Shown here: one piece after another, positions 1-64,000 of the stretch
Position numbering within the stretch: the stretch's first letter is position 1
Layout of the letters: every line of letters begins with the position of its first letter
DNA from: Gramella sp. Hel_I_59
Lineage (GTDB): Bacteria; Bacteroidota; Bacteroidia; Flavobacteriales; Flavobacteriaceae
NCBI RefSeq assembly: GCF_006714895.1
Contig: NZ_VFME01000001.1
Span: 1,798,001 to 1,862,000 of the forward strand
Reading direction: 5' to 3'
DNA length: 64,000 nucleotides
Position numbers and translations under genes: made by a program
Notes under the pieces: generated by a model
What the model was told of the DNA's origin: nothing
Database searches by the model: none
What the model saw: only the letters and a program-made list of their open reading frames with translations

Positions 1-495
1 AATTCACAGGTGCAACTTCCTAAAGGTGCTGGTCCAAGACATTTAAGCCTGAGTAGAAATGGAAATTTCGTTTATAGCATGAATGAGCTGAATTCTACAG
101 TGACCACCTATAAGGTTTTAAAGGGTGGTGCACTTGAAATTGTACAAACTCTTAGTTCCTTGCCAGAAAGTTATCTGGATAAAAATTCTGGAGCGGATAT
201 TCATATAGGCAAGGATGGAAAATTTCTTTATGCCAGTAATCGCGGTCATAACAGTATCGCTATATTTAGTATAGATCAGGTTAACGGAAAACTAAAGAAT
301 GTTGACTTTGTTCCGGTAGCAGGAAAGACACCTCGAAACTTCGCCATATCTCCTTTCGGAAAGTATTTATATGCCGCCAGCCAGGATACTGGAAATATAA
401 CTACCTACACGATCAATCCTGAAAATGGAAAATTAAAGATTCAGGAACCGATTTTTGAGATTAAAACTCCGGTTTGTCTGGAGTTTCAGAAATAA
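1..495 (+). CDS. 6-phosphogluconolactonase-like beta-propeller (3' part)
   Basis: The frame is open from base 1, so this is the C-terminal part of a longer gene whose start lies outside the window. It encodes repeated blades of the lactonase (YbhE/Pgl, PF10282) beta-propeller type, seen as recurring G-x-F-x-Y-x-x-N/S strands such as GKFLYASNRGHNSI and GKYLYAASQDTGNI. Family members hydrolyse 6-phosphogluconolactone in the oxidative pentose phosphate pathway, although many Bacteroidota copies act on other sugar lactones or are uncharacterised. Whether a signal peptide exists cannot be told from this part. A strong hairpin terminator follows directly. Confidence 0.8.
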   Translation, partial: NSQVQLPKGAGPRHLSLSRNGNFVYSMNELNSTVTTYKVLKGGALEIVQTLSSLPESYLDKNSGADIHIGKDGKFLYASNRGHNSIAIFSIDQVNGKLKNVDFVPVAGKTPRNFAISPFGKYLYAASQDTGNITTYTINPENGKLKIQEPIFEIKTPVCLEFQK

Positions 496-500
496 AAAAA

Positions 501-524
501 AGCAGCCAATTGGCTGCTTTTTTT
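501..524. terminator. Bidirectional intrinsic terminator
   Basis: AGCAGCC-AATT-GGCTGCT is a perfect hairpin with an A-run before it and a T-run after it. It can therefore end both the rightward lactonase gene and the leftward M14 hydrolase operon, whose last stop codon is at 525-527. Confidence 0.9.
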
Positions 525-1436
525 CTATACGTCCTGTACAACAAAGAAACCATCGTTTCCCTGTGACTGGTATAGTGGCATGAAAATATAAGCATCCCAT
601 TCGCTATAAACTTTCTCGCCGTTCTGTTCGGCTATTAGTTCGCCTTTTTCAATTTTCTGAAAGTTCTCATATCCTTCCTTCATTTTGAAAGTATCTCCAT
701 CCTCCAAACCATGGCGATGAATTATTTCGAAGGTCTTTTGATCTGGAGCATTCTTTTTACTGAACCTTTCCACACACTCCGGATAGGTGGAGATTTCGGA
801 AAGATCTAATTTATTTGCTTCCTTCAGAGCTAACCAGATCACCCCTTCGTGATTTTCTTCCGAAGTATCATCTGTATGTTGACCAGCTTCGAATACAAAA
901 CCAGTCATTCCAGTTCTACTTAAATAATGGTCGATGTCTCCCGTAATAATATCACTAAAACCTCTAATGATATATGTCGGAAAATTATGCGCCCAATCGT
1001 CATTATCGTTCACTTCCTGTACCGAAACATAGGGTAAACTTGCAGATGAGGTGGTATGGCAATCCAGAAAATACTTTTTCGTATGTTCCTTTTCAGAATA
1101 CTCATTTAGTACCTTAATGATCTCGAACATTTCTTTTTGCTCATGAGTTTGAGGTTCATTTTTTTGAATATTTTCTTCTGTCCAGGTTCTGTTGAGGTCT
1201 TCGTCTATATAACGTTTGTTCTCATTCAGTGCTTTCTGATTCCCTGAAACTCCAACAATTTTACCCTCAATCTCAGGTTTGGTTTTATCCAATTGTTTAA
1301 AAACTTCCTTCAGGGCGAATACACCACTTGGTTCATTTCCATGAATTCCAGCTGTCACGAATAATAACGGGCCGGGTTTTCCTGAAGAATATTCTCCTAT
1401 GATCCTGTCTACGTTCTCTTCTAGCTTCTCTTTCAT
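525..1436 (-). CDS. Aspartoacylase/succinylglutamate desuccinylase-like metallohydrolase
   Basis: A 303-residue M14-clan zinc hydrolase of the AstE/AspA type. Visible signature: GIHGNEPSG with zinc ligands H32 and E35, DLNRTW (N82-R83, substrate carboxylate binding), LDCH with third ligand H127, and FEAGQH near residue 182 carrying the probable catalytic Glu. Family enzymes release an acyl or amino-acid group from an amide with a free carboxylate. There is no signal peptide, so it is cytoplasmic. It is the last gene of a leftward operon, 4 bp after the ATP-grasp gene. The surroundings have no arginine-degradation (ast) genes, so the AstE reaction is unlikely. The substrate is unknown and probably related to the product of the ATP-grasp partner. 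Confidence 0.85.
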   Translation of the reverse strand: MKEKLEENVDRIIGEYSSGKPGPLLFVTAGIHGNEPSGVFALKEVFKQLDKTKPEIEGKIVGVSGNQKALNENKRYIDEDLNRTWTEENIQKNEPQTHEQKEMFEIIKVLNEYSEKEHTKKYFLDCHTTSSASLPYVSVQEVNDNDDWAHNFPTYIIRGFSDIITGDIDHYLSRTGMTGFVFEAGQHTDDTSEENHEGVIWLALKEANKLDLSEISTYPECVERFSKKNAPDQKTFEIIHRHGLEDGDTFKMKEGYENFQKIEKGELIAEQNGEKVYSEWDAYIFMPLYQSQGNDGFFVVQDV

Positions 1437-1440
1437 AAAA

Positions 1441-2487
1441 TTAATCCATTGTGGCCAGAGTCCTGTTGCTCAACTGACCTTTATACATATTTTTATACTC
1501 AACTTTTCTTTCGATCGCCTCGATAATATAATCTGTAAAAGGCGAAAGTCCGATATCCTTGAAATGTTCCATTCCACCCGGGCTTAGTACATTGATCTCG
1601 ATCAATTTATCTTTAACGATATCAAGTCCCACAAAAAATAATCCGTCACGAATTAATTTAGGTGCTGTAAGATCAACAATCCGTTGCATTTCCGGAGTTA
1701 GCTCACTGCTATCTGCTGTAGCTCCAAGACTGAAATTGCTACGGAATTCTCCTTCGCCTGCTACTCTTCTAATAATTGCTTTTTCGCCGTCTCTTTCCAT
1801 GATTTTACCATTTAGTAATAAGACACGTACATCACCATCTTTGACATCTGGTAAAAATTCCTGTGCGATTACGTATCCCTGAGAGCTTAAATGATCGATA
1901 ATCTGGTTGGTATTTTTCTCATGTTCATCTATAAGATATACATCCTGTCCTCCTGAACCTTCCAGGGGTTTCAGGACCATTTTTTTATTCTGTTTCTCCC
2001 AGAAATCTAAAAGTTGATCCTTGTCTCTTGTAATTATAGATGCAGGTTTGATTTCCTGAGGTAACTCTTCGAAATATAATTTATCAATAAACGCATGGGA
2101 TAGGGCATAGGCATCATTTAAAACCAGAACATCCAGTTGCTGGATCATTCTTCCAAATGCGACACCAGCCTGCTCAGCCCATTGTCTTCCTTCTTCTTCG
2201 GTAGGATTATTTCTAATAAAAAGAACATCCAGTATCGTGCAATCAATTTGTTTTTTTATAGCCTTTGGACCCTGCAAAGCTTCCAGAAACTTCTTAGTAG
2301 ACTTGGTTTTAGTATCCTTTGGTAATTGAGTAGAATTTATTGTGATAGGTTTATCATGGTGGAAGTTAAAATCTCCAACACCCATTGCATAAACTTCATG
2401 ACCTCGTTGATGAGCCATCTGCATTAGCGCGTTCGATGTACCATCTTTCTCTGTTGCGACATCATTTAATACAAAACATATTTTCAT
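1441..2487 (-). CDS. GshB/RimK-type ATP-grasp ligase
   Basis: A 348-residue cytoplasmic ATP-grasp enzyme most like prokaryotic glutathione synthetase. It has an N-terminal pre-ATP-grasp Rossmann domain (MKICFVLND), the ATP lid strand VLKPLEGSGGQDVYL, the RVLLLNGKIM strand, an Arg-rich substrate segment (AIIRRVAGEGEFRSN) and the Mg-binding GLDIVKDKLIEINVLSPGG. Family enzymes join a carboxylate to an amine using ATP through an acyl phosphate. No gshA is present and this genome carries bshA (bacillithiol), so true glutathione synthesis is doubtful. Its ATG overlaps the stop of the upstream QEGLA gene (ATGA), which implies translational coupling. It most likely makes a peptide-like or amino-acid-tagged product handled by the two flanking hydrolases. 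Confidence 0.85.
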   Translation of the reverse strand: MKICFVLNDVATEKDGTSNALMQMAHQRGHEVYAMGVGDFNFHHDKPITINSTQLPKDTKTKSTKKFLEALQGPKAIKKQIDCTILDVLFIRNNPTEEEGRQWAEQAGVAFGRMIQQLDVLVLNDAYALSHAFIDKLYFEELPQEIKPASIITRDKDQLLDFWEKQNKKMVLKPLEGSGGQDVYLIDEHEKNTNQIIDHLSSQGYVIAQEFLPDVKDGDVRVLLLNGKIMERDGEKAIIRRVAGEGEFRSNFSLGATADSSELTPEMQRIVDLTAPKLIRDGLFFVGLDIVKDKLIEINVLSPGGMEHFKDIGLSPFTDYIIEAIERKVEYKNMYKGQLSNRTLATMD

Positions 2488-4334
2488 TTACATACCATTT
2501 GTGGAAGGCTTAAACCATTCCTGATTAATTTCAATTTTTCGAACATTTGTTCACTATGTAGAAACCGGGGTTTTATCCTTAGCGGTTCCAAAACTTTTCT
2601 GTCTGTTAATTCCCGAATTATATTCGTGTGCTTGATTCCGTATTTACCGGCTAGCAGAATCTCATAATCATCATTATTCTTAAGGTGTTCTTTTAGTAGA
2701 ACAAGTCCCTTTAAATAAATTATGTCTTTGATGAAACCACCGCCCTGCATAATTCGGGAAGTAATATTGAAGGCCCTTTCCGCAGAAAAACCATAATCCA
2801 TTTTTAGTAATCTGAATATTTCCTGGAAATTCGCACCTTCTAAAACTGCCTGTCCTGCCAGTACTCTTCCAGCAAGTATTCTAAGTCTGTTTGCTGTAAG
2901 ACCATCAACCATAAATTCAGACATTACGGCCAGACCTTCCTGTAGGGGATCATAATCTGCCAGGCCAATGCTTAATTGTTTTAGCGGTTGCCTGCTTCCA
3001 TTGTAATGCGTGAGCACATGCGTTCCAACTTCGTGCTGAATGAGTGCTTCGGCCTCAATACGGCTCATTTCATAATCTGCAGGAATGTATAATTCTCCAT
3101 GCGAAACCATCATTACGTTCACATCTTTCCGAATATGAACCTTGCAATTGAAGTTTTCATCCTGCTCTTTGAAATAATCAAATTCCTTACGAGCTAGACT
3201 ACTAAATGCTTTCGCGTCAAGAATATCATTCGATTCGCTATAAGTTTCTTCCGGTACTTCATTAAGAATATTCTGAGCCTCTTCGCATAATTGTCGATCT
3301 ACTCCCTTATAGAGACGAATACTATCATACATAAAATTACTTGATCCGCGTTCACCTAGCATGGTGATTTGCATATCCAGTTCCTCACGTTTTTCGCGAA
3401 ATAGATAGGACATGGCAGGATCGTCAATATCTTCGATCTTTAGATTGTACAGTCTGCGCTTTAAAATATCTGGATCAACCGGCAGCAGTCGATAATGATA
3501 ATCCAGCACATTCTGGTATTCACTTTTAAAGAACTCTTCCTTGATCTCATGAATATTTGCAGGAGATACCAGCCAGAGGAATTGATATGATTTTTCAATA
3601 TCTGCCAGCTGCTTATCAATATCAAATACGACCTGCTTTAAATATTTTCGTCCCAGCGCATTAAAGCTTGCTACGCCGCCCGTAGTTTGTACCCTAATAA
3701 AATCAAAGAATGACCTATGCATAGCTTTGATCAGGAAGTCCTTGAAATTCCTGAAAAATACTGGGTATAATTTATTATTCTCATTCCTATAAACTGGAGG
3801 AATTTCAAGGCTTACCAGAACAGCACCGCAATTCTTAGCTTCCTCAATACTCATAAGATCTTCGGAATCTTCCGCATGCCTGTGTATGGTATCCACGATC
3901 TCTGTATCCAGATAAAGGCCGGTAAAAACTTCATTTATGGTTAATAGATCCTTCTGAAGGGTTTCCAGACTGGTAGGAAGTTTTTCAGCAGGACCCTTAA
4001 TACGTAATTTCTGAGAGTCGTCGGCTCCCGCATAGATCTCGAATAACAGATATGATTTCATTTCTACTGAAAGCAGATTGGAAATAGCGATCAGTAATTT
4101 TTGATAACCGGCAAAATCTGAATTTCCGATAACCATATAAGAAGATTCACTGGTAATAAACCTTTTGGTGCCTTTATCATTTGACTTTTTACGGTAGATG
4201 ACCAGGTAGGGTAATTCTTTTTCAATATGCAAAATCCCCATGCCGGGAAGCATACAGCTTATCTCCTTATTTTCTTTAAGAATTGTTAAGATTTGTTGAA
4301 TGGAATTTTCAGATAGATCAGGTATTTCCTGCAT
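2484..4334 (-). CDS. DUF1704 / QEGLA-motif HExxxH metallohydrolase
   Basis: 616 residues, the first gene of the leftward three-gene operon. The C-terminal half contains HEVGTH (H434, E435, H439) followed about 27 residues later by QEGLA (E466), the metal-binding pattern of the DUF1704 family (TIGR02421, 'flavohemoglobin expression-modulating QEGLA motif protein'). The eukaryotic relatives are the KIAA0895/MATCAP tubulin carboxypeptidases, so a C-terminal peptidase or amidase role is a reasonable inference. The bacterial name about flavohemoglobin describes no reaction. No signal peptide or membrane span is seen. The N-terminal ~200 residues are not recognised. A short imperfect inverted repeat (4361-4383) lies upstream in the promoter region. 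Confidence 0.8.
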   Translation of the reverse strand: MQEIPDLSENSIQQILTILKENKEISCMLPGMGILHIEKELPYLVIYRKKSNDKGTKRFITSESSYMVIGNSDFAGYQKLLIAISNLLSVEMKSYLLFEIYAGADDSQKLRIKGPAEKLPTSLETLQKDLLTINEVFTGLYLDTEIVDTIHRHAEDSEDLMSIEEAKNCGAVLVSLEIPPVYRNENNKLYPVFFRNFKDFLIKAMHRSFFDFIRVQTTGGVASFNALGRKYLKQVVFDIDKQLADIEKSYQFLWLVSPANIHEIKEEFFKSEYQNVLDYHYRLLPVDPDILKRRLYNLKIEDIDDPAMSYLFREKREELDMQITMLGERGSSNFMYDSIRLYKGVDRQLCEEAQNILNEVPEETYSESNDILDAKAFSSLARKEFDYFKEQDENFNCKVHIRKDVNVMMVSHGELYIPADYEMSRIEAEALIQHEVGTHVLTHYNGSRQPLKQLSIGLADYDPLQEGLAVMSEFMVDGLTANRLRILAGRVLAGQAVLEGANFQEIFRLLKMDYGFSAERAFNITSRIMQGGGFIKDIIYLKGLVLLKEHLKNNDDYEILLAGKYGIKHTNIIRELTDRKVLEPLRIKPRFLHSEQMFEKLKLIRNGLSLPQMVCK

Positions 4335-4520
4335 AATTTGAAAACTTATATTTTAATCTTCTCTAAACGCTATGTTTAAAGAGGATCTGGTTGGTTTTAT
4401 AACATTAGCTTACTCCAATTTAGGAAGAATTAGCCGTTCAAAACCTGTCTGAGATCTTTTGACAAATTTTTATGACGGACTTAATATAAATTAGGAAATG
4501 GCGAGGAGACTATTAAAAAC

Positions 4521-4548
4521 AAAAAAGCCTTCCATGAGGAAGGCTTTT
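4521..4548 (-). terminator. Terminator of tRNA-Arg
   Basis: AAAAGCCTTCC-ATGA-GGAAGGCTTTT hairpin just past the 3' end of the tRNA on the minus strand, followed on that strand by a T-rich run. Confidence 0.85.
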
Positions 4549-4550
4549 CG

Positions 4551-4624
<74 letters not shown>

Positions 4625-4759
4625 GATTTGCGGTTGCAAATATAAACCACTTTATAAATTAAACAATGCTTTTTTTGGGAAAAGTTCCGGTAAGTTTAAA
4701 AAAATAAAAACTCCCAATCGGAAGTTTTTGATTTTCAGTATAGATACGTTTTCAAAAAT

Positions 4760-5038
4760 TTAGCTTTCTCTGATCAATTTTTTTTCAAGACCATCTGCAG
4801 CAACTACTAATTGGTGTAGTAAACTTGGATTTGCATCCATTTTTTCAAAAACCTGTATGTATAAATGATTAAACCTTCTTATTAATTCGAGTGTTTGAAG
4901 TGAAACACTGAAAAAGTTTCCTGATTCACGAAGTTCTTCAATAGAGTTCTTTACAGATTCGATATGAGAAACTTCTTCTTCGGTACTTTGGATGTAATGT
5001 TCTTGCTGTAGCATACCATTAGTTATTTGGTTAGCCAA
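4760..5038 (-). CDS. Small protein of unknown function (92 aa)
   Basis: I do not recognise the family. The protein is predicted to be helical and acidic in its first half (STEEEVSHIESVKNSIEELRE), with heptad-like spacing and no signal peptide, membrane span or cysteine pair. It stands alone between tRNA-Arg and the divergent LAB_N gene. The region 5039-5279 serves as a shared divergent promoter region. Length and composition look like a real cytoplasmic small protein, but only conservation would show it. Confidence 0.55.
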   Translation of the reverse strand: MANQITNGMLQQEHYIQSTEEEVSHIESVKNSIEELRESGNFFSVSLQTLELIRRFNHLYIQVFEKMDANPSLLHQLVVAADGLEKKLIRES

Positions 5039-5174
5039 GGCAGGTGTATTCTAATAGATTGGGTCCTCAAATATAATTTGATAATTTAATTTAACCCTGA
5101 GTTACAGCCACTTTTAGTTGAAGTATGAAAAAAAATCGGTAAGAGGTAAAAAAACTATAATTCGAATATTATTT

Positions 5175-5182
5175 TACATTTG
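5175..5182 (+). promoter_or_regulatory. Bacteroidota -7 box upstream of the LAB_N gene
   Basis: TACATTTG matches the TAnnTTTG -7 consensus. A good -33 TTTG is not visible; TTCG lies at about the right place near 5160. It would give a 5' leader of about 90 nt for the gene starting at 5280. Confidence 0.45.
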
Positions 5183-5279
5183 TGGTATCGACCAGAAATA
5201 TTCTAGAACATCACTCAAACTATCATTTTCCTTTGTATAACAACTCAAATAATTTCCTAATATCGCGATATACAGAAGT

Positions 5280-5906
5280 ATGAACGATTGGATAATTTAC
5301 CTATTGGGGTTTATCGCTCAACTACTTTTTTCTGGGAGGATGATCGCTCAATGGCTGCTTTCAGAAAAAAATAAACGAGTAATTACACCTCAGTTCTTCT
5401 GGCATATTAGCTTGCTCGCATCTTTCTTATTATTTATTTATGGATACCTGCGGGACGATTTTGCCATTATGCTGGGTCAGACGCTTACCTATTTTATATA
5501 CATCAGGAATTTGCAATTGCAGGGAGACTGGAATAAGATACACAGGTTTGTAAGAGTTTTTCTCTGGATATTTCCTTTGTTCGTGGTGATCTATGGGTTT
5601 AATAATAATCAATATGACGCTGCAGCTTTATTTAGAAACGTGGATATTCCAATGTGGTTATTGATTGTAGGGACTGCAGGACAGCTTATTTTCACCCTTA
5701 GGTTTATCTATCAATGGGCTTATTCTGAAAGAAGAAAATCTTCTTCCTTACCACTTGGCTTCTGGATACTTAGCTTACTGGGATCATCTTTGATCATCTA
5801 CTATGCGATCCTGAGAGAAGACCCTGTGTTACTTGCAGGTCATAGTTTTGGTGTTATTATGTATCTTAGAAATATCTATATTCAGAAGAATGAAGTTAAA
5901 GGATAA
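5280..5906 (+). CDS. Tandem LAB_N (lipid-A-disaccharide synthase N-terminal) membrane protein
   Basis: 208 residues with two copies of the LAB_N domain, roughly residues 3-80 and 122-203. Both copies share the pattern G-x-x-x-Q-L-x-F-x-x-R...Q-W...S-E-(K/R)...P-x-x-F-W-x-x-S...R (FIAQLLFSGRMIAQW and TAGQLIFTLRFIYQW). Each copy has about three membrane helices. LAB_N is named from its fusion to LpxB in some bacteria; here it stands alone, and its reaction is unproven. The next gene, an ArnT-like glycosyltransferase, overlaps its 3' end by 17 bp, which suggests joint work on lipid-linked sugar or lipid A modification at the inner membrane. Confidence 0.8.
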   Translation: MNDWIIYLLGFIAQLLFSGRMIAQWLLSEKNKRVITPQFFWHISLLASFLLFIYGYLRDDFAIMLGQTLTYFIYIRNLQLQGDWNKIHRFVRVFLWIFPLFVVIYGFNNNQYDAAALFRNVDIPMWLLIVGTAGQLIFTLRFIYQWAYSERRKSSSLPLGFWILSLLGSSLIIYYAILREDPVLLAGHSFGVIMYLRNIYIQKNEVKG

Positions 5907-7506
5907 TTACTTTCTGCTATTACTATTTGTTTGCTTCGCGATATTCTTTGTGAATCTCGATGCAATTTTTGTAAATATCATGGAAGCAAGAAATTTTGCC
6001 ACCGCTCGGGAAATGATCAATCTTGATCACTGGATCTTCACAACCCTGAATAATGAACCACGCTATGAGAAACCGCCTTTACCTACGTGGCTAACTGCGG
6101 TATCCATGATGCTTTTTGGAATGAAGAACCTGATCGCCGCAAGATTACCAGCCGCTGTTATGGGCAGCATCGTAAGTATCTTTCTTTACAAACTCGGTCT
6201 CAAATTCACTAATAATAATAAGTATGCATTCATTAGCGGACTTATAGGCGCTACCAGTTTCTATATACTCTTTTCAGGAAGGGACGGGCAATGGGATATT
6301 CATACTCATGGCTGGATGATCATGGCGATATACTTGTTGTTCCAGATCTTTCAGGATACAGGGAATTCCATTAAAAATGCTGTTTTAAGCGGAATCTTTA
6401 TTGGATGTTCTTTTTTGAGTAAAGGTCCGGTATCCATGTATGCGCTGCTATTGCCGTTTTTGATCTCATTTGGTTTGGTGTATCGCTATAAAAGTTTGAA
6501 ACATTACTGGAAACCAGTATTGCTAACAGTTAGTATTGCTTTGATAATTAGTGCCTCCTGGGCGATCTATGTGTATCTTCTGGACACCAGTGCCGTTTCT
6601 AAGATTACTGAAAAAGAAACCGGTCGCTGGCTGGATTATAATGTAAGACCATTTTATTATTACTGGAGTTTCGTGATCCAAAGCGGTATCTGGACAATTC
6701 CCAGTTTTGTGGCACTTTTTTATCCATACCTCAAGAATAAAGTTTTTGATAAGAAAGCTTATACCTTTACCCTTATCTGGACTCTTTGTGCAGTAGTGCT
6801 TCTGTCCATCATTCCTGAAAAGAAGTCCAGGTATTTACTTCCCGTGATGCTTCCAATGGCATTGAATACAGCATTTTATATAGAGTACTTATTCCGCAGG
6901 TTCGATATGATTCCGAAGAAAGAATCCTGGATTGTATATTTCAATTTCGGACTAATTGCGTTGATCGGACTCTTATTTCCACTGGCAGGATACCTATATT
7001 TTGGTGAGCAGATTCAGAATTTCCTAGGCTGGTATATTACGATCTCTGTGATCCTGTTTGCGATTGGAGTCATGATTTTATGGTATTTAAAGAATAGAAA
7101 AATCAAACCAGTTTTTTATCTTACGGTATGGTTTATAATTAGTGTTATATTCTTTGGTTTACCTATAGCATCAAAAATTGAAAAGAATCCAGCATATCAA
7201 AGTATCTCCATTGTCGATGTTTACAGGGAGCGAATGTACGTTAAAGTATATGAGTTTCGGGGTTTTACTCCGGAAATGATTTGGGAATATGGCCAGCCAA
7301 TAGAAATTCTGTACGATGGGCAAATTTATAATAGACCTGAAGAATCTCACTTTTTGCTGTTAGCTACGGAAGAAGAAAAAGAAGAAGTGATCGAAACATT
7401 TGAAGGTTATACGATTGAAAAGATCGAAGAGATCGATATGAATCCTGTTGGTAACAAACACAAGGAACGTTTATACAGAGATCTTTACAAAATTGACAAA
7501 TTTTAA
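5890..7506 (+). CDS. ArnT/PMT-like membrane glycosyltransferase
   Basis: An integral membrane GT-C enzyme of about 539 residues from the ATG at 5890, with around ten to twelve hydrophobic segments. After the first helix the loop carries acidic residues (NLDAIFVNIMEARNF, then YEKPPLPTW), as in the catalytic first periplasmic loop of ArnT/PMT enzymes. These transfer a sugar from a polyprenyl-phosphate donor to lipid A or protein. The frame is open back to 5833, but the ATG at 5890 gives a clean signal-anchor start (MKLKDNYFLLLLF). It overlaps the LAB_N gene and manA follows 10 bp after. The C-terminal ~70 residues are soluble and acidic. Donor and acceptor are unknown. Confidence 0.8.
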   Translation: MKLKDNYFLLLLFVCFAIFFVNLDAIFVNIMEARNFATAREMINLDHWIFTTLNNEPRYEKPPLPTWLTAVSMMLFGMKNLIAARLPAAVMGSIVSIFLYKLGLKFTNNNKYAFISGLIGATSFYILFSGRDGQWDIHTHGWMIMAIYLLFQIFQDTGNSIKNAVLSGIFIGCSFLSKGPVSMYALLLPFLISFGLVYRYKSLKHYWKPVLLTVSIALIISASWAIYVYLLDTSAVSKITEKETGRWLDYNVRPFYYYWSFVIQSGIWTIPSFVALFYPYLKNKVFDKKAYTFTLIWTLCAVVLLSIIPEKKSRYLLPVMLPMALNTAFYIEYLFRRFDMIPKKESWIVYFNFGLIALIGLLFPLAGYLYFGEQIQNFLGWYITISVILFAIGVMILWYLKNRKIKPVFYLTVWFIISVIFFGLPIASKIEKNPAYQSISIVDVYRERMYVKVYEFRGFTPEMIWEYGQPIEILYDGQIYNRPEESHFLLLATEEEKEEVIETFEGYTIEKIEEIDMNPVGNKHKERLYRDLYKIDKF

Positions 7507-7516
7507 AAATTCAGAC

Positions 7517-8488
7517 ATGCTTGATTATCCAATTAAATTCAGACCAATACTTCAGGAAAAAATATGGGGCGGTAACAAGCTTCGTGATATTCTGAATAAA
7601 AAGACCGATAAGGAGAATGTAGGTGAAAGCTGGGAGATTTCCGGAGTAAAATACTTTATTTCTGAAGTTAGTAATGGTTCAGAAAAAGGACAGAAACTAA
7701 CAGAACTTATTAGGAAGTACCAAGCAGATCTAATGGGTAAGGAGATCTACAAAAGGTTCGGAGATGATTTTCCGCTGCTTATTAAGTTTATTGATGCAAA
7801 GACAGATCTTTCAGTTCAACTACATCCTAACGATAAACTGGCTAAGCAAAGACATGATTCTTTTGGTAAAACTGAAATGTGGTATGTGATGCAGGCCGAT
7901 AAAGGTTCTAAATTGAATATTGGTTTTAATAAGAATACCAATAAAGAAGAATATGTAAATCATCTCGAAAACAAGAAGATTCTTGATATTCTTAATTTTG
8001 AAGAAGTTGATAAAGGAGATTCGGTATTCATAAATACGGGGAAGGTTCATGCGATAGGAGGAGGGATCTTACTTGCTGAAATTCAGCAAACTTCAGATAT
8101 AACCTATAGAATTTATGATTGGGATCGTGTAGATAGCGAAGGTAATAGCCGTGAACTACACACCGAACTTGCGCTGGATGCTATAGACTTTGAGAAGAAA
8201 GACGATTATAAGCTGGAATATGATCATGTAGAGAATCAATCTTCAGAAATTGCTAGCTGTGAGTACTTTACTACAAATTATCTTCCTGTAAAAGGTAAAC
8301 TGAAAAAGAACCTTTCTAACCTGGATTCGTTTGTCATCTATATGTGTGTTTCAGGCGAAGCTGAAATTACAATTGGTTCTAATTCCGAAGAGATTAAAGC
8401 GGGAGAATCGGTATTGATCCCAGCAAACACAAAAGAGGTGGCGATTTCTGCTGAAAACACAGAACTTCTGGAAGTCTATATAAAATAG
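7517..8488 (+). CDS. manA: Mannose-6-phosphate isomerase, class I
   Basis: 323 residues from the ATG at 7517; the frame is open upstream but those codons lie inside the previous gene. A type I phosphomannose isomerase cupin with KFIDAKTDLSVQLHPND (zinc site), GKTEMWYVM and GKVHAIGGG. It interconverts fructose-6-phosphate and mannose-6-phosphate, feeding GDP-mannose and surface sugars, which fits the ArnT-like neighbour. The length is typical of the short Bacteroidota/Firmicutes form. Its last codons form one arm of a 14-bp inverted repeat that probably acts as the transcription end. Confidence 0.92.
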   Translation: MLDYPIKFRPILQEKIWGGNKLRDILNKKTDKENVGESWEISGVKYFISEVSNGSEKGQKLTELIRKYQADLMGKEIYKRFGDDFPLLIKFIDAKTDLSVQLHPNDKLAKQRHDSFGKTEMWYVMQADKGSKLNIGFNKNTNKEEYVNHLENKKILDILNFEEVDKGDSVFINTGKVHAIGGGILLAEIQQTSDITYRIYDWDRVDSEGNSRELHTELALDAIDFEKKDDYKLEYDHVENQSSEIASCEYFTTNYLPVKGKLKKNLSNLDSFVIYMCVSGEAEITIGSNSEEIKAGESVLIPANTKEVAISAENTELLEVYIK

Positions 8489-8503
8489 ATTCCAGAAGTT
8501 CTG
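8460..8503. terminator. 14-bp perfect inverted repeat between convergent manA and aldo/keto reductase
   Basis: CAGAACTTCTGGAA (8460-8473) and TTCCAGAAGTTCTG (8490-8503) are exact reverse complements around a 16-nt loop. One arm is the end of the manA coding sequence. Neither side has a strong T-run, so this may be a weak bidirectional terminator or an mRNA 3'-end stabiliser. Confidence 0.6.
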
Positions 8504-8508
8504 AAATA

Positions 8509-9504
8509 TTAAAACTTAAGAATATTGTCTATTTCCTTAAGTTCTTCTGCGCTAAATTGAATGTTCCTGATAGCTTTCAGGTTATCTTCTAACTGAGATT
8601 TTCTACTAACGCCAACTAAGACAGACGTTACTCTTTCATCTTTTAATAGCCATGCTACGGCCATTTGCGCAAGACTTTGTTCACGTTTTTCAGCTAACTC
8701 GTTCAGCTGCTGAATTTGTGAAACAACTTCGTCTGTAATTTGTGATTTATCCAGATAACTACCTTCTGTAGCAGCTCTTGAATCCTTCGGAATCCCATTA
8801 AGATATTTGCCAGTTAGAATCCCTTGTTCAAGAGGAGAAAAGACGATACTTCCAAGTCCGTTTTGTTCCAGCGTATCCATTAATCCGTTTTCAACCCAGC
8901 GATCGATCATGTTGTAACGGGGCTGATGAATTATAAATGGTGTTTTAAGCTCCTTCAGAATCTTTGCAGCTTTTGCCGTGTCTTCAGCATTATATTGAGA
9001 AATACCGACATACAAAGCTTTTCCATCCCTTACAATCTGGTCCAGAGCACCCATGGTTTCCTCCAAAGGTGTTTCCGGGTCTGGCCTGTGATGATAAAAG
9101 ATATCTACATAATCAAGACCCATTCTTTGCAGGGATTGATCTAAACTCGCGATCAGGTACTTTCTGGAACCAAAATTTCCATAAGGTCCGGGCCACATAT
9201 CCCATCCGGCTTTGGAAGAAATGATGAGCTCATCTCTATATTGCTTAAAATCCTGCTTAAAGAAGTTTCCGAAGCTACTTTCAGCAGAACCGTATGGCGG
9301 GCCGTAATTGTTAGCCAGGTCAAAATGTGTTATTCCATTATCGAATGCGGTATGGAGGATTTCCCGCGCATTGTCCTGGTCATCATTATCTCCGAAATTA
9401 TGCCAGAGACCCAAGGAAAGCAAAGGCAACTTTAAACCACTTTTACCACATCTTCGATACTCCATAGTATCATACCGGGAGTCTGCTGCTCTATAATTAC
9501 TCAT
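8509..9504 (-). CDS. Aldo/keto reductase, YghZ/GprA type
   Basis: 331 residues. AKR hallmarks: FDLANNYGPP with catalytic Asp/Tyr, ISSKAGWDMWPGPYG with Lys, and IFYHHRPD with His; the NADPH-binding end has VLVGVSRKSQLEDN. The GPPYGSAE segment and WPGPYG are typical of the E. coli YghZ (L-glyceraldehyde-3-phosphate reductase) branch. It probably reduces small aldehydes such as methylglyoxal or glyceraldehyde-3-phosphate with NADPH. It is transcribed alone, convergent with manA. The precise substrate is not shown by sequence. Confidence 0.88.
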   Translation of the reverse strand: MSNYRAADSRYDTMEYRRCGKSGLKLPLLSLGLWHNFGDNDDQDNAREILHTAFDNGITHFDLANNYGPPYGSAESSFGNFFKQDFKQYRDELIISSKAGWDMWPGPYGNFGSRKYLIASLDQSLQRMGLDYVDIFYHHRPDPETPLEETMGALDQIVRDGKALYVGISQYNAEDTAKAAKILKELKTPFIIHQPRYNMIDRWVENGLMDTLEQNGLGSIVFSPLEQGILTGKYLNGIPKDSRAATEGSYLDKSQITDEVVSQIQQLNELAEKREQSLAQMAVAWLLKDERVTSVLVGVSRKSQLEDNLKAIRNIQFSAEELKEIDNILKF

Positions 9505-9564
9505 ATTATGATTTTCCCGGCAATTTAAAGATTATCGGGGCAACGCTAAACATTAAGGAGCTAA

Positions 9565-10023
9565 TTAATTTCTGGCAAAGGATAGATATCCGGAATCGCC
9601 TTCAGCATTTTCCTCCAGCTTTAAGTTGATCTCAGATCCATTAGCCGAGATAACATCATAAGCGTTGGTAAGATCTCCCAGTTTTCCATTAGGGGTGAAA
9701 AAGATCATAAAATCAAGATCGTTGGATGGGTCAAGTTCTGTTCCGTTATCATTTGAAACTCTCCAGGTTCCATTAAAAGATCCCAGGTTGGAATCAGCAA
9801 CCAGTTCATTCGAACTTTGGAATATAAATGTATAATTTTCAAGATCATCGGTCTTATTTTGACCGTTTTCAGTAAAACTGGTAATTCGCCATTCAGAATC
9901 AAGTAAGATTTCATTCAAAGCGATCATTTCCGTTTCTACCAGTTCCATGTCATCATTGTCTGTGTCGCAGGATACGATAAAAAACATAGTGAAAATTACT
10001 AACAAACAGTTCAATCTTTTCAT
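9565..10023 (-). CDS. Small lipoprotein, lipocalin-like
   Basis: 152 residues with a type II signal peptide ending in FFIVSC (Cys19 lipidated), followed by an acidic stretch (DTDNDDMELVETE). The rest looks like a small beta-barrel of the lipocalin-like kind common in Bacteroidota: a W-x-I-x-S-F-x-x-N-G strand, FNGTWRVSNDNG, and an S-E-I-N-L-K-L strand. The acidic residues after the cysteine are not the flavobacterial surface-export signal I would expect to name with confidence, so its side of the outer membrane is open. It appears monocistronic and its function is unknown. Confidence 0.65.
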   Translation of the reverse strand: MKRLNCLLVIFTMFFIVSCDTDNDDMELVETEMIALNEILLDSEWRITSFTENGQNKTDDLENYTFIFQSSNELVADSNLGSFNGTWRVSNDNGTELDPSNDLDFMIFFTPNGKLGDLTNAYDVISANGSEINLKLEENAEGDSGYLSFARN

Positions 10024-10330
10024 AGGGTGGGGATTTTTTTGTTCGGTTTAAACGTAAAGTTATAAAGAGAATTAGAATAAATTAAGAAATATTTAAGAAT
10101 TAACATTTATAGTCAATTACTACATATTCAGCTAAATAGCATTCAAATCTTTCAGAAGGTCTAAAATATTGTGAATTCAGTAATAATAAGCGGATGCCGG
10201 ATTTGCTTCGAAGTTTAGTCCAAATCGTGAGCTTAGTTAATCTTAACAAAGCCTTAGGCTAAAGCATACGCATTGTACCCTAATTTCGCTGTTTAGTTTT
10301 AGAAGCAAGAAAAGCAAATTTATTAGGACG
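10024..10330. other. 307-bp AT-rich divergent intergenic region
   Basis: No reading frame is convincing here. The stretch must contain the promoters of the leftward lipoprotein and the rightward 75-residue ORF. Two adjacent small palindromes are visible, GTTAATCTTAAC (10236-10247) and AGCCTTAGGCT (10250-10260), followed by a near-consensus -7 box TAATTTCG (10281-10288). They could be an operator for the rightward gene, but this is inference only. Confidence 0.4.
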
Positions 10331-10558
10331 ATGAACCTGGTCAATATTTCCAAAGAAGAGAATTGTTACAAGATCAAAAGTGTCAAATATGTCAAGGTAT
10401 TTGGAACTACTTTGTATAGTTATGACAAATTATTTGTGAAAGAAATAGAATCAGCTCAATGGATAAATGTGAATACGAATAAGAAGGCTACACAGGCAGA
10501 ATCCATCAAATTAAATAAATGGTTGAAAGACCACCGAAAGTTTATCGAAAAAGGCTGA
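10331..10558 (+). CDS. Small hypothetical protein (75 aa)
   Basis: Not recognised. 75 residues, basic (many Lys), no signal peptide or membrane span. It begins MNLVNISKEENCYKIKSVKY and ends in a predicted helix, SIKLNKWLKDHRKF. It lies upstream of, and in the same direction as, the DUF1206 gene, 137 bp apart, so a separate promoter for the latter is likely. ATG start and codon use resemble the neighbouring genes. Confidence 0.5.
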   Translation: MNLVNISKEENCYKIKSVKYVKVFGTTLYSYDKLFVKEIESAQWINVNTNKKATQAESIKLNKWLKDHRKFIEKG

Positions 10559-10695
10559 TTTCTTAAATTTATTGAAAGAGGCTGAAGTCCTGAAGTTGAA
10601 TTAAGCTAAAATTAGCCTAAAGTTTGGCGTATTGTTTAGCCAGACGTTCTATTTCCGATAACTTTAAAATTGATTAACCAATCAAACTAAATATA

Positions 10696-11481
10696 ATGAG
10701 TAGTAAGAAAAAGAATTTTGCGCGGTTTGGAATGGCTGCGAAAGGTGCAGTTTATTGCCTAATTGGAGTATTAACAGCCATGGCCGCGTTTGGTCAGGGC
10801 GGACAAAAATCTGGGAGTAAAGGTGCTTTGCAATATTTAGCGCAACAGTCATATGGGCAGGTTCTACTGGTAATTATGGGAATTGGACTACTTGGGTATG
10901 TATTCTGGAGAATGTATCAGGTATTTTATAACCCAGGAGAATTTGAAGACAATCTGAAGGGTTATGGAAAACGTATTGGATATTTTATTAGCGGACTTAT
11001 CTACGGTGGTTTGGCTTATTATTCTTTCAAATTAGCTTTTGGTAGCAGTAGTTCAGGTGGTTCTGGCGGAATGATGGGTGGAATTATGTCTGGTTCTAAC
11101 GGTGATACAATCGCGATCATTATCGGTATAGGAATGGCGATCAAGGCTATTTATGACTTGTATCGTGCATATTCTGGAAAATTTCGAGAGGAAGTGGAAG
11201 AAGCAGGAATGGATCAAAAAGAACAAAAACTGCTTATTAATGCCGGTAAATTTGGACATACTGCCAGAGGATTAGTACTAGGTCTTATGGCTTATTTAAC
11301 GTTGAAGTCCGGATTATCCAGCGGTAGTAATGTTAAAACTCAAACCGATGCATTTAGTTATATTCAGGCAGAATTTGGATCTATTGCACTAGGTATTGTA
11401 GCAATCGGTCTTGTTGGATATGGAGTTTATATGCTAATAAAAGCGAAATATCCATCTATTACTGTAGCCAGTCTTAGATAG
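10696..11481 (+). CDS. DUF1206 membrane protein
   Basis: 261 residues with six hydrophobic helices arranged as three two-helix repeats. Each repeat starts with a basic, G-rich turn: ARFGMAAKGAVYCLIGVL, GKRIGYFISGLIYGGLAYY and GKFGHTARGLVLGLMAYL. This is the DUF1206 pattern. A Gly/Ser/Met-rich loop (SSSSGGSGGMMGG) joins repeats two and three. Function is unknown; family members are inner-membrane proteins, often in stress-related settings. It is single-gene, closed by a strong terminator. Confidence 0.85.
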   Translation: MSSKKKNFARFGMAAKGAVYCLIGVLTAMAAFGQGGQKSGSKGALQYLAQQSYGQVLLVIMGIGLLGYVFWRMYQVFYNPGEFEDNLKGYGKRIGYFISGLIYGGLAYYSFKLAFGSSSSGGSGGMMGGIMSGSNGDTIAIIIGIGMAIKAIYDLYRAYSGKFREEVEEAGMDQKEQKLLINAGKFGHTARGLVLGLMAYLTLKSGLSSGSNVKTQTDAFSYIQAEFGSIALGIVAIGLVGYGVYMLIKAKYPSITVASLR

Positions 11482-11503
11482 AAGCAATTTTAGATATAAT
11501 AGA

Positions 11504-11530
11504 AGCCTGCTAATTTAGCGGGCTTTTTTT
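11504..11530 (+). terminator. Intrinsic terminator of the DUF1206 gene
   Basis: AGCCTGCT-AATTT-AGCGGGCT stem (one G-T pair) followed by seven T. Confidence 0.9.
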
Positions 11531-11688
11531 ATGCATTCATTTTTCTGAAGCTTGTGTAAACCTAAAACAATGATTTACTTATTGTGGGTTTTTCTAGGAT
11601 GGTAAATGAAGCTTGTAGGGTATAGTTATAATTAGATCTAGAAATACTTACTTGGCTGAAGAATATGTATCAGCTTAAGGATCAATAT

Positions 11689-12126
11689 CTATGTAATACC
11701 TAAAAATTCCAGGTGTTTGATTTCGTGATACCTCAAACAGGCTTTGATGCATTCTTTTAATTCATAGATAGGTATTTCCTGATCTAATTTAAAAATGATA
11801 GCTCTGTTTCCTTTAAATCTTAATTTCGGTTCGTATAGTAATCGAAAAGTTTCAATCAACCTGCTGGAGCACTGAAAGTAGAGTGCGTATTGTTCGGGAT
11901 TCTTTCTTTTCCAGTCTATTCTTAGCGTACTTCCAATATTACTTCGGAATGCGGGTTCGCCCCATTTTAAACTAAGTTCGAGTTTTTCAACACCTTGAGT
12001 TTCCTGAGCAGTTTGAATGATCAGTTCACATAGGTACCGGAGTCTCTTTTTGGGCAATCGAGGATAAGCTTTAAAAGCAGCTTCAAATTCGGGTGAAGTT
12101 TGAATCTCTATTGTTTTCGGTTTCAC
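11689..12126 (-). CDS. DUF1801 (YdhG-like) protein
   Basis: 145 residues of the DUF1801 fold. Visible pattern: helical N-terminus, then LELSLKWGEPAFRSN (the 'KW-G-P-A/F' core shared by the family), and DWKRKNPEQYALYFQC. Cytoplasmic, no known reaction; related proteins have been named iron-chaperone-like without firm support. It is monocistronic, with the following 274 bp (12127-12400) holding its promoter and nothing else I can name besides the tRNA terminator. Confidence 0.75.
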   Translation of the reverse strand: MKPKTIEIQTSPEFEAAFKAYPRLPKKRLRYLCELIIQTAQETQGVEKLELSLKWGEPAFRSNIGSTLRIDWKRKNPEQYALYFQCSSRLIETFRLLYEPKLRFKGNRAIIFKLDQEIPIYELKECIKACLRYHEIKHLEFLGIT

Positions 12127-12366
12127 TTCAGAATAGCTTAAATTAAAGTAAGGCTCTAAATTAATTATATTTTTAATCAGTTGTACTGAAGTTAACGTAG
12201 TCCTCCAATTTTATTTACTGAAATTTTCAATTACTAAGATTAGATCATCTTGTTCTGAAGGAATATTGGATTTTTACAAAAGAGCAATTGGTTAATAAAA
12301 TATCATGATCTAACAGATCCAGAATAAAACGAGCCTGGAAGAGGCACAGAAAAAGCTAAAATAAAA

Positions 12367-12398
12367 AAAGCCTGTCAATCAAAAGATTAACAGGCTTT
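12367..12398 (-). terminator. Terminator of the tRNA-Pro transcript
   Basis: AAAGCCTGT ... ACAGGCTTT stem with a 14-nt loop directly after the tRNA on the minus strand, followed on that strand by a T-run. Confidence 0.85.
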
Positions 12399-12400
12399 AG

Positions 12401-12475
12401 TCGGGGTGGCAGGATTCGAACCTGCGGCCTCCTGCTCCCAAAGCAGGCGCGATAACCGGGCTACGCTACACCCCG
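12401..12475 (-). tRNA. tRNA-Pro (anticodon TGG)
   Basis: Minus strand: acceptor CGGGGTG/CACCCCG with discriminator A, anticodon arm CCTGC-TTTGGGA-GCAGG giving TGG, T loop GGTTCGAATCC. The 5' C is usual for bacterial tRNA-Pro. Confidence 0.95.
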
Positions 12476-12602
12476 AAAAGTGAATAGTGTTTTTAGTCTT
12501 TTCCGTTCCAAACTATCTTGAAAGATATCCGGGAAGCGGAGGAAATTTATTCCAATTTTCCGGTCGAAAAGAGAATAAAAGAACCACAAACTAAAAATCT
12601 AG

Positions 12603-12687
12603 CGGAGAGTATGAGATTCGAACTCATGCGACAATTGCTCGTCGACAGTTTAGCAAACTGCTCCATTAACCACTCTGGCAACTCTCC
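12603..12687 (-). tRNA. tRNA-Ser (anticodon GCT)
   Basis: Minus strand: acceptor GGAGAGT/ACTCTCC with discriminator G, anticodon loop TTGCTAA giving GCT, and a long variable arm as required for serine. It lies 127 bp upstream of tRNA-Pro in the same direction, so both may be one transcript ending at 12367. Confidence 0.95.
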
Positions 12688-12844
12688 GTTTATGTAAGAA
12701 CTTCGCAAGTAATTTTGCGGTTGCAAATCTAAGTTTTACTTACGTACCAACCAAACCTTTTTAAACTTTTTGAAAGAAAATTTAAGCTAAAAACAAGCTA
12801 CTTTCTTTAAACTACTTGACTTCAATTAAATAGGCGAAATAATC

Positions 12845-14080
12845 TTATTGAAACTTTTCTGAATATAAAAAGTTATGCAAGTTTTTAATAGCCTTCTCAT
12901 GATTTCGAACAAAAGGATTTTTATTATCCCAAACATACCCTGCAAGTACAGAACAAATTTGCATTTTAATATTTTCACTGGCATTATCAGTAAAAAATAT
13001 ATCCTGTAATCTTCCTGTGTACCATTCTTTTACATAAGTGGCGAATACACTAATAGCCTTTTGAATATGCTCAGTATATTCTTTATCCCAATCTATAACT
13101 TCTCCTGACAATTGCCTGGCCACTAGCTTAGCACTTAGTAATCCGCTTTCTGTCGCAAATGCAACCCCGGAAGAAAAAACCGGATCGAGAAATTCAGCGG
13201 AGTTTCCAGCCAGCGCAAAACCTTCACCATGTAAAAGTTGAACATTTTTAGAAATACCAGATAATTTTACGGGCTCAAATAAGTATTCTTGCCCGGAGAA
13301 TCGCCCTTTGTAAAAATCGCATTGATCCAGCATTTGCTTGAATATCTCATCTTTAGACCCTGAAAATGTATTGAACCAGTCGTTTTCTCCTACAAAGCCT
13401 AAACTTGTAGTTCCATTAGAAAAAGGAATATACCAGAACCAGGCCCCACGCTTAATGATCTCAAAAGTAATTTGTGTTCCTTCTTTACCTGGAGGTCGGT
13501 TTTCTTCCTTGATATGAGTAAATAAAGAGGAATGATTGTAAATTTTTGCGGGAGCTTCCAGTTCAAGCAATCCGGCTAAGACTCGTCCATTTCCACTGGC
13601 ATCAATAATAAACCTGCAATTAATGTTACTTAGAATGGCGTCTGGGGATTTTGATTCTATATTCCATTGCTTGTTTTCCCATTTCGCAGAAACCACTTCA
13701 GCTCCAAAATTAATTTTTACGCCTCTATTCTGAATACTTTCTGCAAGTTTAAGATCAAAGTCGGCTCTCGGTACCTGCCAGGTCCAGTCCCAGCCTTCCC
13801 CAAACTTTTTACTAAAATCGAATTCAGCGATTTTTCCATCTTTAACAAAACGTGCACCTGTCTTTTTCTGGTAGTTTTGTTTCTGCAGGTCTGCGAGTAA
13901 TCCGGCTTCAGAAAAATTATCCATACAGCGGGGAATCAAACTTTCCCCAATGGCAAACCTTGGAAAAAATTGCTTTTCCAGCACCAATACAGATACACCT
14001 TTTTTTTCCAGGCAACCTGCTGCAACCATACCTGCCGGTCCCGCACCAATAATTACAACGTCATACTCTTTTTTATCCAT
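12845..14080 (-). CDS. Flavin-dependent halogenase/hydroxylase-like oxidoreductase
   Basis: 411 residues. N-terminal FAD-binding G12-x-G14-x-x-G17 (IIGAGPAGMVAAG), then FAIGESLIP, WFWYIP around W214-W216 (the W-x-W-x-I-P pattern of flavin halogenases) and EFLDPVFSSGVAFATESG (F-x-D-P-x-x-S-x-G). A Lys in QKKTGARFV sits where halogenases keep the catalytic lysine, by rough alignment. Related flavoproteins are found in flexirubin loci and are candidates for ring hydroxylation or chlorination of the aryl head. It is transcribed away from the ammonia-lyase operon, so it has its own promoter. A geranylgeranyl-reductase-like role cannot be excluded from sequence alone. Confidence 0.75.
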   Translation of the reverse strand: MDKKEYDVVIIGAGPAGMVAAGCLEKKGVSVLVLEKQFFPRFAIGESLIPRCMDNFSEAGLLADLQKQNYQKKTGARFVKDGKIAEFDFSKKFGEGWDWTWQVPRADFDLKLAESIQNRGVKINFGAEVVSAKWENKQWNIESKSPDAILSNINCRFIIDASGNGRVLAGLLELEAPAKIYNHSSLFTHIKEENRPPGKEGTQITFEIIKRGAWFWYIPFSNGTTSLGFVGENDWFNTFSGSKDEIFKQMLDQCDFYKGRFSGQEYLFEPVKLSGISKNVQLLHGEGFALAGNSAEFLDPVFSSGVAFATESGLLSAKLVARQLSGEVIDWDKEYTEHIQKAISVFATYVKEWYTGRLQDIFFTDNASENIKMQICSVLAGYVWDNKNPFVRNHEKAIKNLHNFLYSEKFQ

Positions 14081-14134
14081 AATCTAGAAATACAAAACTA
14101 ATGGAAAATATGCTTCAGTAGAATTCAGCTAAAT

Positions 14135-14164
14135 AAAAAGCTCTGCTAGTTAAGGCAGAGCTTT
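14135..14164 (-). terminator. Minus-strand hairpin terminator upstream of the flavoprotein
   Basis: AAAGCTCTGC (14137-14146) and GCAGAGCTTT (14155-14164) form a perfect stem with an 8-nt loop. On the minus strand it is followed by TTTTTATTT, so it would stop leftward transcription coming from 14165-14400, where no ordinary gene is called. It also lies between the start of the flavoprotein gene and that region. Confidence 0.75.
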
Positions 14165-14184
14165 CGTGAGATATAAGCAATCGA

Positions 14185-14356
14185 TCATGCCAATGGCAGA
14201 TCTATTCGACTAATGTATCTTATTGAAATTGATTTTAATAGCTGTCTTTTCATTGCTAACTGTTTAATAACTTCAGCAATACTTTGATAAAATTCTGGAG
14301 AGGTTAAATTGACATTTATGAAATTATCAATACTTCTCAGTTATCAGGCGGTTCAT
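14185..14356 (-). pseudogene. Possible small gene with a one-base frameshift
   Basis: On the minus strand an ATG at 14356 opens MNRLITEKY and then hits TGA. Shifting by one base near the eighth codon gives an open frame that reads SIDNFINVNLTSPEFYQS, then IAEVIKQLAMKRQLLKSI, then SIRYISRIDLPLA, and stops at 14185. The total is about 57 residues. The downstream half has protein-like composition and an amphipathic basic helix, and a leftward terminator follows 21 bp after its stop. It could be a decayed gene, a programmed-shift product, a sequencing error, or chance. Family not recognised. Confidence 0.3.
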
Positions 14357-14385
14357 GCTATATGCAGCTTTCCCACTAAAAATAT

Positions 14386-14393
14386 TACATTTG
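14386..14393 (+). promoter_or_regulatory. -7 box of the pigment operon
   Basis: TACATTTG matches TAnnTTTG and lies 45 bp before the ATG at 14439. It lies downstream of the farther in-frame ATG at 14355, which supports 14439 as the ammonia-lyase start. No clear -33 TTTG is present. Confidence 0.5.
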
Positions 14394-14438
14394 TCCAGAG
14401 AGAAATTTATATACAATCCTGAAATCAAGCAGCTACTT

Positions 14439-15974
14439 ATGATCAACCTGGAGAAGGAACTTACACTTTCAGAATTTCAACAAGTTGTTTTTCAGAAAAT
14501 AAGAATAGAATTAGGAGCTGAAGCCAGAGAAAGGATTATCCAAAGTCATCAATTTCTTGAGAAATTTTCGCGAAATAAGATCATTTATGGAGTAAACACC
14601 GGGTTCGGACCTATGGCTCAATACCGGGTTGCAGAGGAAGATTCTGTCAATCTCCAGCTGAATCTCATCAGAAGTCATGCTACAGGTGCAGGTGCTGTAC
14701 TTACTGAAGTAGACGTGCGAGCTTTGATGTTAGCCAGGCTGAATACACTTAGCTTAGGTAAATCTGGAATAGATATTTCTGTCGCTGAAGTTCTAATTCA
14801 ATTGATCAATTTAGAAATAACACCTTTGATCTTTGAACATGGTGGAGTAGGAGCTTCTGGCGATCTGGTGCAATTAGCACATCTAGCTCTGGTACTTATT
14901 GGGGAAGGCGAAGTTTTCTATCAAGGTAAACGCAGAGATACTGAAGAAGTCTTCAGAGAAAAGAATATTCAGCCAGCCAAAATCACGATTAGAGAAGGCC
15001 TGGGAATCATGAATGGAACTTCTGCGATGACCGGGCTTGGCCTTGTGAACATTGTTCAAGCAAAACAATTGCTGGACTGGTCAGTTTTTTGCTCTTCTGT
15101 GATCAATGAAATCGTTAAGGCTTATGATGACCACCTTTCCGAAGAATTAAATCAGGCAAAACTTCATAAGGGTCAGCAGCAAATCGCTGAGCTTATGCGT
15201 AATCACCTAAAGGACTCCGGCCTTACAAGATCCAGAAAGGAAGAACTTTACAATACCGATCATGCCAAAACGGAGTTGTTCAAAGAAAAGGTTCAGGAAT
15301 ATTATAGTTTAAGGTGCGTTCCACAAGTTCTTGGACCTGTAATGGATACTCTTTCACATACTACTAAAATTTTACTGGAAGAGGTGAATTCTGCCAATGA
15401 TAATCCTATTATCGATGTAAAGTCCGAACAGGTTTACCACGGTGGTAATTTCCATGGTGATTATATTTCTCTGGAAATGGATAAACTTAGGCTGGTAATG
15501 ACCAAAACATCCATGCTTGCTGAAAGGCAGATCAACTATTTGCTAAATCCAAAACTGAATGACATTTTACCGGCTTTTGTGAATGCTTCAAAATTAGGTT
15601 TGAACTTTGGAATGCAGGGTGCACAGTTTCCTGCGGTTTCGACTACTGCTGAAAATCAAATGCTTTCCAATTCCATGTACGTTCATAGCATACCCAATAA
15701 CAATGACAATCAGGACATTGTGAGTATGGGAGCAAATTCTGCAATGATGACCCGTAAAGTGATCGACAATTGCTACGAAGTTTTAGCTACTGAAATGGCA
15801 ACGATCCTTCAGGCGCTTTATATACTTCAATATGATGATCGTTTATCTTCAACGACTACCTTGAAAATTAAGGATCTCAAAGAGATTTTTCCGAAGATAA
15901 TAGAAGACAGAGTTCTATATAAAGACATTCAGAATTTGAAAATATACCTCAAAACGCATCAGGCTTATGACTAA
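14439..15974 (+). CDS. Aromatic amino acid (tyrosine/histidine-type) ammonia lyase
   Basis: 511 residues from the ATG at 14439. MIO-type lyase: the cofactor-forming A139-S140-G141 lies in GGVGASGDLVQLAHLAL, and the N-terminal IIYGVNTGFGPMA loop holds the catalytic Tyr. The substrate-selectivity position reads IRSHATGAG (R78-S79-H80), a histidine-lyase-like pair also known from flavobacterial tyrosine lyases. In aryl-polyene and flexirubin clusters this enzyme removes ammonia from tyrosine (or phenylalanine) to give the cinnamate-type starter. There are no hutUIG genes nearby, so histidine breakdown is unlikely. First gene of the operon; its stop overlaps fabG by 8 bp. Confidence 0.88.
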   Translation: MINLEKELTLSEFQQVVFQKIRIELGAEARERIIQSHQFLEKFSRNKIIYGVNTGFGPMAQYRVAEEDSVNLQLNLIRSHATGAGAVLTEVDVRALMLARLNTLSLGKSGIDISVAEVLIQLINLEITPLIFEHGGVGASGDLVQLAHLALVLIGEGEVFYQGKRRDTEEVFREKNIQPAKITIREGLGIMNGTSAMTGLGLVNIVQAKQLLDWSVFCSSVINEIVKAYDDHLSEELNQAKLHKGQQQIAELMRNHLKDSGLTRSRKEELYNTDHAKTELFKEKVQEYYSLRCVPQVLGPVMDTLSHTTKILLEEVNSANDNPIIDVKSEQVYHGGNFHGDYISLEMDKLRLVMTKTSMLAERQINYLLNPKLNDILPAFVNASKLGLNFGMQGAQFPAVSTTAENQMLSNSMYVHSIPNNNDNQDIVSMGANSAMMTRKVIDNCYEVLATEMATILQALYILQYDDRLSSTTTLKIKDLKEIFPKIIEDRVLYKDIQNLKIYLKTHQAYD

Positions 15975-16707
15975 GAAAAGATTTGCTTTGGTAACCGGCG
16001 GTTCACGCGGAATTGGAAAAGCGATTTGTCTAGCGCTGGCCAAAGATCATAAACTCAATATTCTATTGAATTATAGGTCTAATGATGAGTCGGCTCAGGC
16101 GGTCAAACGGGAAATTGAATCATTGAATGTTTCCTGTGAACTTCTGAAATTTGATGTTGCCAATGCTGAGGAAGTTTCAGAGAAAATGAGTACATGGAAA
16201 TCTGAATATAAGGATTCAAGTATTGATGTTCTTGTAAACAATGCTGGTATCAGCGACGACGGACTCTTTATCTTTATGTCTGAGAATAGCTGGAATTCGG
16301 TTTTAGACACTAGTTTGCAGGGATTTTATCATGTGACCCAGACCGTTCTGAAGGATATGTTGAGAGCTAGAAGCGGAAGGATCATTAATATGGTTTCACT
16401 TTCAGGTTTAAAGGGAAACGCGGGACAGGTCAATTATTCAGCAGCGAAAGGAGCTGTTATTGCGGCTACCAAAGCACTTGCTCAGGAAATTGGAAAAAGA
16501 AAAGTAACGGTGAATGCCGTCGCTCCCGGATTTATTAATACTGAAATGACTGCAGATTTTGATGCTGAAAAGTTTAAAGAACTAATTCCTTTAAATCGAT
16601 TTGGAGATCCGGAAGAGGTCGCTAACCTGGTAAGTTTTCTAGCATCTGATAGATCTTCGTATATCACCGGCGAGGTGATCAATATTAATGGCGGACTCTA
16701 CTCTTAA
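15967..16707 (+). CDS. 3-oxoacyl-ACP reductase, FabG-like
   Basis: 246 residues, classical SDR: NADPH site TGGSRGIGKA near the N-terminus, NNAGISDDG, catalytic Ser in INMVSLSG and Y-S-A-A-K (NYSAAKGAV). It should reduce each 3-oxo intermediate in polyene extension; in aryl-polyene systems the reduced and dehydrated double bonds are left unsaturated. It overlaps the lyase by 8 bp and is followed after 2 bp by the acyltransferase. A housekeeping fabG would be expected elsewhere, so this is likely cluster-specific. Confidence 0.88.
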   Translation: MTKKRFALVTGGSRGIGKAICLALAKDHKLNILLNYRSNDESAQAVKREIESLNVSCELLKFDVANAEEVSEKMSTWKSEYKDSSIDVLVNNAGISDDGLFIFMSENSWNSVLDTSLQGFYHVTQTVLKDMLRARSGRIINMVSLSGLKGNAGQVNYSAAKGAVIAATKALAQEIGKRKVTVNAVAPGFINTEMTADFDAEKFKELIPLNRFGDPEEVANLVSFLASDRSSYITGEVININGGLYS

Positions 16708-16709
16708 TC

Positions 16710-17588
16710 ATGGCAACTTGGAAAGGGAAATCCCGGGGAACTTTACTTGGCTTCAGGATCTATGTAAAGATTATTAAAAGCTTCGGCATGATCGCTGCTT
16801 ATTTCGTACTCCTTTTCGTTGCCGCTTATTTTATACTCTTCTCTTTTTCTTCAACCCGCAGCACCTATTATCTCTTCAGAAAAAGACTCGGGTATTCTCC
16901 ATTGAGCTCAGCATTTAATGTATATCGCAGTTATTTTACCTTCGGAAGAATACAGCTTGACAGGATCGCCATCACCAATGGATTAAAGAACAAGTTTACT
17001 TTTGAATTCGACGGCGTTGAATATATAGAATCATTGCTGAAGCAGAAGAAAGGCGGAATTCTACTTACAGCACATATCGGTAATTTTAATCTTGCCAAGC
17101 ATTTCTTTGAGGAACGACATGCAGATGCAGTTGTAAACCTTGTGGTAACCGACTTTGAACATCAACAGATCAAGCATTATTTACAATCTGTCACTGGAGA
17201 TACAGAAGTGAAAGTGATCGTGATGAAGGATGATCTAAGTCATGTGTTCGCGATGAAAAAAGCACTGGATCATAATGAATTATTGGTTTTTGCGGCAGAT
17301 AGATTTATGGAGCAGTCGAATACTTTGGAAGCTATTTTCCTGGGGGAAAGGGTGAAATTTCCGGAAGGTCCTTTCAAACTTGCCGCAAGAAATAAAATTC
17401 CAGTATTGTTCGTACATCTAATGAGAGAAAAAAATTTCCACTATCATTTTTTTGCGCGCCCTTATAAAGCTAGCAGCTACACGACGAAAGAAATTTTAAA
17501 ATCTTATCTTGACGATCTGGAAAGAATGGTGAGAAAATATCCTCACCAATGGTATAATTATTACGATTACTGGAACGATTTCAGTTAG
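16710..17588 (+). CDS. LpxL/HtrB-like lysophospholipid acyltransferase
   Basis: 292 residues with an N-terminal transmembrane helix (about 25-50, MIAAYFVLLFVAAYFILF) and the LABLAT core: LLTAHIGNFNLAK with H/N, a later AADRF, and FPEGPFKLAARNKIPVLF. The usual H-x4-D/E is degenerate (H-I-G-N-F-N), as in many aryl-polyene acyltransferases. Its likely job is esterifying the finished aryl polyene onto a lipid or glycolipid at the inner membrane. In this operon it sits between fabG and the dehydratase. Confidence 0.8.
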   Translation: MATWKGKSRGTLLGFRIYVKIIKSFGMIAAYFVLLFVAAYFILFSFSSTRSTYYLFRKRLGYSPLSSAFNVYRSYFTFGRIQLDRIAITNGLKNKFTFEFDGVEYIESLLKQKKGGILLTAHIGNFNLAKHFFEERHADAVVNLVVTDFEHQQIKHYLQSVTGDTEVKVIVMKDDLSHVFAMKKALDHNELLVFAADRFMEQSNTLEAIFLGERVKFPEGPFKLAARNKIPVLFVHLMREKNFHYHFFARPYKASSYTTKEILKSYLDDLERMVRKYPHQWYNYYDYWNDFS

Positions 17589-17590
17589 CT

Positions 17591-18040
17591 ATGGCAGAAA
17601 ACTTATTACATCATCCAATCCGTTCAGCAGAAGAAATTTCTAATCTCATTCCGCAAAAGAAACCTTTCGTATTCGTGGACACTTTATTTGAATACACAGA
17701 TCTTACTGGTGTAACAGGATTTACGGTCCCGGAAGACAGTCTCATGCTCGATAATGGTAAATTATCTGAAAGTGGTCTTATTGAACATATGGCTCAAAGT
17801 ATGTCCCTGCATCGTGGATATCAGGGATCTCTTAGCGGAAATACCAAACCAAAAACAGGTTTTATAGGTGTGATTAAAACTGTTGAAATCCTTGGGCAGC
17901 CTTTGGTTGGAGATAGTATTACTACTTATGTGGAGATTTTACATGAGATCATGAACGTAACTTCGGTCTCTGCCCGAACCGAAAATGAGAGGGGAGAGGT
18001 GATCGCCCTGTCTGAGATGAAAACGGTAACTGTCGATTAA
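17591..18040 (+). CDS. Hotdog dehydratase, ApeP-like
   Basis: 149 residues of the FabZ/ApeP hotdog family. LIPQKKPFVFVDTLFEY matches the L-x-P-x-x-x-P-F/M-x-x-x-D opening, and ESGLIEHMAQSMSLH forms the central helix. The histidine found in FabZ 'LPHR' is a Gln here, so catalysis may rest on the partner dehydratase (24064) or on residues I cannot place. In aryl-polyene systems two such proteins act together as a heteromeric dehydratase. Its stop shares bases with the next start. Confidence 0.75.
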   Translation: MAENLLHHPIRSAEEISNLIPQKKPFVFVDTLFEYTDLTGVTGFTVPEDSLMLDNGKLSESGLIEHMAQSMSLHRGYQGSLSGNTKPKTGFIGVIKTVEILGQPLVGDSITTYVEILHEIMNVTSVSARTENERGEVIALSEMKTVTVD

Positions 18041-18453
18041 TGTCCACATCATTAACTCATACCACAAAACTTAAAGTAAAGTTTCATGAATGCGATCCTC
18101 TAAGAATCGTCTGGCATGGAAACTATCTTAAATATTTTGAGGAAGGACGAGAGGATTTCTGCAACTCTCATGGTATTTCTTATCTCGATGCTGAAAGAAA
18201 TGGTTATGCAACACCTATAGTTTCATCCAGTTGTGAGCATAAAAAACCTATGGCTTATGGCGATCAGTTTACGGTCGAAACAAGTTTTGAAAATACTGCT
18301 TCAGCAAAAATGATCTTTAATTATAAGATCTTTAAAAATGAAGAATTGATCTGTACAGGTAGAACCGTACAGGTTTTTTTAGATCGCAATAATGAACTCT
18401 CGCTAATAAACCCAGAGTTCTATCAATCCTGGAAATCAAAAATGAACTTGTAA
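18040..18453 (+). CDS. YbgC-like 4HBT thioesterase
   Basis: 137 residues, hotdog acyl-thioesterase. KVKFHECDPLRIVWHGNYLKYFEEGRE is the 4HBT signature region (E-C-D-P-L-R/G-I-V plus H-x-N-Y), with the catalytic Asp in E-C-D. Expected to release or proof-read acyl-ACP/CoA intermediates in the polyene pathway. It overlaps the upstream dehydratase by one base and sits 1 bp before the ketosynthase, so it is co-translated with cluster enzymes. Confidence 0.85.
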   Translation: MSTSLTHTTKLKVKFHECDPLRIVWHGNYLKYFEEGREDFCNSHGISYLDAERNGYATPIVSSSCEHKKPMAYGDQFTVETSFENTASAKMIFNYKIFKNEELICTGRTVQVFLDRNNELSLINPEFYQSWKSKMNL

Positions 18454-18454
18454 A

Positions 18455-19600
18455 ATGCAGCAAGTTTTTTTAAAATCTGATAGCATAGTTTCTCCGCTGG
18501 GTTTTGGCACTATGGTTAATCTACGGGAATTGAGATTGCAAAATTCAGCTTTAAAACTTCAAAAGCCTACTTCAAAGTATTCAGCTGGTTATTATGCAGC
18601 GATTTTTGAAGAAGAAATCATTGATCGTAGTTTTTCCCTGATCGGTAATTGTGATGATTACACGAAGCTGGAAAAGATGCTGATTCTTGCCATAAAGGAT
18701 GTGATCGATAAAGAAGCATTGGTAGATCCTTTGAGTACAGGGTTGGTAATTGCCACGACCAAGGGAAACATCGATCTTTTGAATTCTAATAAAATTACCA
18801 AAGAACGGGTTGAACTCTGGAAAATGGCACAGGTAGTTGCCAACTTTTTCGGATTTAAAAATAAGCCCATCGTAGTATCAAATGCGTGTATTTCCGGAGG
18901 TCTGGCTATCAAAACTGCAGCGGATTTTATCAAGTCAGGGAAGTTTGAAAACGCCATAGTAGCAGCGGGCGACCTGGTTTCAGATTTTGTATTATCTGGT
19001 TTCCAATCATTCCAGGCGATGAGCGAGAAGGCTTGCAAACCTTTTGATGCCGAGAGAAACGGAATCAGTCTCGGAGAAGCTGCTGCAGCCGTATTTATTG
19101 ATGGGCAAACATCACAGGAACAAAAAGTGGAATTTGTTCATTCTGTTACTACCAATGATGCAAATCATATTTCCGGTCCTAGCAGGGATGGTGAAGGTTT
19201 GTACCAGGCAATTTCCAGACTGAAGCATTTTACAGGTATAACTTCCGAAGAAATTGACGCTATTTCAGCTCATGGAACGGCGACCATTTTTAATGATGAA
19301 ATGGAAGCTATAGCATTCAATAGATCCAATCTCAACGATATTCCAATGCATAGCTTAAAAGGCTATTTCGGGCATACCTTAGGCGCTTCAGCCTTGATCG
19401 AATCCATTATGCTTAAACAAAGCTTACTTAAAAACGAATTGATCATTTCGAAGAATTTCGAAAGCTCAGGTGTTTCTGCATCCTTAAATATTACTACGGA
19501 AGCGACTCAGAAAGAACTTAAAATGGCGCTAAAAACAGCATCCGGTTTTGGAGGCTGTAATATTGCAATGCTCTTCAGAAAAATGAAAGCTCATGTCTGA
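18455..19600 (+). CDS. Beta-ketoacyl-ACP synthase (intact C-H-H triad)
   Basis: 381 residues. Active-site Cys145 in SNACISGG, His in AHGTAT and His in GYFGHTLGAS are all present, so this is a catalytic FabF/ApeR-type condensing enzyme. It should extend the aryl starter with malonyl-ACP. It overlaps the half-ketosynthase gene downstream by 8 bp. Whether it starts the chain or elongates it is not visible; the other intact synthase (20449) is closer to FabF. Confidence 0.85.
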   Translation: MQQVFLKSDSIVSPLGFGTMVNLRELRLQNSALKLQKPTSKYSAGYYAAIFEEEIIDRSFSLIGNCDDYTKLEKMLILAIKDVIDKEALVDPLSTGLVIATTKGNIDLLNSNKITKERVELWKMAQVVANFFGFKNKPIVVSNACISGGLAIKTAADFIKSGKFENAIVAAGDLVSDFVLSGFQSFQAMSEKACKPFDAERNGISLGEAAAAVFIDGQTSQEQKVEFVHSVTTNDANHISGPSRDGEGLYQAISRLKHFTGITSEEIDAISAHGTATIFNDEMEAIAFNRSNLNDIPMHSLKGYFGHTLGASALIESIMLKQSLLKNELIISKNFESSGVSASLNITTEATQKELKMALKTASGFGGCNIAMLFRKMKAHV

Positions 19601-20195
19601 AGATCACTCAACTAAGTTCATTAGGATAAAGGACAATAGGATCACATCTTCTGAAGGTTTATTGTTTGAAACAAAAGGTAAATTAGAGTCCGCTAAATTC
19701 ATGAGTCAGGCGTATAAATTCTTCGGAATGAATTATTCCAAGTTCTTTAAAATGGACGGACTTAGTAAAGCAGGCTTCATCACTGCAGAATTACTTTCTG
19801 AAAAGATCAAAATTGAGAAAAATACCGGCCTGGTATTTTCAAATTCCAGTTCAAGCCTGGATACAGATCTTCGTTTTCAGGAAAGTATGCAGGATTTCGC
19901 TTCACCTTCTGTCTTTGTCTATACGTTGCCGAATATCGTGCTGGGAGAAATTAGTATAAGACATTCAATTCAGTCTGAAAATGTATTTTTTATTACAGAA
20001 AAATTCGATCCGGAACTAATGCTGGATTATGCTGAAATACAACTTAAGAATTTAGCTTGCGAAAATGTGCTTTGTGCCTGGCTAAACTTGCACAATAATG
20101 AATATGATGTATTTTTGTGGCATGTCGCCAGTCTTGAAGATCTGCAATCTCAACGGGGACAGTTGCCGAAAATCTACGCTACTACAAATGAGTAA
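19593..20195 (+). CDS. Half-length ketosynthase-fold protein without catalytic residues
   Basis: 200 residues resembling only the N-terminal half of a ketosynthase: GLVFSNSSSSLDTD and SPSVFVYTLPNIVLGEIS match the S-x-x-F-x-x-x-x-N-x-x-x-G-x-I region of neighbouring synthases. The nucleophile-elbow site reads VFFITEKFDP with no Cys, and the His-bearing half is absent. Probably a structural or chain-length partner of the 18455 synthase, a known theme in aryl-polyene loci. It is intact as a reading frame and tightly coupled both sides (8-bp overlaps), so I do not treat it as a pseudogene. Confidence 0.65.
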   Translation: MSEDHSTKFIRIKDNRITSSEGLLFETKGKLESAKFMSQAYKFFGMNYSKFFKMDGLSKAGFITAELLSEKIKIEKNTGLVFSNSSSSLDTDLRFQESMQDFASPSVFVYTLPNIVLGEISIRHSIQSENVFFITEKFDPELMLDYAEIQLKNLACENVLCAWLNLHNNEYDVFLWHVASLEDLQSQRGQLPKIYATTNE

Positions 20196-20445
20196 CCTAC
20201 ATACCGAGCTAAAGGAAAGCATAATAGAACAACTTAATCTGGAGGATATGGAACCTTCAGACATTGAAAATGACGACGCCCTGTTTGGAGATGGACTGGG
20301 ACTTGATAGCATTGACGCACTGGAATTAATTGTGTTGCTTGAAAAAGATTACGGAATTAAACTGACCGATCCCAACCAGGGAAAGGAAATATTTGCTTCA
20401 GTAAATACCATGGCTAGTTTTATTAAGAAACATCGTACAAAGTAA
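20188..20445 (+). CDS. Acyl carrier protein
   Basis: 85 residues from the ATG at 20188; an in-frame extension upstream lies inside the preceding gene and is not protein-like. GLDSIDALELIVLLEKDYG carries the phosphopantetheine Ser41 in D-S-I. It should hold the growing aryl polyene. It is the only carrier protein in the cluster; no 4'-phosphopantetheinyl transferase is in the window. Confidence 0.9.
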   Translation: MSNLHTELKESIIEQLNLEDMEPSDIENDDALFGDGLGLDSIDALELIVLLEKDYGIKLTDPNQGKEIFASVNTMASFIKKHRTK

Positions 20446-20448
20446 ATT

Positions 20449-21630
20449 ATGAAAGCTGTAGTCGTGACCGGGATGGGCATTGTTTCTGCCATTGGTTCGA
20501 GCGTAACGGCTAATCTTCATGCTTTACAAAATGATGTGCACGGATTATCACAACCCGATATTCTAAAAACAAAACACCAATTTCCTGTTGGAGAGATCAA
20601 AGTTTCCAATGCTGAATTACTGGAGGAATTAAAACTTTCTGCTCACTCCGGCATCACCCGTGCTTCCTTACTCGGCATCAAAGCTATTACTGAAATATTT
20701 AAAAATACAGAATTGGTACCTGATCCAGATAATACAGCTTTCGTATCTGGAACCAGTGTAGGAGGAATCGATAAAACCGAGGAATATTTCGATCAATTTG
20801 ACGAAAATGTTGCTTTAAGAGCTTATATCCAAGCGCAACATCCAGGTTATACCACCCAAAAGATCGCAGAATATTTTAGGATCAAAGAACATATTACGAC
20901 CATCAGCACTGCCTGTTCTTCCTCTGCAAATGCTATCATGAATGGGGCAAGGTTGATTCAGTCGGGTAGATTCAATAAAGTGATTGTGGGAGGAAGTGAT
21001 TGTCTTACAAAATTCACTCTTAATGGCTTTAATTCACTTCGAATTTTATCAGAAAAACCAGCCAGGCCATTCGATATAAATAGAAACGGACTCAACCTTG
21101 GGGAAGCAGCTGCGTATTTGATTCTGGAAGCTGAAAGTAACAGTTCTGAACAGAAAGTATTTGCAAAAATCTCTGGAGCAGGCAATGCAAACGATGCTTT
21201 TCACCAAACTGCCTCTTCAGAAAATGGGGAAGGTGCTTATAAAGCGATGACCGCTGCATTAAGGTCGGCAGAATTAAATGCTTCCCAGATCGATTATATC
21301 AATGCTCACGGCACCGGAACACATAATAATGATCTCGCCGAAACCAATGCTTTGAAGCGGATTTTTGCACAGCATGACGTTCCTGACTTCAGCTCAACTA
21401 AAGCTTTTACTGGTCATACTTTAGGTGCGGCTGGTGCAGTAGAGGCTATTTATTCTATATTGTCGTTAAAGAATCAGCAGATTTTTGCCAACCTTAATTT
21501 TCAGGATATGGTGGAAAACGGTTTGGTTCCGGTTACTCAAAAGAAATATTGCAAACTGGATCATGTGATGTCGAATTCTTTCGGGTTCGGTGGTAACTGC
21601 ACCTCTTTAATCTTCAGTAGGCATGCGTAG
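20449..21630 (+). CDS. FabF-like beta-ketoacyl-ACP synthase (intact)
   Basis: 393 residues. Cys156 in ISTACSSSANA, His in INAHGTGTHNND and His in AFTGHTLGAAGA give a full C-H-H triad; GNCTS near the C-terminus closes the fold. ApeO-type condensing enzyme, expected to pair with the dead synthase encoded directly downstream (8-bp overlap), like the KS/chain-length-factor pair of type II polyketide synthases. Likely the main polyene elongation enzyme. Confidence 0.88.
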   Translation: MKAVVVTGMGIVSAIGSSVTANLHALQNDVHGLSQPDILKTKHQFPVGEIKVSNAELLEELKLSAHSGITRASLLGIKAITEIFKNTELVPDPDNTAFVSGTSVGGIDKTEEYFDQFDENVALRAYIQAQHPGYTTQKIAEYFRIKEHITTISTACSSSANAIMNGARLIQSGRFNKVIVGGSDCLTKFTLNGFNSLRILSEKPARPFDINRNGLNLGEAAAYLILEAESNSSEQKVFAKISGAGNANDAFHQTASSENGEGAYKAMTAALRSAELNASQIDYINAHGTGTHNNDLAETNALKRIFAQHDVPDFSSTKAFTGHTLGAAGAVEAIYSILSLKNQQIFANLNFQDMVENGLVPVTQKKYCKLDHVMSNSFGFGGNCTSLIFSRHA

Positions 21631-22690
21631 CTTTTATATTAACAGCGTTTCCACCATTACAGCACAGCCTGAAGATTTCCTGACTTCCGACGAAGTGCTG
21701 GAACCGCAGGGAAATATATTAAAAACCAGTGTACGTAATTATAAGGAATTGATCAAACCCATGATGCTGCGAAGAATGTCTAAAGCAGTGAAAATGGGAA
21801 TCTTCAGTGCAGTGCAGGCTCTTTCCAGGTCTGGTATCAAAAGTCCCGATGCGATTCTTGTTGGCACAGGTCAGGGTTGTATGCAGGATACCGAAAAGTT
21901 CATGCAACAAATAGAGGAAAGTGAGGAGCAGTTGCTCACACCTAGTTCTTTTATACAATCTACTCACAATACGGTGAGTGGACAGATCGCTCTTTTTCTG
22001 AAATGCACGGGTTATAATATGACCTACACTCAAAATTCAATAAGCTTTGAAAGTTGTCTTCTGGATGCGCAAATGCAGTTTGAGCTCGATCCTGAAATTC
22101 AGAAGGTGATCGTTGGCGCCGTAGATGAAACTTCAGAGAAATTTACCGGTTTTCAAAAGCTTGACGGTCAGATTAAAGAAGAGGAAATTACGATTACACA
22201 ACTACTGGAATCCAATACACCGGGTACCATAATTTCTGAAAGTTCTGCTTTCTTCAGTATTTCCAGGGAAAAAAGTTCAGGTTCACTGGCAATTTGTAAC
22301 GCAGTCAAAATTCTGAATGATCTTCAGACTGATGAAATTGAAGAAAAAGTAATTGATTTTCTACAGGAGAATGAGCTTACATTTGAGCAAATTGACGCAA
22401 TAGTACTTGGGAACAATGGAGATAACAGGTTTGATACTTATTATCAGAACCTTCAGCGAGGTCTTTTTAGCAATGTTCCACAGCTCGGCTACAAATCACT
22501 TACCGGAGATAACAATTCCATTTCAGCAATTGGATGTGCGCTTGGAGTTTCTATCCTTCAACATCAACAAATTCCGAAGAAATTCAGGTTAAATTCAAAG
22601 TCGACATCAACTTTCAACCGAATTTTGGTCTATAACCAATATCTTGGTAGAAGTCACGGATTCATCTTACTGGAAAGTCTTGAAATATAA
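21623..22690 (+). CDS. Chain-length-factor-like ketosynthase lacking the catalytic triad
   Basis: 355 residues, full ketosynthase length. The nucleophile elbow reads NSISFESCLL, with Phe142 (or a neighbour) where Cys is expected. The first His region is LGNNGDNRFD instead of AHGTGT, and the second is SLTGDNNSIS instead of TGHxxGA. All three catalytic residues are therefore replaced. Co-occurrence and 8-bp overlap with the intact FabF-like gene point to a heterodimer in which this subunit shapes the tunnel and sets the chain length. Confidence 0.75.
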   Translation: MRSFYINSVSTITAQPEDFLTSDEVLEPQGNILKTSVRNYKELIKPMMLRRMSKAVKMGIFSAVQALSRSGIKSPDAILVGTGQGCMQDTEKFMQQIEESEEQLLTPSSFIQSTHNTVSGQIALFLKCTGYNMTYTQNSISFESCLLDAQMQFELDPEIQKVIVGAVDETSEKFTGFQKLDGQIKEEEITITQLLESNTPGTIISESSAFFSISREKSSGSLAICNAVKILNDLQTDEIEEKVIDFLQENELTFEQIDAIVLGNNGDNRFDTYYQNLQRGLFSNVPQLGYKSLTGDNNSISAIGCALGVSILQHQQIPKKFRLNSKSTSTFNRILVYNQYLGRSHGFILLESLEI

Positions 22691-23444
22691 AATTCTTCGA
22701 ATCATCTTCAGCTTTATACTGCTTGGAAGCGTTCTGGGTGCTTTAAACGGGTACTGGTCTGAATGGTTAATATTGCTGATGGCGGTGATATACATTAGCA
22801 CGATCCTTATACTTTCCACAAATATTCGTCTCAATTTTTTTCAGAATTCGATACATTCCGCAGTGGGAAAGGATGGAATAGGACTAAGTTTTGATGATGG
22901 TCCGCACCCAAATACTTTAAAGATCCTGGACATTTTGGATGAATTCGAGGTAAAGGCATTGTTCTTTTGCATAGGAAAAAATATAGCGGAACATCCTGAA
23001 ATCTACCGAGAAATCATAAAAAGAGGTCATGTTGTGGGCAATCACACCTTTTCCCATTCACGAAAATTCGGTTTTCTATCAACTCGCGCGATCATTTCTG
23101 AAATTCAGCAATGTGACCGTATAGCAACTGAAGTATCTGGTTTAAAAACAAAATTATTCCGGCCGCCATTTGGAGTTATCAATCCGAAGGTTTCCAGGGC
23201 AATTCTGGCTACTGGTCATATCACAATTGGATGGAGCGTACGGTCGTATGACGCGATCACCAGCTCACCGGATAAGATCTATAAACGAATTACAAAAGAT
23301 CTAAAAGCCGGAGATTTGATACTTTTACACGATAACATTCCCCAAAGCGCTAAAGTGTTGGAACAGTTATTGGTATTTTTGAATCAGAAAAAATTAAAGA
23401 CAATCAGGCCAGATCACTTACTTGACATCGATGCGTATTCTTAA
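22680..23444 (+). CDS. Polysaccharide deacetylase (NodB fold)
   Basis: About 254 residues from TTG at 22680, an 11-bp overlap with the synthase; another TTG at 22644 is possible. A membrane anchor with two hydrophobic helices precedes the NodB domain: LSFDDGPHP (D-D motif), GNHTFSHS (H-x3-H zinc site), RPPFG and LLHDN. The metal ligands are complete, so it should be active as a carbohydrate esterase 4 enzyme removing N- or O-acetyl groups outside the membrane. Similar genes occur in flexirubin clusters, where the role is unproven. Confidence 0.8.
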   Translation: MKYKILRIIFSFILLGSVLGALNGYWSEWLILLMAVIYISTILILSTNIRLNFFQNSIHSAVGKDGIGLSFDDGPHPNTLKILDILDEFEVKALFFCIGKNIAEHPEIYREIIKRGHVVGNHTFSHSRKFGFLSTRAIISEIQQCDRIATEVSGLKTKLFRPPFGVINPKVSRAILATGHITIGWSVRSYDAITSSPDKIYKRITKDLKAGDLILLHDNIPQSAKVLEQLLVFLNQKKLKTIRPDHLLDIDAYS

Positions 23445-24057
23445 ATTCATTTTTATTCTTTTTAGTTGCCAGCTGTTCGCTCAGAATGCGACTTTTTCTA
23501 CTTCGGAAGCTAAAGCTTTTAAAGAGTCGGTTTCCAGTAAAGCTGAGACTATCGAAAATCTTCAGGCAGATTTCAAGCAGCTGAAGTTTATGAAAACCAT
23601 GGAAAAGACCGTAGAAAGTGATGGTCATATTTGGTATGCTTCCCCCGGGAAGCTTAAGTGGTCTTATACATCTCCCTACGATTATGAGCTGCTGTTTAAA
23701 GATTCTAGTTTGTATATCATTGAGGACGGTAAGACCAGGAAAATGAATACTGGCAACAGCGAACTTTTCGAAAAAATGGGAGAACTGGTTGCAGGAAGCT
23801 TTAACGGTCGCATTCTGGAAATGGATGAATTGTTTAAAACTGACTTTGCCAAGGATGGAAAATTTGTAAAAGCTACGGTTACTCCCAAGGATGAGAATTT
23901 AGCTGAAATGTTTTCTGAGATATTGATCTTTTTTAATGCTGAAAAGTATATTGAAAAAGTGAAGCTAATAGAACCTTCAGGTGATTATACCGAAATTAAA
24001 ATGAGTAATTTTAAGACCAATCAGAAGATACCTGCTTCGGTATTCCAACATAAATAA
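23431..24057 (+). CDS. LolA-like outer membrane lipoprotein carrier
   Basis: About 208 residues from the ATG at 23431, overlapping the deacetylase end. Signal peptide (MRILKFIFILFSCQLFAQ), then the LolA fold with FKQLKFMKTMEKTVESDG, W-Y-A-S-P-G-K-L-K-W (WYASPGKLKW) and YELLFKDSSLYI. LolA-type proteins ferry lipid cargo across the periplasm. In pigment clusters this copy probably moves the aryl-polyene lipid rather than lipoproteins. Works with the MMPL exporter in the same operon. Confidence 0.82.
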   Translation: MRILKFIFILFSCQLFAQNATFSTSEAKAFKESVSSKAETIENLQADFKQLKFMKTMEKTVESDGHIWYASPGKLKWSYTSPYDYELLFKDSSLYIIEDGKTRKMNTGNSELFEKMGELVAGSFNGRILEMDELFKTDFAKDGKFVKATVTPKDENLAEMFSEILIFFNAEKYIEKVKLIEPSGDYTEIKMSNFKTNQKIPASVFQHK

Positions 24058-24063
24058 AAAGGT

Positions 24064-24423
24064 TTGAAAGATTTTTATACTGTTACCAAGTCTGTAAAAG
24101 ATAATGATACCACGCAAACAAGCCTGAAGGTCAATGCGGAGCATGAACTTTACAAGGGACATTTTCCCGGTAGACCGGTAACCCCGGGAGTTGTGCTCAT
24201 GCAGTTATTTAAGGAGGAGGCTGAAAGAATTTCAGATGAAAAGCTTAGTCTTAAGAGAGCAAGTAATGTGAAATTTACTGCAGTTTTTGATCCTACAGAT
24301 AATGATGAACTCATTCTGGAATCAAAATTAGAAAAACAGGGAGCTTACTACGAGCTTAAAGGGATCGCGAAAAGTGAAACTGGGATTATTACTAAGATAA
24401 ACGCGCTTTACGAGGTGCTATAA
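24064..24423 (+). CDS. FabZ/ApeI-like 3-hydroxyacyl-ACP dehydratase
   Basis: 119 residues, TTG start. HELYKGHFPGRPVTPGVVLMQL contains the GHFPGRPVTPGV signature of FabZ/ApeI, with the active-site His in GHFP. It should dehydrate 3-hydroxyacyl-ACP to the trans-2-enoyl form during polyene synthesis, probably with the ApeP-like subunit at 17591. The 63-bp gap after it contains a possible internal -7 box (TATTTTTG, 24463-24470). Confidence 0.82.
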   Translation: MKDFYTVTKSVKDNDTTQTSLKVNAEHELYKGHFPGRPVTPGVVLMQLFKEEAERISDEKLSLKRASNVKFTAVFDPTDNDELILESKLEKQGAYYELKGIAKSETGIITKINALYEVL

Positions 24424-24486
24424 ATTTGTCCAGGCTTAAGCAATTACTCTTTATTTTAATGATATTTTTGCATTAAAGCCAACAAT

Positions 24487-25692
24487 TTGGGTACACTGCC
24501 TATTCTTCAAGAGCGTTTTGATGCACTACGTTGCTGTGTTATTGTTCCTACTTACAACAATGATCATTCGCTTCGTGCTTTCCTAACCGAGTTAGTTACT
24601 TATACCAGCAATATCATCGTCATTAACGATGGATCGACGGATGCCACCAATGAGATTTTGAAGGATTTTGAATTCCTCGATATTGTGTTTCATGATATAA
24701 ACAGAGGTAAAGGTATTGCCTTAAAAACAGGTTTTAAAAGAGCAGAGGAGAAGGCTTACGAGTATGCGATCACTATAGATTCAGATGGGCAGCATTATCC
24801 GGCAGATCTGGAGAAGTTCCTGGTAGAACTCGAAAACAGGAAAACCGGCGATCCTGAACTATTGCTGGTGGGCGATCGAAATATGTCGCAGGCTGGGATC
24901 CCGGGGCAAAGTAGCAAAGGCAATAGATTTTCCAGTTTCTGGTATTTGGTAGTAACCGCCCAGGAATTAAAGGATACTCAAAGTGGTTACAGACTATATC
25001 CCGTTCGACTTATTAATTCTTTAAAATTGATCGGCTGGAAATTTGAATTAGAGATCGAGGTCCTGGTAAAGTCGGCATGGAAAAAAGTTGAAGTAAAAAA
25101 TATACCTATAAGGGTTCACTACGATCCAGGAGAGCGGGTGACTCACTTTCGCCCATTTTGGGATATTGTACGTATCGTCTTTTTATACATGTACTTTGTA
25201 TTGATCAGTTTCTTTTACATCCATCCAAGGAATAAATATCGTGAATTCAAGCAAAAAGGTATAAGCAGATTTTTTAGAGAGGATATTATTAGAGATCAGG
25301 ATTCTCCTGAAAGAAAAGCAGCTGCCATCGCTTTGGGAATATTTGTAGGGATCTCACCATTTTGGGGTTTACATACTTTATTAGTCTTTACATTAGCAGC
25401 CGTATTCAAAGTTAATAAGGCTATAGCCTTTTTATTTAGCAATATAAGTATACCGCCTTTTATTCCGTTAATTCTCTATTTAAGTTATCAGTTGGGGAAT
25501 TTTGTTATGGGGAATGGTTTTGACTGGCAATTGAACCTCGAGAATTTTGATTCAGGAAAAGATCTTTTCGTTGGATTAACTCAGTATTTAATTGGTAGTA
25601 TAGTCCTGGCAATTATTAGTGCAGCACTTACGTGGATTTTATTTTACTGTCTGTTCTCTATTCTAAAACCGAACCAACCAGCAAATAACTAA
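24487..25692 (+). CDS. GT2 glycosyltransferase fused to DUF2062 membrane domain
   Basis: 401 residues from a TTG codon. Residues ~15-230 are a dolichol-phosphate-mannose-synthase-like GT2: VPTYNNDHSL, VINDGSTDAT, IDSDGQH (D-x-D metal site). Residues ~270-395 are DUF2062: RKAAAIALGIFVGISPFWGLH with several helices. The protein probably transfers a sugar to a lipid carrier at the inner membrane. The combination recurs in aryl-polyene/flexirubin loci, which hints that the pigment or its anchor is glycosylated, though this is not established by sequence. Stop and next start share an A (AACTAATG region, 1-bp overlap). Confidence 0.82.
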   Translation: MGTLPILQERFDALRCCVIVPTYNNDHSLRAFLTELVTYTSNIIVINDGSTDATNEILKDFEFLDIVFHDINRGKGIALKTGFKRAEEKAYEYAITIDSDGQHYPADLEKFLVELENRKTGDPELLLVGDRNMSQAGIPGQSSKGNRFSSFWYLVVTAQELKDTQSGYRLYPVRLINSLKLIGWKFELEIEVLVKSAWKKVEVKNIPIRVHYDPGERVTHFRPFWDIVRIVFLYMYFVLISFFYIHPRNKYREFKQKGISRFFREDIIRDQDSPERKAAAIALGIFVGISPFWGLHTLLVFTLAAVFKVNKAIAFLFSNISIPPFIPLILYLSYQLGNFVMGNGFDWQLNLENFDSGKDLFVGLTQYLIGSIVLAIISAALTWILFYCLFSILKPNQPANN

Positions 25693-28643
25693 TGTCTAGA
25701 ATTTTTCTGAAAATTCATGAATTTTTGAATGGGCATAGAAGCCTGGCGTTGATCATTGCACTTCTGTATCTAGGCCTCATGTCTTTTCTTGCTTCAGGCA
25801 TTCAGTTAGAAGAGGATATCACGAAACTAGTCCCGTCTGGAAATGATCAGGATCTGGTGAAAACCATTCTGGAAGAATCGAAGTTTTCAGATAAGATCAT
25901 TTTTCGGGTAAAAGCTGAAGAGAGTACGGATCGGGATAGCCTGGTTTCTTATGCCAATGAAATTTCTGAATTTTTAAACTCAGACCTTTCAGAATATGTT
26001 GCTGGAGTCAAGGGCAAGATTCCGGAGCAGGATATTAAACAGATATATAATTTTGTTCAGTCCAATTTACCGATCTTTTTAAATGAGCAGGATTATACCA
26101 TAATTGATGATAAGACCGATGCAGACAGTATAGCTGCAAGTATCGAATCTGGTTACAAGCAATTAATATCACCAACTGGATTTGTGACTAAAAATTATTT
26201 TCTCTCAGATCCTCTTAATATTACAAGTCTTGGTTTAGCACGCTTGCAGGAATTGCAGGTAGGAGACCAGTATGTGCTATATCAGAATTATATCATGACC
26301 AAGGATCAAAAGAACATTCTATTCTTTATAGATCCAGCCTATCCTGCTTCCGAATCAAACAGAAATAAGAAATTTACAGCAAAACTGGAAGCCAAAATTG
26401 CGTCGCTGGATGCTCGCTATGAGAGTATCAAGGGAGACTATTTTGGCGGACTCCGTTACTCCGTAGCCAATGCGAAACAAATAAAGCAGGATGTTCGAAC
26501 TACTGTAATAATTGCGGTGTCGGTATTGCTCATTTTACTGGTGGTTTATTACAGGAAGTTCTATGTCCCAATTTTGTTATTTGTGCCCAGTATTTTTGCT
26601 GGAATAACTGCTGTTGCCATTCTTTATATTGCACAGGGATCCGTTTCGGCTATAAGCCTGGGAATTGGTGCAATCCTTCTGGGTATTACGCTGGATTATT
26701 CCTTGCATATTTTAACGCATCTTCGAAATAGTTCAAATATCGAAAAGCTGTATAGGGATATTACGAAGCCAGTCATTATGAGTAGTCTCACCACGGCGAT
26801 CGCATTTATGTGTCTGGTTTTTGTGAAAAGTGAAGCTTTGCGTGATCTAGGGATCTTTGCAAGTTTAAGTGTGCTATTTTCTTCCTTCTTCGCCCTTGTG
26901 CTAGTTCCTTTTCTATATAAACCAGGGAATATTTCTGCAAAGACAACGATTCTGGACAGAATATCAAGTCTGGATTATTCCAGAATTAAACCTTTGGTAT
27001 ACTTGCTTTCAGGATTATTTGTAGTGTCTCTTTTCTTTTTCAATAAAGTTAAATTTAATGAAGACCTATCAGAACTTAACTACCAGCCGGAACATATCAA
27101 AAAGGTAGAATTAGAGCTTGAAGGACTTGCTGGTCGATCTGGAAAAACAATTTTACTGGTTGCTTACGGAAACTCGCTGGACGAAGCACTGTATAGGAAT
27201 AATCAGCTATACCAGGATCTTAAAAGCTTCGAAAGTGAGGGTGATATTGAAAACTTCAGTAGTATAGGAGGAGTAGTGCTTTCTACCGAAACCCAGGAAT
27301 CTCGTATCGAACAATGGAACAGCTTCTGGACTCCTGAAAAACTGGATTCGGTAAAGAATAATATTCAAAAGACTTCATTAAGCTTTGGATTTAAATCGAA
27401 TAGTTTTAGCAATTTCGATGAAGTGCTTGATAAAAATTATTCAAGTATAGGTCTCAAGGATTATGAATTGGCTGGTTCGCTCTATATGCAGGATTTTGTA
27501 TCTAATAATTCTGAAATTTCAACGGTTTCCAGTAGCGTCAACTTAACTGAAGATAAGGTTGAAAGTTTTATTAGGTACTTCGAAGATGTTCCAGGAGTGG
27601 TTGCGCTGGACAGAAAGGCGATCAACCAGAACTTTTTAGGAGATCTTAAAGCCGACTTTAATATCCTTATTCTCGCTTCTATAGTGGCAGTTTTCCTGGT
27701 GCTCCTGGTATTTTATCAGAATTTACTTTTAAGTGTGATCACCTTGCTGCCGATCGCGATTACCTGGATCTGTGCACTGGGAATCATGTATTTTTTCAGG
27801 ATAGAATTCAATATTTTAAATATAATTATTTCGAGTTTTATCTTTGGACTTGGGCTTGATTACAGCATTTTTATCACTAATTCGTGTCTCAAAGAATATG
27901 AAACTGGTAAGTCTGAATTAAAAACTTATCAGGCATCCATCATTCTGTCGGTTATAACCACCTTGCTGGGAATAGGAGCTCTCATTTTCGCTAAACACCC
28001 GGCTCTGAAATCCATTTCCATCGTTTCGATTATTGGAGTGCTCACAGCGGTTTCGGTAAGTTTTATACTTCAGCGCAGTTTGTTCCGAAAATTAATCTTT
28101 CAGCAATTTGGATCATTATCCTTCAGAAGAAATAATCAAAACTCTATTTCTGAAAAACTCTATCATAAAGATGCAATTCTGAAACATTATCGCTATCATT
28201 CAACTTATTCCGAAGCTAAAGCTGAATTCAGAAAACAAAGAGAAAAGTTCTTGAAAATATCACGTTACCTTGCTGAAGTGGATGATATCCTAGTTCTGAA
28301 TTCTGGAATAGGTATTTTACCATTATTTATTAAGATCAAGTATCCTCAAACTGAAGTATATAGCCTGGAATTCGAAGAATCAAAAAGAGCAGCGGCAAAG
28401 AATGCCTATAGATTACGAGATGATAAAATTCATATTCTTGAAAGTGCTCAGGAACTTCCTTTGCTTAAAAATTATATAATCCAGGGAGATATTCAGGATT
28501 CATCATTGCTCAAAGATCTTTCTAAAAGTGCAGAAATGATGGTATTTCTGGATTCTGAAATGAAAACTCGCTGGTTGCTTGATCAAAATTTTGAACTTAC
28601 GTATCGACAGAATGATATTCTAATTTATCGTAAACTGACTTAG
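25692..28643 (+). CDS. MMPL/RND exporter with C-terminal methyltransferase-like domain
   Basis: 983 residues. Twelve membrane helices in two MMPL halves: a first helix, a large periplasmic loop, then clusters at about 275-410 and 655-800. The pattern GLGLDYSIFITN and ILLGITLDYSLHILTH carries the proton-relay Asp of MMPL proteins. Residues ~820-983 form an extra cytoplasmic domain, DDILVLNSGIGILPLFIK followed by VYSLEFEESKRAA, which resembles a degenerate class I SAM-methyltransferase core. The exporter should move the aryl-polyene lipid out of the inner membrane. The fused domain's activity is doubtful since its motif I lacks the usual acidic residue. Confidence 0.8.
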   Translation: MSRIFLKIHEFLNGHRSLALIIALLYLGLMSFLASGIQLEEDITKLVPSGNDQDLVKTILEESKFSDKIIFRVKAEESTDRDSLVSYANEISEFLNSDLSEYVAGVKGKIPEQDIKQIYNFVQSNLPIFLNEQDYTIIDDKTDADSIAASIESGYKQLISPTGFVTKNYFLSDPLNITSLGLARLQELQVGDQYVLYQNYIMTKDQKNILFFIDPAYPASESNRNKKFTAKLEAKIASLDARYESIKGDYFGGLRYSVANAKQIKQDVRTTVIIAVSVLLILLVVYYRKFYVPILLFVPSIFAGITAVAILYIAQGSVSAISLGIGAILLGITLDYSLHILTHLRNSSNIEKLYRDITKPVIMSSLTTAIAFMCLVFVKSEALRDLGIFASLSVLFSSFFALVLVPFLYKPGNISAKTTILDRISSLDYSRIKPLVYLLSGLFVVSLFFFNKVKFNEDLSELNYQPEHIKKVELELEGLAGRSGKTILLVAYGNSLDEALYRNNQLYQDLKSFESEGDIENFSSIGGVVLSTETQESRIEQWNSFWTPEKLDSVKNNIQKTSLSFGFKSNSFSNFDEVLDKNYSSIGLKDYELAGSLYMQDFVSNNSEISTVSSSVNLTEDKVESFIRYFEDVPGVVALDRKAINQNFLGDLKADFNILILASIVAVFLVLLVFYQNLLLSVITLLPIAITWICALGIMYFFRIEFNILNIIISSFIFGLGLDYSIFITNSCLKEYETGKSELKTYQASIILSVITTLLGIGALIFAKHPALKSISIVSIIGVLTAVSVSFILQRSLFRKLIFQQFGSLSFRRNNQNSISEKLYHKDAILKHYRYHSTYSEAKAEFRKQREKFLKISRYLAEVDDILVLNSGIGILPLFIKIKYPQTEVYSLEFEESKRAAAKNAYRLRDDKIHILESAQELPLLKNYIIQGDIQDSSLLKDLSKSAEMMVFLDSEMKTRWLLDQNFELTYRQNDILIYRKLT

Positions 28644-30302
28644 ATGAATAAGTTTATTCTACATATTCTCATTTTATTCGTTTTCAATTCCTGCGGAATC
28701 AAAAAGTCCATGGAGCACAAGCCAGATCTTAGCGGTTTTGCAGAAATTGATACCACAAGAATCAAACATTCAGATAGTCTATACAGTTTGGGTAATAACC
28801 AGCTCTACCGGAACGATCTTGGCGTATGGGAAATGTATCTCGAAGGAAATGCCCTGGAAAGAGGAATTGCTCATGGAAATCTTGGTCGGGAGCTCATACA
28901 TCACCAGGAAAATGCCTTTATGTCCAAGCTGGAAGAAATGGTACCTTCAGAAGATTATCGTGGCTTCCTGAAAACTTTTGTTAGTTGGTTCAACCGGAAA
29001 TTGTACCTCCATGTTTCCGAAGAATATAAACAGGAGATCTATGGGGTTTCAAGGTATGGACTGGACAAGTATGATGATTTCGCACCTGCTTATATCCGGA
29101 TGCTATATTTTCATGGAGCTCATGATATAGGACATGCTTTACAGGACCTAATGTTGGTGGGATGTACAAGTTTTGCAGCCTGGGACGATAAAACCAGCGA
29201 TGGAGAATTATTAATAGGTCGTAATTTTGATTTTTATGCAGGTGATGATTTTGGAGAACAAAAGATCGCAGCCTTCGTGAACCCGGAGAAAGGTCATAGA
29301 TTCATGATGTATACCTGGGGCGGGATGATTGGTGCATTGAGTGGGATGAATATGCAAGGCATTACTGTAACAATCAATGCCGGGAAGTCCAGAATGCCGC
29401 TGGTTGCAAAAACTCCCATTAGTTTGTTAGCACGGGAAATTTTGCAATATGCCGGATCAATTGAGGAGGCCATTGCCATTGCGAAAAAGCGTGAAGTGTT
29501 TGTTTCAGAATCGATCATGGTAGGAAGTGGAGATGAAAAAAGAACGGTTTTGATAGAAGTGTCGCCGAGAAATTTTGGAGTATACGAAGTGGAGAATCGT
29601 GATCAACTTGTTTGTAGCAATCATTTTCAAAGCGAAGCTTATTCGAGTGATAGAAATAATAAGCTAACCCGTGAGGAAAGTCATACTCAATACCGGTATG
29701 ACCGCATGCAGCAATTGATCGATCACGAGGATAAATTGAATCCACTTAAGGCGGTTGAAATTCTCAGAGATCGGCAGGGTGTTGACGAGCAGTCGATTGG
29801 AATGGGTAATGAAAAAGCAATTAACCAGCTCTTAGCGCATCACGGAATCGTTTTTAAACCTTCGGAAAGAAAGGTTTGGGTAAGTTCAAATCCTTACCAG
29901 ATGGGAGAATTTATTCATTATGATCTAAATCAGGTCTTCGCAGATTATGATGAGGGCATTAAGTCGAGTTCAGTTTCAACTAAGGAATTGAATATCCCGG
30001 CAAGTAGTTTTCTTCAAACTCAGGAATATCAGGATTACGAAGCCTTTAGAGTACTAGAAAGCAAAGTTAAACGAGCATTGAATAGCGATAAACCTTTAAA
30101 TGAGGATAGCGCCAGGCAACTTGTGAAACTTAATCCCGATTTTTGGGAGGCTTGGTATTTGGCGGGAAAGATCTATTATGAGAATAAGGACTATAAAGAT
30201 GCCTTGATTCATTTTAAGCAAGCCAGAAAAAGAGAGATTACGACCATTCCTGATTTGAAGGAATTAGAGAAGATGATCAGGAAATCGACCAGAAAAATTT
30301 AA
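28644..30302 (+). CDS. C45-family acyltransferase-like lipoprotein with a TPR
   Basis: 552 residues. Lipobox FNSC (Cys17). NTN-hydrolase core of the acyl-CoA:6-aminopenicillanate acyltransferase family (C45): GNALERGIAHGNLG, DLMLVGCTSFAAWD with the candidate nucleophile Cys174, and LIGRNFDFY. C45 enzymes usually self-cleave before the Cys; here the 173-residue pro-region would be removed. A C-terminal TPR lies at about 505-535 (WEAWYLAGKIYYENKDYKDAL). As a lipoprotein in the pigment operon it may be the acyl transfer enzyme that attaches the polyene to its outer-membrane partner. Tightly spaced (next gene 6 bp away). Confidence 0.75.
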   Translation: MNKFILHILILFVFNSCGIKKSMEHKPDLSGFAEIDTTRIKHSDSLYSLGNNQLYRNDLGVWEMYLEGNALERGIAHGNLGRELIHHQENAFMSKLEEMVPSEDYRGFLKTFVSWFNRKLYLHVSEEYKQEIYGVSRYGLDKYDDFAPAYIRMLYFHGAHDIGHALQDLMLVGCTSFAAWDDKTSDGELLIGRNFDFYAGDDFGEQKIAAFVNPEKGHRFMMYTWGGMIGALSGMNMQGITVTINAGKSRMPLVAKTPISLLAREILQYAGSIEEAIAIAKKREVFVSESIMVGSGDEKRTVLIEVSPRNFGVYEVENRDQLVCSNHFQSEAYSSDRNNKLTREESHTQYRYDRMQQLIDHEDKLNPLKAVEILRDRQGVDEQSIGMGNEKAINQLLAHHGIVFKPSERKVWVSSNPYQMGEFIHYDLNQVFADYDEGIKSSSVSTKELNIPASSFLQTQEYQDYEAFRVLESKVKRALNSDKPLNEDSARQLVKLNPDFWEAWYLAGKIYYENKDYKDALIHFKQARKREITTIPDLKELEKMIRKSTRKI

Positions 30303-30308
30303 TTAGAA

Positions 30309-31562
30309 GTGCAGCAGTCAGATCAAAAAGAGCAGTGGCAGGAAATTCAGCAACAGCTGAGCTATACTTCCAAAACATCCAAGTTCTATCAGGATGTTTT
30401 TCAGCAGAATTATATCCAGCTAGATAGCATCACCAGTTATAAGGAGTTTTCAAAAGTACCTATAACTACCAAAGAACAGCTGCAGCAATATAACGAGGAT
30501 TTTATCGCTATACCGAAGGAAGATATTATAGATCATGTTACCACAAGTGGAACTCTTGGTGAGCCGGTTTCTTTTTATTTGAACGAGCATGATCTCGACA
30601 GGCTGGCTGAGAACGAGTCACGTTCTTTTACACTTGCCGGGATTACGAAACAGGATAAAGTTTTGATCACCACAACGCTGGATCGAAGATTCATGGCGGG
30701 AATGGCTTATTTCCTCGGTCTTAGAAAATTAGGCGCTGGAGCGATTAGAACTGGAGGTGGTTTGCCGGGTTTACAATGGGAAAGTATCTTCAGATTCAAA
30801 CCAAAATGTATAATTGCTGTCCCTTCTTTTCTTCTGAAACTCATTCAATATGCTGAAGAAAACCAGATTGATTATCGTAACTCATCAATTAAGTCTGCAA
30901 TATGTATCGGCGAACCCTTAAGAACTTCCAATTTTGAGCTAAATAACCTTGGACAGAGAATTTCTTCCTTATGGGATATAGATTTGTTTTCTACCTATGC
31001 TTCAACAGAGATGGCTACGGCCTTTACAGAATGCAACCAGCATCAGGGCAATCATGTCCAGGAAGACCTTATTTATACTGAAGTCCTTGATCAGGACGGC
31101 AATCATGTTGCTGATGGTGAAATAGGAGAGCTGGTAGTTACTCCACTAAACGTACAAAGTATGCCGCTTATTCGGTTTGCAACAGGTGATATGCTAACGT
31201 ATACAGATACTCCTTGTGAATGTGGCAGGAATGGAAGAAGGTTGGGACCTGTTATTGGTAGAAAGCAACAGAAAATAAAATTAAAAGGCACCAGCCTTTA
31301 TCCACAGCATATAATAGAAATATTAAACAGGTTTAACGGACTCCAAAATTTCATTATTGAAGTTTCGTTGGATGAAAATGCTGGTGACCGACTTAAAATA
31401 TTGATTCCGGATAGTTTCAGGGAAATTGAAAGCCTGAAGGAGCATTTAAAAGCATTCTTAAATGTATTACCAGAGATTAGCTTCAAAGATTCTAAAACTC
31501 TTCAACAACTCAAATTTCCGGTTAATAGTAGGAAGCCAAAAATCTTTTATGATCTACGCTAA
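30309..31562 (+). CDS. Phenylacetate-CoA ligase-like AMP-forming ligase
   Basis: 417 residues, GTG start. ANL-superfamily aryl-CoA ligase of the PaaK type: nucleotide-binding VTTSGTLGEPVSFY, YASTEMATAFTEC (A5-like), and C-terminal GRKQQKIKLKGTSLYP. It should activate the cinnamate/coumarate starter for loading onto the ACP. Last gene of the pigment operon; its final 9 bp overlap the convergent THUMP-like methyltransferase gene. Confidence 0.82.
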   Translation: MQQSDQKEQWQEIQQQLSYTSKTSKFYQDVFQQNYIQLDSITSYKEFSKVPITTKEQLQQYNEDFIAIPKEDIIDHVTTSGTLGEPVSFYLNEHDLDRLAENESRSFTLAGITKQDKVLITTTLDRRFMAGMAYFLGLRKLGAGAIRTGGGLPGLQWESIFRFKPKCIIAVPSFLLKLIQYAEENQIDYRNSSIKSAICIGEPLRTSNFELNNLGQRISSLWDIDLFSTYASTEMATAFTECNQHQGNHVQEDLIYTEVLDQDGNHVADGEIGELVVTPLNVQSMPLIRFATGDMLTYTDTPCECGRNGRRLGPVIGRKQQKIKLKGTSLYPQHIIEILNRFNGLQNFIIEVSLDENAGDRLKILIPDSFREIESLKEHLKAFLNVLPEISFKDSKTLQQLKFPVNSRKPKIFYDLR

Positions 31563-32747
31563 GTTTGCTTTTTTACAGAAGACGACAATTTTCTCATCTT
31601 CCAGGTTTGTAGTGAAGAAAATATAATCACTTCCTCCATCCTGAATTCTATATTTCTTCCGAATATTTTCTACTGAATCCGGGAAATTCCTGGTAGTCAC
31701 ATTAGCTTTTTTATTCTTCAATACCTTCTTTAGATTCTTGTCTTTAAAACTCTTAACTCCAATGACTTGGAATATCCTGCCAGGGAATTCTTTAACCAGT
31801 GTTTCTGAAGTATAGATATGAGAATGATCATGCAGTTTTGGAACTCCAAAAGTGGTGCTGACTTCTGTGAATAATCCGCTTTTCATGATCGAGGCATTCG
31901 GTTCGTAGAGATAATTTAAAGGTTTGGAAAGAACCGTATTCAAGGTTTTTATCTCTCTATCAAAACTAAACTTTTGCACTTTTTTACCCTGGAAATTGAT
32001 GGTAGTCAGTTTAAGATCAGCCCTCCTGTTTTTTTCAATTAGCCATAGCAGCTCTTTTACTTCATTATTAACCGCTATGATATGAATCTCTTTGACAAAA
32101 TTCAGTTCACGCAGTCCGGCTGTAATATCAAGAATTGGCGAGGTTTTCAGAAGAATATGATCAGACTTTCCAAGTAAGAAATCGAGTTCTTCAGGAATAT
32201 TTGGTGTACATTCTGATAAATGGTAAACTTTTCCTCCATGTTCATCACGTCTAGCAGGATCTGCATAGATCCAGTCGAATTTCTGGTCGGTTTGCCTTAG
32301 TAAATCAAGGCTGTCTCCATGATGTACACTAATATCAGTAGCTTCCAATTCTTTGAAATTATGCGCAGCAATATCTGAAAGCTCTTTATTCATTTCGTAA
32401 TACTGAAAACTGTCAAATTTCTTAGCAAGAAAATAGGTGTCTATACCTAAACCTCCGGTAAGATCGGCCCCAGAAGAACCTTCTACCAATTCTGATTTAT
32501 ATTCAGCGGTGATCTGCGAGGATGTTTGTTCCAGATTAAGTTTAGGAGGGTAAAGTATTCGCGGATTATTAAAAAACAGTGGGAATTTCTTTTCTGCAAC
32601 ACGCATGCCTTTTATCTGCGTTGCGATCTCCTGAATTTTGATATGATCGAAAGGGCTACCTTTTAAGATCAGAGCAGGCAGATCCTTTTTTTGATTTTTC
32701 TTTATAAAACTTTGGACTTCTTTCTCTAAAAGCGCCTCTTGAAGCAT
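31554..32747 (-). CDS. THUMP-like domain SAM-dependent methyltransferase
   Basis: 397 residues. Central class I methyltransferase: ADLTGGLGIDTYFLA (motif I) and IYADPARRDEHGGKVY, where DPAR is a substrate-site tetrad of nucleic acid methyltransferases. N-terminal helical part and C-terminal THUMP-like domain (PF18096). Last gene of the leftward operon beginning with tsaD; probable RNA target but unproven. Its 3' end overlaps the pigment operon by 9 bp, so the two transcripts converge on each other. Confidence 0.78.
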   Translation of the reverse strand: MLQEALLEKEVQSFIKKNQKKDLPALILKGSPFDHIKIQEIATQIKGMRVAEKKFPLFFNNPRILYPPKLNLEQTSSQITAEYKSELVEGSSGADLTGGLGIDTYFLAKKFDSFQYYEMNKELSDIAAHNFKELEATDISVHHGDSLDLLRQTDQKFDWIYADPARRDEHGGKVYHLSECTPNIPEELDFLLGKSDHILLKTSPILDITAGLRELNFVKEIHIIAVNNEVKELLWLIEKNRRADLKLTTINFQGKKVQKFSFDREIKTLNTVLSKPLNYLYEPNASIMKSGLFTEVSTTFGVPKLHDHSHIYTSETLVKEFPGRIFQVIGVKSFKDKNLKKVLKNKKANVTTRNFPDSVENIRKKYRIQDGGSDYIFFTTNLEDEKIVVFCKKANLA

Positions 32748-32751
32748 CTTA

Positions 32752-33840
32752 TTACAGATCTCTGGTTAATCGTTTCACGATCTTGTATTCACTTAAAGAT
32801 TCTTTAGCGATCACCTTAAGTGCTGTATAAAAAGGAACTGCGACTACCATTCCTGCAATACCAAACATAAGTCCGGCAATTAGGATGATGAGGAAAATTT
32901 CAAGTGGATGGGATTTCACACTTGCACCAAATATCATGGGCTGTGAAATAAAATTGTCTATTAGCTGACAAATTGCATAACCCATCATCACATAAATCAA
33001 TCTTGGAAGAATAATGCTACTGAAATCTGCTCCAAGAAAACTGGAGATTACGAACAAAGCCATTAAAATTCCTGCTAACAGTGGTCCAAGGTATGGAACA
33101 AGATTCAGGAACGCGCAAATAAAAGCGATGGCAATTGGATTATTGATCTCAAAGACACTAAGTAAAATGGAGTAGAGGAAGAACAATACTGCAATTTGCA
33201 TAGTTAATCCCACAAAATACCGGCTTAATAAAACTTTGATCTTATTAAAAACTCTTTGAAATTTCTTTTCTTCTCCATGATTGGCGAACACCAGTATGCT
33301 ATTCAGCATTAACTTGGAATCCTTCAGGAAGAAAAAGGAAATAAAAATAATCGAAAATACAGCGATCATGGTTGTACCCAGTATTCCGAAGACATTATTT
33401 AAGAATTGCGGTATTAGACCAACATCAAAATTTCGTACAAATTCACTTCGTTTCAGACCTTCAATTAAATTCAGTTCATTGACGCCTAGATAATTATTAA
33501 CCTGATCGTTTAAGTCATTCAGGTCACTTTTAAAAGCTTCGATATCGATCTGGCCCAGATATTTGCTCTGTTCAATAATAATAGGAACGAAAACGAAAAT
33601 AATACCTACAAAAATGGATAAGACCAGCAGTAGCACCGTAATTACCGCTATTTGATTGGGGAGTTTCAGCTTATTCCGAAGAAAGATGACGACAGGTCTA
33701 CCAACAAGAGCTATAATTCCAGCTACGGCGATATAAACGATCACCGATTGTATTTCCCATAGAAAATAGAGTGCCAGAACGATACCAATCATGATACCCA
33801 CTGCTCGTAATATACCGTTCGCGAATTCTTTTGCTTTCAC
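32752..33840 (-). CDS. AI-2E family (PerM-like) transporter
   Basis: 362 residues with about seven to eight membrane helices. The family core FLNLVPYLGPLLAGIL (N-x-x-P-Y-x-G-P) and the C-terminal VKSHPLEIFLIILIAG are present. Family members export small molecules or ions; the AI-2 name does not prove autoinducer transport. It lies 4 bp upstream of the methyltransferase in the leftward operon. Confidence 0.85.
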   Translation of the reverse strand: MKAKEFANGILRAVGIMIGIVLALYFLWEIQSVIVYIAVAGIIALVGRPVVIFLRNKLKLPNQIAVITVLLLVLSIFVGIIFVFVPIIIEQSKYLGQIDIEAFKSDLNDLNDQVNNYLGVNELNLIEGLKRSEFVRNFDVGLIPQFLNNVFGILGTTMIAVFSIIFISFFFLKDSKLMLNSILVFANHGEEKKFQRVFNKIKVLLSRYFVGLTMQIAVLFFLYSILLSVFEINNPIAIAFICAFLNLVPYLGPLLAGILMALFVISSFLGADFSSIILPRLIYVMMGYAICQLIDNFISQPMIFGASVKSHPLEIFLIILIAGLMFGIAGMVVAVPFYTALKVIAKESLSEYKIVKRLTRDL

Positions 33841-33863
33841 AGCGTAAATATATTATTTCTAAC

Positions 33864-34367
33864 TTAACTGCACAGCACTTTTGTAATTTCATACAAAGCA
33901 ATTCCCAGTGATTGGGCGACATTCATGCTACTGTTCTTTCCAAACATCTCGATATGGTAAGCAGTATCACAGTTTTTTAAAATTTCTTCGGAAACGCCGT
34001 GTCTCTCGTTTCCGGCTACTAAAAGTATTTTTTCGGCCTCAAGTTGAAAGTTTGAGATAGGCTTACTTTCTGAAGTGATCTCCATCGCGGTCATTTTGTA
34101 ACCGCTGTTTTTAAGATCACCAATTGCTTGGGTTGCATCTTCGAAAACTTCAAAATCTACCGTGTTATGGGTGTTCCTGGCTGTTCTTTTTAATCGGTTA
34201 CTGTTTAGATTTGGAACGGTTCCATGAAAGATAAGTTTTTGAACTCCAAAGGCATCGGCAAGACGAAAGATACTGCCTATGTTCGCTTCACTGGTTATAT
34301 TGTCTAGAAGTAAAATCACTGGAAATTGTTTGTTCTCGAAGTTCGTGGTGTCGTGAGTAAGTTGCAT
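33864..34367 (-). CDS. SpoU/TrmH-family RNA 2'-O-methyltransferase
   Basis: 167 residues. SPOUT knot: LLDNITSEANIGSIFRLADA (motif 1), LLVAGNERHGVS (motif 2) and SSMNVAQSLGIALYE (motif 3). It methylates ribose 2'-OH in tRNA or rRNA with SAM. No extra N-terminal RNA-binding domain, so the shorter TrmL/TrmH-like form. Sits in an RNA-modification operon with tsaD and rsmE; the exact base is not known. Confidence 0.88.
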   Translation of the reverse strand: MQLTHDTTNFENKQFPVILLLDNITSEANIGSIFRLADAFGVQKLIFHGTVPNLNSNRLKRTARNTHNTVDFEVFEDATQAIGDLKNSGYKMTAMEITSESKPISNFQLEAEKILLVAGNERHGVSEEILKNCDTAYHIEMFGKNSSMNVAQSLGIALYEITKVLCS

Positions 34368-34369
34368 AA

Positions 34370-35017
34370 CTATTTTTCGAATGCGTATTTGATGATGTTT
34401 GCTCCCATTTGCAATGCTTTAAGCCGGATTTCTTCCGGGTCATTGTGAACTTCCTTACTTTCCCAACCATCACCGAGATCACTTTCTACGGTGTATAAAA
34501 TTAGCAATCTCCCGTTTTCAAAGATTCCCAGAGCCTGAGGTCTTTGCGCATCATGTTCATGGATTTTTGGAAGTCCGTTAGGGAATTTATACTGATTCCT
34601 GAAGATTTCGTGATCCGCAGGGATTTCCTGAAGAATTTGTTCAGGAAATAATTCCTTTAATAAAGGCCGGATAAACTCATCCATTCCATAATTGTCATCG
34701 ATATGCAGAAATCCGCCACTCAATAAGTATTGCCTGAGATTTTCTTTTTCAGCTTCGCTAAATACCACATTTCCATGTCCGGTCATATGTATAAACGGAT
34801 ATTGATAAATATCAGTGCTTCCTAGCTCTACAGTTTCCGGTTTCTCATTCAACGAAGTTTTTAAGTTCGTATTACAGAATTTGATAAGATTTGGCAGAGC
34901 GGTTGGATTTGCGTACCAATCTCCACCACCGTTATATTTTAGTACCGCAATTTCCTGCGCATTTACCTCGAACGATACAAGCACTAAAAGAATGATTCCA
35001 AAAACGAACTTTTTCAT
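34370..35017 (-). CDS. DUF4159 secreted protein
   Basis: 215 residues from the ATG at 35017 (ATGA overlap with rsmE), the better start since MKKFVFGIILLVLVSFEVNAQ is a clean signal peptide; codons upstream lie in rsmE. The rest is the DUF4159 (ThuA/glutamine-amidotransferase-like) fold: LKYNGGGDWYANPTALP, YQYPFIHMTGHGN and GGFLHIDDNYGMDEF. Function unknown; exported or periplasmic. Such proteins often sit in gliding-motility and envelope genomes, but here it is within an RNA-modification operon. Confidence 0.8.
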   Translation of the reverse strand: MKKFVFGIILLVLVSFEVNAQEIAVLKYNGGGDWYANPTALPNLIKFCNTNLKTSLNEKPETVELGSTDIYQYPFIHMTGHGNVVFSEAEKENLRQYLLSGGFLHIDDNYGMDEFIRPLLKELFPEQILQEIPADHEIFRNQYKFPNGLPKIHEHDAQRPQALGIFENGRLLILYTVESDLGDGWESKEVHNDPEEIRLKALQMGANIIKYAFEK

Positions 35018-35727
35018 GAATTTTGATTGATAAGTGCGACTGTGTGACATGCGGCAATCGCTGCAGTCTCAGTACGTAACCTGCTTTCTCCAAGACTTAT
35101 TTGCTGCCAGTTTTCATCCATCGCGGTTTTTATCTCGTTGGGACTAAAATCACCTTCGGGGCCAATCAAAATATTGATGGTGCTGTTGGCCTTCAGTTTG
35201 TTTTGAAGATAGGGTTTCTTTTCATCATCCTCGCAGTGAGCAATTAATCTCATACCTGGCATTTCTGTCTGCATCAATTCAGAAAAACCAACAGGCTCGT
35301 TCAATTTCGGGAAATGCATATGCAGGGATTGTTTCATGGCACTTAACAGCACTCGTTGATAACGTTCCAGCTTTACGGTTTTGCGTTCACTATGATCACA
35401 AATAACCGGCGTAATTTCGTGCACACCAATCTCCATCGCTTTTTCCAGAAACCACTCATAGCGGTCGTTCATCTTCGTAGGTGCCACCATCATATGTAAA
35501 TAATAGGGTGGTGCTGGCTGACTTTCAAAAGAATTGATGCTTGCAATGCATTGTTTGACATCAGCCTGGATGATCTGAGCTTTGAATAGCATCCCATTTC
35601 CATTAGTGATGCTTAACTCGTCACCTTCGGTTTTCCTCAAAACCTTTACAATATGCCTGCTTTCATCCTTCGGAAAAATTACCTGTTTATCGTTTTCTGA
35701 AATATTTGGATTGTAGAATAGCTGCAT
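35014..35727 (-). CDS. rsmE: 16S rRNA (uracil-1498-N3)-methyltransferase
   Basis: 237 residues. SPOUT family: N-terminal beta-barrel, conserved FPKDESRHIVKVLR, KAMEIGVHEITP, and C-terminal knot ILIGPEGDFSPNEI then LGESRLRTETAA. Acts on the assembled 30S subunit. One base after the tsaD stop; ATGA overlap with the DUF4159 gene. Confidence 0.95.
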   Translation of the reverse strand: MQLFYNPNISENDKQVIFPKDESRHIVKVLRKTEGDELSITNGNGMLFKAQIIQADVKQCIASINSFESQPAPPYYLHMMVAPTKMNDRYEWFLEKAMEIGVHEITPVICDHSERKTVKLERYQRVLLSAMKQSLHMHFPKLNEPVGFSELMQTEMPGMRLIAHCEDDEKKPYLQNKLKANSTINILIGPEGDFSPNEIKTAMDENWQQISLGESRLRTETAAIAACHTVALINQNS

Positions 35728-35728
35728 A

Positions 35729-36751
35729 TTATATTTTATATCTCGATTGCGCGGTTACCGAAAAATCAGCAAAATCTTTTTGTAGGTATTTGTGATAACC
35801 TGCGATCCCAATCATTGCAGCATTATCTGTCGTGTACTCAAACTTCGGAATAAAACATTTCCAGCCCCATTTTTTTTCAGCATCAACTAAAGCCTGCCGT
35901 ATTCCACTATTTGCTGAAACTCCGCCACCAATGGCCACCTGGTTGATACCGGTCTTTTTTACAGCCTTTTTCAATTTATCCATCAAAATTCCTATGATCG
36001 TATATTGAATAGAGGCGCAAATATCTTTTAAATTCTTTTCGACAAATTCAGGATCTTCTTTTGTTTTCTTCTGAATAAAATATAACACAGCTGTCTTAAA
36101 ACCACTAAAACTAAAGTTCAGGTCATCAACTTTGGGCTTGGTAAATTGAAAAGCTTTTGGGTCACCTTCTCTGGCATATTTATCTATTAAAGGACCGCCA
36201 GGATAGGGTAGCCCCAAAATTTTTGCACTTTTATCGAAAGCTTCACCAACTGCATCGTCCAGTGTTTCGCCAATAACTTCCATATCAAAATAATCTGAAA
36301 CCTTCACGATTTGGGTATGTCCGCCGCTTATGGTCATAGCCAGAAATGGAAACTCAGGCTTGTCAAATTCTTCCTCTTCAATAAAATGCGCCAGGATATG
36401 TGCCTGCATATGGTTGACCTCGATCAAAGGCACTTCCAGACCCATTGCGAGTGACTTGGCAAAAGAGGTGCCAACGAGCAAAGAACCCATAAGTCCCGGA
36501 CCTCTTGTAAATGCGATTGCAGAGAGATCTTTTTTGTCGATATTTGCCTTTTCCAAAGCCTGGTGGATCACTGGAACTATATTCTGTTGATGCGCTCGTG
36601 ATGCAAGTTCTGGAACAACTCCACCATATTGTTTGTGTACTTCCTGAGTTGCAACAATATTGGAAAGAATTTTACCGTTGGAGAGTACGGCAGCCGCCGT
36701 ATCATCACAGGAAGATTCTATAGCGAGAATGTTTATTAAATGATCAGCCAT
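35729..36751 (-). CDS. tsaD: tRNA threonylcarbamoyladenosine synthase subunit
   Basis: 340 residues from the ATG at 36751; an extension upstream would overlap the tamB promoter and is hydrophobic, unlike TsaD. ILAIESSCDDTAAAVL opens the ASKHA fold, NHMQAHILAH has the metal-binding H-x3-H, and AIGGGVSANSGIR and TTDNAAMIG close it. Essential for t6A at position 37 of ANN-reading tRNAs. First gene of the leftward operon, divergent from tamB. Confidence 0.96.
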   Translation of the reverse strand: MADHLINILAIESSCDDTAAAVLSNGKILSNIVATQEVHKQYGGVVPELASRAHQQNIVPVIHQALEKANIDKKDLSAIAFTRGPGLMGSLLVGTSFAKSLAMGLEVPLIEVNHMQAHILAHFIEEEEFDKPEFPFLAMTISGGHTQIVKVSDYFDMEVIGETLDDAVGEAFDKSAKILGLPYPGGPLIDKYAREGDPKAFQFTKPKVDDLNFSFSGFKTAVLYFIQKKTKEDPEFVEKNLKDICASIQYTIIGILMDKLKKAVKKTGINQVAIGGGVSANSGIRQALVDAEKKWGWKCFIPKFEYTTDNAAMIGIAGYHKYLQKDFADFSVTAQSRYKI

Positions 36752-36842
36752 CAGATTTATTTGGGAATAGATATTGTAAATTAGTCGCAAAGTTAAAACA
36801 TAAAAACGTATCAAAAAATTCTGGAAAATACTAACGAAAACA

Positions 36843-39800
36843 GTGGTTGCACTTGTTTTGTTATTCATTATTTTATTGATCGTGTTTTCTATTCCTGCTG
36901 TTCAGACTTCAGTAGCACGAAAACTCACCAATTCTCTTCAGGAAAATAGTGATGTCAATATAGATATTGGTCGTGTTTCGATTAGTTATTTTGGGGATAT
37001 TCTTCTGAATGATATCTATGTGGAAGATCATCATGAGGATACACTATTTACCGCGAAAGAGATCAGTTCTTCTATTTTAAGCTACTCTAAGCTTTTGAGC
37101 AATGCTCCAGTACTGGGAGATACAAGAATTGATGGCCTGAACATGCATATGCGCAGGTATAAAGGTGAAGATAGGGATAATCTGGGCATACTTATTCAAA
37201 AACTTCAGAAGGAACCAACAGGAGATCCTAAGGATTTTAACCTTACTGCAGAAGATGTACAGATTACGAACAGTCGCTATAGTTTCATCGATGAAAATCT
37301 TGACCGCTCTGATGTTTTGGTCGTTGATGATCTCAATATTTACGCAAACGAACTAAGGATCTTTAATTCCAATATAGACATAGATATTGGAATGCTGCGC
37401 GGCTACGAGCATCGCGGGATTCAGGTAGATCAGCTTTCAACGCTATTTCACTATGATCCAAACAGGATGAGCCTGCAAAACATGATCCTGCAAACTCCGG
37501 GATCTATGGTAAATGCCGATCTTTCTTTCGAATACGACCTCTCAGATTTTTCAGATTTTGAGAATCTTGTACAGGTAGAAGCGAAGTTTCGGGAAAGCAT
37601 CCTGAACTCCAATGATCTAATTACGTTTTATGACGGGTTTGGAGAGAATCAACTTGTAAAATTTCAAACAGAACTTACTGGAACCTTAAATGATTTTCGG
37701 TTAGACGGATTCCGACTTCAAGGTCTTGATAGAACAGAAATCTATGGGGATTTTCAGGTTGTAGGTTCTTTTTCAGATGAACCAAATTCCTTTAAATTAG
37801 ATGGTAGTTTTTCAGATTTTAACACGAACTATTATGATATGATCAACTTCCTGCCGGGAGCACTTCAGGGCCAATTGCCTGTAACTCTTAGGGATTTTGG
37901 TAATGTGAATATTAAAGGAAATACAGTGGTGACAAATGGCTTTCTGGATGCAGATGTTGTGATAGCCACACAATTGGGATCTGCAGATGCAGACTTTGAA
38001 CTTAATAATTTCAATAATTCCGCTGCTTCAAGTTATAAGGGTAAATTGATCTTCAAGAACTTTAATCTTGGTCGTTTGATCGGGAATACTCAATTAGGAA
38101 AAGCGAGTTTTGATATTGACTTTGACGGGAAAGGTCTGGACCAGGAAAACCTGAATACGCAGCTAAAAGGAACCATTACTAAATTGGAATTCAATAATTA
38201 TGCTTATTCCAACATTCAGATCATGGGGAATCTTCGGAATCCTCTTTTTAATGGATATTTCAAGTCAAATGATCCTAATCTGGAAATGGAATTTAATGGT
38301 CTGGCAGATGTTTCAGAAGAAACCAATGTATATGATTTTGAAGCTTCCGTAGGATATGCCGACCTGCATGCGCTTAATTTTGTGAATAGAGATACGGTTT
38401 CAGTCTTCAAGGGTGATGTGATCATGAATATGCAGGGAACTAATGTTGATAACGCATTTGGAGATATCCTGCTTCTAAATACTTCATATAAAAACCAGAA
38501 CGATCTTTATTATTTTGATGATCTTAATATAGCTTCCACATTCGATGGCCCAGTAAGAACTATCACGATTAATTCCCCAGATGTAATTAATGGAGAGGTA
38601 AGCGGAGTTTTTAAAGTGAACGAAGTTGGTGCACTTATAGAAAATTCAATTGGTAGTATTTACACGAACTACAAACCAAAAACTATCACGACGAACCAGT
38701 ATATGGAGTTCGATTTTGATATCTATAACCAGATCGTCGAAGTTTTTTATCCTGAAATTGAACTGGCTCCTAATACATTTATTCGAGGTCGTGTGGAGTC
38801 TGATGAATCTGAATTTAAATTAACCTTCAGATCTCCAAGAATCGATTTCTTTGAAAATATGGTGGAAGACATTAACCTTCAGGTTGATAACACGAATCCT
38901 ATCTACAATACTTTCTTTGAAGCCGATAGCGTTTCTACCGATCTTTATAAATTCTCAGAATTTAGTTTTATCAATGTTACTCAGCGTGACACGTTATTCA
39001 TACGTTCAGAATTTAAAGGCGGAAAGAATAATTCTGATGAATTTAATCTGAATCTATTTCATACCATAAATGAAAATAGTAAATCTGTGGTTGGAATACA
39101 GAAATCAGATTTTAAATTCAAAGACAAGGTTTGGTACCTGAATGAAAATAGTGATCGTAGTAACAAAATAGTTTTTGATAATAGTTTTCGTGATCTACAG
39201 ATTGATTCGCTTGTTATGAGTCATAAGAATGAACAAATACGACTCAGCGGAAATATGCGGGACAGCACCTATAAAAACTTTAAGATGAAGTTTAGTGAGG
39301 TGGATATTGGAAAGATCACTCCAGAAATAGATAGTCTCGATCTAGCCGGGATTCTCAATGGCGATCTCGAACTACTACAGGAGGATGGTGCTTATTTCCC
39401 CGTTTCAAACTTAAGGATCGACCAGTTCCAGGTAAACGATCTTGTAATGGGTGATCTGGTTCTTGACGTAACTGGTAACCAGGATCTTAGCACTTACTCG
39501 GTTTACGCTCAACTTGAGAAGGAAGGCATCGAATCATTATCTGCCATTGGCGATATCAATGTAAATGGTAGCGAACCAAGGATTGATCTGGAAGTGAATA
39601 TGAATCGGCTGAATATGGGCGTATTTACTCCTTTGGGAGCAGATGTTCTTACAGATATTAGAGGGTTTGCCACAGGTAGGGCTTTCGTTACAGGAAATTA
39701 CAAAAATCCTGATTTCTCCGGATCTTTATCTTTAGCTGAAGCTGGATTACGAATCCCTTATTTAAATGTAGATCTCGATTTCCAGGAAAATGCAGAGATT

Positions 39801-41255
39801 GATCTTACCCAACAGCAATTTGTTTTTGATAATATTGATATTGTAGATACCAAATTCAATACGAAGGGAACATTGGATGGTTTGATCTCGCATCGTAATT
39901 TTTCTGAATGGTTTCTGGATTTAACGCTGGTTTCAGACCGAATCCTTGTGTTAGATACTGAAGCCGATGAGGACGCACTTTATTATGGAACCGCCTTTAT
40001 TGATGGAGAAGCTTCAATTATGGGACCTACAGATGAACTGGTGATCGAAGTAAATGCGGCAACCGAAAGAGGGACGGTTTTTAAAATTCCGCTAAGCGAT
40101 ACTGAATCTGTAGGAGATAATTCCTTTATAAGATTTTTAAGTCCGGAAGAAAAAGCAGCGCGTCTGGCCGGAGAAGAAATTGAAATTCCCGAAGTTAAAG
40201 GTCTCGAACTGGTTTTTGATCTTGATATTACCAATGATGCTGAAGTTGAAGTTGTAGTAGACCAGACCAGCGGAAGCACATTGCGTGGTAGAGGTTCCGG
40301 GAACTTACTTCTGGAAATCAATACCAACGGGAAATTCAATATGTGGGGTGATTTTATTGTTTATGAAGGAGTCTATAACTTTAAATATGCCGGACTGGTT
40401 CAAAAGGTGTTCACGGTAGAATCTGGAGGAAGTATTAACTGGGATGGAGATCCAATGGACGCTCAACTGGATGTAAGTGCAGTGTATTCATTGAATGCGA
40501 ATCCTGCAGTATTGCTGGAAAACCCTTCTGTTAATAGAAAGATTCCTGTAGATGTAGTTATTAATCTACAGGGGGAAATTGCACAGCCTGAGATTGGCTT
40601 TGCTATAGATTTTCCAAGTGCTAGTTCCACCGTTAAATCTGAATTACAATATCGAATAGATGATAGGGCTACTACCGAGTTACAGGCATTATTTCTGGTT
40701 ACCCAGGGAACGTTTTACAGTGAGTTTGGATTACGTGGCGCCGCGATTTACGGGACGCTTGCTGAAAGAGCTTCTAGTATCGTAAACGATATTTTTGCTG
40801 ATGATGACGGTAAATTCCAGGTAGGTGTGAATTATGTGCAGGGGGACCGGACGCCAGATCAGCAAACTGTAGATAGGTTTGGTTTGACACTGTCCACCCA
40901 GATCTCAGATCGTGTTTTGATAAATGGTCAGGTGGGTGTTCCAATTGGAGGGGTGACCGAATCTGTGATTATCGGAGATCTGGAAATTGATTTTCTCCTG
41001 AATGCAGATGGTACTTTAAGAGCTTCGGTATTTAACCGTGAAAATAACATTCAGTTTATTGGTGAGGAGATAGGGTTTACACAGGGAGTAGGGCTATCTT
41101 ATAACGTGGACTTTGATACCTTTAAAGAGTTGATCAGGAAGATCGCAAGCACTACTATTGAAGGTTTTGACGATTCAGAAGAAGAAAAGGATCCTGCAAC
41201 ACCGTCACCTGCACCAGATTTCATGAATTTCAAGTCTGAAGAAGAAAATGAATAA
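36843..41255 (+). CDS. tamB: Translocation and assembly module subunit TamB
   Basis: 1470 residues, AsmA-like. An N-terminal inner-membrane helix (LVLLFIILLIVFSIPAVQ) leads a very long beta-helical periplasmic bridge; the C-terminal ~400 residues are the conserved TamB/DUF490 domain (IEVNAATERGTVFKI, LVTQGTFYSEFGLRGAA, NVDFDTFKELI). Moves phospholipids or barrel proteins between membranes. GTG is the best available start; the frame upstream (KRIKKFWKILTKT) is protein-like but without ATG/GTG/TTG before a stop at 36801, so the true N-terminus could be longer with a rare start. Divergent from tsaD. Confidence 0.9.
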   Translation: MVALVLLFIILLIVFSIPAVQTSVARKLTNSLQENSDVNIDIGRVSISYFGDILLNDIYVEDHHEDTLFTAKEISSSILSYSKLLSNAPVLGDTRIDGLNMHMRRYKGEDRDNLGILIQKLQKEPTGDPKDFNLTAEDVQITNSRYSFIDENLDRSDVLVVDDLNIYANELRIFNSNIDIDIGMLRGYEHRGIQVDQLSTLFHYDPNRMSLQNMILQTPGSMVNADLSFEYDLSDFSDFENLVQVEAKFRESILNSNDLITFYDGFGENQLVKFQTELTGTLNDFRLDGFRLQGLDRTEIYGDFQVVGSFSDEPNSFKLDGSFSDFNTNYYDMINFLPGALQGQLPVTLRDFGNVNIKGNTVVTNGFLDADVVIATQLGSADADFELNNFNNSAASSYKGKLIFKNFNLGRLIGNTQLGKASFDIDFDGKGLDQENLNTQLKGTITKLEFNNYAYSNIQIMGNLRNPLFNGYFKSNDPNLEMEFNGLADVSEETNVYDFEASVGYADLHALNFVNRDTVSVFKGDVIMNMQGTNVDNAFGDILLLNTSYKNQNDLYYFDDLNIASTFDGPVRTITINSPDVINGEVSGVFKVNEVGALIENSIGSIYTNYKPKTITTNQYMEFDFDIYNQIVEVFYPEIELAPNTFIRGRVESDESEFKLTFRSPRIDFFENMVEDINLQVDNTNPIYNTFFEADSVSTDLYKFSEFSFINVTQRDTLFIRSEFKGGKNNSDEFNLNLFHTINENSKSVVGIQKSDFKFKDKVWYLNENSDRSNKIVFDNSFRDLQIDSLVMSHKNEQIRLSGNMRDSTYKNFKMKFSEVDIGKITPEIDSLDLAGILNGDLELLQEDGAYFPVSNLRIDQFQVNDLVMGDLVLDVTGNQDLSTYSVYAQLEKEGIESLSAIGDINVNGSEPRIDLEVNMNRLNMGVFTPLGADVLTDIRGFATGRAFVTGNYKNPDFSGSLSLAEAGLRIPYLNVDLDFQENAEIDLTQQQFVFDNIDIVDTKFNTKGTLDGLISHRNFSEWFLDLTLVSDRILVLDTEADEDALYYGTAFIDGEASIMGPTDELVIEVNAATERGTVFKIPLSDTESVGDNSFIRFLSPEEKAARLAGEEIEIPEVKGLELVFDLDITNDAEVEVVVDQTSGSTLRGRGSGNLLLEINTNGKFNMWGDFIVYEGVYNFKYAGLVQKVFTVESGGSINWDGDPMDAQLDVSAVYSLNANPAVLLENPSVNRKIPVDVVINLQGEIAQPEIGFAIDFPSASSTVKSELQYRIDDRATTELQALFLVTQGTFYSEFGLRGAAIYGTLAERASSIVNDIFADDDGKFQVGVNYVQGDRTPDQQTVDRFGLTLSTQISDRVLINGQVGVPIGGVTESVIIGDLEIDFLLNADGTLRASVFNRENNIQFIGEEIGFTQGVGLSYNVDFDTFKELIRKIASTTIEGFDDSEEEKDPATPSPAPDFMNFKSEEENE

Positions 41256-41349
41256 AGCTAAAACTTCAGAAATAATTTAAATCTGGGAGTTCATTTGATT
41301 GGCTTCCTAAATTTTAGTTTGTAGTTTTAATCTATTAAGAAAATTATCA

Positions 41350-42336
41350 ATGAGTAAGAAATTGAAAAAAATTGGGGTGATGACTTCCGGTGGTGATTCT
41401 CCTGGCATGAACGCTGCAATTAGAGCGGTTGTTAGAACCTGCGCATATTATCATGTTGACTGTGTTGGATACTATCGTGGTTTCCAGGGAATGATCGCGG
41501 GAGATAGTATTCCATTAACTGCACGAAGCGTAAGAAATACCATCAACCAGGGTGGAACGATATTACAGTCGGCAAGATCCAAGGAATTTATGACAAAAGA
41601 AGGACGGGCTAAAGCTGCTGCCAATCTCAAAAAAGAAGGAGTAGACGCTATGATTCTTATTGGAGGCGATGGAACATTTACCGGAGGTCAGGTTTTTAGT
41701 AAGGAGCATAACTTTCCGGTAATTGGTGTACCAGGAACTATCGATAATGACATTTTTGGAACTCATTACACCATTGGTTACGATACGGCATTGAATACAG
41801 TTATCGAAGCTATTGATAAGATCCGTGATACTGCAAGTTCCCATAATCGACTATTTTTTGTAGAAGTAATGGGTCGGGATGCAGGTTTTATTGCACTGAA
41901 TACTGGAATTGGCGCAGGGGCTGAAGAGATTTTAATTCCTGAAGAAGATCTTGGTTTGGATCGACTACTGGATTCTCTGGAACGAAGTCGAAGAGCTGGA
42001 AAAACTTCTAGTATCGTAGTGGTTTCTGAAGGTGATAAAATAGGAAAGAATGTTTTCGAACTCGCAGAATATGTAAAAGAGAATCTGCCTTTTTATGATG
42101 CCAGGGTAACTGTTTTAGGACATATTCAAAGAGGAGGAAGACCATCTTGTTTTGACAGGGTTCTGGCGAGCAGACTAAGTGTCAAAGCTGTCGAACTTCT
42201 ATTAGATGGAAAGCGAGACCTCATGGTGGGTATGATGAATAATGAAATTGAAAGCTGTAGCCTTGACCAGGCATTAAAAGGGAAGCATAATATTAATAAG
42301 GATCTATTACGTATTTCTGAAATACTCTCAACTTAA
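41350..42336 (+). CDS. pfkA: ATP-dependent 6-phosphofructokinase
   Basis: 328 residues. [24 protein letters not shown] (ATP), [20 protein letters not shown] (catalytic Asp), [12 protein letters not shown] and [14 protein letters not shown]. Converts fructose-6-phosphate to the 1,6-bisphosphate. The stop (TAATG) overlaps mgsA by 1 bp. Confidence 0.96.
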
Positions 42337-42701
42337 TGAAGACAATTGCGATCATTGCCCATGACGGGAAGAAACCTGAAATGGTTCAGTTTCTGAATCA
42401 GTTTAATGAAGTTCTGAATTCTAAGGAAATTAAGATCATTGCTACCGGAACTACTGGAGCTAAAACCGAAGCTGCTGGTTATAAGGTAGAAAAGTTACTT
42501 TCTGGTCCTTTAGGTGGTGATGCTCAAATCGCTGCAAGAATTGCTGAAAAGCAGGTTGATATGGTCATCTTCTTCAGAGATCCATTGGATAAGCATCCAC
42601 ACGAACCAGATATTTTTATGCTGATGCGATTATGTGATGTTCACAATGTTCCCTTAGCGACAAATCCTGCAACTGCCAGGCTTTTAATTAGAGGACTATA
42701 G
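42336..42701 (+). CDS. mgsA: Methylglyoxal synthase
   Basis: 121 residues, a little shorter than E. coli MgsA (152). [14 protein letters not shown] (opening), [43 protein letters not shown] and PLATNPATA include the phosphate-binding and catalytic (Asp in FFRDP, His in HPHEP) positions. Converts dihydroxyacetone phosphate to methylglyoxal plus phosphate, a bypass of lower glycolysis. Coupled with pfkA. Confidence 0.92.
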
Positions 42702-43085
42702 TTAGAATTTAACTGCGATCGCACTAATTTCAACATTTACAAACTTTGGAAGATTAGCAACTTCCACAGTTTCTCTTGCCGGAGCATTTTCTGAAGCGAA
42801 ATATTTAGCATAGACTTCGTTGATCTTTCCGAAGTTATTCATGTCACTAATAAAAATTGAAGTTTTGACTACATGATCAAGGGTCAATCCGGCTTCAGTC
42901 AAAATAGCCTTCAAATTTTCCAGTACTAGTGTTGTTTCAGCTTCAAGATCTTCAGTTTTTAGATCGCCAGTTGCCGGATCTATCGCGATCTGTCCGCTAA
43001 TATATAAGGTGTCTCCAGCAAAAATTGCCTGATTGTAAGGTCCTATGGGTGCCGGGGCATTGTTGGTCTTAATGATTTTTTTCAT
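42702..43085 (-). CDS. ridA: RidA family reactive imine deaminase
   Basis: 127 residues. APIGPYNQAIFAGDTLYISGQ at the start, LKAILTEAGLTLDHVVKTSIF, and the C-terminal NLPKFVNVEISAIAV match RidA (YjgF). The Arg that binds the substrate carboxylate appears in PARETVEV. Hydrolyses reactive 2-iminoacids from PLP enzymes. Convergent with mgsA with no gap between stops. Confidence 0.93.
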   Translation of the reverse strand: MKKIIKTNNAPAPIGPYNQAIFAGDTLYISGQIAIDPATGDLKTEDLEAETTLVLENLKAILTEAGLTLDHVVKTSIFISDMNNFGKINEVYAKYFASENAPARETVEVANLPKFVNVEISAIAVKF

Positions 43086-43096
43086 AACTGAATATT

Positions 43097-45796
43097 TTAT
43101 AAGGTTCTATCGCGATCCCGTCGCTTTTCATATTTAATATCACTTAATACGCTAGCCTTAATCCTGATCAGGAAGTTCCATGACTTTCTAGGGCCAAAAG
43201 GAACCCAACTAAAACTCATCAACCAGCTATCAAGATCACGTTGAAAACGTAATTGAGTAGGAGTAACCCCGCTATTCACAAGGTCGTAACCGGTGCTGGC
43301 TCCAATTTTCCATTTTGGTGCGATCTCTATATTTCCATTAAACATCAATGAATGCGCAGATACGGTATTTTGTCTGGCCGAGTTCGTATAATTCATAGCA
43401 TAAGCAACACGTACATCCCACGGGATATTATAATTGTACCATCCATTTTCATTCTCCTCCTCATCACCTTCGAAAGGATCTTCATCGAAAAGACGGCCAT
43501 CTTCGCCCATTCCTGTTCCGAAGAGATCATCAGGTCGACCACCATTTCTATAGGTTTCATTATCCATATCATCGGTTTCTTCCTCTTCAACACCTTCAAA
43601 ATCCTTGTTGGAAAATGAATAGCCAAAGTTTACAGTTCCCGCAGTAAGTCGAAATAAACTTCCGCCGTTCTCAATATTCAGCTTGTCGATCCTGCGATTA
43701 TTATTATCCAGGGCATATATATCCAAATTCCCTCCAAAGTTAATATCCAGCTTATTTTTGATCACCGGAATGGAACCTCGAAGTGAAATAGGGGACAGGC
43801 GCAGGGAATCTCCAGCAAGATTATAACTTGTTCCTATACTGAAGTTATTCAGAAGTGTAATTTTTTCCGGTTCTATAGCAGTGCTATCTTTCGATCTAAC
43901 CTTGGCTTCAATGGTATTACTTAAGCTGAAGCCTAAAGAACTGGAAAAATTTCTTCCCGGTGCACCATATAAAGTTCCGTCAAACCTTGAATAATCAACA
44001 ATATCTTCGATGATTTCACCATTTTCATCTTCAGATTCCTGGATAAACTGATCATAGAAACGATCAAAACCTGGATTGATATTATAACTCACTGAGGGTC
44101 TCATGACATGGCGAATCGCCTGTATTTTTTTGTCCTTTCCGAAGGTTTTCCTACCATATAGCGTAGTTCCAAGGCTTGTGTTGAAATTGTAGGTACGATA
44201 AGAGTCAAAACCTTTAATCGTATCAATTACGACATCATCCAGCACAGGATCGTAAGATCTTTCAAAAGTTCTGGAAACCCAGGTTTCTTCATAGCTGGTA
44301 CCTGTGGAAACACTTAGATATTTGAAAAGTTTAAAATTCGTGTTTAGCGGAATGCTATGCTGTGCGCCCAGTCTTGCATCATCAAACATCGCCGGAGTAA
44401 GAAAAAGTGAATCGGCAGTATTTATCTGGTTCTCTGCCCGTAAATTATACTGAAGGTTTATATTTTCAATAAAACCTTTTTTACTACCCGAAGCAGGAGC
44501 CAGAGGATAGATACGGGACATACTCAATTGTAAAGTTGGTAAACTAAGATTTACCGAATTTGTTCTGGTGTTCTGGGAGTGTCGCGCTGCAAGACTCAAA
44601 TTCACTTGGGGTTCTCCGGGAAAAGTCTTACTGTAAGAAACTGAAGAGTTTAGTTCGTTATTCAGATAATTTCCAGTGTTGGCCTGATTGATAGATTCGG
44701 CATAATACTCGCTGCTCCCTAAGTTTACAGAAGCTGAAAACCTGGAATTAGGACTGGCTTTTGGATCCTGACTATGAGACCACTGAATGTTATAGCTGGA
44801 TCTTTCGGCAAAGTCGGGGAAGCCTCTTTCGCTAGTGAATAACTTTTCAAACCTTACTCTCGCATTTCCACGATATTTATACCTGTTAGCGTAATTGGAT
44901 GAAAATTCCAGAGTGTAAGAGCCGTTCGTGTAGTAACTACCTAAAGCCAATAGATCAACATAGTCACTGATAGCAAAATAATAACCACCATTCTGAAGGT
45001 TATAACCATACTGGGAATCTCCAAATGACGGAATAATAAAACCTGAAGTTTCCTCATCTGTTAACGGGAAATACCCAAATGGAAGTCCTAGGGGAGTGGG
45101 AACATCTGCAATGTACATATTAACGAGTCCGGTCACGATCTTTTTCTCAGGTACGAACTTGATCTTCCTCGCATAGAAGAAATACTCCGGGTTATCTACA
45201 TCCTGAGAAGTAGTAAACCGAACATTCTTCATGAAGTAAACCGAATCATTTTCCCGTTTGGTCACCATACCTTTTACGTTGAAGTCGGCTTCCTGGGTTC
45301 GGGAATTATAGACTAAAGCTCTTTCAGTATCAAAATTGAAACGAAGGGAATCTGGCTCTACTTTTCTATTGGCCTGGGTGAAAATAGGTTTCTGAATATA
45401 TTCTCCCAGGGAATCCTCAATTCCATAGGCGAAAAACTCATTCTTATTATTATCGATAACGATGAGTCCGGCCTCTATGGTCATATCACCATAAACGATT
45501 TTTGCTTCGTTATACAGATAGATCTTATTCTCTTTTGGACTCAAGCGCATATAATCCTTGGCGCTATAATCCACAACATCGGTAATAAACTGAGGTTTTT
45601 TGACTGAATCCTGCTTAACGGTATCGGTAACCTGCAGGTTCTGGGCGATCTCTTCAGAAGTAATTGCGGGAGCAACACTATCCTTCTGACTTTCAACAGG
45701 GATCGAATTATTTCCAATCTCCTGCGCATGCAAAAGCGAGGTCATAAATAGCGTGAAAACTAAGCAAAAAAGTGTATTGGGGATATTTGTTTGCAA
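43097..45796 (-). CDS. LptD-like outer membrane LPS assembly protein
   Basis: 899 residues. Signal peptide (MQTNIPNTLFCLVFTLFMTSLLHAQ region), an N-terminal OstA/LptA-like part (IYLYNEAKIVYGDMTIEAG) and a large C-terminal barrel rich in alternating aromatic strands with acidic loops (EEEETDDMDNE, EDPFEGDEEENENG). Bacteroidota LptD homolog (putative LPS-assembly protein); fits the envelope-rich neighbourhood. ridA is 11 bp downstream on the same strand. Confidence 0.85.
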   Translation of the reverse strand: MQTNIPNTLFCLVFTLFMTSLLHAQEIGNNSIPVESQKDSVAPAITSEEIAQNLQVTDTVKQDSVKKPQFITDVVDYSAKDYMRLSPKENKIYLYNEAKIVYGDMTIEAGLIVIDNNKNEFFAYGIEDSLGEYIQKPIFTQANRKVEPDSLRFNFDTERALVYNSRTQEADFNVKGMVTKRENDSVYFMKNVRFTTSQDVDNPEYFFYARKIKFVPEKKIVTGLVNMYIADVPTPLGLPFGYFPLTDEETSGFIIPSFGDSQYGYNLQNGGYYFAISDYVDLLALGSYYTNGSYTLEFSSNYANRYKYRGNARVRFEKLFTSERGFPDFAERSSYNIQWSHSQDPKASPNSRFSASVNLGSSEYYAESINQANTGNYLNNELNSSVSYSKTFPGEPQVNLSLAARHSQNTRTNSVNLSLPTLQLSMSRIYPLAPASGSKKGFIENINLQYNLRAENQINTADSLFLTPAMFDDARLGAQHSIPLNTNFKLFKYLSVSTGTSYEETWVSRTFERSYDPVLDDVVIDTIKGFDSYRTYNFNTSLGTTLYGRKTFGKDKKIQAIRHVMRPSVSYNINPGFDRFYDQFIQESEDENGEIIEDIVDYSRFDGTLYGAPGRNFSSSLGFSLSNTIEAKVRSKDSTAIEPEKITLLNNFSIGTSYNLAGDSLRLSPISLRGSIPVIKNKLDINFGGNLDIYALDNNNRRIDKLNIENGGSLFRLTAGTVNFGYSFSNKDFEGVEEEETDDMDNETYRNGGRPDDLFGTGMGEDGRLFDEDPFEGDEEENENGWYNYNIPWDVRVAYAMNYTNSARQNTVSAHSLMFNGNIEIAPKWKIGASTGYDLVNSGVTPTQLRFQRDLDSWLMSFSWVPFGPRKSWNFLIRIKASVLSDIKYEKRRDRDRTL

Positions 45797-45931
45797 TGCT
45801 TTAAGTGCTATTTTTGTACGGATTGGCGTGCTTTTTGCAAATCCAAAATTACATATATTTTTTTAGCTGAGTTTTGAGACTGCAGGAAAAATAGCAATAA
45901 AATATTCACCCCACACAAGCGTTAGCTTTCT

Positions 45932-47056
45932 ATGAGAACGAACTTACTTAATCTTTTCGTATTCACAAGCCTTTTCTTTATTACATCAACGGCAACTTTT
46001 TCTGCTGAAATCCCTCCAAATCTGGATGAATTTGTAGTAGTTCTGGATGCTGGTCATGGTGGAAAAGATCCCGGAAACATGGGTAATGGTTATAAGGAAA
46101 AGGATATTGCGCTAAGCATCATCCTGAAGATTGGTGCGGAGCTTGAAAAATATAAGAATATAAAGGTAGTGTATACCAGAAAGTCTGATGTGTTTGTAGA
46201 GCTTTTTGAGCGAGGTAGGATTGCCAATGAAGCGAATGCAGACCTTTTTGTGTCTGTACATTGTAATTCTCATAATTCCCAGGCTTCAGGAACCGAGACT
46301 TTCGTGCTTGGACTTAACAGGAATGAGACCAATTTTGAAGTGGCGAAAAAAGAAAACTCGGTGATCTATCTCGAGGATAACTATGAAGTTACATATGCCG
46401 GGTATGATCCTAATTCACCTGAATCTACTATTGGTCTTACGATAATGCAGGAAGAATATCTAGATCAAAGTATTCTGCTTGCAGATCTTGTTCAGAAGCA
46501 ATTTACCAATACATTAAAGAGAAAGAACAGAGGAGTTAAGCAAATGGGATTAATTGTGCTACATCAAACTTACATGCCGAGCGTACTGGTGGAGACTGGT
46601 TTCCTTACCAATAACCAGGAGGGACCTTATCTTAATAGTTCTAGAGGGAAGGATGATATGGCCCGGGCAATTACCAATGCTATTCTAAATTACAGTAAAA
46701 CCATAAATTTAAATACCCTGGAGCAAGTAGCTGCAAATCAATCCAATGAAACTGTAGATAAGGGAGTTTTGCCGGAGTCCCAGGTTTTTAAAGATGTACT
46801 GTTCAGAGTGCAGCTGGCGGCCGGCTCAAAAAAGCTTGATACTAAGCCTTACAATTTTAAAGGTATTAAGGATGTAAGCAGGGAGAAAGAAGGTAAGCTT
46901 TATAAGTATTATTATGGAGCAACTTCAGATTATCTCAAGATCCAGCGAATGCACAATGAGGCGGTAAAAAGTGGATACACAGATAGTTATATAGTCGCCT
47001 TTAAGAATGAGCAAAAAATAACGCTTAACGATGCGTTAAAATCAAAGCTAAAATAG
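45932..47056 (+). CDS. N-acetylmuramoyl-L-alanine amidase with C-terminal SPOR-like domain
   Basis: 374 residues. Signal peptide (to about residue 25), then Amidase_3: VLDAGHGGKDPG (zinc His), GYKEKDIALS (Glu), and SVHCNSHNS (His), VETGFLTNNQEG with the catalytic Glu. Residues ~290-365 (FRVQLAAGSKKLDTK) look SPOR-like and could bind denuded septal glycan. Cleaves the amide bond between MurNAc and the stem peptide, as AmiC in cell separation. Divergent from the lptD-like gene. Confidence 0.9.
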   Translation: MRTNLLNLFVFTSLFFITSTATFSAEIPPNLDEFVVVLDAGHGGKDPGNMGNGYKEKDIALSIILKIGAELEKYKNIKVVYTRKSDVFVELFERGRIANEANADLFVSVHCNSHNSQASGTETFVLGLNRNETNFEVAKKENSVIYLEDNYEVTYAGYDPNSPESTIGLTIMQEEYLDQSILLADLVQKQFTNTLKRKNRGVKQMGLIVLHQTYMPSVLVETGFLTNNQEGPYLNSSRGKDDMARAITNAILNYSKTINLNTLEQVAANQSNETVDKGVLPESQVFKDVLFRVQLAAGSKKLDTKPYNFKGIKDVSREKEGKLYKYYYGATSDYLKIQRMHNEAVKSGYTDSYIVAFKNEQKITLNDALKSKLK

Positions 47057-47079
47057 AAGAGCTTTTCTATTTTTATTTC

Positions 47080-47087
47080 TAAATTTG
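47080..47087 (+). promoter_or_regulatory. -7 box upstream of mlaD-like gene
   Basis: TAAATTTG matches TAnnTTTG, 26 bp before TTG 47113. The -33 region (CTTTTC) is a weak match. Confidence 0.4.
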
Positions 47088-47112
47088 TGCGTATTCACTT
47101 AAAAAATTGCTT

Positions 47113-48066
47113 TTGAAATATTCCAGAGAGGTAAAAACTGCCGTTCTAGCTATCGTAGCGATAGTTATTTTATTGTTTGGTTATAGTTTTCTCAAGGGAG
47201 AAAATCTCCTCGCCCAGAATCGAATTTTTTATGCTGAATATGATGATGTAGAAGGACTCTCACCATCTTCTGAAGTTACTATCAACGGTCTTAAAGTTGG
47301 TCAGGTAAGCAGCATAGAATTCAAAGATAATTCAGGTAGACTTGTTGTGAGTTTTACCGTAAAAAATGATTTCAAGTTTTCGAAAAATAGTAAGGTGAAT
47401 ATTTATGGTGGAAGTATCATAGGTGGAAAGTCTTTAGCTATTGTACCAAATTATGATCAGAAATCTGAATGGGCTCAGACCGGAGATACACTTGAGGGTG
47501 ATAAAGAAGAAGGGATCATGGAGCTTGTGAATGATAAATTGACTCCACTACAGAATAAACTGGAGAACACGATCACAAGTGCAGATTCTATGTTGACGGC
47601 CATCACAGAAATTCTAGATGACTCTACCAGGAACAATATTCGCGGTACTTTTAGAAATCTTGATGCTACCGTATCTTCATTCAGAGTAACCGCAGACGAA
47701 CTTCAAGGTATTGTAAAGGGCAATAGTTCAAAGATCGATCGAACGTTTACGAATCTTGATGAGATGTCTACGAACTTTAATAAGTTCTCAGACACGCTAT
47801 CCACCATGAACATAGGCAAGATCACCTCAGATCTTGAGAAGGTAATTGCAGATTTTGAAGGGATCTCGAATAAACTTAACAGCAAGGAAGGAACCGCAGG
47901 GAAATTGATCAATGACGATGCTGTGTATAATAACCTGGATCAGGCAACCAAACAGCTAGAACAACTCCTACAGGATATCAAACTTAATCCAAAGCGCTAC
48001 GTTCATTTCTCAGTTTTCGGTAAGAAAGGTGGAGAATATGAAGAACCGAAAGATTCCTTAAAATAA
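47113..48066 (+). CDS. MlaD-family MCE lipid transport protein
   Basis: About 317 residues from TTG 47113 (MKYSREVKTAVLAIV...); the TTG at 47107 is also open and adds two residues. One N-terminal helix (AVLAIVAIVILLFGYSFLKG) then an MCE domain: YAEYDDVEGLSPSSEVTING, VSSIEFKDNS, IYGGSIIGGKSLAI, and a long helical C-terminus (~140-300) typical of MlaD/YebT rods. Works in an outer membrane lipid asymmetry or retrograde transport system; the ATPase and permease are not in the window. Confidence 0.88.
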   Translation: MKYSREVKTAVLAIVAIVILLFGYSFLKGENLLAQNRIFYAEYDDVEGLSPSSEVTINGLKVGQVSSIEFKDNSGRLVVSFTVKNDFKFSKNSKVNIYGGSIIGGKSLAIVPNYDQKSEWAQTGDTLEGDKEEGIMELVNDKLTPLQNKLENTITSADSMLTAITEILDDSTRNNIRGTFRNLDATVSSFRVTADELQGIVKGNSSKIDRTFTNLDEMSTNFNKFSDTLSTMNIGKITSDLEKVIADFEGISNKLNSKEGTAGKLINDDAVYNNLDQATKQLEQLLQDIKLNPKRYVHFSVFGKKGGEYEEPKDSLK

Positions 48067-48073
48067 ATCTATC

Positions 48074-49414
48074 ATGCAAATTGTTTCGCAAATACTATTT
48101 GTGATCGCTCTTTTAGTGGGCGTTGGCTTTTTCGCCAGAAATATTAAAAGACTTATTCGTAATATCAAATTAGGTCGGGAAATCGATCGAACAGATAATG
48201 GTGGAGAAAGATTTACCAAGATGGCCAGGATAGCCTTAGGGCAGAGTAAAATGGTAAAAAGACCAGTTTCCGGGTTTTTGCATATTATCGTTTACGTTGG
48301 TTTTATTATTATTAATATAGAAGTTCTCGAAATCGTTATCGATGGAATATTAGGTACACACAGAATCTTTTCTTTTCTAGGTGGTACGTATGATGTTCTT
48401 ATCGCGAGTTTCGAAATCTTAGCTTTCCTGGTATTTGTTGGAGTAGTGATCTTTTGGATACGTAGAAATGCACTTAATATTTACCGTTTCCTAGGTCGTG
48501 AATTGAAAGGCTGGCCAAAGAATGATGCAAATTATATCCTGTATTTCGAAATGGTGCTAATGGCATTATTTCTTATCATGAATGCTACAGATTATCAACT
48601 GCAAATGAATGGAGCAGATCATTATGCTTCAGAAGCAGGTATTATGGGAAGCTTTCCAATAAGTCAGTTTTTGCTTCCTATTTTCGACGGAATGAGCAAT
48701 GCGACTCTTATTATTATTGAAAGAGCTGCCTGGTGGTTACATATTCTTGGAATTCTTTTCTTTCTGAATTATTTATATTACTCAAAACATTTACATATTC
48801 TACTAGCGTTTCCAAACGTGTATTTTTCAAAACTGAGTCTTCAGGGGAAAATGGATAATCTGGAGGCAGTTCAGAAGGAAGTAGCATTAATGATGGATCC
48901 AAATGCCGATCCTTTCGCAGCTCCTGCGGAAGGCGAGGATGAAGGAGAGCCAGAAAAATTTGGAGCTTCAGATGTCTTTGACCTGAACCAGGTTCAATTA
49001 CTGAATTCCTATACCTGTACAGAATGTGGTAGATGTACTTCTGAATGTCCTGCGAATCAAACCGGGAAAAAGCTTTCTCCAAGAAAGATCATGATGGATA
49101 CTCGTGACAGGCTCGAGGAAGTAGGTGAGAATGTTACCAAGAACGGAAAGTATGAAGATGACGGCAAGCAATTACTTGATGACTATATTCTTAGAGAAGA
49201 ACTATGGGCGTGTACTACTTGTAATGCATGTGTAGAGGCTTGTCCAGTGGGGATCGATCCGCTATCTATTATTCTGGATATGAGAAGATACCTGGTGATG
49301 GAGCAAAGTGCCGCTCCTAATGAGCTATCCATAGCGATGACAAATATTGAAAACAATGGTGCACCTTGGCCTTACAACCAGATGGACCGTTTGAACTGGG
49401 CCAAAGAAAATTAA
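48074..49414 (+). CDS. Membrane-bound HdrC-like [4Fe-4S] protein
   Basis: 446 residues. The N-terminal ~250 residues have about six helices, with conserved His for possible heme (as in nitrate reductase gamma subunits). Two C-terminal clusters follow: CTECGRCTSECPANQ and CTTCNACVEACPVG. Fits the iron-sulfur half of a quinone- or heterodisulfide-reductase-like complex. Upstream mlaD is 8 bp away; the partner CCG-domain protein starts 30 bp after. Electron source and acceptor are not evident. Confidence 0.82.
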   Translation: MQIVSQILFVIALLVGVGFFARNIKRLIRNIKLGREIDRTDNGGERFTKMARIALGQSKMVKRPVSGFLHIIVYVGFIIINIEVLEIVIDGILGTHRIFSFLGGTYDVLIASFEILAFLVFVGVVIFWIRRNALNIYRFLGRELKGWPKNDANYILYFEMVLMALFLIMNATDYQLQMNGADHYASEAGIMGSFPISQFLLPIFDGMSNATLIIIERAAWWLHILGILFFLNYLYYSKHLHILLAFPNVYFSKLSLQGKMDNLEAVQKEVALMMDPNADPFAAPAEGEDEGEPEKFGASDVFDLNQVQLLNSYTCTECGRCTSECPANQTGKKLSPRKIMMDTRDRLEEVGENVTKNGKYEDDGKQLLDDYILREELWACTTCNACVEACPVGIDPLSIILDMRRYLVMEQSAAPNELSIAMTNIENNGAPWPYNQMDRLNWAKEN

Positions 49415-49443
49415 TACATTAGAATTTTATAAAGATCGATAAT

Positions 49444-50235
49444 ATGGCAGAAGCACTCAAAGTACCTACAATGGCAGAATATATGGCAGAAGGCAAAAAG
49501 CCTGAAGTTCTGTTCTGGGTTGGTTGTTCGGGAAGTTTCGATGATCGTGCTAAAAAAATCACCAAGGCATTTGTAAAACTTCTGCATAAAGCTGGAGTTG
49601 ACTTTGCTGTTCTTGGGACTGAGGAAAGCTGTACCGGGGATCCTGCAAAAAGAGCTGGAAACGAATTTCTTTTTCAAATGCAGGCTGCTACGAATATTGA
49701 GGTGTTAAATGGTTATGAGATCAAAAAGGTGGTTACTGCCTGTCCTCACTGTTTCAATACCATCAAAAACGAATATCCTGCTCTTGGCGGAAATTATGAG
49801 GTAATGCACCATACTCAGTTTTTAAAAGATCTTTTGAATGAAGGTCGCTTAAAAGTTGAAGGTGGAAAATTCAAAGGAAAAAGAATTACTTTCCATGATC
49901 CATGTTATTTAGGTCGCGCTAATAATGAATATGAAGCTCCTCGTGATCTTCTTCGGAAGCTTGAAGTTGAGCTTGTTGAAATGCGTAAGTGTAAAAAGAA
50001 CGGCTTGTGTTGTGGAGCAGGAGGAGGACAAATGTTCAAAGAACCTGAACCAGGAAACAAGGATGTAAACATCGAACGTACTGAGCAGGCTATGGAAGTG
50101 AAACCGGAAATAATCGCTGCCGGTTGTCCTTTTTGCAACACCATGATGACAGATGGGGTTAAGAATAAAGAAAAGGAAGATAGTATCGAGGTAATGGATG
50201 TTGCTGAAATGATCGCCAGCGCAGACGAACTTTAA
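49444..50235 (+). CDS. CCG-domain HdrB-like iron-sulfur protein
   Basis: 263 residues. Two CCG-type regions: VGCSGSFDDRAKKIT with TACPHCFNTIKNEYP, and CCGAGGGQMFKEPEPG with GCPFCNTMMTDGV. These bind a noncubane [4Fe-4S] pair in HdrB of heterodisulfide reductases and in lactate-oxidation LutA. With the HdrC-like neighbour it forms a two-subunit module conserved in Flavobacteriaceae. Substrate is unknown. Confidence 0.85.
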   Translation: MAEALKVPTMAEYMAEGKKPEVLFWVGCSGSFDDRAKKITKAFVKLLHKAGVDFAVLGTEESCTGDPAKRAGNEFLFQMQAATNIEVLNGYEIKKVVTACPHCFNTIKNEYPALGGNYEVMHHTQFLKDLLNEGRLKVEGGKFKGKRITFHDPCYLGRANNEYEAPRDLLRKLEVELVEMRKCKKNGLCCGAGGGQMFKEPEPGNKDVNIERTEQAMEVKPEIIAAGCPFCNTMMTDGVKNKEKEDSIEVMDVAEMIASADEL

Positions 50236-50264
50236 ATTCTAAAAGTTAAAAGACCAGTCTCTAT

Positions 50265-50294
50265 TTGACTCCAAGGCTAAATCAATTAGATTTG
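50265..50294 (+). promoter_or_regulatory. Consensus Bacteroidota promoter
   Basis: TTTG (ending 50267), 19-bp spacer, TAGATTTG (50287-50294). Near-perfect TTTG-N19-TAnnTTTG; a start point about 7 bp downstream gives a 14-nt leader for the gene at 50315. Confidence 0.75.
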
Positions 50295-50314
50295 TGTGAA
50301 TACAAATTTAGCCT

Positions 50315-50800
50315 ATGTTAGTACCATTTGATAGCCTTTCAGAAGATTCAAGAGTTTGGATTTATCAGGCCAACAGATCTTTTACAGAAGAGGAATTACA
50401 GGAGATCTCATCAAGATTAGACCAGTTCATTGAAAGATGGACAGCACATGGAGGAGATCTTAAGGCTTCCTACGATATCAAGTACAAAAGATTTATTACA
50501 ATAGCCTTGGATCAGAAATTGAACGCTGCTACAGGCTGCTCTATAGATTCTTCCGTGCAATTCATTCAGCAACTGGAGAAAGACTATAACGTTGATCTTC
50601 TCGATAAAATGAATGTTTCCTATAAACAGGGAGAATTTGTTGCTTATAAAACACTTACCGATTTCAGAAAAATGGCAAAGGATAAAGCGGTGTCCATGAA
50701 TACGATCGTATTCAATAATCTCGTTAATACCAAAGCCGAATATCTAACAGAATGGGAAGTTCCTGCTTCTGAGAGCTGGCATAAACGCTTCATGAAATAA
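50315..50800 (+). CDS. Flavobacterial small protein often named 'ABC transporter ATPase'
   Basis: 161 residues. Database relatives are often named ABC transporter ATPase, but no Walker A (G-x4-GK-S/T), signature C or Walker B is present. Starts MLVPFDSLSEDSRVWIYQANR, with conserved W and the QKLNAATGCSIDSS region (C-S-I). Soluble, single domain, no signal peptide. Followed with a 1-bp overlap by the GH3 fusion gene. Function unknown; best described as an uncharacterised conserved family. Confidence 0.7.
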   Translation: MLVPFDSLSEDSRVWIYQANRSFTEEELQEISSRLDQFIERWTAHGGDLKASYDIKYKRFITIALDQKLNAATGCSIDSSVQFIQQLEKDYNVDLLDKMNVSYKQGEFVAYKTLTDFRKMAKDKAVSMNTIVFNNLVNTKAEYLTEWEVPASESWHKRFMK

Positions 50801-53727
50801 TGATATTGAGAACCCTGTCCCTCAAATTACCACTTTTACTCTTTTTGTTTTTCAGTCTTGGTGTATTCTCCCAGGTGAAAAATCCATTGTTTACCAAAGA
50901 TCATGCTGCTCAAAAACAATGGGTGGATAGTACGTACGACTCCATGAATCTTAAGGAAAGAGTGGGGCAGCTATTCATGGCGAGTATCTGGTCTAAAAAT
51001 GATAACGAAGCCGATACTATTCGTAAGCTTATTGCTGAAAATCATATTGGCGGACTTATTTTTTCCAAAGGAGGTCCGGTGAAACAGGCTCAGTTGACCA
51101 ATGAGTTTCAGAAGATGTCTAAAGTTCCTTTGCTAATTGGAATGGATGCTGAATGGGGACTTGCTATGCGACTTGACAGCACTTTTGCCTTGCCATGGAA
51201 TATGACACTTGGTGCCATACAGGATAATCAACTGGTAGAGGAAGCTGGCGCAGCTATTTCCAAGCAAACTAAGAGATTGGGTGTGCACTTTAACTTTGCC
51301 CCAGTAGTGGATATTAATACTAATCCAGACAATCCAATTATAGGAAACAGGTCGTTTGGGGAAGATAAATTTAATGTCACCGAAAAATCCCTTGCTTTTA
51401 TGCGAGGCATGCACCGTGAGGGAGCACTCAGCAGTGCAAAACATTTTCCAGGTCATGGCGATACAGATTCCGATTCGCATAAGACGTTACCAACGATTAA
51501 TTTCTCTGCGGAAAGGATCGAACGTGTAGAACTTTATCCTTATAAAAAACTAATTCCTGAAGGGCTTAGCAGTATCATGGTAGCCCATCTTAATGTTCCA
51601 GATTTAGAGCCTACAGATGGCAAGCCTGCCTCATTATCCAAGGATATTATCACAGAAATACTGAAGAAAGAGCTTGGCTTTAATGGTCTTATTTTTACCG
51701 ATGCACTTGACATGAAAGGTGTTTCAAGAAATATGGAACCCGGTGAAGTGGATCTTGATGCATTTCGCGCTGGGAACGATATCCTGCTAATGAGTGAAGA
51801 TGTTGGCAGAGCTTCTCAAAGTATTATGGATGCGGTAAATAATGGTACTATTAGTGAAAACCGATTGGCACTTTCAGTAAAGAAAATATTATATGCTAAG
51901 TATAAGGCTGGTCTTCATTATTTTAAACCGATTAGTACAAATTTCCTCATAGAAGAACTATATACTTCTCGTGATGAAGCTTTGCTGGAAGAGCTTTATG
52001 AAAATGCTGCAACGCTTATCAAAAACAATAAGGCTGTAGTTCCGGTTAAAGATCTTTCAGAAGAAAAGATTGCCTATGTGAATTTTGGGGACAATGATGG
52101 TAGTATTTTTCTTCAGCAGCTAAAGAAATATGCGAAAGTAGATTGGGTTCATGCAGATAAATTAGCCTTGCTGCTTGACAAACTCGAAGAATATGATCGT
52201 GTGATCATTGGTTTCCATAAATCGAATAGTAGTCCGTGGGCATCTTACAAATTTTCAAATAACGAATTGGTGTGGCTGCATGAGATTGCCCGCAAGAATA
52301 AGACGATCCTTGCACTATTCGCTAGACCTTACGCATTACTTGATATAAAAAGTTTCACCAATATAGAAGGGATCCTTATTGGCTACCAGAATCATCCTCT
52401 GGCTCAGAAAAAGGTTGGTCAGATAATTTTTGGAGCGGCTCAGGCGAAAGGTCGTCTTCCGGTTAGCATCCAGAATGAATTTCCAGCAGGAACCGGTTTT
52501 AATACTAAGGATGTTGATCGCTTAGCTTATGGAACTCCGGAAAGCGTTGGAATGAATTCCTATAAACTTCAGAAGATCGATAGTATTATTAATTATGCTA
52601 TTTCAGAAAAAATGACTCCGGGGGCACAGATACTTATTGCTCGCCAGGGTAAAGTAATATATCAGAAGAATTTTGGCTATCAGACTTATGAAGAAGAGTT
52701 GCCTGTGACCGATACTACGGTTTATGATCTGGCATCTCTTACTAAGATCCTGGCTACTTTGCCGCTGGTCATGGAATTGGATGAGAAAGAAGTTCTGAGT
52801 TTTGATACTACGCTTGGTGAATTACTTCCTTCACTTAAAGATTCGAATAAATCCAATATTAAGTTGCAGGATATGTTGATGCATTATGCTCGATTACAAG
52901 CCTGGATTCCATTTTATATTTCTACCCTTGACTCTGAAACTAAGGGGCTTTCTGCCGATTATTATAACACTTTACCTTCTGAAACTTACAATACTCAGGT
53001 TGCAGATAATATGTTTATTAGAAAGGATATTGGCGATACCATTATCAACACGATCAGGCTTAGCGAACTTGAGAAAACGAGGTCTTATAAATACAGTGAT
53101 CTGCCATACTATTTGCTAAAGTATTACCTGGAGAGCTATTACGAGACTTCACTTCAAAACATTACACAGGAGCATTTTTACAAATCCCTTGGTGCTAATT
53201 ATACTGGCTATTTACCTAAAACAAGGTTTGATAGCCTCCAAATAGCACCTACAGAGAATGATCAATTATGGAGAGGGCAGGTTGTTCGTGGATATGTTCA
53301 TGACCAGGGTGCTGCGATGCAAGGCGGAATTGGAGGCCATGCAGGATTGTTCAGTACTGCAAATGATGTTGCCAAGTTGATGCAAACCTATCTAAATGGC
53401 GGTTCTTATGGTGGGAAAAAATACTTGCGCGAAGATACCATTGAGAAATATAATACCTGCTATTATTGTGAGCAAAATGTAAGAAGAGGTGTAGGTTTCG
53501 ACAAACCACAGCTTGGAACCTCAGGACCAACCTGTAACTGTGTGTCTATGAATAGTTTTGGACATAGTGGGTTTACAGGGACATTCGCCTGGGCAGATCC
53601 TGAAGAAGAGATAGTTTATGTATTTTTATCAAACAGAACTTTTCCTGATTCAACGAACAGGAAACTCATCAGGGAAGATATCCGGTCTGAGATCCAGAAA
53701 GTGATATACGAATCTATAGATTTCTAA
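50800..53727 (+). CDS. Glycoside hydrolase family 3 (NagZ type) fused to a serine hydrolase
   Basis: 975 residues. Signal peptide, then GH3: SAKHFPGHGDTDSDSH (K214, H215, H219, the acid/base dyad of NagZ) and IFTDALDMKG with nucleophile D301. A GH3 C-terminal-like domain spans ~400-570. A class C beta-lactamase/DD-peptidase domain spans ~590-960: S646-L-T-K649 in DLASLTKILAT, a downstream Y-S (KYSDLPYYLL), and HSGFTGT. Known in Bacteroidota as a periplasmic beta-N-acetylglucosaminidase plus peptide/ester hydrolase. Probable job: turnover of cell-wall amino sugars and stem peptides. Directly ahead of bshA. Confidence 0.88.
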   Translation: MILRTLSLKLPLLLFLFFSLGVFSQVKNPLFTKDHAAQKQWVDSTYDSMNLKERVGQLFMASIWSKNDNEADTIRKLIAENHIGGLIFSKGGPVKQAQLTNEFQKMSKVPLLIGMDAEWGLAMRLDSTFALPWNMTLGAIQDNQLVEEAGAAISKQTKRLGVHFNFAPVVDINTNPDNPIIGNRSFGEDKFNVTEKSLAFMRGMHREGALSSAKHFPGHGDTDSDSHKTLPTINFSAERIERVELYPYKKLIPEGLSSIMVAHLNVPDLEPTDGKPASLSKDIITEILKKELGFNGLIFTDALDMKGVSRNMEPGEVDLDAFRAGNDILLMSEDVGRASQSIMDAVNNGTISENRLALSVKKILYAKYKAGLHYFKPISTNFLIEELYTSRDEALLEELYENAATLIKNNKAVVPVKDLSEEKIAYVNFGDNDGSIFLQQLKKYAKVDWVHADKLALLLDKLEEYDRVIIGFHKSNSSPWASYKFSNNELVWLHEIARKNKTILALFARPYALLDIKSFTNIEGILIGYQNHPLAQKKVGQIIFGAAQAKGRLPVSIQNEFPAGTGFNTKDVDRLAYGTPESVGMNSYKLQKIDSIINYAISEKMTPGAQILIARQGKVIYQKNFGYQTYEEELPVTDTTVYDLASLTKILATLPLVMELDEKEVLSFDTTLGELLPSLKDSNKSNIKLQDMLMHYARLQAWIPFYISTLDSETKGLSADYYNTLPSETYNTQVADNMFIRKDIGDTIINTIRLSELEKTRSYKYSDLPYYLLKYYLESYYETSLQNITQEHFYKSLGANYTGYLPKTRFDSLQIAPTENDQLWRGQVVRGYVHDQGAAMQGGIGGHAGLFSTANDVAKLMQTYLNGGSYGGKKYLREDTIEKYNTCYYCEQNVRRGVGFDKPQLGTSGPTCNCVSMNSFGHSGFTGTFAWADPEEEIVYVFLSNRTFPDSTNRKLIREDIRSEIQKVIYESIDF

Positions 53728-53730
53728 TTA

Positions 53731-54861
53731 ATGAAAATTGCAATTGTTTGTTATCCAACTTTTGGTGGTAGCGGAGTAGTAGCCACCGAGTTAGGCCTGG
53801 CGCTTTCCAGACGTGGCCATGAGGTACATTTTGTTACCTATAAACAACCTGTTAGACTGGAGACAATTTCCAGCCACATCAGGTTTCATGAAGTGAACGT
53901 ACCAGAGTATCCTCTATTTCATTATCAACCCTACGAGCTTGCTTTAAGCAGCAAACTTGTAAATGTTATAAAGAATTATGGAATAGAACTTTTGCATGTT
54001 CATTATGCGATTCCTCATGCTTATGCTGGCTATATGGCTAAAAAGATGCTCGCTGAAGAAGGAATCGAAATTCCAATGGTGACGACTTTGCATGGAACAG
54101 ATATTACTCTGGTTGGAAATCACCCATTTTATAAGCCTGCTGTAACCTTTAGTATCAATAAAAGTGATTATGTGACTTCTGTTTCAGAAAGCTTAAAAGA
54201 GGATACCCTAAGACATTTTGACGTAAAAACAGAAATTGAAGTTATTCCTAACTTTATTGATGTATCTAAATTTCAGAAGAAAACATTTACAGACTGCCAG
54301 AGAGAATTGATGGCACAATCTGACGAAAAAATAATTACACACGTAAGTAATTTTCGGAAAGTAAAACGGGTGGATGATGTCGTGAAGATCTTCTTTGAAA
54401 TTCAGAAATCTGTAAGTGCTCGTTTAATGATGGTAGGTGAAGGTCCAGAAAGAGAAACAGCGGAAAAACTGGTTCGCGATCTGGGCATGACAGACAAAGT
54501 ACTATTCCTGGGGCAAAGTAATGAAATTGATAAGATCCTGTGCTTTTCAGATCTGTTCCTTTTACCTTCTGAAACTGAAAGTTTCGGATTGGCTGCACTT
54601 GAAGCAATGGTTCACTCTGTCCCTGTAATATCCTCTAATACTGGAGGTTTGCCAGAAGTGAATAAAGATGATTTCTCAGGTTATCTTCATGACGTAGGTG
54701 ATGTATCTGCAATGGCTAACAGTGCTATTTCAATTTTAGAAACAGAAGAAGTTCTACGGAAATTTAAAAGGCAGGCTGGAGAAACAGCAAGGGATTTTGA
54801 TATAAATATGATCGTTCCCAGGTACGAAGAGCTGTATAAGAAAGCACTGATTAAAGCATAA
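53731..54861 (+). CDS. bshA: N-acetyl-alpha-D-glucosaminyl L-malate synthase
   Basis: 376 residues, GT4 retaining. YPTFGGSGVVATELGLALS near the N-terminus is the BshA signature; later GEGPERETAEKLVRDLG, LFLLPSETESFGLAALEAM (E-x7-E) and SNTGGLPEV. Joins UDP-GlcNAc to L-malate, first step of bacillithiol. Three bp after the GH3 fusion gene. bshB and bshC are not in the window. Argues against glutathione as main thiol. Confidence 0.93.
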   Translation: MKIAIVCYPTFGGSGVVATELGLALSRRGHEVHFVTYKQPVRLETISSHIRFHEVNVPEYPLFHYQPYELALSSKLVNVIKNYGIELLHVHYAIPHAYAGYMAKKMLAEEGIEIPMVTTLHGTDITLVGNHPFYKPAVTFSINKSDYVTSVSESLKEDTLRHFDVKTEIEVIPNFIDVSKFQKKTFTDCQRELMAQSDEKIITHVSNFRKVKRVDDVVKIFFEIQKSVSARLMMVGEGPERETAEKLVRDLGMTDKVLFLGQSNEIDKILCFSDLFLLPSETESFGLAALEAMVHSVPVISSNTGGLPEVNKDDFSGYLHDVGDVSAMANSAISILETEEVLRKFKRQAGETARDFDINMIVPRYEELYKKALIKA

Positions 54862-54888
54862 AAAAAGGAGCCAATTGGCTCCTTTTTT
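54861..54888. terminator. Bidirectional intrinsic terminator
   Basis: GGAGCC-AATT-GGCTCC stem flanked by A6 and T6, between convergent bshA and the barrel protein gene. Confidence 0.9.
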
Positions 54889-54907
54889 GTTGTTATCTTC
54901 TACTCAA

Positions 54908-55408
54908 TTAGAATTGATATCTAATACCTAAAGCGATATCTGGTGTGAAATCATCGTGATCATCATAGTCTGAAAATCCAATTTCAGGTCTGAAATCTAA
55001 TGATAACAATAGCGGGAAATCAAAATTATATTCGATCCCTACGTTACCGGCCAATAATGCAAAAACACCATCATTACGATCTATATCACCTCTACGGTTG
55101 TCATCGTAATTACCAAGTCCCGCACCAGCACCTGCGTACCAGTTAAAACCTCCGTCAATGTTCCATACCCATTGGTACAATCCAACAAGCTTGATAGCAT
55201 CATACTTATCATTATCACTACGCCATCCAAGATCGAACTCTAACCTGTTGTTCTCACTTGTTGCTCTCTGATATGAAACCTCGGCACCAAATCCACCACC
55301 ATCACCCACTCTCAAACCAAGTGCGTTTTTAGAGATTTGCTGTGCGCTTGCCTCATTCAGAAAAACAGCTCCAAAAATAAAAGCTGCAAAAAGAACTACT
55401 TTTTTCAT
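54908..55408 (-). CDS. Small outer membrane beta-barrel protein
   Basis: About 166 residues from ATG 55408 (MKKVVLFAAFIFGAVFLNEASAQ signal peptide); codons upstream to 55429 are less likely. Mature part is Gly/Asp-rich with alternating strands ending in a barrel C-terminus (LGIRYQF, terminal Phe). Eight-stranded OmpA/OmpX-like fold is likely. Single gene; unknown function, perhaps structural. Confidence 0.75.
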   Translation of the reverse strand: MKKVVLFAAFIFGAVFLNEASAQQISKNALGLRVGDGGGFGAEVSYQRATSENNRLEFDLGWRSDNDKYDAIKLVGLYQWVWNIDGGFNWYAGAGAGLGNYDDNRRGDIDRNDGVFALLAGNVGIEYNFDFPLLLSLDFRPEIGFSDYDDHDDFTPDIALGIRYQF

Positions 55409-55542
55409 GTTTGATTGTTTTAAATTCATCTCGGCAAATTTATGCCGTTTACCAATATGAGAACGTTCAGGCTAGTAAATGTATTGTTAATATTAATTAA
55501 GATTCTGTTAAGTCGGTAAACTGAAACTTCCTAAATTTGAGT

Positions 55543-58464
55543 ATGAAATTGAAGGATTCCCTGCAACAGCTTGCGAAAGAATTAGAAGGAGAGCTATATT
55601 ATGATGAGCTCTGGAAAACCATTTACGCAACCGATGCTTCTGTTTATCGAGAAATACCACTAGCCGTAAGCATACCTAGGTCAAAGCAAGATCTTATAAG
55701 ACTTATAAGATTCGCCAGGGAAAATAAAATTACTTTGATCCCCAGGACTGCTGGAACTTCATTGGCTGGACAATGTACTGGTGATGGAATTATTGTGGAT
55801 GTCTCGCGTCATTTTACCGATATAATAAATATAGCTCCGGATAGTAATACGGTTACCGTACAGCCTGGGGTAATTCGGGATGATCTCAACCGGAAACTTC
55901 ATAAGCATGGTCTTTTCTTTGGACCTAATACTTCGACTTCGAATCGATGTATGATAGGAGGAATGGTAGGTAATAATTCCAGTGGAACTACTTCGATCAG
56001 GTATGGTACAACCCGGGATAGGATCAAATCTATCAGAGCACTGTTAAGTGATGGAAGTGAAGTTGAGTTTAGAGATCTTACAAAAACTGAATTTCAGAAA
56101 AAATTAAATATCAAAGGTCTGGAGGGCGATATCTACCGTATGATCCAGGATATTCTTAATTCAGAAGAAAACAGAGAAGCGATCATTAGTAATTTTCCTC
56201 CTATGGAATTACATAGGCGAAATACAGGTTATGCGCTTGATGAATTGTTGCATACTGAAGTATTTGAGGAATCTGAAAGAAAACTGAATATCTGCGACCT
56301 TATCGCAGGTAGTGAAGGAACGCTGGCTTTTATTACTGAAATAACGCTAAAGCTGGATATTCTGCCTCCTTCAGAAAAGGCGATGATCGCAGTGCATTTT
56401 CATTCAATAGACGCATGTATGCAAGCGGTTGTTCCGGCCATGGAACACTCGCTATTTACCTGTGAAATGATGGATAAGATCATTCTCGACTGCACCAGTG
56501 ATAATTTGAAATATCGTGAGAACAGATTCTTTATAGAAAATGATCCTGAGGCGATCCTGATGCTTGAGTTACGCGCAGAAACACAGGAAGTACTTGAGCA
56601 AAATTTAGAAGCTTTGATGAGTACACTTAAAAGTTCCAATCTTGGTTATGCTTTTCCCGTTCTTTATGGTAATCAAATTGATCTCGCTCTGGATCTTCGA
56701 AAAGCCGGATTGGGATTACTGGGTAATATGAAGGGAGACCGTAAAGCTGTTGCATGTATTGAAGATACAGCTGTGGCCATCCCTGTACTGGCAGATTATA
56801 TTTCGGAGTTTACACAGATCATGAAAAAATTTGATCAACAAGCCGTTTATTATGCTCATGCAGGCGCTGGAGAGATTCATTTGCGTCCTATTCTGAATCT
56901 GAAAAAATCTGAAGATGTTGGTTTATTCCGAAGTATTACGCTGGATGTTGCGAAACTGGTGAAAAAATACAATGGTTCTCTTAGTGGAGAACATGGCGAT
57001 GGAAGGTTAAGGGCCGAATTTATTGAACTTATGTATGGTGAAAAAGTGTATTCACTGCTGAAGGATATAAAGTTTGCTTTCGATCCAGATAATATTTTCA
57101 ATAAAGGTAAGATCGTAGATGCACCTGCTATGGATACTTCTCTTAGATATGTTCCAGATCGTAAAGAACCCGAGATCGAGACCATCATGGACTTTTCTGA
57201 TGCCGAAGGAGTTCTTAAACTGGCCGAAAAATGTAACGGGAGTGGTGATTGCCGAAAGTCGGTAGAAGCAGGAGGAACCATGTGTCCTAGTTACAGAGCC
57301 ACCAGGGATGAAAAAGATACCACCAGAGCTCGCGCAAATGCTCTAAGGGAATTTCTCACAAATTCAGATAAGGAGAACAGGTTTGATCATCCAGAACTAA
57401 AGGAAGTGCTGGATCTGTGTATTAGCTGTAAAGGATGTAAAAGTGAATGTCCGTCCAATGTGGATATGGCTGCTCTTAAAGCTGAATTTCAATTTCAGTA
57501 TTACAAATCGAACAAACCTAGTTTAAGGGATCGAACTTTTGCGGGGATCACGAAGCAAAACGCTATGGCATCTAAAGTTCCTGGTTTATCACGATTTGTA
57601 ATGCAAAATAAATTTACTTCCAGAATAGCAAAAGAAATACTTGGGGTAGCGGTAGAAAGAGAACTTCCAGCAGTTGGAAAGACTACGCTTAAAAAATACT
57701 ACCTGGCTAATAAAGAGACGCTCAAAGTTCAGAATCCTGTTAGGACGGTTTATCTTTTTAATGATGAATTTACTAATTATCTCGATGTAGAAGTTGGTAT
57801 CGATGCCCTCAGACTTTTAAGTCGGTTAGGCTACCAGGTGAAAATGATTGACCATCCTGAAAGTGGAAGGAGTTACCTTTCCAAAGGATTCCTGGGTGAA
57901 GCGAAGAAATTGGCCAATGAGAATATTAAAATCTTTAGTTCTATTATTAAGAACGAAACTCCATTGCTAGGAGTAGAACCTTCAGCGATCTTAAGTTTTA
58001 GAGATGAATACTTAAGACTGGCAGATGATAAAAAGTCAGCTGAGAAACTTGCTAAGAATTGCTTTATAATTGAAGAATTTCTGAAACAGGAGCTTTCAGC
58101 AGGAATTATCAGCAACAAGCAATTCACTACTGAAGTGGCAACCATTAAAATTCATGGACACTGTCATCAAAAAGCGCTCTCTAATACTTCACGAACTTTC
58201 GATATTCTCAATATTCCTGAAAATTACAAGGTAACTATCATCCCTTCAGGTTGCTGCGGCATGGCAGGTTCTTTCGGCTATGAAAAGGAACATTATGAGA
58301 TTAGTATGCAAATAGGGGAAAACTCCTTATTTCCAGCCATTAGGAAAAGTAAGGAAGGCACGATTATCTCTGCCAATGGGACAAGCTGCAGACATCAAAT
58401 TAAGGATGGTACTGGCAGAATAGCACAACACCCGGTAAGTATTTTATATAATGCACTTGCTTAA
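55543..58464 (+). CDS. FAD-linked oxidase fused to an Fe-S/CCG domain (GlcD-GlcF-like)
   Basis: 973 residues from ATG 55543 (the frame is open back to TTG 55537). N-terminal FAD_binding_4 PCMH fold (PRTAGTSLAGQCTGDGIIVD, GMVGNNSSGTTSIRYG), then FAD-oxidase C (GEHGDGRLR). After ~540: C-N-G-S-G-D-C, CISCKGCKSECP (4Fe-4S) and the CCG motif GCCGMAGSFGYEKEHY. Single-chain D-lactate/2-hydroxyglutarate-type dehydrogenase. Membrane association through a quinone acceptor is expected but not visible. Substrate unknown. Confidence 0.88.
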   Translation: MKLKDSLQQLAKELEGELYYDELWKTIYATDASVYREIPLAVSIPRSKQDLIRLIRFARENKITLIPRTAGTSLAGQCTGDGIIVDVSRHFTDIINIAPDSNTVTVQPGVIRDDLNRKLHKHGLFFGPNTSTSNRCMIGGMVGNNSSGTTSIRYGTTRDRIKSIRALLSDGSEVEFRDLTKTEFQKKLNIKGLEGDIYRMIQDILNSEENREAIISNFPPMELHRRNTGYALDELLHTEVFEESERKLNICDLIAGSEGTLAFITEITLKLDILPPSEKAMIAVHFHSIDACMQAVVPAMEHSLFTCEMMDKIILDCTSDNLKYRENRFFIENDPEAILMLELRAETQEVLEQNLEALMSTLKSSNLGYAFPVLYGNQIDLALDLRKAGLGLLGNMKGDRKAVACIEDTAVAIPVLADYISEFTQIMKKFDQQAVYYAHAGAGEIHLRPILNLKKSEDVGLFRSITLDVAKLVKKYNGSLSGEHGDGRLRAEFIELMYGEKVYSLLKDIKFAFDPDNIFNKGKIVDAPAMDTSLRYVPDRKEPEIETIMDFSDAEGVLKLAEKCNGSGDCRKSVEAGGTMCPSYRATRDEKDTTRARANALREFLTNSDKENRFDHPELKEVLDLCISCKGCKSECPSNVDMAALKAEFQFQYYKSNKPSLRDRTFAGITKQNAMASKVPGLSRFVMQNKFTSRIAKEILGVAVERELPAVGKTTLKKYYLANKETLKVQNPVRTVYLFNDEFTNYLDVEVGIDALRLLSRLGYQVKMIDHPESGRSYLSKGFLGEAKKLANENIKIFSSIIKNETPLLGVEPSAILSFRDEYLRLADDKKSAEKLAKNCFIIEEFLKQELSAGIISNKQFTTEVATIKIHGHCHQKALSNTSRTFDILNIPENYKVTIIPSGCCGMAGSFGYEKEHYEISMQIGENSLFPAIRKSKEGTIISANGTSCRHQIKDGTGRIAQHPVSILYNALA

Positions 58465-58567
58465 AGACGCAAAGTTTTGTTAATGCTATATTAATTGCAA
58501 TTCTAGGACTTTCAAAACATTAAATTTAGCCCTCTAAATTAAAACTAATAAGAGCTTCGAATACGGT

Positions 58568-60529
58568 ATGTCAATGGATAAAGAAATGCGAATTAAGCAA
58601 CTCGAAGAAGACTTACAACGGGCCAGGGAAAAAATAGACGAATTAGAAACCTCGAATATTAAGTTTGAGGCAAAAACTAACAGATCCCTATCTAATAATA
58701 TATTCGATTTAAAGGAATCTGTTATAGATAACATTCATCATCCTCTGGTGATCCTTGATGATAAACTCAAAGTAGTATTTGCCAATAAATACTTTCTGAA
58801 GACATTTAAAATATCTTCTGATGAAGTTCAGGACATATTAATTTATGAAGTAAAGGCTGCTCAGTGGGATATTCCGCAGCTTAAGACTGTACTAGAAACA
58901 ATTCTACCTTCTAATAGCAAAATGACAAATTTTGAGATGCAGGTTGAAGGGAATGGCGGTACAGAAAAGCACTTGCTGTTAAATGCTAGTGAAATACAGC
59001 TATCCGGGACTGATAGTAATTTTATCTTACTAAGTATTGAAAATATTACCAAAAGAAAAATAGCTCAGAATAATTTAAAGAAGAGCCAGCAGCAATTCCG
59101 TGATCTATTTTATTCTACAACAAGTTTGATAGCGATTTTTCATGGGCCAGATCATGTGGTAGATATGGCTAATGATGCTATTGTTAAAGTATGGGGTAAG
59201 GGAAAAGATGTAATTGGAAAACCTATTGCGGAGATCTTACCTGAGATTAAAGAACAAGGTTTGGTAGATTTATTAAACCGTGTGTATTCTACCGGTGAAC
59301 CATTTCATGCTGTTGAAAAACCTATAACCTTAAATATTGACGGGAATACAGAAGAAAGATATTTTGATATCTCTTATCAACCACAAAGAGATAGTAAAGG
59401 TAATATTATTGGTGTCGCAAATATCTCGAGTGATGTAACTAAACAGGCATTACTGAATGAACAAATCAAAAAAAGTGAGTCTGATTTTAGACAGCTCGTT
59501 AATTTCATGCCTCATAAAATTAGTATAGCTGGACCTGATTCTAAGGTTAAATTTTACAATCAGAGTTGGTTGGATTACGTTGGACTAAACTTGCAGGAAT
59601 CTTTGGAAAGACCGTGGTTGGAAATTATTCATCCTGAAGATAAAGAAAGAGTTTCTAAGGAAGTAGCGCAACATTTTAGTAGTGGTGAGTCTTTAGAGAC
59701 TGAAATTAGGCTTCTGAATAAGAAAGGCGATTACTTGTGGCATCTTTGTCGAAGCAACCCTTTGAAGGATGTAGATGGTAAAATTTACTCCTGGCTAACA
59801 TCCAGTACCGAAATTCAGAAATTAAAGGATGATGAGAAGCGAAAGGAAAGTTTTCTGAAACTCGTAAGTCATGAACTCAAGACTCCAGTTACTTCTATTA
59901 AAGTTTATATACAATTGCTACAATCTATACTGCCTGAGAAGGTAGAGACAGATTCTAAGAATATTCCCGTTAAACCATATCTACATAGAATTGAGAGCCA
60001 GATCGAAAGGCTTATTCGGTTGATATCAGAAATGCTTGACCTAAGTAGAATTGAGCAAAATGAACTTATTCTGGAACTCAGCGAATTTCAATTAAATGAC
60101 CAGATAGAAACAGTAGTTGAAGATCTATCGTTTTCTCATCGCGAGATGCAAATTGATATCAATCATGATGAGAGAGTTTCAGTAAACGCTGATCGAGAAA
60201 GAATTGGACAGGTTATAACTAATCTTATTACGAATGCTGTAAAATATTCTCCAGACACTAAGAAAGTATCTATAAGGATTTTTAAAACTGGTGAAAATCA
60301 AGCAGCTGTAAGCGTAAAAGATTATGGAATAGGTATAGCATTGCAGGAACAACAACAAATATTTAAACGCTTCTACAGAGTTTCTGGAAATAAAGATGAA
60401 ACTTATGAAGGCTTCGGAATTGGGCTTTATCTTTCAAACGAAATTATTGAGAAGCATCAGGGCAAAATTGTCGTGAAAAGTGAACCTGGTAAAGGTTCTG
60501 AATTTACATTTATATTACCCCTAAATTAA
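58568..60529 (+). CDS. Soluble PAS-containing sensor histidine kinase
   Basis: 653 residues. Coiled-coil start (~5-45), then three PAS-like domains (about 55-165, 175-300, 305-420), HisKA with H435 in SHELKTPVTS, and HATPase with NLITNAVKYSPD (N box), DYGIGI (G1) and GFGIGLYLS (G2). No signal peptide or membrane helix, so the stimulus is cytosolic. A single-domain receiver follows 7 bp later. Confidence 0.92.
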   Translation: MSMDKEMRIKQLEEDLQRAREKIDELETSNIKFEAKTNRSLSNNIFDLKESVIDNIHHPLVILDDKLKVVFANKYFLKTFKISSDEVQDILIYEVKAAQWDIPQLKTVLETILPSNSKMTNFEMQVEGNGGTEKHLLLNASEIQLSGTDSNFILLSIENITKRKIAQNNLKKSQQQFRDLFYSTTSLIAIFHGPDHVVDMANDAIVKVWGKGKDVIGKPIAEILPEIKEQGLVDLLNRVYSTGEPFHAVEKPITLNIDGNTEERYFDISYQPQRDSKGNIIGVANISSDVTKQALLNEQIKKSESDFRQLVNFMPHKISIAGPDSKVKFYNQSWLDYVGLNLQESLERPWLEIIHPEDKERVSKEVAQHFSSGESLETEIRLLNKKGDYLWHLCRSNPLKDVDGKIYSWLTSSTEIQKLKDDEKRKESFLKLVSHELKTPVTSIKVYIQLLQSILPEKVETDSKNIPVKPYLHRIESQIERLIRLISEMLDLSRIEQNELILELSEFQLNDQIETVVEDLSFSHREMQIDINHDERVSVNADRERIGQVITNLITNAVKYSPDTKKVSIRIFKTGENQAAVSVKDYGIGIALQEQQQIFKRFYRVSGNKDETYEGFGIGLYLSNEIIEKHQGKIVVKSEPGKGSEFTFILPLN

Positions 60530-60536
60530 TTAAAAA

Positions 60537-60923
60537 ATGGCTAGAATCTTAATCGTGGATGACGATCAAACAATTGGATTAATGCTTAAAGATATACTTG
60601 AGTTCTCAGATCATAACGTCACTGTTTCTCAACAACCTAAGCTTACGAAAGAAAATATTCTGAAACACGATATAGAACTGATACTTCTGGATAAACTTAT
60701 ATCTGGAGTGGACGGTACAGATGTATGCGTGGAATTAAAAGCAGATGAAGAAGTTGCTCACGTTCCAATCATCATGATGTCTGCATTGCATAACGTAGGT
60801 GACCTTTGTAAATCTGTAGGTGCCGTTGAATTTATTCCCAAGCCATTTGACATGGATACCCTTTTAAATAGAGTGTCTGAAGTCCTTGCGAGGGATAATA
60901 GCGGAGAATCTGCTAGCTCATAG
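60537..60923 (+). CDS. Single-domain response regulator
   Basis: 128 residues. Acid pocket D8-D9-D10 (ILIVDDDQ), phosphoacceptor D52 in ILLDKLISG, conserved K in FIPKPFD. No output domain. Partner of the upstream kinase; how the signal leaves it is unknown. Confidence 0.93.
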   Translation: MARILIVDDDQTIGLMLKDILEFSDHNVTVSQQPKLTKENILKHDIELILLDKLISGVDGTDVCVELKADEEVAHVPIIMMSALHNVGDLCKSVGAVEFIPKPFDMDTLLNRVSEVLARDNSGESASS

Positions 60924-61021
60924 AAAACAAGTGTTTAGCTATTATATTTCTAAATAAGCAATAGCCTTTTCCTACATTGGGAATATATAGGATTCCACTT
61001 TCAAATATGTTCTTAAAAAAT

Positions 61022-61029
61022 TACATTTG
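61022..61029 (+). promoter_or_regulatory. -7 box upstream of aroC
   Basis: TACATTTG matches TAnnTTTG, 15 bp ahead of the aroC ATG. CTTTC lies about where TTTG should be. Confidence 0.45.
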
Positions 61030-61044
61030 TTCAAAATCGAATAA

Positions 61045-62109
61045 ATGGCAGGAAATTCTATAGGCACACTTTTTAGATTAACTACGTTTGGTGAGTCTCA
61101 TGGTGTCGCTATTGGTGGTGTGATTGATGGATGTCCTGCAGGAGTAAAGCTAGATCTCGAGAAGATACAGCAGGACCTGGATAGAAGACGTCCCGGGCAA
61201 TCTGCAATTGTAACTCAGCGTAAAGAACCCGATACTGTAGAATTTCTATCGGGAATTTTCGAAGGTCAGTCAACCGGTACTCCAATTGGATTTGTCATTA
61301 AAAATGCGAATCAAAAATCCAAAGATTATTCTCATATAAAAGATACTTACAGGCCTTCCCATGCCGACTATACCTACGACGAAAAGTATGGTGTTCGCGA
61401 TTACCGTGGTGGTGGAAGATCCTCGGCTAGAGAGACGGCATGTAGGGTTGTTGCAGGTAGTATTGCCAAACAGCTTTTAAGTTCCCTTCAATTCAATGCC
61501 TATGTTTCTACTGTAGGTCATATTGAACTAAATAAAAAATATCAGGAACTGGACTTTTCAGAAGTTGAAAAGAATCCGGTTCGATGTCCAGACCCTGCCA
61601 AGGCAAAGGAAATGGAGACTTATATCAAGGAAATTCGCTCAAGCGGGGATACTGTTGGTGGAATCGTTGATTGTGTTATCCAAAATGTTCCTAAAGGTTT
61701 GGGTGAACCTGTTTTTAACAAGTTACACGCTGAACTCGGTAAAGCGATGCTATCGATCAACGCTGTGAAAGGCTTTGAATACGGCAGCGGATTTGCTGGA
61801 ACTACGATGAAAGGTAGTGAGCACAACGATCAGTTTAATCAGGATGGTTCTACTAAGACTAATTTGAGTGGCGGTATCCAGGGAGGAATAAGCAATGGAA
61901 TGGATATCTACTTCAGAGTAGCTTTTAAACCAGTTGCAACACTAATGCAGAAACAACAAACTATCAATTCCAAAGGAGAGCAGGTAGACATGCAGGGCAA
62001 AGGTAGACATGATCCATGTGTTGTGCCCAGAGCAGTACCCATCGTAGAAGCCATGGCCGCAATCATTATGGCCGACTATTTTCTTCAGAATAAATCATCA
62101 AAAATTTAA
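61045..62109 (+). CDS. aroC: Chorismate synthase
   Basis: 354 residues. GESHG near the N-terminus, DRRRPGQS, and [17 protein letters not shown] (phosphate and FMN binding). Converts EPSP to chorismate with reduced FMN, the branch point to Phe/Tyr, the latter the starter precursor for the pigment operon. Monocistronic. Confidence 0.96.
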
Positions 62110-62127
62110 TAGTAGAACATTAGGTAT

Positions 62128-63447
62128 ATGAAAAAACTCGCGTTGCACTGGCAGATACTTTTAGGAATGGCCGCTGGTGTCATTTTTGGACTTATCATGA
62201 CTAATTTTAGTTGGGGACCAGAATTTACAGGGGATTGGATCAAACCTTTCGGAAATATTTTTATCAATGCACTTAAGTTAATTGCAGTGCCATTGATCCT
62301 GGCATCTCTTATCAAGGGGATCTCAGACCTTAAAGATATTTCAAAGTTGTCCAAGATGGGAACCAGAACCATTGCGACCTATGTAATTACAACCGTGATC
62401 GCAGTTTCTATAGGGTTGCTCATGGTAAACCTTATTGCACCCGGGAAAGCGATTTCTGAAGAAACGCGGAGTGATCTTATAGCCAGTTACGAAGGAGATG
62501 CTTCAGTTAGAATTACAGATGCTCAGAAACAGAAGGATGCCGGACCTTTACAGGCCCTGGAAGATCTGGTGCCGAGTAACATTTTTGGTGCGGCGAGCGA
62601 TAACGGGAACATGCTTCAGGTTATATTTTTCGCGATATTCTTTGGACTAGGACTCATACTGATTCCTGAAAAAACAGCAAAACCGGTTAAAGATTTCTTT
62701 GATGGCTTCAATGAAGTCATATTAAAAATGATCGACCTTATTATGCTAACTGCACCTTATGGTGTATTTGCCTTACTGGCAGCGCTCGTTGTAGAATCGC
62801 CAAGTGCAGATCTCTTTGCAGCTCTTGCCATGTATGCACTTACTGTACTGCTAGGTTTGGCTCTTATGATAGGAGTATATATTTTACTGGTATGGATCTT
62901 TACTAAAAATACACCTTCATTTTTCCTGAACGGAATCGGGCCTGCTCAATTACTTGCTTTTTCCACAAGCTCTAGTGCTGCCACGCTTCCTGTTACTATG
63001 GAAAGGGTAGAAGAACACATGGGTGTTAACAAAGAGGTTACTAGTTTTGTACTTCCAATTGGCGCCACGATCAATATGGATGGTACGAGTCTTTACCAGG
63101 CAGTAGCGGCGGTATTTATCGCTCAGGCATTCGGGATGGACCTATCACTAGGGGCACAATTAGGGATCATCGCAACAGCTACATTGGCTTCTATAGGCTC
63201 AGCGGCTGTACCGGGAGCAGGCATGGTAATGTTAGTAATTGTACTTGCCCAAGCTGGTATTCCTGAAGCAGGATTGGCTTTAATATTTGCAGTAGACAGA
63301 CCATTAGATATGTGTAGAACTACCGTTAATGTTACCGGTGATGCTGCAGTATCTCTCATGGTAGCAAAATCTGTAGATATGATGGGACCTCCTAATGTGA
63401 AAGACTGGGATGATGATTACCATCCTGAAAATGAGGAAACCGTTTAA
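62128..63447 (+). CDS. Dicarboxylate/amino acid:cation symporter
   Basis: 439 residues, DAACS (GltP-like). Substrate-site STSSSAATLPVTM and GATINMDGTSLYQ, C-terminal AVDRPLDMCRTTVNVTGDA. About eight helices with two hairpin loops. Takes up glutamate, aspartate or C4-dicarboxylates with Na+ or H+. TTAA shared with the convergent DCC gene at the stop. Confidence 0.93.
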   Translation: MKKLALHWQILLGMAAGVIFGLIMTNFSWGPEFTGDWIKPFGNIFINALKLIAVPLILASLIKGISDLKDISKLSKMGTRTIATYVITTVIAVSIGLLMVNLIAPGKAISEETRSDLIASYEGDASVRITDAQKQKDAGPLQALEDLVPSNIFGAASDNGNMLQVIFFAIFFGLGLILIPEKTAKPVKDFFDGFNEVILKMIDLIMLTAPYGVFALLAALVVESPSADLFAALAMYALTVLLGLALMIGVYILLVWIFTKNTPSFFLNGIGPAQLLAFSTSSSAATLPVTMERVEEHMGVNKEVTSFVLPIGATINMDGTSLYQAVAAVFIAQAFGMDLSLGAQLGIIATATLASIGSAAVPGAGMVMLVIVLAQAGIPEAGLALIFAVDRPLDMCRTTVNVTGDAAVSLMVAKSVDMMGPPNVKDWDDDYHPENEETV

Positions 63448-63857
63448 TCCAGAAACTTCGATTTTAGTTCGGGAGTAGGGATCATACAATTATCCTTTTT
63501 CCCGAACCATTTATATCGATTACTAGCTACGAGATCATAAATACTATCTCTCAAACCCTCAGGTAGAAATAAGAAGTTTTTCAGTAAAGAATATCCTCCA
63601 TCGAGGTCTCTTGAGATTTCCAGGGCTGCAGTAGACTTTCTATAATATGCCACACCCGGCTCAATAAGCATAATAGAATCCAGATCTTCGTGATCAAATC
63701 CTCTTTCTTCAATAAGTCCTTTTCCGATTTCACTTTGCAGGGATGCGAATCGAAACCTATCCTTACGATCATGTTTTATAATGAACTGTACCGCGTTATT
63801 GCAAAGGTTACAAACGCCATCGAACAATATGATCTTATGTTTGGAAATATTTTCCAT
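63444..63857 (-). CDS. DCC-family (DUF393) protein
   Basis: 137 residues. IILFDGVCNLCNNAVQFI gives D-x-x-C-x-x-C, the signature of the family, related to thioredoxin folds. FASLQSEIG follows, also typical. Redox role suspected, unproven. Two bp after the mutS2-like stop, so co-transcribed. Confidence 0.85.
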   Translation of the reverse strand: MENISKHKIILFDGVCNLCNNAVQFIIKHDRKDRFRFASLQSEIGKGLIEERGFDHEDLDSIMLIEPGVAYYRKSTAALEISRDLDGGYSLLKNFLFLPEGLRDSIYDLVASNRYKWFGKKDNCMIPTPELKSKFLD

Positions 63858-63859
63858 AA

Positions 63860-64000
63860 CTATTTCTTTTTAGCAGATTGTACCAGTTCCAGTTGAGCCA
63901 TTCCTACTGAAGTGGTGAAAATACCATAATTCACCAGAGCTTTGTCTTTTTCTATCTTATCGATAGTCCCAACCGCTTTTCCATCTTCAAGCCGAACACG
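63860..64000 (-). CDS. MutS2-like protein (C-terminal end)
   Basis: 47 codons in a leftward frame open to the edge of the window. The peptide runs VRLEDGKAVGTIDKIEKDKA, then LVNYGIFTTSVGMAQLEL, then VQSAKKK, and resembles the KOW/G-x-V-like tail of Bacteroidota endonuclease MutS2. The start is outside the window. Not in the usual ORF calls because it is short and lacks a start. Confidence 0.65.
   Translation of the reverse strand, partial: RVRLEDGKAVGTIDKIEKDKALVNYGIFTTSVGMAQLELVQSAKKK

Follow-up and report, generated by a model that had tools for sequence, protein, structure and literature searches.

Three coupled genes in the 64,000-nucleotide stretch of Gramella sp. Hel_I_59 analyzed here (the window) belong to a bacterial system whose core is a MATCAP (DUF1704/QEGLA) protein together with an ATP-grasp ligase of the PRK12458 subfamily. 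The third gene, coding for an AspA-like hydrolase, is a lineage-specific member and holds the role of an N-formylglutamate-amidohydrolase-like protein (FGase) elsewhere, which has been replaced by an AspA of the same fold. We read the operon as a cassette for writing and cutting amide bonds, with a ligase/hydrolase cycle in which an amino acid is joined to a carboxylate and later taken off, and see the chances of this reading as evenly balanced.

Results and Discussion

The three open reading frames lie on the minus strand at 2484–4334 (gene 1, 616 aa), 1441–2487 (gene 2, 348 aa) and 525–1436 (gene 3, 303 aa) and code for a long MATCAP protein, a GshB-like ligase (PRK12458/NF009110 subfamily) and an AspA/AstE-like zinc amidohydrolase, respectively. 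Genes 1 and 2 share a 4 bp ATGA stop/start overlap (2484–2487, minus strand), read in the sequence, and genes 2 and 3 are separated by a 4 bp gap, so that the coupling described in an earlier note on this DNA is borne out. The same overlap of −4 bp is found between genes 1 and 2 in 20 of 28 AspA-type loci. As this overlap recurs, the MATCAP, ligase and AspA genes co-occur across a genus and the catalytic motifs are kept, the gene trio goes beyond chance. The upstream neighbour, a tRNA-Arg (tct) gene found with ARAGORN (4550–4624, minus strand), lies outside the operon, and a terminator-like hairpin follows just after it and before the operon (4522–4549, minus strand). The latter comes from a consensus scan that gave 4 such sites in the region against 3.8 expected by chance. 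Between the operon and the convergent gene, direct reading of the letters shows an A-tract, a palindromic hairpin and a T-tract (494–525), which are likely to act as a bidirectional terminator. This hairpin is absent from the list of the consensus scan.

Gene 1 matches PF08014 with 263.6 bits (cut-off 27, E 3.5e-78) and stays with 302.4 under the curated cut-off of 338.65 for the TIGR02421 QEGLA family. Its AlphaFold2 model (pLDDT 88.5, pTM 0.84) shows two domains, a catalytic MATCAP domain (residues 254–616; 2487–3575, minus strand) and an N-terminal domain with an FGase fold (residues 30–216; 3687–4247, minus strand), in which the zinc motifs of FGase are missing. A motif script placed HEVGTH at residues 434–439 (3018–3035, minus strand) and QEGLAV at 465, and all key residues named in the earlier note are present, with H434/E435/H439/E466 of gene 1 and H32/E35/H127 of gene 3 at the right positions. 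HExxxH is kept in 135 of the 136 MATCAPs examined. We know of no dead FGase domain in human MATCAP/TMCP1 or TMCP2. With these proteins (PMC10499314), the MATCAP domain of gene 1 has in common the catalytic fold and the zinc site of HExxxH plus a downstream Glu, at 21% identity over the aligned part.

FGase zinc motifs are in place in none of the 42 long MATCAP forms, whereas all six fused FGase–MATCAP forms have them. In our preferred reading the long MATCAP descends from an FGase::MATCAP arrangement whose FGase domain has lost its zinc motifs, and another gene would now provide the activity of this domain, namely FGase in other lineages and AspA here. The dead domain itself probably has a role in binding or docking. 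In the MATCAP tree the AspA group has a support of only 0.30.

Gene 3 carries the AstE_AspA domain PF24827 (72.4 bits, cut-off 25, E 4.8e-20) and matches AstE 1yw6 with an E-value of 1.7e-7. The motif script located HGNE at residue 32, DLNR at 80, DCHTT at 125 (H127) and FEAGQH at 182, and H32, E35, N82, R83, H127 and E183 are invariant in 15 aligned operon copies of AspA. Although domain and active-site residues are those of AstE and aspartoacylase, the protein scores under their NCBIfam cut-offs (67.4 under 180, 65.7 under 170 and 57.8 under 305.65). An alignment of the AspA and FGase profiles with hhalign gave no significant match (probability 0.3%), and therefore AspA and FGase are equated by their position, their motif register and their fold. 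No FGase family was found among the Pfam matches of the operon and its neighbours, so a catalytic FGase is missing from the window locus.

Of 247 genomes of the phylum, 15 possess MATCAP. The ligase lies close by in 14 of these 15, and no other genome of the 247 has a PRK12458-type ligase above 215 bits. Of the 15, 11 have an FGase as the third gene and one has FGase fused to MATCAP, and AspA stands in place of FGase in the lineage of the window (28 loci read, one ligase clade). The FGase–MATCAP–ligase cassette is also present on rhizobial plasmids, and bacterial members of the MATCAP family are present in at least Bacteroidota and Pseudomonadota, where a ligase and another amidohydrolase often accompany them. 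The window locus has the same adjacent long MATCAP and PRK12458 ligase, in the same order and with similarly short overlaps, but differs from the cassette of rhizobial plasmids and Bacteroidota by AspA following the ligase and by having no catalytic FGase. The annotation records examined for this cassette, in which the ligase is called ‘glutathione synthetase’, give no joint function. Co-conservation holds for MATCAP and ligase, and AspA is specific to the lineage of the window; an obligate MATCAP/ligase/AspA triad is rejected outside this clade. The idea that the operon adds an amino acid and trims it again is partly supported, with the MATCAP/ligase pair as the core and AspA outside the general system.

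Exceptions to the pairing exist as well. Eight of 80 short-MATCAP loci lack ligase and FGase and their genomes have no such ligase anywhere, which speaks against an obligate coupling. The zinc residues are gone from one short MATCAP (L205), whose locus lacks ligase and FGase, but decay after ligase loss is no rule, as the eight other ligase-less short MATCAPs all retain HExxxH. Solitary MATCAPs were found in genome G186, as the second copy of genome G250, in two Pseudoalteromonas and in Aeromonas caviae, and Vibrio sp. HDW18 has a protein of fusion length with no ligase between its neighbours. At two loci (L208, L215) a long MATCAP is paired with the ligase and neither FGase nor AspA stands beside them, and in one genome (G278) an operon-type FGase is present and MATCAP is absent. 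A MATCAP/ligase fusion suspected in genome G231 from an open frame of 956 residues was rejected, the two matches being in different frames. A phage origin and an anti-phage defence system were also rejected: a search of 50,697 phage records gave a single weak match, and PADLOC gave 0 families when run on the three proteins of the window operon together with one FGase.

The ligase of gene 2 possesses both GSH-S domains (PF02955, E 1.2e-47, and PF02951) and belongs to the PRK12458 subfamily with 435.1 bits against NF009110 (cut-off 408). It matches E. coli GshB (1gsa) with 111.9 bits (E 3.2e-31), and its domains could suggest a pathway for a glutathione-like thiol or γ-glutamyl peptide, with a variant glutathione synthetase as the ligase and peptide recycling as the task of the hydrolases. 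This would also fit one short-system ligase passing the NCBIfam glutathione synthase cut-off (293.5 over 272) and a rhodanese-like gene called in 16 of 80 short-system loci. However, the window ligase itself reaches neither of the two equivalog cut-offs for glutathione synthase (192 under 272 and 176.7 under 299.05). E. coli GshB and the gshA-linked ligases L041 and L042 show RGN and NVTSPT, whereas the window ligase has RSN and SPGG and no recognised gshA partner; RSN was found in 124 and NV.[ST]PG[GA] in 121 of 126 ligases, with L041 and L042 counted in. From the two gshA families searched, PF04262 is absent in all 17 genomes tested and GCS2 in eight of the 15 MATCAP genomes. That no gshA lies nearby is correct for the window, but the complete genome encodes one GCS2-type protein 63 kb beyond the window end, which scores at most 62.8 against NCBIfam GshA cut-offs of at least 176 and is located in another ligase operon. 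With the ligase under the equivalog cut-offs, no PF04262 gshA and a weak GCS2 score, classical glutathione synthesis is disfavoured, and we regard the broader thiol or γ-glutamyl pathway as unlikely. Genes of this kind are probably misnamed when called ‘glutathione synthetase’ or ‘flavohemoglobin expression-modulating’.

We give just the same low weight to a salvage of peptides or acyl-amino acids, in which the two hydrolases, MATCAP being one, set amino acids free for use and ligation is a side activity or serves dipeptide storage. In its favour, 65 of 80 short-system loci have a dicarboxylate symporter gene (SDF) called upstream, and this gene stands before MATCAP in the 8 loci that have lost ligase and FGase. 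Against this, no transporter gene is found among the ORFs of the window operon, and the ligase is retained in 14 of the 15 phylum genomes with MATCAP.

Somewhat more doubtful is a code on protein tails, with ligase and carboxypeptidase exchanging the last residue as in the detyrosination and retyrosination of tubulin. The MATCAP domain is homologous to tubulin carboxypeptidases, and all three Vibrionaceae plasmid records with MATCAP have the cassette beside a DUF413/MaoP-like gene whose product has an acidic C-terminal tail. However, these tails end differently (DDDIDY, DNDLDI, LTEED), and a DUF413 protein of V. campbellii ends in Tyr, yet the only MATCAP-matching Vibrio record in the collection is another one. 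The window has no DUF413/MaoP-like gene and its ligase is of GshB type, with no TTL family among the five that the Pfam search returned with an E-value of 0.001 or lower. The DUF413/MaoP tail as substrate was rejected and remains a lead only. We hold at the same doubtful level a bacterial tail editing, in which the GshB-type ligase would extend a protein or peptide by a terminal residue, MATCAP guided by its dead FGase domain would remove it, and AspA or FGase would cut the last, differently linked residue. Such a system would respond to salinity among other signals and be a prokaryotic forerunner of the tubulin code of TTLL, TMCP and CCP. Compared to the tubulin cycle of TTL/TTLL and CCP/TMCP, the window has a GshB-type ligase in place of TTL and AspA, or elsewhere FGase, in place of CCP. 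The modification of a ribosomal peptide is very improbable: ATP-grasp and peptidase genes together are the general graspetide layout (PMC8939145), but the operon has no room for a precursor gene, and a 92-aa upstream ORF lies beyond the tRNA gene and the terminator-like hairpin and was rejected as an operon member for its patchy occurrence, as only 7 others of the 235 loci in the collection have a relative of it.

The preferred reading of a writing and cutting cassette has a parallel in RimABK (PMC11957791), where the ATP-grasp glutamate ligase RimK likewise acts with a protease, RimB, that removes its addition. RimB is retropepsin-like, unlike the window hydrolases, and no RimB-type protease with RimK is found at the window locus; an operon of RimB-like, RimK and AstE-like genes exists elsewhere in this genome (L241). 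In the cassette the ligase would activate a carboxylate with ATP and join an amino acid to it; its family and motifs are observed, and an acidic amino acid such as glutamate seems most likely as the added residue on the presumed acceptor. AspA would hydrolyse the acyl-amino-acid amide and MATCAP would trim a C-terminal residue from this product or a related one, so that the cell could attach a residue to an acceptor and remove it again as conditions, for example salinity, change. Genes with raised expression at 1% NaCl are listed in PMC10308900. Substrate, flux and any protein target of the operon are a matter of inference.

Conclusion

Among the papers searched, none pairs DUF1704 with ATP-grasp, N-formylglutamate amidohydrolase with an ATP-grasp or glutathione synthetase operon, or S. 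meliloti with gshB2. Such clusters may already be listed in the survey that Iyer and colleagues made of amidoligase neighbourhoods in 2009, and we claim no priority. The replacement of FGase by AspA, together with the dead FGase domain, suggests that an acyl-amino-acid hydrolase is needed beside the ligase. The function of the MATCAP family has been assigned only recently, in eukaryotes, and the operon is a tractable system for finding the substrate of this family and its role apart from tubulin.

Results and Discussion

The genome of Gramella sp. Hel_I_59 (G000; single contig, 3.44 Mb) carries at 525–4334 of the window, on the minus strand, three genes encoding a MATCAP metallopeptidase (616 aa), a GshB-like ATP-grasp ligase (348 aa) and an AspA/AstE-like zinc amidohydrolase (AspA, 303 aa). 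The ATGA overlap and the 4-bp gap at their junctions, described in the earlier note, were found again on re-reading the sequence, and the catalytic residues named there proved correct in a motif check on the proteins. A tRNA-Arg gene and then a terminator-like hairpin (from a consensus scan in which the number of such sites was not above chance) lie 5' of the operon, and direct sequence inspection revealed a palindromic hairpin flanked by A and T tracts 3' of it; as these hairpins bound the operon on both sides, the transcription unit probably comprises just these three genes. Upstream of the tRNA-Arg gene, a 92-aa ORF (4760–5038) matches no family over cut-off and is present at seven others of the 235 loci collected. 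MATCAP, whose nearest named homologues are Gramella/Christiangramia proteins, matches PF08014 and scores under the TIGR02421 cut-off, the ligase is over the cut-off of the NF009110/PRK12458 subfamily and under both glutathione synthase equivalog cut-offs, and the hydrolase matches PF24827, staying under the AstE and aspartoacylase model cut-offs.

Profile searches of 247 evenly drawn genomes of the phylum identified PF08014 in 15 and NF009110 over cut-off in 13, a 14th (G002) scoring 396.5 against a cut-off of 408 and the next-best ligases reaching at most 214.8 bits. All 14 ligase genomes are among the 15 with MATCAP, the ligase adjoining it or standing a few genes away (Fisher test 6e-22, kinship ignored); in G186 MATCAP stands on its own, its locus showing neither an AspA gene nor one for an N-formylglutamate-amidohydrolase-like protein (FGase, PF05013). 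Co-conservation of the three genes therefore holds for MATCAP and ligase but not for AspA, which follows the ligase only in G000 and G053. Eleven of the 15 have an FGase-like gene ahead of MATCAP, and in G045 the two are fused; three of the separate FGases and the fusion were identified with Pfam, the remaining ones via sequence clustering. The best 120 of 1062 homologues of this fusion all carry both PF05013 and PF08014, and FGase::MATCAP is a widespread architecture. The earlier proposal, an operon that attaches an amino acid or peptide to a small molecule or protein and trims it off again, is partly supported: MATCAP and ligase are linked, but AspA is not a fixed partner.

Outside the phylum, MATCAP was matched in 127 of 72,556 plasmid records. 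Among the regions opened, the order FGase, long MATCAP, 'glutathione synthetase/synthase' is annotated in Sinorhizobium meliloti, two Aminobacter, Pararhizobium and Roseateles. In Photobacterium sp. GJ3 and DA100 a ligase is followed by the fused FGase::MATCAP (Pfam assignment from GJ3), Vibrio sp. HDW18 encodes, with no adjoining ligase, a protein that shares 41.6% identity with the fusion across 98% of the fusion's length, and in two Pseudoalteromonas and Aeromonas caviae MATCAP is alone per annotation or gene calls. All three Vibrionaceae plasmid records with MATCAP have a DUF413/MaoP-like gene ahead of the cassette (regions L148:3523–3990, L229:5043–5447 and L228:3968–4327). Its product carries an acidic tail at the C-terminus, with Tyr as the last residue in one of the three, and is a possible candidate for a protein substrate.

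The ligases fall into two groups. Ligase A (28–30% identity to the window ligase) accompanies FGase and a short MATCAP, or the fused protein, and ligase B (34–43%; 72% in G053) accompanies the long MATCAP; G103 and G118 have both around a single MATCAP. In the best 80 of 563 loci matching a short-MATCAP query, mostly from Flavobacteriaceae, 70 had gene calls for ligase together with FGase, 65 for a symporter and 16 for a rhodanese. The ligase of locus L090 was located by whole-genome search inside its contig range, L086 ends at a contig edge, and eight loci lack ligase and FGase, with no such ligase genome-wide either (best other match at most 105 bits). The rhodanese sits between ligase A and FGase, for example in L085, L108 and L112, and also in L032 and L035. 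In L205 (G275:C14:431000-443000), from which ligase and FGase are absent, the short MATCAP reads HEIGVN and TQAGLA at the zinc-motif positions and is apparently a dead enzyme.

Within the genus of the window, MATCAP occurs in 20 of 24 genomes and an AspA orthologue in the same 20, full-length with 74–100% identity in 19 and as a piece of 56 residues lying at the end of a contig in G269 (67% complete). MATCAP is missing from the remaining four (one of them 73% complete), which also lack any AspA relative above 37% identity. We read 28 MATCAP–ligase–AspA loci, namely those of the genus without G269, eight from eight further genera and G053. In a tree of all 50 other ligases and a random 14 of 74 from the short-FGase class, all 28 AspA-type ligases form one clade (support 0.965) nested in the ligase-B clade of 40 (0.988); MATCAP domains give the same grouping with a support of only 0.30. 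Operon-type FGase (at least 260 bits, including fused) is found in 23 of 119 relatives, one of which (G278) has no MATCAP. Among the 28 AspA-type genomes of this set only G280 has it, adjoining a second, short MATCAP. G280 and G306 each have one long MATCAP–ligase pair without adjoining FGase or AspA, and FGase elsewhere in the genome. A single replacement of FGase by AspA, followed by inheritance, is the simplest account.

Pairing of a ligase with an AspA/FGase-type hydrolase recurs in further operons. Two belong to G000: tightly ordered RimB-like (PF05618), RimK and AstE/AspA-like genes (L241, G000:C1:386000-391500, at 1859–4151), and genes overlapping or 2 bp apart for a RimK-like ATP-grasp protein (483 aa), GCS2 (406 aa) and an FGase (229 aa) of another type than the operon FGases (L043, 464–3824; about C1:1924.5–1927.9 kb). 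In G100 an AspA relative (35% identity to the window AspA) is placed after a GCS2-CBS protein; in region L238 the GCS2-CBS protein has 645 aa and the AspA-like gene starts directly after it (1781–4684).

Regarding glutathione, a profile search found no PF04262 in G000, whose one GCS2 protein reaches at most 62.8 bits versus NCBIfam cut-offs of at least 176, and eight of the 15 genomes with MATCAP lack GCS2. RSN is present in 124 and NV.[ST]PG[GA] in 121 of 126 ligases, a set including two gshA-linked ones; these two and E. coli GshB have RGN and NVTSPT at the same positions, which we take to be substrate contacts. One clade-A ligase exceeds a glutathione synthase cut-off, which weakens the argument against glutathione synthesis for the whole ligase family.

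FGase, AspA and AstE hydrolyse N-acylated acidic amino acids and set the amino acid free, and GshB/RimK-type ligases form an acyl-amino-acid kind of bond. In eukaryotes, enzymes of the MATCAP family cleave off C-terminal Tyr or Glu and also shorten chains of Glu (PMC10499314). In Photobacterium damselae, low salinity (1% NaCl) raises adjacent 'GshB' and QEGLA locus tags (38.4- and 27.5-fold) together with RimK (52-fold) (PMC10308900); by analogy with the two other Photobacterium, this pair would be the same cassette.

Conclusion

In summary, the hydrolase partnering MATCAP and its ligase is interchangeable, being either FGase or AspA, and the long MATCAP contains a dead copy of the hydrolase type it works with, its FGase-fold domain having no zinc motifs. 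Family membership, gene linkage, the swap and the motif loss are direct results of the sequence analysis, and bond type, reversibility and acceptor are inferences from them. As the chemistries of eukaryotic MATCAP, FGase/AspA/AstE and GshB/RimK-type enzymes converge, their shared denominator is most likely an acyl-amino-acid bond, with acyl-Glu favoured, which the cassette may form on its acceptor and reversibly remove.
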